This document shows positions 1 through 33,859 of a stretch of 33,859 bases of DNA, in pieces. This stretch comes from Deltaproteobacteria bacterium (GTDB lineage: Bacteria > Desulfobacterota > Desulfarculia > Adiutricales > Adiutricaceae). Under the pieces are notes generated by a model. That model was not told where the DNA came from, ran no database searches, and saw nothing but the letters and a program-made list of their open reading frames with translations. How positions within the stretch are numbered: the stretch's first letter is position 1; every line of letters starts with the position of its first letter. Both the position numbers and the translations under genes were made by a program. The stretch is taken from the NCBI GenBank assembly GCA_031270705.1, contig JAISWW010000164.1:1-33859 (forward strand), in the 5' to 3' direction.

Positions 1-366
1 AATGGTTTTAAACCCGCTTTCGCTCGGCAAAGAGAGAGCCACGGACACGGCGAAAAAAGGATGATGATGGGCGAAGTTGGTGGTGCCGTCCAAAGGATCG
101 ACATGCCAGCGGGGAGCTAAGGGAGAAGCCGCGCTTAAGCCCTCCTCCTCGGCCAGGATCTCTTGGTCGGGAAAACTTTGGCCAATAATGTCTCTAATGA
201 TCCGCTCGGAACTCAGATCATACTGGGTGACTAAATCAATGAGACCTTTGTTTTTGACGACCAGATCTTCTCGGTTATAACCTTGGGCGATGACCCTGGC
301 CCCAGCTTCCGCGGCTTTTTTGGCCACGTCCAAGGCCAGAGGCCAGTTGTTTGGCTCTAACTCCAT
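1..366 (-). CDS. Inositol monophosphatase family protein (SuhB-like), 3' end cut by window edge
   Basis: The first 122 codons of a minus-strand gene are visible. The frame stays open to the window edge, so the C-terminus lies outside. The translation starts MELEPNNWPLALDVAKKAAE and contains the family's metal/phosphate signature WHVDPLDGTTNFAHHHPF near residues 98-115, preceded by an EEEG motif typical of the first metal site. Mg-dependent enzymes of this family remove a phosphate from myo-inositol-1-phosphate or related sugar phosphates in the cytoplasm. The start ATG (366-364) has a good AAAGGAG ribosome binding site just upstream (371-377 on the plus strand). The gene diverges from the pilB-like gene across about 300 bases. 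The family is secure. The exact substrate (inositol phosphate, fructose bisphosphate or 3'-phosphoadenosine phosphate) is not readable from this fragment. Confidence 0.87.
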   Translation of the reverse strand, partial: MELEPNNWPLALDVAKKAAEAGARVIAQGYNREDLVVKNKGLIDLVTQYDLSSERIIRDIIGQSFPDQEILAEEEGLSAASPLAPRWHVDPLDGTTNFAHHHPFFAVSVALSLPSESGFKTI

Positions 367-670
367 AAGTCTCCTTTCGGCTCGCCAGGCGAGTCTTTCG
401 CGAAAGCGCGAATTAGCGTATCTTAGCGCTTTTCGGCCTAGCTAGCCGCAAAAGGCTCGCCTACCCTTTTTGGCTAGGCGCTTGAGCTAGGCCATGGCTG
501 GGAGCTCAAAAAAAACTTCCCTTGGGCCCAGTCCAGAACCTAAAATTTGTGCTAATATGTTTTGGCGTTCGGCTAAAAATCTCCCTAGGCTTTAGGCGAG
601 CCTCAGGCTCTAACTTTGTCTTGGCCCCGCCTATTATAAACCTTTTAAAACCAAGAAGGTCTCTTTATCT
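367..670. other. Divergent intergenic region with many short palindromes
   Basis: This stretch separates the minus-strand phosphatase gene from the plus-strand pilB-like gene. It is full of short inverted repeats, for example CTCGCC/GGCGAG near 379-392, TTTCGCGAAA near 393-403 and GCTAGC-type motifs near 440-490. It must contain promoters for both neighbours, but I see no convincing -35/-10 pair. A 60-codon plus-strand ORF at 522-704 overlaps the start of pilB, has no recognisable product and is probably chance. Confidence 0.5.
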
Positions 671-2488
671 ATGTCAGCGGCTATATCTGGCAAATTCACT
701 CTAGAATATCTCCTAAACCTCCTTTTGGGCGTGGGTTTAATGGGGCAACAAAACGCCGAGGCCATTAAACGCGATTACCAAAAGGCTCTAGGCGAGAGCA
801 GTCGCAGGCCTAGATCCACCAAAGGCAGTTCCCCTATCGTTATCAGCACCGACCCTTTGGATTATCTAATCAGTTTAAAATTGCCCCTCCCTGGCGCCGT
901 GGAAGGTCGCCTCATCGACGATGATGTCCTGGCTCGGCTCATGGCCAAAAATAGCGGCCTGCCCTACCACCGAGTCGAGCAAAGGGAATTGGACTTAGAT
1001 TTTATCACTAAACTTTTGCCCCAATCCTTCGCCGCTCGTCACCTAGTCCAACCCTTAGGCTTAGAAGGGGCCAAATTAATCGTCGGCGTCCGGCACCCCT
1101 TCTATCAGGCCATCCTAGATGACGTGCGCCGCGTGGCTGGTCGCGATATCCAGCCAGTCATCATCAGTCAGTCCAATCTCAAAAAGCTCATCACCGATAT
1201 CTACGCCTTTAACTCCTCGGTCAAAGGAGCCGCCGACCAATACGACGGTGGCTCGCGCTTGGGCTTAGACGTCAGTAACCTTGAGCAATACGTTAAGCTG
1301 AAAAACGCCGCCGAAATCGCGGACGATGACCAACACATAAAAAACCTCATTGATCTCTTGTTCGCCGAGGCTTTTGAGTCGCGCGCCTCGGATATCCATA
1401 TAGAGCCTAAACGCGAAAAACTTTTGGTGCGCATGCGTTTTGACGGGGTTTTGCATGATATGTATCAATTGCCCGCAGTCATCCACCCGGCCATGGTTTC
1501 GCGCCTTAAGACCATCTCAAGGCTGGATATCGCCGAACGGCGTCGGCCACAAGATGGCCGCATAAAAATCGCCCACAAAAGCTCCGAGGCCGAGATCCGC
1601 GTCTCCACTATGCCAGTAGCCTTTGGCGAAAAAGTGGTCATGAGGATCTTGGATCCAGAAGCTTTGTTTCTGGATCTTAAGGGCATGTTCTTTAATGAGG
1701 AAGATTACAAAAAGTGGCAAGATTTTATGGGCCGACCCCACGGCATAATCTTAGTTACTGGTCCCACTGGCTCGGGCAAAACCACAACGCTATATTCGAC
1801 CCTACGCCAATTGTCCACCCCGGAGGTCAACGTCACCACCATCGAGGATCCCATTGAAATGATCCACGAGCAATTTAACCAGGTGGCCGTTCAGCCGAAA
1901 GTGGGCATCACCTTCGCCAGCATCATTCGGGCCATTTTGCGTCAGGATCCCGATATCATCATGGTCGGCGAGATGCGCGACAAGGAAACGGCCGAAAACG
2001 CCGTTCAAGCCGCCTTAACTGGCCACTTGGTTCTCTCCACCCTCCACACCAATGACGCGCCCTCAGCGGTGACGCGTTTAGTGGAATTGGGACTAGAGCC
2101 TTTTTTGGTGGCCTCCACCGTCATTGGCGTCATGGCTCAGCGCCTAGTTCGCCGGATCTGCCCTTATTGCTCGGACGAATTTGTTTTAACGGGCAAAATG
2201 GCTTTGGATTTGGGCTTTATCACCAAAGGCGATCTGACCTTAAGACAAGGCCGGGGCTGCGATGAGTGTCGCAATACTGGTTATCTCGGTCGTTTGGCCA
2301 CCGTGGAGGTCATGCCTTTTACGGACACCCTAAAAGAGCTGATCTCCACTAGCGATCGCAACGCTTTGACTTTAAAAAACCTGGCCCGGGCCGAAGGCAT
2401 GACGACGCTTAGGGAAAACGCCCTGGATCTGATGCTGGCTGGCAAAACCACTATCCAGGAAGTCTTGCGCGTCACCGCCACGGATTAA
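671..2488 (+). CDS. PilB/GspE-type secretion or pilus assembly ATPase
   Basis: This 605-residue cytoplasmic hexameric ATPase powers assembly of type IV pili or type II secretion pseudopili. The N-terminal part (about residues 1-170) looks like the MshE-N/T2SSE-N domain. The motor domain follows with Walker A GPTGSGKT at 364-371, an Asp box around 390 and Walker B RQDPDIIMVGE at 424-434. A tetracysteine zinc site, CPYC at 497-500 and CDEC at 530-533, is typical of GspE and PilB. Length is normal for the family. ATG 671 has a modest AGAAGG upstream, and the N-domain helix begins right after it. No other pilus gene is adjacent, so PilB versus GspE cannot be decided here; the next gene is recN. 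Confidence 0.93.
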   Translation: MSAAISGKFTLEYLLNLLLGVGLMGQQNAEAIKRDYQKALGESSRRPRSTKGSSPIVISTDPLDYLISLKLPLPGAVEGRLIDDDVLARLMAKNSGLPYHRVEQRELDLDFITKLLPQSFAARHLVQPLGLEGAKLIVGVRHPFYQAILDDVRRVAGRDIQPVIISQSNLKKLITDIYAFNSSVKGAADQYDGGSRLGLDVSNLEQYVKLKNAAEIADDDQHIKNLIDLLFAEAFESRASDIHIEPKREKLLVRMRFDGVLHDMYQLPAVIHPAMVSRLKTISRLDIAERRRPQDGRIKIAHKSSEAEIRVSTMPVAFGEKVVMRILDPEALFLDLKGMFFNEEDYKKWQDFMGRPHGIILVTGPTGSGKTTTLYSTLRQLSTPEVNVTTIEDPIEMIHEQFNQVAVQPKVGITFASIIRAILRQDPDIIMVGEMRDKETAENAVQAALTGHLVLSTLHTNDAPSAVTRLVELGLEPFLVASTVIGVMAQRLVRRICPYCSDEFVLTGKMALDLGFITKGDLTLRQGRGCDECRNTGYLGRLATVEVMPFTDTLKELISTSDRNALTLKNLARAEGMTTLRENALDLMLAGKTTIQEVLRVTATD

Positions 2489-2514
2489 ACAATTTTATTC
2501 ATGAAAGTCCGCCC

Positions 2515-4173
2515 ATGCTCACGGAATTGAAAGTCAAAAACCTCGCCTTAATTGAGCGCTTGACGCTATCATTTGGGCCGGGGGCTAATCTCTTGACCGG
2601 GGAAACCGGAGCGGGCAAAAGTATCTTGGCTGGGGCTTTGGGTTTACTGAAAGGCCAAAAAGCCTCCCCGGATCTCATTCGGGCCGGGGCCGAGGAAGCG
2701 GAAGTTGAGGCTTTGTTTGTCTTGGAAAATCCAGGGAAACTAGCCGAACTCTTCGCGGCTCAAGGCCTTGAGCCCACCGACGAAATCATCATTAGGCGGC
2801 AAGTCGCGGTTTCGGGGCGGGGCCGGACGAGAATTAATGGGACTCTAGTCACCTTAAGCCAATTAGCGGCCTGGGGCGAAGAATTACTAGCCATCGCCTC
2901 CCAACACGATCAGCAAAGCCTAACCAACCCCGCTAAGCAAATGGAATATTTGGACATTTTTGCCCAAGTCCCTGAACTCCTGGCCAACGCGCAAAAGCTC
3001 TGGCGTCTCCGCGAAGAGGCTCTCGGCTCCATGGAGAGCTTGGAAGCTGAACTACGCGACAGCCGCGAAAAAAAGGAGCTTTACGAGTTTCAGCTGGCCG
3101 AGATCAAAAAGGTCAATCCTCAGCCCGAGGAGGATACTCGGCTCCTGGATCAAAAGAACCTACACCGCTCTGGGGCCAAACTCGGTTATTTTTTAAACGC
3201 GGCTCGCGACGTTTTAGAGCGGGGCAAAGATGGGCTTTTCAGTCAACTGGAAACGGTCAGAGCCTCTTTGGCCAAAGCCGCGGCTTTAGATCCCGCTTGG
3301 TCGGAGCCGGCCGAGCGGGTTAACGATATGTCGGCGGAACTGGCCGATCTGGCCAGCTCCGTTAGCTCGGCTGGGCGCGGCCATACTTTGCGCGATTCCG
3401 ATTTGGAAGCCCTGGACGCGCGTTTAAGCGAATTGGCCACTCTTAAAAGGAAACATGGGCCAACCTTAGCCGAGGTCTTAGCCAAAAGCCAGCGCCTGGC
3501 CGAGGCCTTGGGGCGCCTAGCCGAGGCGGATCTGGAACTGAGTATAGCCAAGAAAAAACTCCGCCTGGCCGAAGAGGAAGCCTTGGCCAACGCCAAAGTA
3601 TTATCCGCCCAGCGCCAAGAAGCCGCCAAGAAGCTCGCCCAGAGCTTAGAGACGACCTTAAGGGTTTTGGGTTTTCCCAAGATCCAATTGATCATTGAGG
3701 TCAGCCCCTTAGCCCCTTTAGGCCCGCGCGGGATTGACCAAATCACTTTTCTTTTCGCCCCCAATCCGGGGGAAGGTTTAAGGCCTTTAGCCAAAATCGC
3801 CTCCGGCGGAGAGCTTTCGCGCCTGACTCTGGCCCTTAAAATTGCCCAAGAGCCTCATCCCGACCAGAGCTTGGTCTTTGACGAGATTGACGCGGGCCTA
3901 TCGGGAGCCACCGCCGAGGCCGTGGCCGCCAAAGTCGCCGAGCTAGCCGGGCGCGGGCAAATCTTTGTCATTACCCATTTACCGCAAATGGCTTGTCTGC
4001 CCGGGCGCCACTTCCTCGTGGCCAAAACCGCGGACGCCCAAAACGATCGCACCTTAACCACCATTAGGGAACTCCCGCCGAACGACCGAGCTCAAGAATT
4101 AGCCCGGATGCTCGGCGGAGCCTGTCCCTCCCCAGAGGCTTTGGCCTTATCTCAAAAGCTCTTGGGCCTCTAA
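2515..4173 (+). CDS. recN: DNA repair protein RecN
   Basis: This 552-residue SMC-like ATPase acts in double-strand break repair and recombination in the cytoplasm. The N-terminal half-site has Walker A GETGAGKS at 29-36. A long Glu/Lys/Ala-rich coiled-coil arm spans roughly 150-370. The C-terminal half-site carries the ABC-type signature ASGGELSR at 429-436 and Walker B LVFDEIDAG at 453-461, followed by the ITHLPQMA switch segment. Length and order match the family. It starts 26 bases after the pilB-like gene and may be co-transcribed with it. Several antisense ORFs over this gene, including one of 183 codons, are codon-bias shadows. Confidence 0.96.
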   Translation: MLTELKVKNLALIERLTLSFGPGANLLTGETGAGKSILAGALGLLKGQKASPDLIRAGAEEAEVEALFVLENPGKLAELFAAQGLEPTDEIIIRRQVAVSGRGRTRINGTLVTLSQLAAWGEELLAIASQHDQQSLTNPAKQMEYLDIFAQVPELLANAQKLWRLREEALGSMESLEAELRDSREKKELYEFQLAEIKKVNPQPEEDTRLLDQKNLHRSGAKLGYFLNAARDVLERGKDGLFSQLETVRASLAKAAALDPAWSEPAERVNDMSAELADLASSVSSAGRGHTLRDSDLEALDARLSELATLKRKHGPTLAEVLAKSQRLAEALGRLAEADLELSIAKKKLRLAEEEALANAKVLSAQRQEAAKKLAQSLETTLRVLGFPKIQLIIEVSPLAPLGPRGIDQITFLFAPNPGEGLRPLAKIASGGELSRLTLALKIAQEPHPDQSLVFDEIDAGLSGATAEAVAAKVAELAGRGQIFVITHLPQMACLPGRHFLVAKTADAQNDRTLTTIRELPPNDRAQELARMLGGACPSPEALALSQKLLGL

Positions 4174-4236
4174 GCCCAACGTTTTTCTTCGCTTTTTTAT
4201 CGCCTTCTATCCCTATTTTTTGGGAGAATATATATT

Positions 4237-5421
4237 GTGATCAATTTAAAAGAACTTAAAGCCCGGCCCATCTATGGTTATCTCAAATGGCTGACTTTAG
4301 CCCAAGCGGCGGCTTTTCAGGGCTGGAACGCTCTCTACACCAACTTCGCCGTGGAGGTGGCCAACATCTCTGGCCGGGATAATGGCGTGATCCAATCCAT
4401 CCGGGAGATTCCGGGCTTACTGGGCTTGGGGGTGGTGGCCTTATTGTTGGTCTTTAAGGAAACCTCCCTCTCCTCGCTCTCGATTCTTTTATGCGGCTTG
4501 GGCGTCATTGGGGCGGGCTGGTTTCCCACTTTCCACGGGCAAATCTTCTGGACTTTGATCTTGTCTTTGGGTTTTCATTATTTTGAGGCTATCAATCAAT
4601 CCTTAACTCTCCAACATTTTAAGCTCATCGAGGCGCCCTTAATCATTAGCCGCTTAAGATCCTTTAACGCCTTGGGCAGTTTATCGATGGGTTTGGTGAT
4701 CTTATTGTTTTCCGTCGTCTTGGAAAAACTGGATTACCGGCTCCTCTTTGGCCTCGCTGGCTCCATGGCCGTCGTGGTCGGGCTTTGGTCTTTTTTCCAC
4801 CAACCCGACTCCTCCAATTTGCCGCCCCAAAGACGCGGCTTAATCTTTAAAAAGCGCTATTGGCTTTTTTACGTTTTGACTGGCCTATCCGGAGCCCGGC
4901 GCCAGATCTTTAGCGTTTTCGCCATATTTCTGTTGGTTAAGCATTTTCATTTTACCTTGACCCAGATGAGCCTATTGTTCTTTTTTAACCACGTTGTCAA
5001 TTGGTTTTTAAATCCTTACATAGGTCTAGCCATTAACCGAGTGGGGGAAAGAAAGCTCTTATTGGCCAAATACGTTCTGGTTTTGGCTATTTGTCTCACT
5101 TACGTGGTTTGCGATAACCCAATTTTGGCCGCCTTTTTATATGTGATTGACCAGTTGACTTTCTGTTTCACCATTTCCATTCGAACATTTTTTCAAAAGA
5201 TCTCCCTGCCGGAAGACATCGCGCCCAGCATGGCCATGGGGGTGACCGTCAATCATATCATGGCCGTGACCGTGCCATTTCTTGGGGGCTTTTTGTGGAT
5301 GCTGGATCGGCGATTGCCTTTTCTTTTAGGCGTCTTTTTCGCTTTGGGCTCCTTGATCATGGCTCATTTTATTAGCAAAGACCTTAAAGATTTTAGCCTC
5401 GCCTCGGCGGGAGCTCGATAA
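4237..5421 (+). CDS. MFS transporter, substrate unknown
   Basis: A 394-residue inner-membrane protein with about 11-12 hydrophobic segments in two bundles, split by a basic loop near residues 195-207 (QRRGLIFKKR). This is the major facilitator layout. The start is GTG 4237 with a GGGAG ribosome binding site 10 bases upstream. No ATG fits better, and the conserved N-terminal helix begins around residue 15. I do not recognise a substrate-specific motif. Neighbours (recN upstream, a secreted cupin downstream) give no clue. It may be transcribed with the cupin gene, whose start lies 57 bases downstream, ending at the strong terminator near 5968. Confidence 0.85.
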   Translation: MINLKELKARPIYGYLKWLTLAQAAAFQGWNALYTNFAVEVANISGRDNGVIQSIREIPGLLGLGVVALLLVFKETSLSSLSILLCGLGVIGAGWFPTFHGQIFWTLILSLGFHYFEAINQSLTLQHFKLIEAPLIISRLRSFNALGSLSMGLVILLFSVVLEKLDYRLLFGLAGSMAVVVGLWSFFHQPDSSNLPPQRRGLIFKKRYWLFYVLTGLSGARRQIFSVFAIFLLVKHFHFTLTQMSLLFFFNHVVNWFLNPYIGLAINRVGERKLLLAKYVLVLAICLTYVVCDNPILAAFLYVIDQLTFCFTISIRTFFQKISLPEDIAPSMAMGVTVNHIMAVTVPFLGGFLWMLDRRLPFLLGVFFALGSLIMAHFISKDLKDFSLASAGAR

Positions 5422-5477
5422 CCATAAACTGGCCGGCGGTCACTTTGGGGAACCAAGGAGCCGCCCAAGGAGACTAT

Positions 5478-5951
5478 ATGCTACCTAAAATAATAACTGA
5501 CCCTTATTGTCGCCGGACTCTTTCGGCTTTAGCCCTAACCTTGGCCTTAGCCTTAACTTGCCTCTTGAGCTCCTCGGCTCAAGCGGGCGAGCCACAAGTT
5601 TACGCCAAAAAGGATCTCTTGACCTGGGATCGCCAAAACGTGGCCAACGGCCAGGGAACCTTGGCTGGCCTCTTCGCCTTTAACCGCAATAACGCCAAAG
5701 AGAGTTACGTCATTAAGGAGATCGGTTGGCTGACCCTCCAACCAGGCGACTCCATTGGCCTCCACCCTCACTCGGACAATGAGGACGCCTATATCATCGT
5801 CTCTGGCCAAGGGGTTTTTACCGACAGCCAGGGCCAAAAGATTCCCGTGGCTAGCGGTGACGTGACCATCGCTCGGCCCGGCGACTCTCACGCTTTGGAA
5901 AACACCGGCCAGGAGCCTTTGTCTTTTTTGAATGTCGTGGCCAAACGCTAA
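5478..5951 (+). CDS. Secreted cupin-domain protein
   Basis: I chose ATG 5478 because AAGGAG lies 5 bases upstream (5468-5473) and the product then opens with a classic signal peptide: positive MLPKIITDPYCRR, a long Ala/Leu stretch, and SSAQAG as the likely cleavage site. The mature part is a single small beta-barrel. The metal-binding cupin motif 1 reads GLHPHSDNEDAYIIVSGQG, and motif 2 is PGDSHALENTG. The His-His-Glu/Asp and later His ligands are in place, so a periplasmic metal-binding cupin is likely. Members range from small isomerases and dioxygenases to storage proteins, so no reaction is assigned. The gene ends 16 bases before a strong intrinsic terminator. Confidence 0.85.
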   Translation: MLPKIITDPYCRRTLSALALTLALALTCLLSSSAQAGEPQVYAKKDLLTWDRQNVANGQGTLAGLFAFNRNNAKESYVIKEIGWLTLQPGDSIGLHPHSDNEDAYIIVSGQGVFTDSQGQKIPVASGDVTIARPGDSHALENTGQEPLSFLNVVAKR

Positions 5952-5967
5952 AATTTACCTGGCCTAT

Positions 5968-6008
5968 GGCCAAAAATAGCCTCTAGCGGCTATTTTTGGC
6001 CATTTTTT
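5968..6008 (+). terminator. Strong intrinsic terminator after the cupin gene
   Basis: A perfect 14-bp inverted repeat (5968-5981 with 5988-6001, arms GGCCAAAAATAGCC and its complement) has a 6-base loop and is followed by ATTTTTTC. It closes the MFS-cupin transcription unit. The arms are symmetrical, but the T-run makes plus-strand termination the main use. Confidence 0.9.
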
Positions 6009-6035
6009 CTTCCTCCCGAGCTCCCGAGAACCGCC

Positions 6036-6064
6036 TTTTCAAATTTAAACTATTATGTTATAAT
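6036..6064 (+). promoter_or_regulatory. Sigma70-like promoter for the carbonic anhydrase operon
   Basis: A perfect TATAAT (6059-6064) is preceded by TTTTCA (6036-6041) with 17 bases between. It follows the cupin terminator and sits in an AT-rich patch. The predicted leader to the start codon at 6209 is about 135 bases and contains a T-rich stretch near 6102-6122. Confidence 0.55.
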
Positions 6065-6208
6065 TAGCTTTTAATATCCGTCTGAGCCCCAAAAAGAGGC
6101 TATTTTTTTAACTCTTTTTTTCTTGGCCGCCAATTGACCGCCCTTGGGCGCTTGGTTTATTGAAGGCTAATTTCGCGCCACCATCGTGGTCGCCTCCAGG
6201 ACGAAACA

Positions 6209-6961
6209 ATGCCCCAAACTAATATTTTTTACGCGTTTTTAAGGGTCACTCGAATGTTAGGCTTTTTGTTCGTCATCCTCTCGCTCTGTTTTTTGACCAG
6301 CGCCGCCTTGGCCGCCGAAGAGTCTGGCCATGGCCAGGCCGACGCCAGTCACGGAGCTAGTCACGGCCCCAATAACCCTAACAGCGTGGACTCAGCCCTC
6401 AAAGCCTTAAAAGAAGGCAACGCCAGATTCGCCACCGCTCAACCCACCCACCCTCGGCAAGGCAAAGATGTCTTAGCGAAGCTGGCCAAAGATGGCCAAA
6501 CGCCCTTGGCCGCGGTACTATCTTGCTCCGACTCCCGGGCCCCGGTGGAGAAGATTTTTGATCAAGGCTTTGGGGATCTTTTCGTGATACGCGTGGCCGG
6601 AGCCGCTCCGGGCGTGGATCAGATTGGCTCGTTGGAATACGCGGTCGCCCATTTAGGCGTCCCGATCATTTTGGTTTTAGCTCACACCCAATGCGGGGCC
6701 GTCACCGCCGTCGTTAACGAGGCCAAAGAACCCGGAGCCTTAGGGGAGCTTTTGGCCAAATTGAATCCCGTGGCCAAGGCGGTCTCGGGTTTGGAAAGTT
6801 CCGCCCGCTTGGACGCGGCTATCAAAATGTCGGCTTCTCTTTTCCGGGAGCAAGTTACCCTGGTCAGCCCCGTCATCGCCGAAGCGGTTAAAGCCGGGCG
6901 CCTCAAAGTGGTTAGCGGCGTTTACGACATCGAAACGGGTCTAGTCAACTTTACCGAATAA
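6209..6961 (+). CDS. Beta-class carbonic anhydrase with signal peptide
   Basis: A zinc enzyme converting CO2 to bicarbonate and back. The zinc ligands and catalytic dyad are clear: CSDSR at 106-110 (Cys106, Asp108, Arg110) and HTQC at 159-162 (His159, Cys162). The first 36 or so residues form a signal peptide (hydrophobic GFLFVILSLCFLTSAALAA), so the enzyme should work in the periplasm. A His-rich linker (HGQADASHGASHG) follows at about 40-52. Length without the leader is normal for the family. It leads a short unit with the unknown secreted gene 20 bases downstream. Periplasmic beta-enzymes are less common than cytoplasmic ones. The His-rich linker might buffer metal, which is an inference. 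Confidence 0.93.
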   Translation: MPQTNIFYAFLRVTRMLGFLFVILSLCFLTSAALAAEESGHGQADASHGASHGPNNPNSVDSALKALKEGNARFATAQPTHPRQGKDVLAKLAKDGQTPLAAVLSCSDSRAPVEKIFDQGFGDLFVIRVAGAAPGVDQIGSLEYAVAHLGVPIILVLAHTQCGAVTAVVNEAKEPGALGELLAKLNPVAKAVSGLESSARLDAAIKMSASLFREQVTLVSPVIAEAVKAGRLKVVSGVYDIETGLVNFTE

Positions 6962-6981
6962 AGGCCATTTTTGGAGGCCCA

Positions 6982-7581
6982 ATGCGTTCCTTGACATTTC
7001 TGGTGGCCCTGGCCATAGTCTGGTTTTGCCCCGCTCCTTTGGCCTTGGCCCAAAACGCCCCCTCAGCCCTCCAAGCTTTGGATCAGGCTAGCGCCGCGGC
7101 CAGAATAGGCGACAACAAAGCCGCTTTGGAAAGCATTTGGGCGGCCCAAGAAGCTCTCTGGAATCAGGCTCCCTTGTCTATCCGCAACGCCTATTTTGTC
7201 ACCGAGCAACCGGAAAATTTTGGCAGTTACAAGCCTCGGGCCAACGCGGATTTCCAAGACAATGAGCCCCTCATCTTTTATACCGAGCCTTACGGTTTTA
7301 CCCAGCTCAAAGGGCCAGACGGAACCTACGGCTACTCCATCAATGGGGCTTTTGTCATCATTGACTCCAGCGAGAAGACTCTGGGCGGCCAAGACAATCT
7401 AGGCCCCTATGAGATGCGGGGGCATCGCACCTTTAGCGTGGAAAACATGTTGGCCATGACCATTGGAGTCAAAGGTCTCCCGCCGGGCTCATATACTTTG
7501 AAAGTAACCTTAACCGATAACCTCAATCCAGCCAAAACCGTCTCCGTGACCAAGCCTTTTCGCCTAGTGGGCGACGAGTGA
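6982..7581 (+). CDS. Secreted protein of unknown family, co-transcribed with carbonic anhydrase
   Basis: A 199-residue product with a clear signal peptide (MRSLTFLVALAIVWF..., cleavage likely after ALAQ near residue 24). The first mature segment (about 25-70) is helical with Ala-rich repeats (AAARIGDNKAALESIWAAQEALW). The remainder looks beta-rich, ending in a sandwich-like region (GLPPGSYTLKVTLTDN). I do not recognise the family. It has GGAGG upstream, starts 20 bases after the carbonic anhydrase gene, and its stop overlaps the GTG start of tmk by 4 bases. It is therefore probably translated with both. A periplasmic role near the carbonic anhydrase is suggested by position only. Confidence 0.75.
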   Translation: MRSLTFLVALAIVWFCPAPLALAQNAPSALQALDQASAAARIGDNKAALESIWAAQEALWNQAPLSIRNAYFVTEQPENFGSYKPRANADFQDNEPLIFYTEPYGFTQLKGPDGTYGYSINGAFVIIDSSEKTLGGQDNLGPYEMRGHRTFSVENMLAMTIGVKGLPPGSYTLKVTLTDNLNPAKTVSVTKPFRLVGDE

Positions 7582-8210
7582 GGGCTGGCTTTTTTATCGC
7601 TATTGAGGGCTTGGATGGAGCGGGCAAAACGACCCTGGCCCAAGCCCTTAAAAATTTGTTTTTAGCCCAGGATCGCCCGGCGGTGGTTTTCCGAGAGCCC
7701 ACCTTAGGGCCCCTGGGGCAAAAAATCCGCTCCATAAGCAAAGGCGAGCGGCCTACTTGGCTCACCCCTTGGGCGGAATTGGAGCTCTTTGTCCAAGACC
7801 GAGCCGAGGACGTGGCCCAGAATATCCGCCCCGCCTTAAGCTTAGGCCAAGTGGTCATCCTAGATCGTTACATAATTAGCAACTTAATCTACCAAGGGGC
7901 TTTGGGCTTAGATTTGGCTGAGATCCTGAAAGCCAACCAAGACTTTCCCTGGCCAGACGCGACCATAATTTTGGACGTGGATCCGGCGGTGGGCTTAAAA
8001 CGGGTGGAATTTCGCGGAGAGCCTCTCCAAAAGGCCTTTGAGAACTGGCCTTATTTGTCTAAAGTTAAGGCCATCCTCGATGATATCGAAATTAACTTAG
8101 GCCCCCATCGCCTCTCTGGCCTTTTCCGCCTCAACGCCCAGCTTCTCGACCCCGAGACCCTGGCTCAGGACGCTTTTAAATTAATATGGCCTCTTCTCCC
8201 CCCAGCCTAG
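7578..8210 (+). CDS. tmk: Thymidylate kinase
   Basis: Phosphorylates dTMP to dTDP using ATP in the cytoplasm, an essential step for DNA synthesis. The 210-residue protein has the P-loop EGLDGAGKTT at 10-19, the DRY motif with following helix (VVILDRYIISNLIYQGA) near residues 91-107 and a typical length. The start is GTG 7578, which overlaps the stop of the preceding gene as GTGA and so suggests translational coupling. The gene's end overlaps the tatD-like start by 25 bases. A usual neighbour in many genomes is holB, but here a TatD hydrolase follows directly. Confidence 0.94.
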   Translation: MRAGFFIAIEGLDGAGKTTLAQALKNLFLAQDRPAVVFREPTLGPLGQKIRSISKGERPTWLTPWAELELFVQDRAEDVAQNIRPALSLGQVVILDRYIISNLIYQGALGLDLAEILKANQDFPWPDATIILDVDPAVGLKRVEFRGEPLQKAFENWPYLSKVKAILDDIEINLGPHRLSGLFRLNAQLLDPETLAQDAFKLIWPLLPPA

Positions 8211-8998
8211 TTTCGCCTTGGCCCATCATCGACGCCCATTGCCATCTGTTTTTGCCAGAATTGAGCGGCGATCTGCCCGCGATAATATTTAGAGCCCAAG
8301 AGGCGGGTCTTGAGGCCATCGTAAACATGGGCCTTGACGCCCGCACTAACCAAGAGGCTTTTGACCTAGCCGCCCAATACCCTCTCTTAAAGGCCACCTG
8401 CGGTTGGCATCCCCATGGGGCCGATAAGTGTCAAAAAAGCGATCTTTTAGAATTGGAAAAAATGGCTCAAAGGCCCGATAACTTGGCTTTAGGCGAAATA
8501 GGTTTAGATTTTTATTACCTCCACTCGCCTCAAAAAATCCAAGAAGATCTTTTTCACGAGCTTTTGAGCCTAGCCAGTCAAACGCGCTTGCCCGTGGTTA
8601 TCCACACGCGCGAGGCCTTTGAGTCGACCCTCGCCATCTTAAAAGCCCACCGCGCCAGTTTGGGCCGGATCTTAATTCACTGCTTTACCGGCTCCTGGTT
8701 GGAAGCCAAAGCCTATATGGATTTGGACTGCTATTTTTCCATTCCTGGGGTCGTCACTTTTCCCAAAGCCCTAGAATTAAGGGCAGCTCTCCGCCAAATG
8801 CCTAAGGATAGGCTCCTTTTGGAAACAGACGCGCCCTATCTCGCGCCCGCGCCCAGGCGCGGACGCCGCAATGAGCCGGCTTACTTAAGTTATACCTTAG
8901 CTGGCTTAGCCGGAGCTTTAGAGCTAGACCAAGAGCGGACGGCTTTTTTAACCACCCAAAACGCCAGAAATTTTTTTGGCCTAGCCGAAGAGGAGTGA
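8186..8998 (+). CDS. TatD-family metal-dependent hydrolase (DNase)
   Basis: A 270-residue TIM-barrel hydrolase. Metal ligands are visible in order: IDAHCH (His18, His20), GEIGLDFYY, VVIHTRE, ILIHCFTG and LLLETDAPYLAP. This is the complete TatD set. Family members are divalent-metal-dependent nucleases or D-aminoacyl-tRNA deacylase-like enzymes. It begins inside the 3' end of tmk (25-base overlap) and is followed by maf, forming a tight tmk-tatD-maf run. Confidence 0.93.
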   Translation: MASSPPSLVSPWPIIDAHCHLFLPELSGDLPAIIFRAQEAGLEAIVNMGLDARTNQEAFDLAAQYPLLKATCGWHPHGADKCQKSDLLELEKMAQRPDNLALGEIGLDFYYLHSPQKIQEDLFHELLSLASQTRLPVVIHTREAFESTLAILKAHRASLGRILIHCFTGSWLEAKAYMDLDCYFSIPGVVTFPKALELRAALRQMPKDRLLLETDAPYLAPAPRRGRRNEPAYLSYTLAGLAGALELDQERTAFLTTQNARNFFGLAEEE

Positions 8999-9003
8999 AG
9001 CTC

Positions 9004-9594
9004 ATGAGCGACCCGAGCGTCCCCGAGCTAATATTAGCCTCAGCTTCCCCGCGCCGCCGGGAGCTTTTGCGAGCCGCGGGCTTTCAGTTTATAGTCAAGC
9101 CCGCCGAGGTCGACGAGTCGCCTATAGACCAGGAACCCCCGCGGGCGCAAGTCAGTCGCCTGGCTGTGGCCAAAGCCTTAGCCGGGGCTAAGGAAAATCC
9201 CCAGAGCCTAGTTTTGGCCGCGGACACTATTGTGGTTTTAAAGGGGCAAATTTTTGGGAAACCTAAGGAGCTGGCCGAGGCCAAAGAAATGCTAAAAGCT
9301 TTAAGCGGCCAAACCCACGAGGTCATCACCGCTTTTTGCCTTTTGGGGAAAAATTGTCCCAAGCCCATCGTTAAGCCGGTCAGCTCAGCCGTGACGTTTC
9401 GGCCTTTAAACGCGAGCGACATTGAGGCTTATTTAGCCTTAGGCGAATCGTTGGACAAAGCCGGGGCTTACGCGGTTCAAGGCCTAGGCCTCAGCCTTAT
9501 TAAAGAAATCCAAGGCTCCTTGACCAACGTTATGGGTCTCCCTCTTCAGGAAGTCATCGTGGCCTTGGAAAAATATCTTGGCCCAAGGACTTAA
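9004..9594 (+). CDS. maf: Maf nucleoside triphosphate pyrophosphatase (YhdE type)
   Basis: A cytoplasmic house-cleaning enzyme that hydrolyses dTTP/UTP or modified nucleotides to the monophosphate and pyrophosphate. I prefer ATG 9004 over GTG 8995 because GAGGAG (8990-8995) sits 8 bases before it. It gives a 196-residue protein with the family start LILASASPRRRELL, the DTIVVLKGQIFGKP segment with its catalytic Asp, and the SGQTHEVITAF motif. The gene closely follows the TatD gene (5-base gap). The convergent DUF3786-like gene ends 30 bases downstream. A small hairpin near 9618-9646 (GAAAAGAGCTTTT...) may stop transcription in either direction, but it overlaps that gene's end. Confidence 0.92.
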   Translation: MSDPSVPELILASASPRRRELLRAAGFQFIVKPAEVDESPIDQEPPRAQVSRLAVAKALAGAKENPQSLVLAADTIVVLKGQIFGKPKELAEAKEMLKALSGQTHEVITAFCLLGKNCPKPIVKPVSSAVTFRPLNASDIEAYLALGESLDKAGAYAVQGLGLSLIKEIQGSLTNVMGLPLQEVIVALEKYLGPRT

Positions 9595-9624
9595 GCCGCC
9601 CAAAAACCCGTCAGAAAAGAGCTT

Positions 9625-10281
9625 TTACAAAAAGCTTCTCTCGCAATCGTCGGGATCGGTGATCCAGCCGCCAGCCATCAATAAGCCTACTGTCAGACAC
9701 ATGATATACAGCTCCAAGCCTTCGTAACTGGCGATAATATTGGCCGTGGCGTCAAAAAGGATCTTTATCTCAAAAGGAAACTCGTCATCCTTTTCGAAAA
9801 ACTCGATCCTGACCGGCAGAAGAGGCAGATCCCCAAACAGCCAGGCTTGACCGCCAGCCTGGGATAGACCCTCATAACGGCCCCCAATCTTCCGGGCCGC
9901 TTCTTGAAACCGCTCGTAATCCCCGTCAATCATCTCCAAAGGTTTCGCGAGGTTAGCGCTGGGACTAGAGGGGGAGACCGAGATGCCCGTTAGGCGATTG
10001 ATTGGCACATACTCGCCCTTTAAAGGCCCTCGCCCCCGAGAAATGAGGTAATGGGCCACGACGCTTTGGGCGTCAACGGAGACTTGGCCGCCACTAACCG
10101 ACTCTATCCCCTCCAGGCTTACCACCATGGCCTGACCCAAAAAGCTTAAAGGAACTTGACCCTTATCATTGACGCTCAAACCTAGTTCCTTGGCTTGGAC
10201 GGCCAGGTTTGTCTCCTTTAAAGCGGCCAATTGAGTCTTGGAGTAGTTGACGCGGCTTTGAATGGTTTTGGCTTTGCTCAT
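9625..10281 (-). CDS. DUF3786-like protein
   Basis: A 218-residue cytoplasmic protein without signal peptide or membrane segment. The central and C-terminal part resembles DUF3786: a segment LPLLPVRIEFFEKDDEFPFEIKILFD-type (about residues 155-180) followed by an amphipathic helix (YEGLELYIMCLTVG). Proteins of this group occur in strict anaerobes, and their role is not known to me. AAGGG lies upstream of the ATG (10281-10279). It is a single-gene unit facing maf. It marks the left edge of the accessory island, and its codon style is like the core genes. Confidence 0.6.
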   Translation of the reverse strand: MSKAKTIQSRVNYSKTQLAALKETNLAVQAKELGLSVNDKGQVPLSFLGQAMVVSLEGIESVSGGQVSVDAQSVVAHYLISRGRGPLKGEYVPINRLTGISVSPSSPSANLAKPLEMIDGDYERFQEAARKIGGRYEGLSQAGGQAWLFGDLPLLPVRIEFFEKDDEFPFEIKILFDATANIIASYEGLELYIMCLTVGLLMAGGWITDPDDCERSFL

Positions 10282-10489
10282 GAAACACCCTTTTTAGCGA
10301 AGAGTTTAATGAATTCCGGAGTTAAATTCCCTTGAAGAGGGTCTTGGCCTTAATAATTTATATTTAATGATAGCGATTAGGCTTTTCGCTGATTTTCCGC
10401 GCCTTCCCCTAGCCTCGCCCTAACCTCATTTATAATTTCTCCTCAGTTTAATCGGTTAGGCTTTTTAAATCAAGAGCTAGCGCGTGGCC

Positions 10490-11842
10490 TCAGTCATCCC
10501 CCTCACTTTCTTCGTCGAGGTGGGGATTGGCCAAAACGCCTACGGCCCCAAAAAAAATATGGGGAATTCCACCCATTCGTCCCAACAGGTAGCTCGCGCG
10601 GATATCCTTGTCGCGTTGGGAGTCAATGTAGTCGCTGAAGGCATGCAGACTTGAGGCTCCGGCGCCGTTTCTTTCGGCTACCCACATCTCGTCGCGGCGA
10701 AAGAGCCACTGATCAATGAGCGACGCGTCATGGGCGCTCAGGAGCAACTGCGTTCTGGTTTCCTTGGAGCGGTATAAGAGGTATTTTTCGAGAAATTTGC
10801 GGGACATCAGCGGGTGCAGGTAGCGGTCAACATCGTCGATCACGTAGACTTTCTTCGACAACTGGTTCGAGAGCTCAAAAAGCGCGGGTAGCAGATCGAT
10901 TACTCGCCGCGAGCCATCCGACTCCTGACGGATCTCGAACTTGACCTCCGCTCCGTCCTCCTTCGGATGATAGGTCACCAGCTTCTTGGCGATCAGCTCG
11001 CCATCTTTGCGAGTCACTACGAACCGTTCATTGATCGACTCGGTCAGTGGACGAACGGTCATGCCTTCTTTCACCTCTTCCCGTAGCTTGCTCTTCAGCG
11101 ATTCTGGTAGCGGAATGTTCTCGAAGGGGATCTCCTCGGCGCCCAGGCGCTTAGCGCCGATATCTATTAACGGCAATATATCGTTCATGGCCGAGTAAAA
11201 CGGATGCCCCTCATCGAGGAATTTCTCGAAAAATCCGAAGCGAGAATCGGGCGCGAGTAGCTCGAGAGTGTCCTTGAACCAGTCGTAGATCGGTCGGAAA
11301 TTGTCGACCTTCTGGGAGACCGAATTGGTCAGAAAGAGTTGATTGTCCCGGGTTCCATTGAAAGCGAACTGGAGAAACTGATCCTTGGCCAGGGAACCAT
11401 CGAAGTTGAGCTTTCCGTCTCGACGGTGGTAGAGATCCTTTTCGCTGGAGCTAGTGACAAGCGTCAGCTTCTCTTCCAGAACCGCCTTGTGAGTCACCGC
11501 GAAGCTGAACTCGTAAATTCTCTCGTCGATCAACAAGTTGAAACAAAACCGTGACGGCTGATCGGCCATTTTGTCGTCCAGCCGGAACGGCTCAACAGGA
11601 ATCAGGCTGTCGGGCTGAGCGCCTTTGACGACCAGCTCCTTAGCGAAACTCAGCGCCTTGAAAAAATTGGTTTTGCCCGAAGCGTTGCCACCGAATATCG
11701 CCGTAATCGGAAGAACTCTCAACTGGTATTTGCCGAGCTTGGGTACCCTGTCTCCATGTTGGCGCTCACTGGTGGCGACCATCGAAAACGTGACCCGGTC
11801 GCGGAAGGACATCCAGTTTTCGAGCGAAAAATTGATTATCAT
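10490..11842 (-). CDS. Solitary AAA (OLD/RloA-like) ATPase
   Basis: A 450-residue ABC/SMC-like head domain. It opens [15 protein letters not shown], typical of the AAA15/21 group, with Walker [10 protein letters not shown] at 50-58. A C-terminal Walker [14 protein letters not shown], is followed by [12 protein letters not shown] (H-switch). The usual acidic pair after Walker B is Asp-Asp rather than Asp-Glu. Relatives occur in abortive-infection and anti-phage modules, usually with a partner nuclease (for example RloB), but no partner is encoded next to it. The start has GGAGG upstream. Codon use (many CGA/TCG/GAG codons, few TTA) differs from flanking core genes, suggesting transfer. A defence role is an inference from family. 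Confidence 0.82.
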
Positions 11843-12144
11843 CTCACCGCCTCCTAAAGCGCGATATTCGCGTTATTATGCCTTTAATATATTCAGCGGC
11901 GCCAACAAAGTCAAAATACAAATTATCTCGTTAAACGCCTCCGCGACCGATTCGCTACTTGAAAATCTTGGCCTGGATCTCGCGCGCCGGTCGATATTGA
12001 ACCCGAACTCTCGTTCTCAAACCTCACAAAAATCGCTAGGACATTCTTTTGATTGACATGACCATTTGTTAGCGCCATAAGCAATCGCCCTGGCGCCCTC
12101 GAAAAATATTTTTGATTCCAAAATTCAAATTACCGCCAGCCTAT
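11843..12144. other. Intergenic, upstream of the AAA ATPase
   Basis: No gene can be supported here. The region holds the promoter side of the ATPase gene, including a palindrome at 11860-11872. An open frame running in from within the ATPase gene up to 12056 is a shadow. The rest is degraded-looking sequence of mixed composition leading into the tandem duplication. Confidence 0.45.
11860..11872. promoter_or_regulatory. Palindrome upstream of the AAA ATPase, possible operator
   Basis: CGCGATATTCGCG (5-bp arms, TAT centre) lies 17 bases before the ATPase start codon, next to its GGAGG site. It could bind a small dimeric regulator or form an mRNA hairpin. This is only a shape-based suggestion. 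Confidence 0.3.
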
Positions 12145-12201
12145 TCGCCTCTTGCTGAACTGGCCAGCTTGTGATATAAAAAATTGTACTGAGACAATTT
12201 C

Positions 12202-12597
12202 ATGCCTTGCTCTTAACCCTCCGCCCGCGTCAGCGGATTCTGAAGGCGCGCCCGAAAAGCGACTCCATCCCTGGGGGCGGAAATGGCTCGAGATCAAGGA
12301 TTGGAAGATTAGAGGCTCGAGTTGAGCAGCTGGCTAAATCCACGCTAAAGGCTCTAGAAAATTTTAACGCTAGTTTTCAAGCTATTAATAAATTACGCGT
12401 CGAATTAAAAAATACCGACTTTAAAATTGACTCGCTGAAAAAACCAGGTAATATAAAATTGACTTGGTTAAAAAAGACCTCTAAAATGAAATCGACTCTA
12501 CGGTAAGAGAGCTTAGCTCAAAATTGAGAGATCGGTGAACGCGACTAAATACGGTGTTGGATTTTTGTTCGCCGCGCTGGCCGCTATTGGGGCTTAG
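12202..12597 (+). pseudogene. Decayed upstream copy of the coiled-coil/membrane gene
   Basis: It aligns with the intact gene at 12655-13029 but reads ATG CCT TGC TCT TAA, because one extra base after ATGCCT shifts the frame. Its ribosome binding site has also decayed (CTGAGAC versus AAGGAGAC). Near 12415-12510 there is an insertion carrying about three imperfect copies of a TAAAATTGACT-like unit, as if made by slipped replication. The end (GGATTTTTGTTCGCCG) matches the partner's membrane segment but lacks a usable frame. An internal ORF of about 100 codons (from 12207) is what remains of the coding frame. It is most likely non-functional. Confidence 0.75.
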
Positions 12598-12654
12598 TCG
12601 CCTCACGCTGAACTGGCCAGCTTTTGATTTAAAATAATGTAAGGAGACAATTTT

Positions 12655-13029
12655 ATGCCTAATCTTAACCCTCCGCCCACTACCCTGACGACCGCGTCAG
12701 CGGATTCTGAAGCCACGCCCGAACAGCCGACTCCATCCTCTGGGACTGGAAATAGCCAGGAAGAAAGGTTTGGAAGATTAGAGGCTCGAGTTGTGGAGCT
12801 GGCTGAATCCACGCTGAAGGCTCAAGAGGATTTTATCGCCAGTTCTCAAGCCATTAATGATTTACGCGGCGAAATCAAAGATATCGCCTTTAAAATCGAC
12901 TCAGCGATAAGAGAACTTAGCTCTAAAGTTGAGAAATCGATGGGCGCGACTAAATATAGTATTGGATTTTTGATGGCCACGCTAGCCACTATTATTGCGT
13001 TAGTTATCAGAAATTTTCTTGGCAAATGA
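12655..13029 (+). CDS. Small coiled-coil protein with C-terminal membrane anchor, unknown function
   Basis: A 124-residue protein with AAGGAG (12641-12646) 8 bases before ATG. Residues 1-35 are Pro/Thr/Ser-rich and probably disordered. Residues 36-95 form a heptad-like coiled coil (RFGRLEARVVELAESTLKAQ onward). The last 25 residues are one hydrophobic segment (IGFLMATLATIIALVI) with a short basic tail, so the protein is probably tail-anchored. This resembles the general architecture of DUF1640-type or phage/plasmid-borne small coiled-coil proteins, but I do not claim the family. Its decayed twin lies directly upstream. It sits inside the accessory island just before a broken toxin-antitoxin pair. 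Confidence 0.72.
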   Translation: MPNLNPPPTTLTTASADSEATPEQPTPSSGTGNSQEERFGRLEARVVELAESTLKAQEDFIASSQAINDLRGEIKDIAFKIDSAIRELSSKVEKSMGATKYSIGFLMATLATIIALVIRNFLGK

Positions 13030-13081
13030 TCTTTTTGGAGCTTTTGGATCGTACTTTTACCGGGCTAGCAAAAAAAACTGA

Positions 13082-13256
13082 TATCATTACGCCAAACTGA
13101 GCGGCCAGAAGGATCAGAACTACCGCCATTGCCTTCTCAACAAAGTTAAGGCGAGATATGTGGCCGTTTGGAAGGTCATCGACTTGGAAATTCGGATAAT
13201 GGAAGTTCAGATATGTTGGAACGCGTGAAAACGCGAACTATCGGCGAATTAGCTAG
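13082..13256 (+). pseudogene. Remnant of a HigB/RelE-like toxin
   Basis: No long ORF exists here, but the frame from 13082 reads YHYAKLSGQKDQNYRHCLL then NKVKARYVAVWKVIDLEIRI, up to codon CAG at 13210. One extra base at 13211 breaks it. Resuming at 13212 gives YVGTRENANYRRIS and a stop at 13256. The pattern (K-R-Y-x-A-V-W-K-V ... YVGTRENA-Y) is the C-terminal half of RelE/HigB-type mRNA interferases. The N-terminal half is missing or unrecognisable. Position and overlap with the downstream XRE antitoxin match the toxin-first order of HigBA systems. The toxin is probably inactive. Confidence 0.62.
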
Positions 13257-13554
13257 GATAGATTTCAGCGTAACGGTTCCGGTTCAACAGGCGGCCTTGG
13301 TGACGGAGGCTTTAAATAGTCTTTTGGCTTTGGCCTGGCGAGGAGCTAGGCCCGTCAATGAAGACGGCGAGGAACTATATACTTTTGAGGAAGTTTTTCC
13401 AGAAGCCCATCCCGGCATGGCCTTGCGCGGTTTTCGCGGTAAAATGGACATGACCCAGGAAGAACTGGCTGAGCGTTTGGGAATAAAGCAAACCAGAGTA
13501 TCTGAGTTGGAAAGCGGCCAACGGGCCATCAGTAAAAAAAAGCCAAACGCCTAG
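13213..13554 (+). CDS. XRE-family antitoxin (HigA-like), frame broken near its end
   Basis: A 113-residue product from ATG 13213 (MLERVKTRTIGELARIDFSV). GTG 13225 is an alternative start, since relatives often begin at the KTR..I segment. Residues 70-110 form a helix-turn-helix: MDMTQEELAERLGIKQTRVSELESGQ. The zero frame stops four codons after a run of eight A (13534-13541), leaving ...AISKKKPNA. The -1 frame continues AKRLGKIFDISYKAFL to 13592, which is the normal family ending. Such antitoxins bind their toxin and repress their own operon. Here the toxin is a remnant, so this may be an orphan regulator or be decaying. Confidence 0.75.
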   Translation: MLERVKTRTIGELARIDFSVTVPVQQAALVTEALNSLLALAWRGARPVNEDGEELYTFEEVFPEAHPGMALRGFRGKMDMTQEELAERLGIKQTRVSELESGQRAISKKKPNA

Positions 13555-13592
13555 GTAAAATTTTTGATATTTCTTACAAAGCGTTTCTGTAA
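13536..13592 (+). other. Slippery A-run and -1 frame extension of the antitoxin
   Basis: The heptamer A AAA AAG (13536-13542) sits in the zero frame exactly where the antitoxin frame breaks. It matches the classic bacterial -1 slip site, and slipping back one base at AAG gives AKRLGKIFDISYKAFL and TAA at 13590-13592. A 6-bp long-range pairing (AAACGC 13545-13550 with GCGTTT 13581-13586) is possible but weak. A simple one-base deletion, or a homopolymer sequencing error, explains the same data. Confidence 0.45.
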
Positions 13593-13595
13593 ATT

Positions 13596-13845
13596 TCAGT
13601 TTCCAAACGCCACATCTTTTGCCGCCACCGCCTTGAGCAGATAGCTGGGCCTAATTTCCAGGGTTGGCTTAATGTTCAGATTCTTCCGCAGAGATTGGCG
13701 TGTTCTTTGACCGAGTTGGGTAGCCAGGGGGCGGTCATTTCGTCCTAGACGGTGGTGGCCTTGCCTCTGACCTGACGCGCTACGTAGCTGGTGGCTCCGG
13801 TGGCTAGGTTCATCAGGATGGCCGAGCCGGACGCGCCAGTCGCGC
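13596..13845 (-). pseudogene. Possible remnant of a TrbI/VirB10-like conjugation gene
   Basis: Reading the minus strand in two frames gives ATGASGSAILMNLATGATSY near the start. After a stop and a frame change it gives RKNLNIKPTLEIRPSYLLKA followed by VAAKDVAFGN and a stop at 13598-13596. The tail resembles the conserved C-terminal end of TrbI/VirB10 proteins (NxNxxPTxxIRPGxxxxVxVxKDLxF). At least two inactivating changes are visible. If correct, it is a fossil of a conjugative element next to the antitoxin. The match is from memory of the motif and should be treated as tentative. Confidence 0.38.
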
Positions 13846-13879
13846 TTGTCTACATTTTTATAAAGCGGGAAGATGAGTT

Positions 13880-14161
13880 ATGAGCTTGAACTTGGCTCCT
13901 ACTGTACTGGCGGCCCTCAAAGCCCTGTCGGAAATGGAAAAACGAAGTCCTGAAGCTATTGTCTCTGACTTGATTCTGGCCAGATACGAGAGTCTGGCTA
14001 TTGATCCAAAAATATTGGAAGCCCTCAACGCCCAAATGGCTGATTTTCAGGCCACGGGAGACGCCTATGACTGGGACGAGGTTTCGGCGTGGATGGGCTC
14101 ATGGTTCACCGACCATGAGAAACCGGAGCCGCGAAACCGAAACTTCAAATCCACAAAATAG
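13880..14161 (+). CDS. CopG/ParD-like antitoxin-type protein
   Basis: A 93-residue protein. The first 45 residues (MSLNLAPTVLAALKALSEME, then KRSPEAIVSDLILARYESLA) fit a ribbon-helix-helix unit. The second half (ALNAQMADFQATGDAYDWDEVSAWMGSW) resembles the toxin-wrapping tail of CopG/ParD antitoxins, which often ends in a D-EV--W--SW pattern. No ParE/RelE toxin is intact beside it. The following 56 bases lead directly into the RhuM gene. It is probably an orphan antitoxin or a regulator of the RhuM-Fic genes, on the basis of position only. Confidence 0.6.
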   Translation: MSLNLAPTVLAALKALSEMEKRSPEAIVSDLILARYESLAIDPKILEALNAQMADFQATGDAYDWDEVSAWMGSWFTDHEKPEPRNRNFKSTK

Positions 14162-14217
14162 CCTTTGGCGATTTAAGACGTTATCGGAGTTTTTATCTCC
14201 CGCAAACTCTGAGATGG

Positions 14218-15267
14218 ATGATTATGGGCCAGAAAAAAATACCGAATGAACTTCGGATTCGTAACAGTACCGCCGAATTTCTGATATTCGCCTATCAAAC
14301 AGGCGGAGACGGCCTTGAAGTTCGCGTTCAGGATGGAACAATCTGGCTCTCGCAAAAAAACCTGGGCCAATTGTTCGCTACGTCATCTGACAACATTGGC
14401 CTTCATTTAAAAAATATCTTCGCGGAAGGCGAGTTGACCGCTGGTTCAGTTACCGAGGATTTCTCGGTAACTTCGACCGATGGAAAAAACTATCGCGTCA
14501 AGCATTACAACCTCGAGGCGATTATCGCTGTCGGCTATCGCGTCAACTCGAAACGCGCCACGGCCTTCAGACGGTGGGCAACGAGCGTTTTGCGCGACTA
14601 TACGCTTCGCGGCTATGTTTTGGACAGAAAACGCCTGGAAAACGGCGCGTTCCTCGATGACGACTACTTTGCGCGCCTGCTTGAGGAAATCCGGGAGATT
14701 CGCCTGTCCGAGCGGCGATTTGACCAGAAGATAACCGACATCTACGCCACCGCGCTGGACTACGACCAGTCCGCGCCGACGACCCGCGAGATTTTCGCGC
14801 AAACGCTGGACAAAATGTTCTACATCGTTCTCGGCCAGACCGCCGACGCTGAAAAGGAGCGTATGGGCCTAACGACTTGGGCGAGTAGTCCGAACGGAAA
14901 AATCGTTAAGAGCGACGCGCGCGTCGCGATGAACTATCTGACAGAGACGGAGATTGACGACTTAGGGCGTATCGTTAGCGCGTACCTAGACTTGGCCGAG
15001 AGTCGGGCCAAACGGAAAATCCCGATGACGATGGACGATTGGGCGACGCGGCTTAATATATTTCTCTCCGCTGACAACCGCGAAGTCCTACGCGACGCGG
15101 ACAAAATCACTACCGAGATTGCCAAAGAACACGCCGAGAGCGAGTTTGAGAAGTACCGAACGACTCAAGACCGTCTGTTCCGAAGCGATTTTGACCGCTT
15201 CTTAGATCTTGAGGAACACGCCGCGAACGGCGGCGAGGAAGGCGCGGACGCTGAGGGTCAAACTTAG
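14218..15267 (+). CDS. RhuM-family protein (virulence-associated, DNA-binding-like N-terminus)
   Basis: A 349-residue cytoplasmic protein that matches the RhuM family along its length. Features are the N-terminal VRVQDGTIWLSQKNLGQLF, LHLKNIFAEGEL, the central YNLEAIIAVGYRVNSKRATAFRRWA core, then LRDYTLRGYVLD and RRFDQKITDIYATALDYD. The C-terminal part includes GLTTWA, a KSDARVAMNYLTE stretch and MTMDDWATRL. RhuM was first noted on a Salmonella pathogenicity island, is common on mobile elements, and has no settled function. ATG 14218 or ATG 14224 may be the start; the ribosome binding site is weak. The gene is GC-richer with more CGC/GAC codons than core genes, which supports transfer. It is followed by the Bro-N-Fic gene in the same orientation. 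Confidence 0.9.
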   Translation: MIMGQKKIPNELRIRNSTAEFLIFAYQTGGDGLEVRVQDGTIWLSQKNLGQLFATSSDNIGLHLKNIFAEGELTAGSVTEDFSVTSTDGKNYRVKHYNLEAIIAVGYRVNSKRATAFRRWATSVLRDYTLRGYVLDRKRLENGAFLDDDYFARLLEEIREIRLSERRFDQKITDIYATALDYDQSAPTTREIFAQTLDKMFYIVLGQTADAEKERMGLTTWASSPNGKIVKSDARVAMNYLTETEIDDLGRIVSAYLDLAESRAKRKIPMTMDDWATRLNIFLSADNREVLRDADKITTEIAKEHAESEFEKYRTTQDRLFRSDFDRFLDLEEHAANGGEEGADAEGQT

Positions 15268-15370
15268 CCAGGTTTAGCGCTATAATAATCACTTAACGGT
15301 AGAATTTTTTTAGGTAATTGGTCGCTTAATAGCGCGCTTTATCAAGGTCGCGGCGCTAGAGGATTAGCGG

Positions 15371-16264
15371 ATGAATGAAATCTCAATCAGATTCTTTGAT
15401 GATAAAGAGGTTCGCGCCGTTTGGGATGACGAAGACTCCAAGTGGTGGTTCTCCGTCACCGATTTTGTCGGCGTGTTGAGCCAGACCCCGCGTCCGCGGA
15501 ACTACTGGCATGTCCCCAGATACCGCTTGAAGAAGGCCAAAAGCCAAGTTCTTTTAAATTGTAAGAGGTTCAAATTCATGGCCTCCGATAACAAACCTCG
15601 CTGGACGGATTGCCTGACCAACGATGGCCTTATCGCGCTGGCCAAAGAGTTTCCTGGCAAGGAGCCTAACCGCTTCATCGAGAGGCTCACTCGCGGCGAC
15701 GAGACTATTGATGATCAGAGCGAGGCGAAGGCTTACGCTATATTTGGGAGCTCCTTGTTCGAAACGATAGAGGTCGGAACCGTCAAGGGCTTGCGGCAGA
15801 TTCACGCCTACCTGTTCGGCGGGCTGTATGACTTCGCGGGACAGATAAGGACTCTAGACATCGCCAAGGGCTTCTTCCAATTCGCTGACGCGCGGTTTTT
15901 GCCAGAGACGCTCGCGTCAATCGAGCGAATGCCGGAGAGCTCCTTTGAGGAGATAGTCGCCAAGTACGTCGAGATGAACGTCGGCCATCCGTTCATGGAG
16001 GGCAACGGCAGAAGCGCCCGAATTTGGCTCGACCTGATCCTGAAGAAAAACTTGAAGCTCCAAGTCGATTGGAGCCTGATTGGCAAGAAGGACTATATGG
16101 CCGCGATGAGAGAGAGCGTCACCAACTCCACGCGGATAAAAGCCCTGACCCAAGCCGCGCTGACAGACAAGATTAACGACCGCGAGGTCTTCATTAGAGG
16201 CGTGAGCCAATCCTACTACTACGAGGAAGAAGACGATTTTATGGAGGATGACTGGGACGAGTAG
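15371..16264 (+). CDS. Bro-N-Fic fusion protein with class III-type self-inhibitory tail
   Basis: A 297-residue two-domain protein. Residues 1-115 look like a phage BRO-N/antirepressor domain (IRFFDDKEVRAVWDDEDSKW, then WFSVTDFV). Residues 120-297 are a Fic domain close to Neisseria NmFic, with GTVKGLRQIHAYLFGGLYDF and the catalytic loop HPFMEGNGRSAR at 206-217 (His206). Fic enzymes usually transfer AMP from ATP to a protein hydroxyl. The C-terminal SYYYE at 281-285 matches the class III inhibitory motif (Ser then Glu four residues later), so activity is probably controlled by oligomer state. An acidic tail (EEEDDFMEDDWDE) follows. GAGG precedes ATG 15371. Target unknown; the BRO-N part may bind DNA. 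Confidence 0.9.
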   Translation: MNEISIRFFDDKEVRAVWDDEDSKWWFSVTDFVGVLSQTPRPRNYWHVPRYRLKKAKSQVLLNCKRFKFMASDNKPRWTDCLTNDGLIALAKEFPGKEPNRFIERLTRGDETIDDQSEAKAYAIFGSSLFETIEVGTVKGLRQIHAYLFGGLYDFAGQIRTLDIAKGFFQFADARFLPETLASIERMPESSFEEIVAKYVEMNVGHPFMEGNGRSARIWLDLILKKNLKLQVDWSLIGKKDYMAAMRESVTNSTRIKALTQAALTDKINDREVFIRGVSQSYYYEEEDDFMEDDWDE

Positions 16265-16663
16265 ATGGCGACCATCGAAGAATGACCTCCAGGTCGTTAC
16301 TGAGGCGCCAACCGAGCCGCGCGGGATAGTAGGTCAAATAACAGAAGCCTCTTAAACAGGGCCTGGCCAATAGCGTTTAATTAATGGTATTACGCTTAAA
16401 TTTTAAGCTAAAAAATCTTAACAATATTTTTAACATGATTTTAAGCTGTTTTATTTATGTATATTCATTTAATCAGTCTTTTTTATATATCTTAAAAAAC
16501 GAATTTTTTAGCTCGCTATTGCATGTTAAAATACCATAAAATCGTCATAAAAATTAATTAATCGTTTTTTGACTTAATATTTGTCCTTACTTGTTTTAAT
16601 CATCTATATATACCCTTAAGGGGCTTATTGAGAATTGACAACCGCTGGGCTAACGAATTTTAC

Positions 16664-16692
16664 TTGACATCCAGCCAAATCGCGGTTTAAAT
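16664..16692 (+). promoter_or_regulatory. Sigma70-like promoter of the nitrogenase-like operon
   Basis: A perfect TTGACA (16664-16669) with TTAAAT (16687-16692) at 17-base spacing, or TTTAAA at 16-base spacing. Transcription would begin near 16699 and give a leader of about 160 bases that contains a hairpin and a terminator. The promoter lies in the only intergenic region of the operon. Confidence 0.6.
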
Positions 16693-16708
16693 GGGGGAAA
16701 ATAAATTT

Positions 16709-16731
16709 AACTGGAAGGCCGCCTTCTGGTT
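16709..16731 (+). promoter_or_regulatory. Leader hairpin before the attenuator
   Basis: AACTGGAAGG (16709-16718), loop CCG, CCTTCTGGTT (16722-16731): a 10-bp stem with two G-U pairs. It would form soon after transcription starts. It could be part of a sensing element that controls the terminator 40 bases downstream, or simply stabilise the RNA. Confidence 0.4.
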
Positions 16732-16771
16732 TGACATATATTCTCTTTCGGGCTGATCAATATTTAATGAA

Positions 16772-16805
16772 GGTCCCGGGCAATTCTGTCCGGGGCCTTT
16801 TTTTT
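16772..16805 (+). terminator. Intrinsic terminator inside the leader (candidate attenuator)
   Basis: The arms GGTCCCGGGC (16772-16781) and GTCCGGGGCC (16788-16797) form a 10-bp stem including two G-U pairs, followed by eight T (16798-16805). It lies between the promoter near 16664 and the first structural gene. Read-through would therefore be needed for expression. It may alternatively be the end of a short upstream transcript. Confidence 0.75.
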
Positions 16806-16861
16806 AGCCTTTTTGTTTTTTATGGCCTTTTTTTGGGCCAGGCTTTTAAGGATTGAATTCG

Positions 16862-18331
16862 ATGAGTTTTATGGAAACCCTCATACCGCCCATCCGGGAA
16901 AGACGCCATCCCGAAACCTCTCTGGCTCACGGAGCGGCTCGATGTGGCCAGGGTCAGAAACGCGCCACCTGCGCGGTCATGGCCCAAGCGGATCGGAGCT
17001 TTACCCAAGGCTCCATCTGTCCCTTGCTTCCGGCTTTAGGCATCATGACCAGCTTACCGGAGACGGTGGTGCTCATGCATGGCGCGGTGGGTTGTGGTAG
17101 TTGCGCCAATGGCAATAACGTGAACATTCGAGCTGGCCACGCCGCTCGAGGCCGAGCCAACCAAGACGCTGTCTGGGTCTCAACCTCTCTAAATGAGATC
17201 AATGTCATAAACGGCGGCGAGGAAAAGCTAGCCGCGGCTATTTTGGAAGTTGACTCGGCCTATAACCCTAAGGTCATCCTCACGGTCTCTGGGTGCCTGC
17301 CGGGCGTTATTGGCGACGATATTGATGGAGTGGCCGCCAAAACCCAAGACCAAGTCAAAGCCAAGATTTTGCCCGTCCACTGCGAGGGATTTAAATCGCG
17401 GTTTATGGCCACCGCTTACGACGTGGTTTACCACGCCGTGGGTCGCCATCTTTTGCCAGAAAAAGCCGCGGGGCCCAAAGATCCTCTGACCGTTAACGTC
17501 ATGAACGTGGGTTCCATGGGTTTGATTGACGAAAAAGAACTGGCCAGGCTTTTAGGGGAACTGGGACTTAAGGCCAACTTTTTTCCCGTCTTCGCCAATC
17601 CCGACTCTTTCGCCTTAGCCACCCAAGCCCGCCTTTCCATTAGCGTTTGCCCCACGCACGACGATTATTTCCTTAATCATTTAAAGGAAAAATACGACGT
17701 GCCCTTTATCATTCGCCACATGCCCATTGGGATAAAAAATACCAGCCAATGGCTTTTGGATCTCGGCCAGGAGCTGGGTTTGGCCAAAGAAGCCCAGGCT
17801 CTGGTCAAAAAAGAAGAGAGCGAACTCCAAGTGGCCTTGGAAGATTTTAAGGCTTTTTTCGCTGGCCAAACGGCCTTTATCTCGGCTGGCGAGTACCGCT
17901 CTTTGGCCACGGCTCTGTTGTTGAGGGAATTGGGTTTTAAGATCTTAGGGATCCGCTCTTTCCACTTTGATAGTTTCGCCGAGGTGGAGTTGGCCAAACT
18001 CGACCAAGGCGACGACTTTATCTTTAACGTGGCCAATGTTCAGCCCTTTGAGGAAGCCAACCTTCTTAAGCGTTTAAAGCCCGATATCTTTTTGGGGCAT
18101 TGGCACGGCAACTCCACCGCGGCTCGTTTGGGCATTCCCGCCCAGGTCATTTATAACAGCGGGTTCGCTTATATCGGCTATCAAGGGGCTTACGACCTAG
18201 CCAGGCGTTTATATAGGCGCCTAAAAAACCCAGCCTTTTATCGCCGCCTAGGCCAATACGCCAAATTGCCCTACCGCCCAGAGTGGTATGAAGAGGATCC
18301 TTTTAACCATATCCGGGAGGCCCAAGGATGA
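16862..18331 (+). CDS. Nitrogenase component 1-like alpha-type subunit (NifD/NifE family, uncharacterised group)
   Basis: A 489-residue protein from ATG 16862 (AAGGA 16848-16852). The three cluster-ligand cysteines of NifD have counterparts: Cys53 (GSICPLL), Cys78 (HGAVGCGSC) and Cys145 (SGCLPGVIGDD). Cys263 in VCPTHDDYFLNHLKEKY aligns with the FeMo-cofactor ligand Cys275 of NifD. The His442 region (IPAQVIYNSGFAYIGYQGA) has Tyr/Asn instead of His. Extra cysteines lie at 28, 37 and 81. It overlaps the beta-type gene by 4 bases (ATGA), so the two probably form a complex. Superfamily members reduce N2, tetrapyrrole double bonds, the F430 precursor or C-S bonds. It is not canonical NifD, and the reaction here is unknown. 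No NifH is nearby. Confidence 0.86.
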   Translation: MSFMETLIPPIRERRHPETSLAHGAARCGQGQKRATCAVMAQADRSFTQGSICPLLPALGIMTSLPETVVLMHGAVGCGSCANGNNVNIRAGHAARGRANQDAVWVSTSLNEINVINGGEEKLAAAILEVDSAYNPKVILTVSGCLPGVIGDDIDGVAAKTQDQVKAKILPVHCEGFKSRFMATAYDVVYHAVGRHLLPEKAAGPKDPLTVNVMNVGSMGLIDEKELARLLGELGLKANFFPVFANPDSFALATQARLSISVCPTHDDYFLNHLKEKYDVPFIIRHMPIGIKNTSQWLLDLGQELGLAKEAQALVKKEESELQVALEDFKAFFAGQTAFISAGEYRSLATALLLRELGFKILGIRSFHFDSFAEVELAKLDQGDDFIFNVANVQPFEEANLLKRLKPDIFLGHWHGNSTAARLGIPAQVIYNSGFAYIGYQGAYDLARRLYRRLKNPAFYRRLGQYAKLPYRPEWYEEDPFNHIREAQG

Positions 18332-19668
18332 GCGAATCTTTTGTGGAAAGACCCAGGTGGTCATGTTCTTTGGGAGGAGCCTTAGCCGCGGCGGGCAACC
18401 TCCCGGAAACGGTGCCTATTTTACATTCAGGGCCAGGTTGCGCGGGCAATTTCGCTTGGACCAACAATGGCGCCGCCGCCCTCAACGTGACTGGGCCCTG
18501 CTTAAGCTTAAACGTCCCGGCCACCAACATCCAAGAAAACGAGGTGGTCTTTGGGGGCTTGGATCGCTTAAAGGAAGAGATCCTAAACGCCATTAAGCTC
18601 TTCAGCGGCAGGCTCTATTTTGTCTTAACGGGCTGCTTGCCGGAAGTCATTGGCGATGACGTGGAGTCTTTGGTCTCTGAGCTCAATGGCCCGAAAAACC
18701 ATTTGGTCATGGCTAGCGTGGCCGGCTTTAAGGGCGATTCTTACCATGGTTATGAAGAGGTCTTAAAAACCTTAATTGAAAAAGTGGTCAAAAACACGGC
18801 CAAAAAAGAAAGGGATCTGGTCAACGTCTGGGGTTTGCCGCCGACTCAAGATCCCTTCTGGCGAGGCAATTTGCAAGGTTTGCGGGATCTCTTGGGTTTA
18901 CTGAAACTGCGAGCCAATGTTTTCTTTGGCCCGAGCGTTAATTTCTCGACCATAGCTCAAGCGGCCCGAGCCAGACACAATATCGTGGTCTCTGGCCTTT
19001 ATGGCTTGGAAGCGGCGGAATTATTTCAGGAAAAATTTCAGACGCCTTATGTCCAAACGCCCTTGCCCTTTGGGGCTGAGGCTTCGGATCGCTTTTTGGC
19101 CATCGTCAGCCAGGCCCTCAAGATCCCCTCTCGCCAATACAAAAAGGCCATTGACACGGCGGGCCAATGGCATTACGCCCGCCTCGAGCCCATTGTGGAC
19201 GTCTTTAACGACATGGAGGCTCAAAGGCACGTTCTGGTGGTGGGCGACGTGAACCAGGCCTTGGCCTTAACTGACTTCTTCGCCCAGGATTTGGGCTGGG
19301 TTCCGGAATTGACGGTTATTACCAATAATCTAACCCCAGAGGAACAAGCTCAAGTCCTTCAGTACCACCAAGAAGTTGGCGGAACCCAGCCAGAGCGACT
19401 TATTTTTGAAAACCAGGCCCAGGCCATCGCCAAAACGGCTAAAGAGATCTTTGGTCGCGATGGGTCTAAATATCAGCCTAGTCGCCAGCCGGTCTTTGTG
19501 GCCGGTAGCTCTTTGGAAAGGGGTTTAGCCCAAGAGCTAGGGGCGACCCACCTGAGCCTGACTTACCCCATCGCCAACCGGGCCATTTTGACCCGGGGAT
19601 ACGTGGGTTATTCCGGCGGCTTGCGTTTAACCGAAGACGCGGTTAGCGCTTTTATCGCTGGACGATAG
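18328..19668 (+). CDS. Nitrogenase component 1-like beta-type subunit (NifK/NifN family)
   Basis: A 446-residue partner of the preceding gene, translationally coupled to it by a 4-base overlap. It has a short N-terminus and three cysteines in NifK-like positions: Cys13 (WSCSLGG), Cys38 (SGPGCAGNF) and Cys103 (TGCLPEVIGDDV). A fourth is Cys58 (GPCLSL). Middle motifs (SGLYGLEAAELFQEKF, LPFGAEASDRFL) and the end (LTYPIANRAILTRGYVGYSG) follow the NifK/NifN pattern FP-x-x-R-x-x-x-R-x-x-x-GY-x-G. With three cysteines in each subunit, an interface [8Fe-7S] or [4Fe-4S] cluster is possible. I infer an alpha-beta heterodimer or heterotetramer in the cytoplasm. Confidence 0.85.
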   Translation: MSESFVERPRWSCSLGGALAAAGNLPETVPILHSGPGCAGNFAWTNNGAAALNVTGPCLSLNVPATNIQENEVVFGGLDRLKEEILNAIKLFSGRLYFVLTGCLPEVIGDDVESLVSELNGPKNHLVMASVAGFKGDSYHGYEEVLKTLIEKVVKNTAKKERDLVNVWGLPPTQDPFWRGNLQGLRDLLGLLKLRANVFFGPSVNFSTIAQAARARHNIVVSGLYGLEAAELFQEKFQTPYVQTPLPFGAEASDRFLAIVSQALKIPSRQYKKAIDTAGQWHYARLEPIVDVFNDMEAQRHVLVVGDVNQALALTDFFAQDLGWVPELTVITNNLTPEEQAQVLQYHQEVGGTQPERLIFENQAQAIAKTAKEIFGRDGSKYQPSRQPVFVAGSSLERGLAQELGATHLSLTYPIANRAILTRGYVGYSGGLRLTEDAVSAFIAGR

Positions 19669-19676
19669 GCGAGATC

Positions 19677-20675
19677 ATGGATAAACCGCTAATGTGGCCT
19701 TTATACCGCTTAAAAACCGCCCCGAGCTTAGGTTTTCTAAGGAATAACTTGGCTTTTTGGTCGGGTCTATTAGCCTTGGCCTTAGAAATAAGCCTCGCCG
19801 AGAGTGGCCTCCAACCGCCCACGGATAGGCCTTATTTGCGCTATTTTCTGATTTTGGCTTTGGCTTATTTTGGGCTGGCTCCTTTTCTCCTGCGCTCCCC
19901 GGAAAAACGAGCCAAGCGCCAAGCCAAAGACAACTTTTACGCCATGGCCTTTTTGTTTTTGAACGCTCTTAATTTGGCCACTAGCAAATTCACCGTTATC
20001 CCCGCCATCTTCTTTCCCTCGCCGGACAGAATTTTATCCGTTTTGATCGAAGACTTTAATTATCTCATCTTAGTCTGCCTTTACGCCTCGGCCAAGCTCT
20101 TAATCTGTGGCTTTTTCTCAGGCGCCTTGGCCGGGCTCATCACGGGGGTCGCCATTGGTTTTTCCAAATCCTCGGCTTATTGGCTGAACCCTTTAATTAA
20201 AATCTTAGGCCCCATCCCGCCCACAGCCTGGATTCCCATAGTCTTGGTGGCTTTTCCGACCACCTGGGCGGGCGGCGTCTTTTTGATAGCTTTATCGGTT
20301 TGGTTCCCCACCTCGATCATGACGTCCAGCGGCATCTTAAATGTTCAAAACGCCTATTTTGAGGTCTCGAGCACTTTAGGCGCCAAACGGGTCTACCAGA
20401 TTTTTTTGGTGGGCATTCCCGCGGCTATGCCCTTAATTTTCACGGGTCTATTTAGCGGGGCTTGCGCTTCCTTTTTGACCCTCATGACCGCGGAGATGGT
20501 GGGCGTTAAAAACGGCATTGGCTGGTACATCAATTGGCAAAGGGAGATGCTTTCCTACGCCAACGTCTACGCCGGCCTAATTGTTATCGCCATTTCCTTT
20601 TATTCCCTCATTACCTTGTTTTTTAAGGTTAGAGATCGGGCTTTAGTCTGGCAAAAAGGCATGATCAAATGGTAG
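19677..20675 (+). CDS. NitT/TauT-family ABC transporter permease
   Basis: A 332-residue inner-membrane protein. The N-terminal segment has two extra hydrophobic stretches. The core contains about six membrane helices typical of SsuC/TauC/NrtB, with the ATPase-coupling loop EVSSTLGAKRVYQIFLVGIP near residues 227-246. It starts 8 bases after the beta-like subunit and overlaps the ATPase gene by 7 bases, so it belongs to the same operon. The family imports sulfonates, nitrate, bicarbonate, thiamine precursors or other small compounds. The substrate is not readable from the permease. Confidence 0.9.
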   Translation: MDKPLMWPLYRLKTAPSLGFLRNNLAFWSGLLALALEISLAESGLQPPTDRPYLRYFLILALAYFGLAPFLLRSPEKRAKRQAKDNFYAMAFLFLNALNLATSKFTVIPAIFFPSPDRILSVLIEDFNYLILVCLYASAKLLICGFFSGALAGLITGVAIGFSKSSAYWLNPLIKILGPIPPTAWIPIVLVAFPTTWAGGVFLIALSVWFPTSIMTSSGILNVQNAYFEVSSTLGAKRVYQIFLVGIPAAMPLIFTGLFSGACASFLTLMTAEMVGVKNGIGWYINWQREMLSYANVYAGLIVIAISFYSLITLFFKVRDRALVWQKGMIKW

Positions 20676-21475
20676 AGCTGGCCGAAAATATTCAATCCCA
20701 AGGGGTTATTGACATTAAATCCGTCTCCAAAACCTTCCCCCATCCCGATGGCTCCGAGGTTTTGGCTTTGGCCAAAGTGGATCTGACCATTGACTCCGGC
20801 GAGTTTGTCTCCCTAATCGGCCCCTCTGGTTGCGGCAAATCCACTTTGCTCCGTTTAATCGCCGGGTTAGAAGTCGCCACGACCGGAACTTTGGAGCTAG
20901 ATGGCCAACTCATTGAGGGGCCTGACGCCGAAAGAGGTTTAGTTTTTCAAAATCCCTATCTTTTTCCATGGCTCAATATCTTTAATAACGTGGCTTTTGG
21001 CTTGCGAGCTCGGCGGGTCTACAAAGAACAAAAACATTTGGTGAACCAGTTTTTGGAACTGGTGGGCTTGGGCAAATTTGGCCAAGTTTACCCCCATCAC
21101 CTCTCTGGCGGCATGGCCCAAAGAGCCTCTTTGGCTCGAACTTTGATCAACCACCCGCGGGTTTTATTGTTGGATGAGCCTTTGGGAGCTCTAGACGCTT
21201 TTACCCGCATGACCATGCAGGACGAGATCCTGCGCATCCGGGCCGAAAAGCGCATCACCATGATCATGGTCACGCACGACGTGGATGAGGCCATCTATCT
21301 TTCAGACCGAGTCGTGGTCATGACCCCTAGCCCCGGCCAAGTGGAGACAATCTTAAACGTCCCCTTCCCGCGACCGCGGGCGCGCAATAACCCGGATTTT
21401 TTTCTCTTAAGAAGCCGGATCCTCGAGATTTTGAATTTCGTCGGCCACGTCGAGGATCCTCCGTACCAAATTTGA
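20669..21475 (+). CDS. NitT/TauT-family ABC transporter ATP-binding protein
   Basis: A 268-residue ABC ATPase on the inner face of the membrane. All motifs are present: Walker A GPSGCGKST at 51-59, Q-loop VFQNPYLFPW at 92-101, signature LSGGM at 145-149 and Walker B VLLLDEP at 165-171, followed by the MVTHDVDEAIYLSDR switch His. Closest in pattern to SsuB/TauB. The ATG overlaps the end of the permease gene. The binding protein gene follows after about 80 bases. Confidence 0.94.
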   Translation: MVELAENIQSQGVIDIKSVSKTFPHPDGSEVLALAKVDLTIDSGEFVSLIGPSGCGKSTLLRLIAGLEVATTGTLELDGQLIEGPDAERGLVFQNPYLFPWLNIFNNVAFGLRARRVYKEQKHLVNQFLELVGLGKFGQVYPHHLSGGMAQRASLARTLINHPRVLLLDEPLGALDAFTRMTMQDEILRIRAEKRITMIMVTHDVDEAIYLSDRVVVMTPSPGQVETILNVPFPRPRARNNPDFFLLRSRILEILNFVGHVEDPPYQI

Positions 21476-21557
21476 CAGCGCTGACTGGCGCTCTTTGAAA
21501 ACCTTGTCGCTTAGGCTTAGGGCCAAGGACAAACATCTTTATAGAAAGAGGCGTTTT

Positions 21558-22550
21558 ATGTCCAAATCTTCTATTTTATCCGTCTTAGTCCTAGCCATTT
21601 TGGCTTTGGGCTTACAACAGAGCGCCAACGCTCAGCAATTAAAAAAGATTCGCGTCGGCATTAACGGCAACCTGTGCGAGGGCTCCACGCACATCGCCAA
21701 AGAAAAGGGCTTTTTTGAAAAAGAAGGCTTAGACGCGGAGCTGATCCGCTTAGCCCCCGGCACCAATTTTGAGGCCATTACGGCTGGCTCCATTGACGCG
21801 AGCTTTGGCCTTTTGGCCACCTTAATCCAGCCTTTGTCCAATGGTTTGCCCATTAAGATCACTACTGGCCTCCACACCGGTTGCGATAAGCTTTTGGTCA
21901 AGCCTGATTCCGGCATTAAGACTTTGACCGATTTAAAAGGCAAAAAGATTGGCGTCCCCAGCCTCACCTCCAGCCCCATTATGTTCACCCGGCGGGGTTT
22001 AGCCAGTGTTGGAGTTAAGGTGGGCGACAAAGACTCGGAAGTGGAGTTTATTGTTTTCTCCAACGCCGAATTGCCCTTGGCCCTGGAAAAGGGCGCCATT
22101 GACGCCCTCGCGACCAACGACCCCGTGGCCTCAGTAGCCGCTCGGGACTATAAACTGACTATCCTCTTGGACTCGGCCAGAGACAAACCCTACGCTGACC
22201 AATATTGTTGCGCCGCCTATGTCGCGGCCTCTTTAGCCGCCAAAGATCCCGAGACCGCGGCCAAATACACCCGGGCTTTACAAAACGCCGCGGCTTGGAT
22301 TCAAAAAAACCAAGACGAAACGGCTAAAATCCAGGTGGATTTAAAATACGTGGCGGGCGATCCGATTTTTAACGCCTCGGTTATCAAAACCTTCCGTTAT
22401 ATCCCTTCCGTTTCTGGAGCTTATGACGCTTTTGGCATTACGGCCAAAGAACTGAAGCAAATCGGCATTCTCGGGGCCAAAGTCGACGTGGACGCTCTCC
22501 ATAAAAGCTCCTTCGTGACGTTACCCAATGTCCCTGACACGGTTGAGTAA
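21558..22550 (+). CDS. NitT/TauT-like periplasmic substrate-binding protein with conserved cysteines
   Basis: I chose ATG 21558 (AAAGAGG 6 bases upstream) over upstream in-frame starts because it gives a proper signal peptide (MSKSSILSVLVLAILALGL, cleavage near ANA-QQ at 25). The 330-residue product has the NMT1/SsuA-like fold: ISIDASFG-type loop (TAGSIDASFG), DLKGKKIGVPS and ALEKGAIDAL. Unusual for the family are four cysteines in the mature protein: Cys40 (GNLCEGST), Cys109 (LHTGCDKLL) and Cys217-Cys218 (QYCCAAY). They could form disulfides or bind a thiophilic or metal-bearing ligand. This is the last gene of the five-gene operon, followed by a strong hairpin. Confidence 0.88.
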   Translation: MSKSSILSVLVLAILALGLQQSANAQQLKKIRVGINGNLCEGSTHIAKEKGFFEKEGLDAELIRLAPGTNFEAITAGSIDASFGLLATLIQPLSNGLPIKITTGLHTGCDKLLVKPDSGIKTLTDLKGKKIGVPSLTSSPIMFTRRGLASVGVKVGDKDSEVEFIVFSNAELPLALEKGAIDALATNDPVASVAARDYKLTILLDSARDKPYADQYCCAAYVAASLAAKDPETAAKYTRALQNAAAWIQKNQDETAKIQVDLKYVAGDPIFNASVIKTFRYIPSVSGAYDAFGITAKELKQIGILGAKVDVDALHKSSFVTLPNVPDTVE

Positions 22551-22832
22551 GAAAAATATTATTACCTCTACCGCTAGCTAGCCTTTTCCGCCCGCCCTTA
22601 AAGCTTTGGCTTTAAGGGGCGGGCCGCCTCACGATCGATTTAGCGTTAACTATTTAGCGTTTTAGCGGGCTAGCGATTTTTCCGCGGCGCTAGCAGCTCT
22701 AATCTATGTTAATTTTCTGAAAAACTGTTATCATGCTCGCTGACTTTAGAGCTTTCTAAGGCTCGGCCTTTCCGCCTCTCAACAAAAAGCCCGCTTTTTA
22801 TTTAATTTGCCTGACCCAGTCAAGGAGTGGGC
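22551..22832. other. Intergenic region after the ABC operon
   Basis: Contains the operon-end hairpin (22590-22624), then a stretch with repeated TTTAGCG/GCTAGCG motifs (22638-22695) and a likely promoter area for tyrA near 22705-22735 (GTTATCAT as a possible -10). No gene is visible. Confidence 0.45.
22590..22624 (+). terminator. Long hairpin after the binding-protein gene, weak terminator
   Basis: GCCCGCCCTTAAAGC (22590-22604) pairs with GCTTTAAGGGGCGGGC (22609-22624) with one bulged base and a TTTG loop. No T-run follows, so it may be a transcript-stabilising 3' hairpin or a factor-assisted stop. Confidence 0.55.
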
Positions 22833-23708
22833 ATGCCCAGGTTTAAGCTACCCCCCAAGCTCCCTTTCCGCTCCATCGGGGTGGCTGGTCTAGGCCTTAT
22901 TGGCGGCTCCATCGCCAAAGCTTTTTGGCCATTTGACGGCCTAGAGCTGAGCGTTTTTGACAAAGATCCCCAAACCGTTAGCCAAGCCAAAAAAATTAAG
23001 CGTTTTAAACGGGTGACCGACGACCCCGAAGAATACGCCCAGTGGCCCATGGATCTGGCTTACCTGTGTTTGCCAGTAGCTCACAACGTGGCCATGATTC
23101 GGCGTTTAGGCCAAATTAAGTTTAAAAACGCGGTGACTGAGTCAGGGAGCTCGAAAACCTCTGCCAATGAGGCGGCTTTAGAGGAAGGCCTTAATTTTTG
23201 TGGCAGTCACCCCATCGCGGGCAAAGAAGTGGCTGGTTTCGCCCATTCCACGGCGGATCTTATCCGTCAGTGCCTTTTTATTATTACGCCCGATCCCCGC
23301 TTTGGTCCTAGCCAAACCCCCTTGGTGGCCAAAATCAAAGCCCTCCATGAGCTTTTGGGCTGCCGAATTCGCCTCATGAGCCCAGCCGAACACGACCAGC
23401 TTTACGCTTTGGTCAGCCACCTACCATATTTAACCGCCTCGGCCTTGGCTGGCACCGCCCTGCGAGAGGGTGGGCCGGAGGTTTTGCCTTGGGTGGGCAC
23501 GGGCTTTAAGGACACCACTCGAGTGGGCGCCTCGCCGCCGGCCAAATGGGTGGAGGTGGTCATGGATAACGCCCAAAACCTGGCCCATGACCTTGAGGCC
23601 CTCATGAAGGTTTTAAGCCAGATGCGCGATATTTTGGCCAACCGAGATTATGAAGGCATGATGGCTCTCTTAGAGGAAATCTCCGCTTTTCGCCGCCTCG
23701 TCAACTGA
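22833..23708 (+). CDS. tyrA: Prephenate dehydrogenase (TyrA-like)
   Basis: A 291-residue cytoplasmic enzyme of tyrosine synthesis: NAD(P)-dependent oxidative decarboxylation of prephenate. ATG 22833 is preferred because AAGGAG (22822-22827) lies 5 bases upstream; GTG 22827 overlaps that site. It has the Rossmann motif GVAGLGLIGGS (16-26), the ESGSSKT segment where most relatives have DVGSVK, the substrate motif GSHPIAGKEVAGFAHS, and the catalytic region EHDQLYALVSHLPY. Arogenate dehydrogenase is an alternative. It appears to be a single-gene unit and is followed by tRNA-Pro. Confidence 0.9.
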   Translation: MPRFKLPPKLPFRSIGVAGLGLIGGSIAKAFWPFDGLELSVFDKDPQTVSQAKKIKRFKRVTDDPEEYAQWPMDLAYLCLPVAHNVAMIRRLGQIKFKNAVTESGSSKTSANEAALEEGLNFCGSHPIAGKEVAGFAHSTADLIRQCLFIITPDPRFGPSQTPLVAKIKALHELLGCRIRLMSPAEHDQLYALVSHLPYLTASALAGTALREGGPEVLPWVGTGFKDTTRVGASPPAKWVEVVMDNAQNLAHDLEALMKVLSQMRDILANRDYEGMMALLEEISAFRRLVN

Positions 23709-23801
23709 CTTGAGCGGCCAAATAGGCCTGTTTTCCCAACCCGCCCCCTAGCTAGTCTAAAAATAATTTGTCAAAAAACCCCAAAAATCCCAAATTGGCT
23801 C

Positions 23802-23830
23802 TTGTCAAAAGCCAGATAATTTAGTAGAGT
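23802..23830 (+). promoter_or_regulatory. Candidate promoter for tRNA-Pro
   Basis: TTGTCA (23802-23807) and TAGAGT (23825-23830) are 17 bases apart, in the gap between tyrA and the tRNA. The precursor leader would be about 80 bases. The -10 is a moderate match. Confidence 0.4.
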
Positions 23831-23919
23831 GACTAGGCTTAACTATTGGTTGGCTGGTCGCCAAAAAACGACTCTCTTTAAAAGAGCGACGTTTCCGGAA
23901 CCCCAGCCAAAACTTGGAA

Positions 23920-23997
23920 CGGGATGTGGCGCAGCCTGGGTAGCGCACCTGAATGGGGTTCAGGGGGTCGCTGGTTCAAATCCAGTCATCCCGACCA
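23920..23997 (+). tRNA. tRNA-Pro (anticodon GGG), CCA encoded
   Basis: A 78-base cloverleaf. The acceptor stem is CGGGATG with CATCCCG, the D stem GCGC/GCGC, and the anticodon stem CCTGA/TCAGG around the loop ATGGGGT (anticodon GGG, reading CCC/CCU). The variable loop is GGGTC, the T stem GCTGG/CCAGT with loop TTCAAAT, and the end is ACCA. It closely resembles bacterial tRNA-Pro(GGG). It lies between tyrA and the AT-rich repeated region. Confidence 0.95.
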
Positions 23998-24361
23998 GTA
24001 AAATCAAGGGGTTAGCTAAGTTTGTCAAGGCCCTTTTAACCCCCGTGTCAACAGAAATGTCAACAGGCAATGATTTGAGTTGAATTTTTGCCTTGTTCAA
24101 GGCTTCCCGGTCTAATTTTTTTCCTGGAAAAAATCTGATAGACATTTTGAGAAAATAAACCACAATTTTAGCCCGAAAATTTACCTCACTAACAAATTAA
24201 ATCTACCTAACAACTTTTCTAAATTACGCTATCGGTCGCGCCTCAACGCTCGCGAGTTTTTATCTTTTTATTAATCCATTTATATAATATTAATAAAAAA
24301 CTATTTTTTATTCTTCAACTAATCTTGATTTGTATAAAAAATCAAAATCATACTTTTTATA
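23998..24361. other. Non-coding region between tRNA-Pro and the membrane-ORF cluster
   Basis: AT-rich from about 24090 on. It holds one copy of a short repeat (24041-24066). The minus-strand ORF at 23960-24163 reads through the tRNA and is not a real gene. No transcriptional signal is convincing. No second copy of the tRNA 3' end was seen in the following 2.4 kb. Confidence 0.55.
24041..24066. repeat. Dispersed repeat, copy 1 (CCCCGTGTCAACAG type)
   Basis: CCCCGTGTCAACAG followed by AAATGTCAACAG. The GTCAACAG core is itself directly repeated. It matches 25352-25378 with only a C/T change and one extra G, and marks the 3' flank of the membrane-ORF blocks. Confidence 0.7.
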
Positions 24362-24691
24362 TTATTTTTTAACAAAAGGTCTCATAATAAAATATATTAT
24401 ATATGTAATAAGCCATATCGCGCTCACAACAAGGGATAGTACTGGGAAAAGAAGAAGTATTAGAATGCTCTTTCCTGGACCTGACACGTCCTTTATCAAA
24501 AGAATAGATATTATAAGGAAAATTACTCCGGTTATTATTGCGCTAAGAGAAAATAATAATAATTTACTTTTATTTTTAAGCGTTAACATCAATTTATTAA
24601 TAGAAATTGGAATACATATGAAAAATACTAAAATTAAATACCAAAATAGAATATAAATATCATGACAATTAAATTTAACTATAATTGACAA
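24362..24691 (-). CDS. Small membrane protein, paralog 1 of 3
   Basis: About 109 residues with three to four hydrophobic segments and a basic C-terminus (IMRPFVKK). Its motifs FFICIPISI, FSLSAIITGVIFLIIS and YIIYFI match the two paralogs nearby. The start is uncertain. The frame remains open upstream to about 24735, where the DNEIYSIFYL sequence matches the N-terminus of paralog 3, but the equivalent start codon is GTT. It may therefore start at an internal TTG or be decaying. I do not recognise the family. The region is much more AT-rich than the core genes. Confidence 0.5.
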   Translation of the reverse strand: MSIIVKFNCHDIYILFWYLILVFFICIPISINKLMLTLKNKSKLLLFSLSAIITGVIFLIISILLIKDVSGPGKSILILLLFPVLSLVVSAIWLITYIIYFIMRPFVKK

Positions 24692-24773
24692 TATACAAGT
24701 AGAAAGATAAAAAATACTATAAATTTCATTGTCAACACCAAAAAAGTTAAAGAAATACTCACAAATTTTTATT

Positions 24774-25073
24774 TTATTTTTTGATAAAAAATCTCTTAAT
24801 AAAATATACTAACAATGTAATAATCCCTATCACGCTCAAAAGAATGGGTAGCGCTGGGGAAAGATGGAGCAATAAAGCGCCCTTTCCTGATTCTGTTTCT
24901 GACGCGCCTATTATCAAAAGAGTAGACATTATAAGGAAAAATACTCCGGTAATTAATGCGCCAAGAGAATATGATAGTAATATACTTTTGTTTTTAAATA
25001 CTGACATCCATATATTAATAGAAATTAGAATACATATAAAAAATACTAAAATTAAATACAAGAATATAACCAT
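24774..25073 (-). CDS. Small membrane protein, paralog 2 of 3 (N-terminally shortened)
   Basis: A 99-residue ORF from ATG 25073 with the same pattern as its neighbours (FFICILISI, SLGALITGVFFLIMST, LLVYFIKRFFIKK). Nucleotide similarity to paralog 1 continues upstream to about 25160 (ATAATGAAATTTATAGTA), but the frame is broken there by an extra T and by stop codons. The N-terminal helix is thus lost. Directly upstream on its strand lies a fragment of the histidine kinase gene. It is probably a degrading copy. Confidence 0.45.
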   Translation of the reverse strand: MVIFLYLILVFFICILISINIWMSVFKNKSILLSYSLGALITGVFFLIMSTLLIIGASETESGKGALLLHLSPALPILLSVIGIITLLVYFIKRFFIKK

Positions 25074-25178
25074 ACTATCATGATAATAAAATTTAAATAT
25101 AATTGATTATATAAAAATAAAAAGATAAAAAAATACTATAAATTTCATTATCACCTCAAAAAAATTAAAATAATTGAT

Positions 25179-25318
25179 TTTGATGGAAGACAAAGACGTT
25201 TTAGACTCATGGAAAACCCCTGAGCTAAAGGCCTTCAGATAATCAGAGCGTTTGCCTAGACGCCTAGCCATCTCCAAAACGCTGGGTCGCGACTCAAAAA
25301 TTTCAAGTTTTAAAATCA
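25179..25318 (-). pseudogene. Truncated copy of the adjacent histidine kinase gene (H-box region)
   Basis: This stretch aligns closely with 27001-27140, the HAMP-to-H-box part of the kinase gene. The translation EIFESRPSVLEMARRLGKRS, then DYLKAFSSGVFHESKTSLSS, matches kinase residues about 291-330. The H-box has decayed (HEFKTPLSS has become HESKTSLSS). After SSIK the similarity ends abruptly, and the sequence passes into the leader of membrane paralog 2. The rest of the kinase is absent. It is the relic of a partial duplication. Confidence 0.88.
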
Positions 25319-25351
25319 TAGGCTTAAGCTAAATTTGGGAATCCTGCTTTT

Positions 25352-25378
25352 CCCCGTGTTAACAGGAAATGTCAACAG
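25352..25378. repeat. Dispersed repeat, copy 2 (CCCCGTGTTAACAG type)
   Basis: CCCCGTGTTAACAG followed by GAAATGTCAACAG, the partner of 24041-24066. The following bases also share a TTTTTCCTGG motif (24119-24128 versus 25430-25439), so the shared block extends beyond the short core. Confidence 0.7.
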
Positions 25379-25534
25379 AAGGGGTTTAAGGATCAAAATT
25401 TTAGCGAGACTAAAGGCCAGGTGGTCAAATTTTTCCTGGTCAACATAAAATCTAAATTTAGAAAAACTATACATTTAGCGCGAAAACTTAATTAAAATAT
25501 GCAGAAAAAATTTTTAACCACTTATGTTTTTATA

Positions 25535-25918
25535 TTATTTATTGATAAAAGGCCTCCTAATAAAATATACTAACAATGTAATAATACCTATCAAGCTCAT
25601 AACAATGGACAATGCTGGAAAAAGAAGGAGCATTAACCCAACTATTTCCCCTGGCCCTGGATCTGACGCGCCAAATATGGAAATAGTAGATATTATAAGG
25701 AAAAATACTCCGGTTATTATTGCGGCAAGAGAAAATGATAGTAATTTGCCTTTGTTTTTAAACATTAACATCCATCGACGAATAGAAACTGGAATACATA
25801 TGAAAAATTCCAAAACTAAATTCCAGAATATAAGACCCATATCCTGAGATTCAAACTTAAGTATAATTGTTAATAAAAAAATAGAAATATAAAAAGTTAC
25901 TACATTTTCATTGTCCAC
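25535..25918 (-). CDS. Small membrane protein, paralog 3 of 3 (best-preserved copy)
   Basis: A 127-residue ORF from GTG 25918, beginning (V/M)DNENVVTFYISIFLLTIIL. Four hydrophobic segments and a basic tail (LVYFIRRPFINK) predict an inner-membrane protein. The core FFICIPVSI and FSLAAIITGVFFLIISTISI is shared with the two other copies. It lies about 490 bases downstream of the intact histidine kinase on the same strand. Paralog 2 likewise lies downstream of the kinase fragment, so kinase and membrane gene seem to have been duplicated as a pair. The family is unknown to me. Confidence 0.6.
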   Translation of the reverse strand: MDNENVVTFYISIFLLTIILKFESQDMGLIFWNLVLEFFICIPVSIRRWMLMFKNKGKLLSFSLAAIITGVFFLIISTISIFGASDPGPGEIVGLMLLLFPALSIVMSLIGIITLLVYFIRRPFINK

Positions 25919-26377
25919 TCCAAAAAAGTTAAGGAAATTAATATTTATAAAAAATAAACAAAAATATATATTTTATAATTTACTTCAAAATTTATACTAT
26001 TAAAATAATTAACTAAAAATATTAATTAAATCGCTTAAATTGACGGCGACTAAACAATCCCTTTAGGCCCATAAAATCGGCCCGAGAACTCTTGGCAACC
26101 ACCTAACGGCGAACATGAATGTCCGAGGCTTTCTTAATTGTTGCGGTCATTATACAACCCTCGGAGAAAAAAATGTCAGAGAAAAGTAAAATTTTTTTGA
26201 CATCACCCTGTAGCTTTGTTCGATAAGGCTATATCAATAAAACTATCGCGTTAATAAACCCCTGATATTATCTAAATATCGCTAATAGTTAAAATAGATA
26301 TGAATTGATGGCTATTAAAGTTAAAAAATAATTTTGCTGGCTAGGGGTTGTTAAGTTAGTTAAAGTGCGTAGCGGGA
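25919..26377. other. Gene-free region downstream of the histidine kinase
   Basis: About 460 bases, AT-rich, with no ORF of note. A TTGACA-like hexamer (26197-26203, within TTTTTTGACATCACC) has only a weak -10 candidate. A response-regulator gene, which would be expected near a kinase, is not here. Confidence 0.45.
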
Positions 26378-26425
26378 CTGTTATGAAGCGCTGTTATGAA
26401 GCGCTGTTATGAAACGCTGTTATGA
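26378..26425. repeat. 13-bp tandem repeat across the kinase stop codon
   Basis: CTGTTATGAAGCG repeats at 26378, 26391 and 26404 (one G-to-A change), with a partial fourth unit at 26417-26425. The kinase stop codon (26407-26409) lies inside the array. The last residues (HNSVS) are encoded by it. Because 13 is not a multiple of 3, unit gain or loss could change the protein end. Confidence 0.9.
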
Positions 26426-27996
26426 CGTAAGGGAACCGTTAATCGAAAAATCGCCGGTTCCCCCACCCAAATAAGTTCCCCTCGGTAAGGAGCCAAGAGC
26501 GTTCTGGCTAGGCTTAAGCCCAAACCCGTGCCGCCCTGATTTTTGCGCGTGGTGTAGAAAGGCGCGAAAATCTTTTCCGCTTCTTGACTGGTTAGGCCCC
26601 GGCCATTGTCGCGAACCTCCACGATTCCGCGGTCGCCTTTGGCCAGAACCGCGACCTCCACTAAGGTGGCCCCATTTTCTCGGCTATTTTCCCAGAGATT
26701 GACCAAGATTGTCTCCAGATCTTCCGCGGTCATGGCCAACCAAACCTCGCCCGCGCCCTGGCTAGTCACCAAAAAATCTGGGTATTTGTCTTGAAACCGG
26801 CGAGCCAAGGCCAAAACTAGAGCCCCAGCCTCCACCCTTTCTTGGCCAGTTGGCTCCTGAGCCTCAGCTCTCGCTAAGGCTAATAAGCGCTTCGCCAAAC
26901 CCTCAAGTCTCTCCAAATCCTTTTGGACATTCCCCTCAAAACGCCGCCGAACCTCGGGCTCCATCTCTTGAGAATCGTCAAAAAGAATCTCCAAAGCCCC
27001 TTTGATGGAAGACAAAGGCGTTTTGAACTCATGGGAAACCCCTGAGCTAAAGGCCTTTAGATAATCAGAGCGTTTGCCGAGACGCCTAGCCATCTCCAAA
27101 ACGCTGGCTCTTAGCTCAAAAATTTCTTTGACCATAATTAGGCCAGATTCTGGGGCCGGCTGGCTTTTTAGGCCATCAGCCACTAGGCGAGCTTCTTTGG
27201 CTAAGGTTTTGACTGGACTAATGATTAAAAGGGCGGCGATTAGGCTTACCATGACCATCAGACCCAAAACCAAGGCCAAGGAATAAGCCACATTCCGCCG
27301 CTCTTGATACAAAGCCTTGGAAATTTCTCTGGGCGTCCGCGAGAGATGAACCACGCCCAAGAGCTTAGAGCCATTTAAGACAGGCATAGCCACAAAGACT
27401 CTATAGCGCGCCCCCCGGCTGATAGATTTGAGGCTAAACCTCTCGGAGAACTCGCGTCTTCTTAAGAGGCTCGCGTAATGACCTTCCAAAGCCTGGCTTA
27501 TTTCCAGATTATCCGTTAAGGAAAGACCTAGATTCCGCTCGTCAGAGACGTTTAAGCCCCGATAATCCAAAATATTTATGGTTGATAAAGTGGTGAGAAC
27601 CGCCTCGGCCAAGACTGGAGCCAAGCGGTTAGCCGCGGCCAAAGCCAGGGGATCGGGCGGAAACTGAGAAACTCCGAAAACTAAGGAGTCCTTCTCCACG
27701 CGGGTTTTCGACAAATCCAAGGTTGGGGGAACTGGCCTTAAGTCATCGTCGGAAAAAGGATTGACCAGCCAGCGTTGTTGGCCGTAGTTAGCGCCTCCCA
27801 AGGCCAAGATCTCGCGCTTAAACATAGCCGCGACTAAGGTCGCTTGGGAGATGAGCTCGCTTTCGGTTTGCCGTACCAGCTCGTTTTCATAAACCCGAAA
27901 GAGGTAAATTCCCGAGATGGGAATAGCCAAGATGACCAAATTGACGGCCAGAAGGATGACCCTAAGGCTGGGCCGACGACTGGCCCCTTTGGTCAC
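26407..27996 (-). CDS. Membrane sensor histidine kinase
   Basis: A 529-residue two-component sensor. Helix 1 (about 11-33) and helix 2 (about 238-260) flank a periplasmic sensing domain of about 200 residues. A HAMP-like linker (261-300), H-box SHEFKTPLSS (His322), N-box WENSREN (Asn437) and G1 box DNGRGL (463-468) follow. F-box IFAPFYTTR and G2 box GGTGLGLS (488-495) complete the catalytic domain. The start overlaps the ftsY stop by 4 bases (ATGA), so it is the third gene of the smc-ftsY operon. No response regulator is present in the window. Part of this gene has been copied to 25179-25318. The signal is unknown. Confidence 0.93.
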   Translation of the reverse strand: MTKGASRRPSLRVILLAVNLVILAIPISGIYLFRVYENELVRQTESELISQATLVAAMFKREILALGGANYGQQRWLVNPFSDDDLRPVPPTLDLSKTRVEKDSLVFGVSQFPPDPLALAAANRLAPVLAEAVLTTLSTINILDYRGLNVSDERNLGLSLTDNLEISQALEGHYASLLRRREFSERFSLKSISRGARYRVFVAMPVLNGSKLLGVVHLSRTPREISKALYQERRNVAYSLALVLGLMVMVSLIAALLIISPVKTLAKEARLVADGLKSQPAPESGLIMVKEIFELRASVLEMARRLGKRSDYLKAFSSGVSHEFKTPLSSIKGALEILFDDSQEMEPEVRRRFEGNVQKDLERLEGLAKRLLALARAEAQEPTGQERVEAGALVLALARRFQDKYPDFLVTSQGAGEVWLAMTAEDLETILVNLWENSRENGATLVEVAVLAKGDRGIVEVRDNGRGLTSQEAEKIFAPFYTTRKNQGGTGLGLSLARTLLAPYRGELIWVGEPAIFRLTVPLRHNSVS

Positions 27997-29621
27997 AATT
28001 CCGAAGTCCCCATAATGGCTTCCACAAAGTCAGCCGCGTCGAAGGGCCGCAAATCGCCATAGGTTTCGCCCAAGCCAATGAAAGTGACTGGCAAGCGCAA
28101 ATCATTAATAATGGAGACCACGACCCCGCCTTTGGAGGTGCCGTCAAGTTTGGTTATAATCAAGCTATCCACCCCAATGGACTCATGGAACGTCCGAGCT
28201 TGGCTAGCCGCGTTTTGCCCGGTGTTGGCGTCTAAAACCAAAATCGTCTCATGGGGAGCCCCTGGATAAGCTTTATTAGCCACGCGCTTGATCTTTTTTA
28301 GCTCTTCCATGAGATTGACTTTCGTGTGCAATCGCCCAGCCGTGTCAATGATGACCACGTCCGCCCCGCGAGCTTTGGCCGCGTTTAAAGCGTCGAAAAC
28401 CACCGCTGAGGCGTCGGCTCCCGTGGGTTGCGAGACTATGTCCGAGCCAGTCCTTTGGGCCCAAATGGTTAGTTGCTCAACCGCCGCCGCGCGGAAAGTG
28501 TCGCCAGCGGCCAAAAGAACCGAGAGACCCTCTTCCTGATAACGCCTAGCCAATTTGGCGATGGTCGTGGTTTTGCCTACCCCGTTGACCCCAACCATGA
28601 GAATGACCAAAGGCTTAACCTGGGGGCGAGGCTTGGGCTCCAAATCGATGACCTCCAATAACCTAGCCCGCAAAGCCGCCTTTAAAGCTTCTGAGTCCTT
28701 TAGCTCCTTGCGTTTGACCTGGTCGCGGATCGTGGTCAATAAATCATCCGTGGTTTTAACGCCCAAATCCGAAGTGATGAGGATCTCTTCCAGTTCCTCT
28801 AAAACATCCTCGTCAATAGCCCGAGAGAAGGGCAAAATCTTTTCAATGCGCCCAGTAATCCGGTCGCGGGTGTTGGCCAGTTTTTGCTTTAAGCGAGAAA
28901 ACCAACCTTTTTTAGGCTTTTCCTCGGATTCCGACTCCTCGGCTGGCTGATCCGCCTCAGCGGCTGACTGATCTTCGACCTGTTGATCTAGATCTGACGA
29001 TTCTAGGTCTGAGGCCAACGCTTCTGGGCTCTCGGGCTTGACTGGCTGAGCGGGCTCAACCAGGGCCTCGGGCTCCAAAGGCGCGGCGACTGTGGTCACA
29101 ACTTCGCTTAAGGTCGGGCTTTCGACTTCCGGCTCTGGGGCTGATTCTAGCGCGGCGACTGGGGTCACAACTTCGCTTAAGGGTGGGCTTTCGACTTCCG
29201 GCTCTGGAGCTGAAGGAAGGGAGGCGACCTCGGGCGGAGTCTCTTCCAGAGATTCTGGCCGCGACTCCTCGGTCTCGGCGACCGGCTCTGGAGCGGGCGT
29301 TTCGGCCTTTTCGCCGCCAATATAACTTCTTAGGCGCCCAAACCAGCCTTTTTTCGGTTGACTGGGCTCTGGCTCGCTTGCGGCGACCGGTTCCGGCTCG
29401 TTAGAAGTTTCGGCGACCTCAGACTCCGAGGGAGAGATTTCTTGACTGGCCTCCGCCTGACTCTCCTCGCTCTCGGCTAAGGGCTCCAGTTGGTCAGAGC
29501 CAGGTTCCGAGCCTAAAGTCGGCTCATCAACCGCCGCCTCGTCTTGGACAAGCGCTTGGTCAAGCTGTTGGTTAGGATCGTCTTTTGCGGTTTTGTCCTT
29601 GCCGCGGAAAAATTTAAACAT
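27993..29621 (-). CDS. ftsY: Signal recognition particle receptor FtsY with long acidic N-terminal region
   Basis: A GTPase that docks the SRP-ribosome complex at the inner membrane for co-translational insertion. The 542-residue protein has an N-G core from about 245 with G1 GVNGVGKTTT (344-353), G2 DTFRAAA (374-380), G3 DTAGR (426-430) and G4 TKLDG (490-494). The first 235 residues are Glu/Pro/Ser-rich, longer than in most relatives. They hold a duplicated block (APEPEVESPPLSEVV at 138-152 and its near copy at 161-175). A membrane-targeting-like motif, KKGWF-RL, occurs twice at 90-96 and 237-243. It overlaps smc upstream by 8 bases and the kinase downstream by 4. Confidence 0.95.
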   Translation of the reverse strand: MFKFFRGKDKTAKDDPNQQLDQALVQDEAAVDEPTLGSEPGSDQLEPLAESEESQAEASQEISPSESEVAETSNEPEPVAASEPEPSQPKKGWFGRLRSYIGGEKAETPAPEPVAETEESRPESLEETPPEVASLPSAPEPEVESPPLSEVVTPVAALESAPEPEVESPTLSEVVTTVAAPLEPEALVEPAQPVKPESPEALASDLESSDLDQQVEDQSAAEADQPAEESESEEKPKKGWFSRLKQKLANTRDRITGRIEKILPFSRAIDEDVLEELEEILITSDLGVKTTDDLLTTIRDQVKRKELKDSEALKAALRARLLEVIDLEPKPRPQVKPLVILMVGVNGVGKTTTIAKLARRYQEEGLSVLLAAGDTFRAAAVEQLTIWAQRTGSDIVSQPTGADASAVVFDALNAAKARGADVVIIDTAGRLHTKVNLMEELKKIKRVANKAYPGAPHETILVLDANTGQNAASQARTFHESIGVDSLIITKLDGTSKGGVVVSIINDLRLPVTFIGLGETYGDLRPFDAADFVEAIMGTSEL

Positions 29622-32600
29622 TGGTCATAACCTCGGCTTGAGCCAGATTAACGCTCACCAGCCTTGAGACGCCAGGAGTTTCCATGGTTACTCCATAAAG
29701 CGTATCGCTGATTTGCATGGTTCTTTTATTATGAGTGACCATGATTATTTGGGAGGCCTCGCTCAAACGCCTCAATAAGCGGTTGAAACGGTCAATGTTA
29801 GCCTCGTCCAAAGGAGCGTCGGCTTCGTCCAATAGACAAAATGGGCTAGGTTTGATTAAATACAAAGCGAAAATCAAGGCCAAGGCGGTTAAAGCCTTTT
29901 CCCCACCCGACAATAAGCTCATGACCATGATTTTTTTGCCCGGCGGATGGACATGGATCTCCACTCCGCTTTCCAAAGGATCGTTTTCGTCGGATAAGCC
30001 AAGCCAACCCTCGCCGCCTTCAAACAAAACCGGAAAAATCTCCCGAAATTTCGCGTCAGCCTCTTTAAAAGTTTTGGCGAAAAGCTCCCGACAAGTCTGG
30101 TTTATGCGGTTGATGCCGTTTTTAAGATCCCCAATAGCCCGCGTCAAATCGTCGTAATGGCCTTTATGAAAATTATAACGCTCGGTTAGCTCGGTTTCCT
30201 TCTCAATGGCCGTCCAATTTATCTCGCCCATGCTGGCTAGGCGCTCTTTGAGCTTTTGACGGGTCTCAAAGGCGTCCGAAGGCAAATCATGATCCGCCCA
30301 AGCTATGGCGTCAACGACTTCTGGGGGTTGGGCCTTTTGCTCTGACCAAGAGCCATCCGCGGCTCCGGGCGACTCCGGATTTTGGCTGTCTGAGCTTACC
30401 GGCTCCTGGCTGGCTAGAGCGCCATTTTCTGGCTCCGCGTTCTCCGCGTCATTCTCTTCCGCGTCGCTTTCTTCATTCTCTTCCACGACTTCATCCGCGT
30501 CGCTGGCCAGAACTTCTTCCGCGTCGCTAGCCGGATCGTCTGGGTTTTCCGGCTCCGCTCCCAAAACCTCGGCCAAAGTCGAGGCGAGATTATCATTAGG
30601 GGCCATTGACCTTAAGTCTTCCGGATTTTCCGGGTCTTCCGAGTTTTCCTGGTTTTCCGTCTCAGGCTCTAAGCCCACCAGCGACGGATCCACCGGAGCC
30701 AAGGCCTTATGATAGAAGCCCCCGAGATCTTCTAAAGGCTCTTGATCAGGGCCAGCCAAGGACAAATTTTCTTGGGCGGCTAACTCGGCGGCCAGCTTTG
30801 CGGCCTCGGCTTTTTCCGCCTCGGCGATCCTAGCTTCTTCCGCGAGTCTAGCTTCTTCGGCTATTCTAGCCGCTTCCTCAACCGGATCGACTAAAATAAC
30901 GCGCCAATCTTTTAACAGGTTTTCGGCCAAAAGACTCAAACCATACTCGATTTCGCGATCGTCTTTTTCCAGAAGACCCAAAGCCTTGGCCGCCTCATCG
31001 CGCTTTTTGCGAATATCCCGAGTTTTTTCGTCCATCTTTTGGGCTTCGAAGCGACTCGACTCCCGAACCTTACGCAACTCGCTCACCCGAGCCTCGGATT
31101 CAGACAAACGATCCGGCAAGCCTAAAAATTCAGTATCTAAAGTTTCTAACTTAGTTTTTAGGCTTTCTATTTCTAAGCCGAGAGTTTCCACGTCATTGAA
31201 AAGATCCAGCCGACGGGAGTCTAGGTTATCGAGCCACTCCTCAGCCCCTTTTAAGGCTTTCTCGGCGGCGGTCAAACGGCTAAAGACCGATTCGGCTTCT
31301 TGGACGGACAATACGCCTTGCTCTTGAAGCTCATTCAATTCCTCTTCGCGCTCGGTCAAATCTTTCTGGGCCACTAAAAAGTTTTGTTCCAAGCCCTCTA
31401 ATTCCAAAGCCAAAGAGTCTCTTTCGCCCAAGGCTTTTTCGCGTTTGCTCTCGGTCTCGGCTAAGCGCTCTAAGATCTGGGCCACCTCAGCTTCCAAAGA
31501 GTCTAAACGGATGAGCAAGGCTTTTTCGTCAGCTTTGGCCAACATAATATTAGAATTGGCCTCAGCCAGATCGGCCACTAAATTTTCCCGCTCGCTCTGA
31601 GCCGCGGCTAAAGCCGACTCAGCTCTTGAGCGATTTTCCCGGGCCAACTCCACCTTGGATCTTTCGCTATTTAAAGTCCCTTTCAGGCTGTCCAACTGAG
31701 TTTCAGCCTCTTCCATTTCCTTTAAACGGGCCAATAAGCCTTGATCTTCAGCCCCTTCCCCTTGGCCGCCCACCAAAAAGGCCTTGGCCAAATATTCGCC
31801 CGAGCGAGTTAAAGCGAAATCGGCGTTGACCTCGCCTAAATCCTCAAAGAGCTGACACTGGCCCAATAAGGCCTCCAATAACTCTTGACGGCCCAATTCG
31901 GCTTTGGCCACAAAGCCGGAGCGGCCCAAACCCTTATCGCGAGCGAACCGCAAAGCCTCTAAAGCCCCAGGCTTATCTTTGGCCACTAGCCAAGCCAAGC
32001 GCTCGCCCAAGGCCACCTCCACCGCCTTCTCAAAACCTTCCGGGGGCTCAATATATTCGGCTACTGGCCCCAACAAAACGTTTCTTAAAGATGGCTCGGT
32101 CATTAAAGCCTTGACCCCAGCTGGATACCAACTAAAACCGCTTTTTAAGTCTTCTAAAGTGGAAAGGCGAGCCGAGAGAGCGGCCACTTGGCTTTCGATT
32201 TGACTTAGCTTTCTTGAGCCAGATTCCAGCTCTTCTCGAGCGAATTCCAAATCCTCGCGCTTTTCGGCGATCTCTTCGTCTTTAAGGCGCGATTCTTCTT
32301 GTAAGAGCTCTTTAAAACGCTCCCGGCTAGCCAACTTCTCCTTGGCCTCTTTCATGGCCAGATCGCCTTGGTTTTTCTCCAGCCCCAAATGCTTTTGGCG
32401 CTCTTTTAAATGCTCGACTAAGCTTTCCGAGCCAGCCAAAGATTCCCTTAAAATCTGGAGAGATTCTTTGGTATTGGCTAAACTAGCCGCGGCCTCGTCG
32501 CGCTCGCGAGCCAAAGTGTCATGAGCCGATTTTTTGACTAGCCAACGTTCCCTTAAAGCGTCGCGCTTTTCGCCGGCTAAGCGATTCTCTTCTTGTAAGA

Positions 32601-33639
32601 GAGAAATTGAGTCAGTCAGCTCCGCGCGCTCATTTTGCCGACGCTCAAAATCAGTATCCAGCTCGGCCAATTCCGAGCTAGCCTTCTCCCTTCGGCCCTC
32701 GGCTCCAGCCAAAGTCTCGCGGGCGTGTTCTTTTTCCAGTTGATGGGTTTTTAAAGAATTTTGCAGATCGTGATAAGCGGTGAGCTCGTCTTCCAAGCTT
32801 CTTTCGAGAGCGGTTTCTTCTAAACGCAAAGTTTCGGCGGCTAATTCGGTCGCCGAGACCTCAGCCGAGAGATCGGTTAACTCGGCCTGACGTTGGGCGG
32901 TTAAGTCAGTCATTGAGCCGCGCCGACTTTTTAATTCCAAAAAACGCTTAGCCGAGATGATGAGCTCCAATTCCCGGAGCTCCTCTCTTAAAGCTTGATA
33001 ACGATTAGCTTTGGCCGCGGCTCGGGAAACCTCATTGAGGCTCTTTTTCGTCTCCGCGAGCAAGGCTTCCACGGCGGTCAGATTCCGCTCAGCCGACTCA
33101 ATTTTCCGCTCCGACTCCTTTTTCTGTTCCTTAAAGCGGACAATGCCCGCCGCCTCATCCAAAAGAAGCCTTCTATCCTCAGGTCGGGCGTCCACTAGGC
33201 GCCCGACCTTCTCTTGCTCAATTATATTGTAAGCCCGGGTGCCCATCCCGGCTTCCATAAAAAACCTTAAAATATCCTTAAGGCGGCTTGGCGACTTATT
33301 GATGAGGTACTCGCTATCCCCACCCCGATAGAGCCGCCTGGTCACTCCCACCTCGGCTAGGCCCTGACCGCCATCCAGCTCGCGGGTCAGAACAATGGTC
33401 ACCTCGGCCAAGGCCGCGGGCGCCCTTCCTCTTGAGCCATTAAAGAGGATATCTTCCATGGCTCTGGCTCTTAAGTGTCTGGGACTTTGCTCGCCCATGA
33501 CCCAGCGAATGGCGTCAATAATGTTACTTTTCCCGCAACCATTGGGCCCGACCACCGAGCTGACCCCTGGCGAAAAGGGCACCACCACTCGTTCGGTAAA
33601 AGATTTGAAACCAACTATTTCCAATCTTTTCAGATACAT
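29614..33639 (-). CDS. smc: Chromosome partition protein SMC with a large acidic insertion
   Basis: The condensin ATPase that organises and segregates the chromosome. The 1341-residue protein has Walker [10 protein letters not shown] (31-39), an N-terminal coiled coil, a hinge around 500-650 ([14 protein letters not shown] onward), a second coil, signature LLSGGEKAL (1242-1250) and Walker B CLLDEAD (1268-1274). Bacterial SMC is usually about 1150-1200 residues. The excess is a low-complexity segment at about 914-1115: first an Ala/Glu-rich part ([20 protein letters not shown]), then an Asp/Glu/Asn/Pro/Ser-rich part, just before the coil re-enters the head. GGGGAG precedes the start. ScpA/ScpB are not in the window. 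Confidence 0.95.
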
Positions 33640-33859
33640 AACTCCCCATGGTCACGTGTAGAGCAAACGCGATAGCGGTCTATTATGCCATGGATCCTAA
33701 AGCTGGGCAATAGCCGGAAAATGAAGGGCCCGCCTCCCAAAGACCCTCTGGCATAGGCTAGCCCTCAGTCTCCGCTCTTTTTGGGCCAGAGCGGGCGGTA
33801 TTTTCTTTGAGATCGTTCCAGTCGCTCTGACTCTTTTCGGCGCGTAAATCCAACCGATT
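33640..33859. other. Region upstream of smc, reaching the window edge
   Basis: It contains the smc ribosome binding site. On the minus strand all three frames stay open for 30 or more codons from the window edge. One ends ...WNDLKENTARSGPKRAETEG at a stop (33760-33758), another ends at about 33706. One may be the tail of an upstream gene, but I cannot choose. A hairpin with arms CCGCTCT (33772-33778) and AGAGCGG (33788-33794) is present without a T-run on the minus strand. Confidence 0.35.

Follow-up and report, generated by a model that had tools for sequence, protein, structure and literature searches.

A Mar-like nitrogenase-family protein pair encoded with an SsuABC-like transporter in a deltaproteobacterium, and its predicted cofactor ligands

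An operon for a nitrogenase-like pair and an ABC transporter

The window analysed here is a 33,859-nucleotide stretch of contig JAISWW010000164.1 (assembly GCA_031270705.1) from a deltaproteobacterium of the Adiutricaceae, which we suspect to be gut-derived. It carries an operon in which the genes for an alpha-type (D) and a beta-type (K) subunit are followed by those for an ABC transporter.

16769 to 16810, plus strand: GC-rich hairpin with a T-run after it, preceding the operon; conserved across seven genomes of the genus
16862 to 18331, plus strand: P0001, alpha-type (NifD/MarD-like) subunit, 489 aa (PF00148, MarD homology)
18328 to 19668, plus strand: beta-type (NifK/MarK-like) subunit, 446 aa (PF00148; MarK, E = 2e-59)
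19677 to 20675, plus strand: ABC transporter permease, TauC/NtrB/SsuC type (domain matches, conserved order)
20669 to 21475, plus strand: ABC transporter ATPase, NrtCD/Sao/Tau type (domain matches, conserved order)
21495 to 22550, plus strand: periplasmic substrate-binding protein (SBP), NMT1/SsuA family (SsuA_fam match)

The P0001 reading frame was intact, the translation of 16862-18331 being free of internal stops, and the protein matched PF00148 (Oxidored_nitro) with an E-value of 3e-76 and 257 bits against a gathering cut-off of 28.6. Its best solved relative was MarD (9fmg_A/9d9u_A, E = 2e-61), and a Foldseek search with the AlphaFold model of P0001 returned MarD at each of ranks 1 to 3; this model, built from four sequences with a mean pLDDT of 62.6, was too low in confidence for residue geometry, and the fold ranking alone was used. 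Among the NCBIfam models, the highest score was obtained with NifE (TIGR01283, 161.7 bits, far under its cut-off of 505.1), and the NifD model (TIGR01282) also stayed below threshold, at 136 bits against 653.6. Comparison of P0001 with its nearest relatives gave a dN of 0.09-0.16, a dS of about 1.5 or more, and a dN/dS of about 0.06, indicating strong purifying selection and hence a working gene.

The alpha and beta ORFs overlap by 4 bases at the alpha stop. The order D, K, permease, ATPase, and SBP was kept in all 15 relatives with long enough contigs, which span two families and include G046, a genome from another family of the class. The SBP scored 107 bits with SsuA_fam, under the curated cut-off of 163.5; its identity among relatives was 68-84%, and its best solved relative was 3qsl, a putative exported protein for which no ligand is given. 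Nitrate and pyrimidines are also among the cargoes of NitT/TauT-type transporters. No sulfur-metabolism enzyme is encoded in the window operon itself.

The leader (16695-16862) contains a GGGCTGATC box, a strong hairpin, and the T-run, with a fold z-score of -3.9, and the hairpin is possibly an attenuator or an upstream terminator. An Rfam search of the window and four relatives recovered no match at the leader; its only hits were tRNAs and, in L045 at a distance from the operon, a single cobalamin riboswitch. Directly upstream of the operon, at 14218-16264, lie a RhuM-family ORF and then a gene whose product has a Fic domain and matches Bro-N weakly; in relatives, these genes did not turn up in the neighbourhood of the operon. 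Elsewhere in the window, three short ORFs that resemble one another and encode hydrophobic proteins of 99-127 aa occur in tandem (24362-24691, 24774-25073, and 25535-25918, minus strand) and apparently represent a small repeated membrane-protein family.

Predicted cofactor ligands of the alpha-type subunit

Ligand positions were located in a multiple alignment (MAFFT) of P0001, MarD, NifD, NifE, and the alpha-type sequences of relatives. The clade set comprised 29 sequences, namely 15 of family A (the window family), 13 of the sister set B, and L015. The codons concerned are the following.

17018 to 17020, plus strand: Cys53, P-cluster-type ligand, opposite MarD Cys66 (alignment)
17093 to 17095, plus strand: Cys78, P-cluster-type ligand, opposite MarD Cys91 (alignment)
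17294 to 17296, plus strand: Cys145, P-cluster-type ligand, opposite MarD Cys158 (alignment)
17648 to 17650, plus strand: Cys263, opposite the cofactor ligand MarD Cys270/NifD Cys275 (alignments; invariant, 29/29)
18098 to 18100, plus strand: His413, candidate Fe8 ligand, opposite MarD His429 (MAFFT and profile-profile alignment; invariant, 29/29)
18104 to 18106, plus strand: His415, second Loop I histidine, invariant (15/15) only in family A (alignment)

The three P-cluster-type cysteines that a sequence-only reading of this DNA had picked out are all present: Cys53, Cys78, and Cys145 align with the P-cluster cysteines of MarD and NifD and are invariant in every family compared. On the beta side, Cys13, Cys38, and Cys103 lie opposite the P-cluster cysteines of MarK, and the set is complete, with six cysteines over D and K, three per subunit. 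The pairing of Cys263 with the NifD cofactor cysteine, made by eye in that reading, was borne out, this residue being invariant and aligned with MarD Cys270 and with the cofactor cysteine of NifD. The extra cysteines at positions 28, 37, and 81 are there as well, conserved within family A in 11, 14, and 15 of the 15 sequences, respectively; in MarDK-type proteins they are mostly missing and none is conserved, and the alignment indicates that they are not core residues. Another cysteine, Cys174 (HCEGF), had been overlooked and is kept in nearly all aligned sequences.

At the position of NifD His442, P0001 has no histidine, as had been noted; the region reads VIYNSGFAYIGYQ, and a histidine is found there in just 2 of the 15 family A orthologs (as YNSGH), so that it is not conserved. 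The further claim of a missing second cofactor ligand did not hold up, since at the level of sequence a conserved histidine elsewhere, His413, occupies the probable ligand position. The [Fe8S9C] cluster of MarD is coordinated by Cys270 and His429 (PMC12552129). Because His429 sits in Loop I and not at the NifD His442 site, this ligand was overlooked by earlier sequence analyses (PMC12552129). Loop I reads FLGHWHGN in P0001 (FLGH[WM]HGN as the family motif), and both MAFFT and profile-profile alignment placed His413 on MarD His429. Only three histidines are fully invariant in the 29-sequence clade: His73, in a conserved HG motif; His266, three residues C-terminal to Cys263; and His413. Within the known ligand loops, His413 is the sole histidine common to A and B and the sole one invariant in 29/29, and its column holds Gly in both NifE and NifD. 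Position 414, between His413 and His415, is filled by Trp or Met in family A; B has Gly, Asn, Ser, Thr, or Ala there.

Loop I has one residue more in MarD than in P0001, and the match of His413 with His429 carries an ambiguity of ±1. When the loops were aligned without gaps from KPD, His413 fell opposite Arg428 (NifD Gly424) and Trp414 opposite His429, a shift that keeps His415 as a rival ligand. The hhalign comparison of MarD with NifD put Loop I wrongly and was left out for this loop. Taken together, His413 is quite probably the second cofactor ligand. The idea that the cofactor is bound differently is therefore right in that the predicted ligand set departs from that of NifD, but no unfamiliar mode of binding is called for, as the set matches the cysteine plus Loop I histidine of MarD.

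Clade structure, distribution, and gene content of relatives

In the IQ-TREE tree, family A was monophyletic (support 100/100) and joined with set B (A+B, 98/98); M (98/95) and C (100/100) were likewise recovered, all apart from Nif. A+B stands beside M, with P0001 outside the MarD clade, and set B is not monophyletic, L056 and L057 grouping with A. Members of family A were found in the window genus, in its family, and in one genome belonging to a different family of that class. Among 395 genomes drawn evenly across the phylum no additional member turned up, the viral contigs searched held no relative, and plasmid records of other phyla gave only Mar-like pairs, in Chlorohelix and Treponema.

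The sister D-K pair B adjoins a CysK (cysteine synthase)-type gene at L053 (4926-5888, contig C186 of the window genome), L056, L057, L058, L063, L064, and L065, and in several relatives true MarDK-like pairs adjoin pair B. At L056 (3011-10693), a D-K pair close to A is flanked by genes for glutamine-synthetase-like, MtaA-like methylcobamide methyltransferase, and 4Fe-4S proteins.

Relatives of the window genome have up to seven matches to P0001 each, some being ordinary Nif proteins. In G018 and G046, genes for NifB-like (radical SAM), NifX-like, and NifH-like proteins lie just upstream of D-K, and the NifB-like protein of G046 contains a CxxxCxxC motif. The window-type D-K pair provides the only PF00148 genes of G046 (92% complete), and G006 (96% complete) has PF00148 pairs A and B only, with no Nif set; each of these two genomes has one Fe protein above threshold. 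Their gene content argues that family A is independent of NifDK and NifEN and has nothing to scaffold. G046 has its B-X-H-D-K-ABC genes in one compact cluster on a single contig, so that an uncharacterised nitrogenase-like activity can be tested directly.

In the window genome, a NifB-like and NifX-like pair lies on contig C84. Contig C221 encodes a group-IV-type Fe protein that shares 68-69% identity with the Fe proteins encoded in the operons and 49% with the NifH of the window genome itself; this genome also carries NifHDKEN. In its nif cluster (contig C165), a 945-aa ORF at L054 (7013-9850) extends over NifN-like and NifB regions and is apparently a NifN-NifB fusion.

Proposed activity and alternatives

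Sequence analysis establishes the D-K pair as a Mar-like member of the nitrogenase family, with respect to its family, ORF, ligand set, operon, clade, selection, and independence from NifEN and NifDK. The pair is very likely a catalytic [Fe8S9C]-type enzyme. The best explanation of the whole, which we hold with moderate confidence, is that the pair forms a Mar-like [Fe8S9C] reductase for the cleavage of an imported organosulfur anion. We infer that this nitrogenase-family reductase would contain, besides a P-cluster bound by the six cysteines, an [Fe8S9C] cluster free of Mo and homocitrate, made by an unlinked NifB-like protein, with Cys263 as the anchor at Fe1 and a Loop I histidine, most likely His413, as that at Fe8. 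Electrons would be supplied by the group-IV-type Fe protein encoded elsewhere in the window genome (C221). The SsuABC-like transporter would bring in a small polar, probably organosulfur, compound, and we infer that D-K would cleave its C-S bond reductively, releasing sulfur for assimilation. For the substrate, an organosulfur compound is somewhat favoured by the kinship with the C-S-cleaving Mar, the SsuABC-like transport as in IsrBHDK, and the CysK-type gene beside pair B.

IsrBHDK of Rhodobacter capsulatus is a nitrogenase-like sulfur enzyme that works with an SsuCAB transporter (PMC11423573), and its H-D-K proteins are tied to an ABC transporter of this type, as in the window family. The SsuABC-like transporter within the operon parallels this arrangement, and a sulfonate such as isethionate might be cleaved in an IsrHDK-like reaction; this sub-case of the best explanation, which concerns the substrate, is tentative and rather unlikely. 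IsrD has one P-cluster cysteine out of three and lacks both Cys275 and His442 (PMC11423573), whereas P0001 keeps all three together with Cys263, which argues that the window pair is not Isr by descent, though the kind of substrate may be common to both. Furthermore, IsrB was closest to BciD, and not to NifB, in the published analysis (PMC11423573), unlike the B protein of family A operons, which matches NifB. In a variant that we consider unlikely, the cluster would have two Loop I histidines available to it, His413 and His415, and the imported anion would be reductively desulfonated or desulfurized; if true, nitrogenase-type clusters would have a third chemistry in addition to N2 fixation and thioether cleavage.

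Could the window pair be a bona fide methylthio-alkane reductase acting on the same substrates as MarDK? MarDK (Rhodospirillum rubrum, PDB 9fmg/9d9u) is its best solved relative and has in common with it the fold, the P-cluster cysteine set, the cofactor cysteine, the Loop I histidine, and the lack of His442; equivalents of MarD Cys270, His429, and His375 (His368 in family A) are present. However, the identity is a mere 29-31%, while other pairs in relatives of the window genome reach 41-49% identity to MarDK, and the window family and MarD fall in separate, well-supported clades. The pocket also differs: R. rubrum MarD Trp195 and Phe199 are replaced by Met182 and Tyr186 in family A (15/15), His194 by Phe181, and Cys73/Gln74 by Gly60/Ile61 (Met for Ile61 in one sequence), and Arg428 has no counterpart, a gap following the Gly in 15/15 family A sequences. 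Within the M clade, Trp195, Phe199, and Arg428 hold, and His194 and Cys73/Gln74 vary. The window pair has, in addition, the extra His415, the invariant His266, and a dedicated SsuABC-like transporter. On the separate clade and the pocket residues, the assignment as a true Mar was rejected, and we regard it as improbable. Arg428 and His429 have been suggested as the mark of methylthio-alkane reductases by the 2025 MarD structure paper (PMC12552129). A sister clade with at least two subfamilies keeps the Loop I histidine without Arg428, so this histidine appears to be wider than MAR, and Arg428 looks MAR-specific.

N2 fixation by a group IV nitrogenase, as claimed for NfaDK (group IV-A) of Endomicrobium proavitum, has a precedent in reports of group IV fixation without NifEN (PMC8399215, PMC9147875, PMC11257099), and the absence of a need for NifEN is common to NfaDK and the window pair. 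By its published description, NfaD keeps every ligand that N2 reduction requires (PMC9147875), unlike P0001, which lacks His442. The pair has the fold, P-cluster cysteines, and cofactor cysteine in common with NifDK Mo-nitrogenase, but Gln191/His195 of NifD are Met182/Tyr186 in P0001, a histidine takes the place of the Gly near 424, and NifEN is not needed. Since the window genome already has NifHDKEN as well, we judge N2 fixation by this pair very unlikely.

The scaffold-like role proposed in the sequence-only reading, that of a NifE-like cofactor scaffold or maturase, has in its favour the top NCBIfam score of NifE and the presence of NifDKEN in the window genome. The fold is also common to NifEN, which itself holds an [Fe8S9C] cluster. 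The scaffold role was discarded as highly improbable, because G046 has the window-type pair alone, alongside B, X, and H genes of its own and no second enzyme to serve, G006 has only A and B, NifE has Gly in place of the Loop I histidine, and the operon encodes its own transporter.

Variants of Loop I were observed in other alpha subunits. In family C (L068, L069, L071, L072, and L075), Cys-Pro (CPFQG, CPFMG) stands in place of the histidine, and the histidine in RIHALRGDG was put on NifD His442 by profile alignment; as predicted from these alignments, related bacteria thus have, in family C, a cofactor ligand set of another kind. A Mar-like alpha subunit on a long branch (L066, 4500-5954) has Val at the His429 column (ARVHAG), and its ligand may be shifted or lost.
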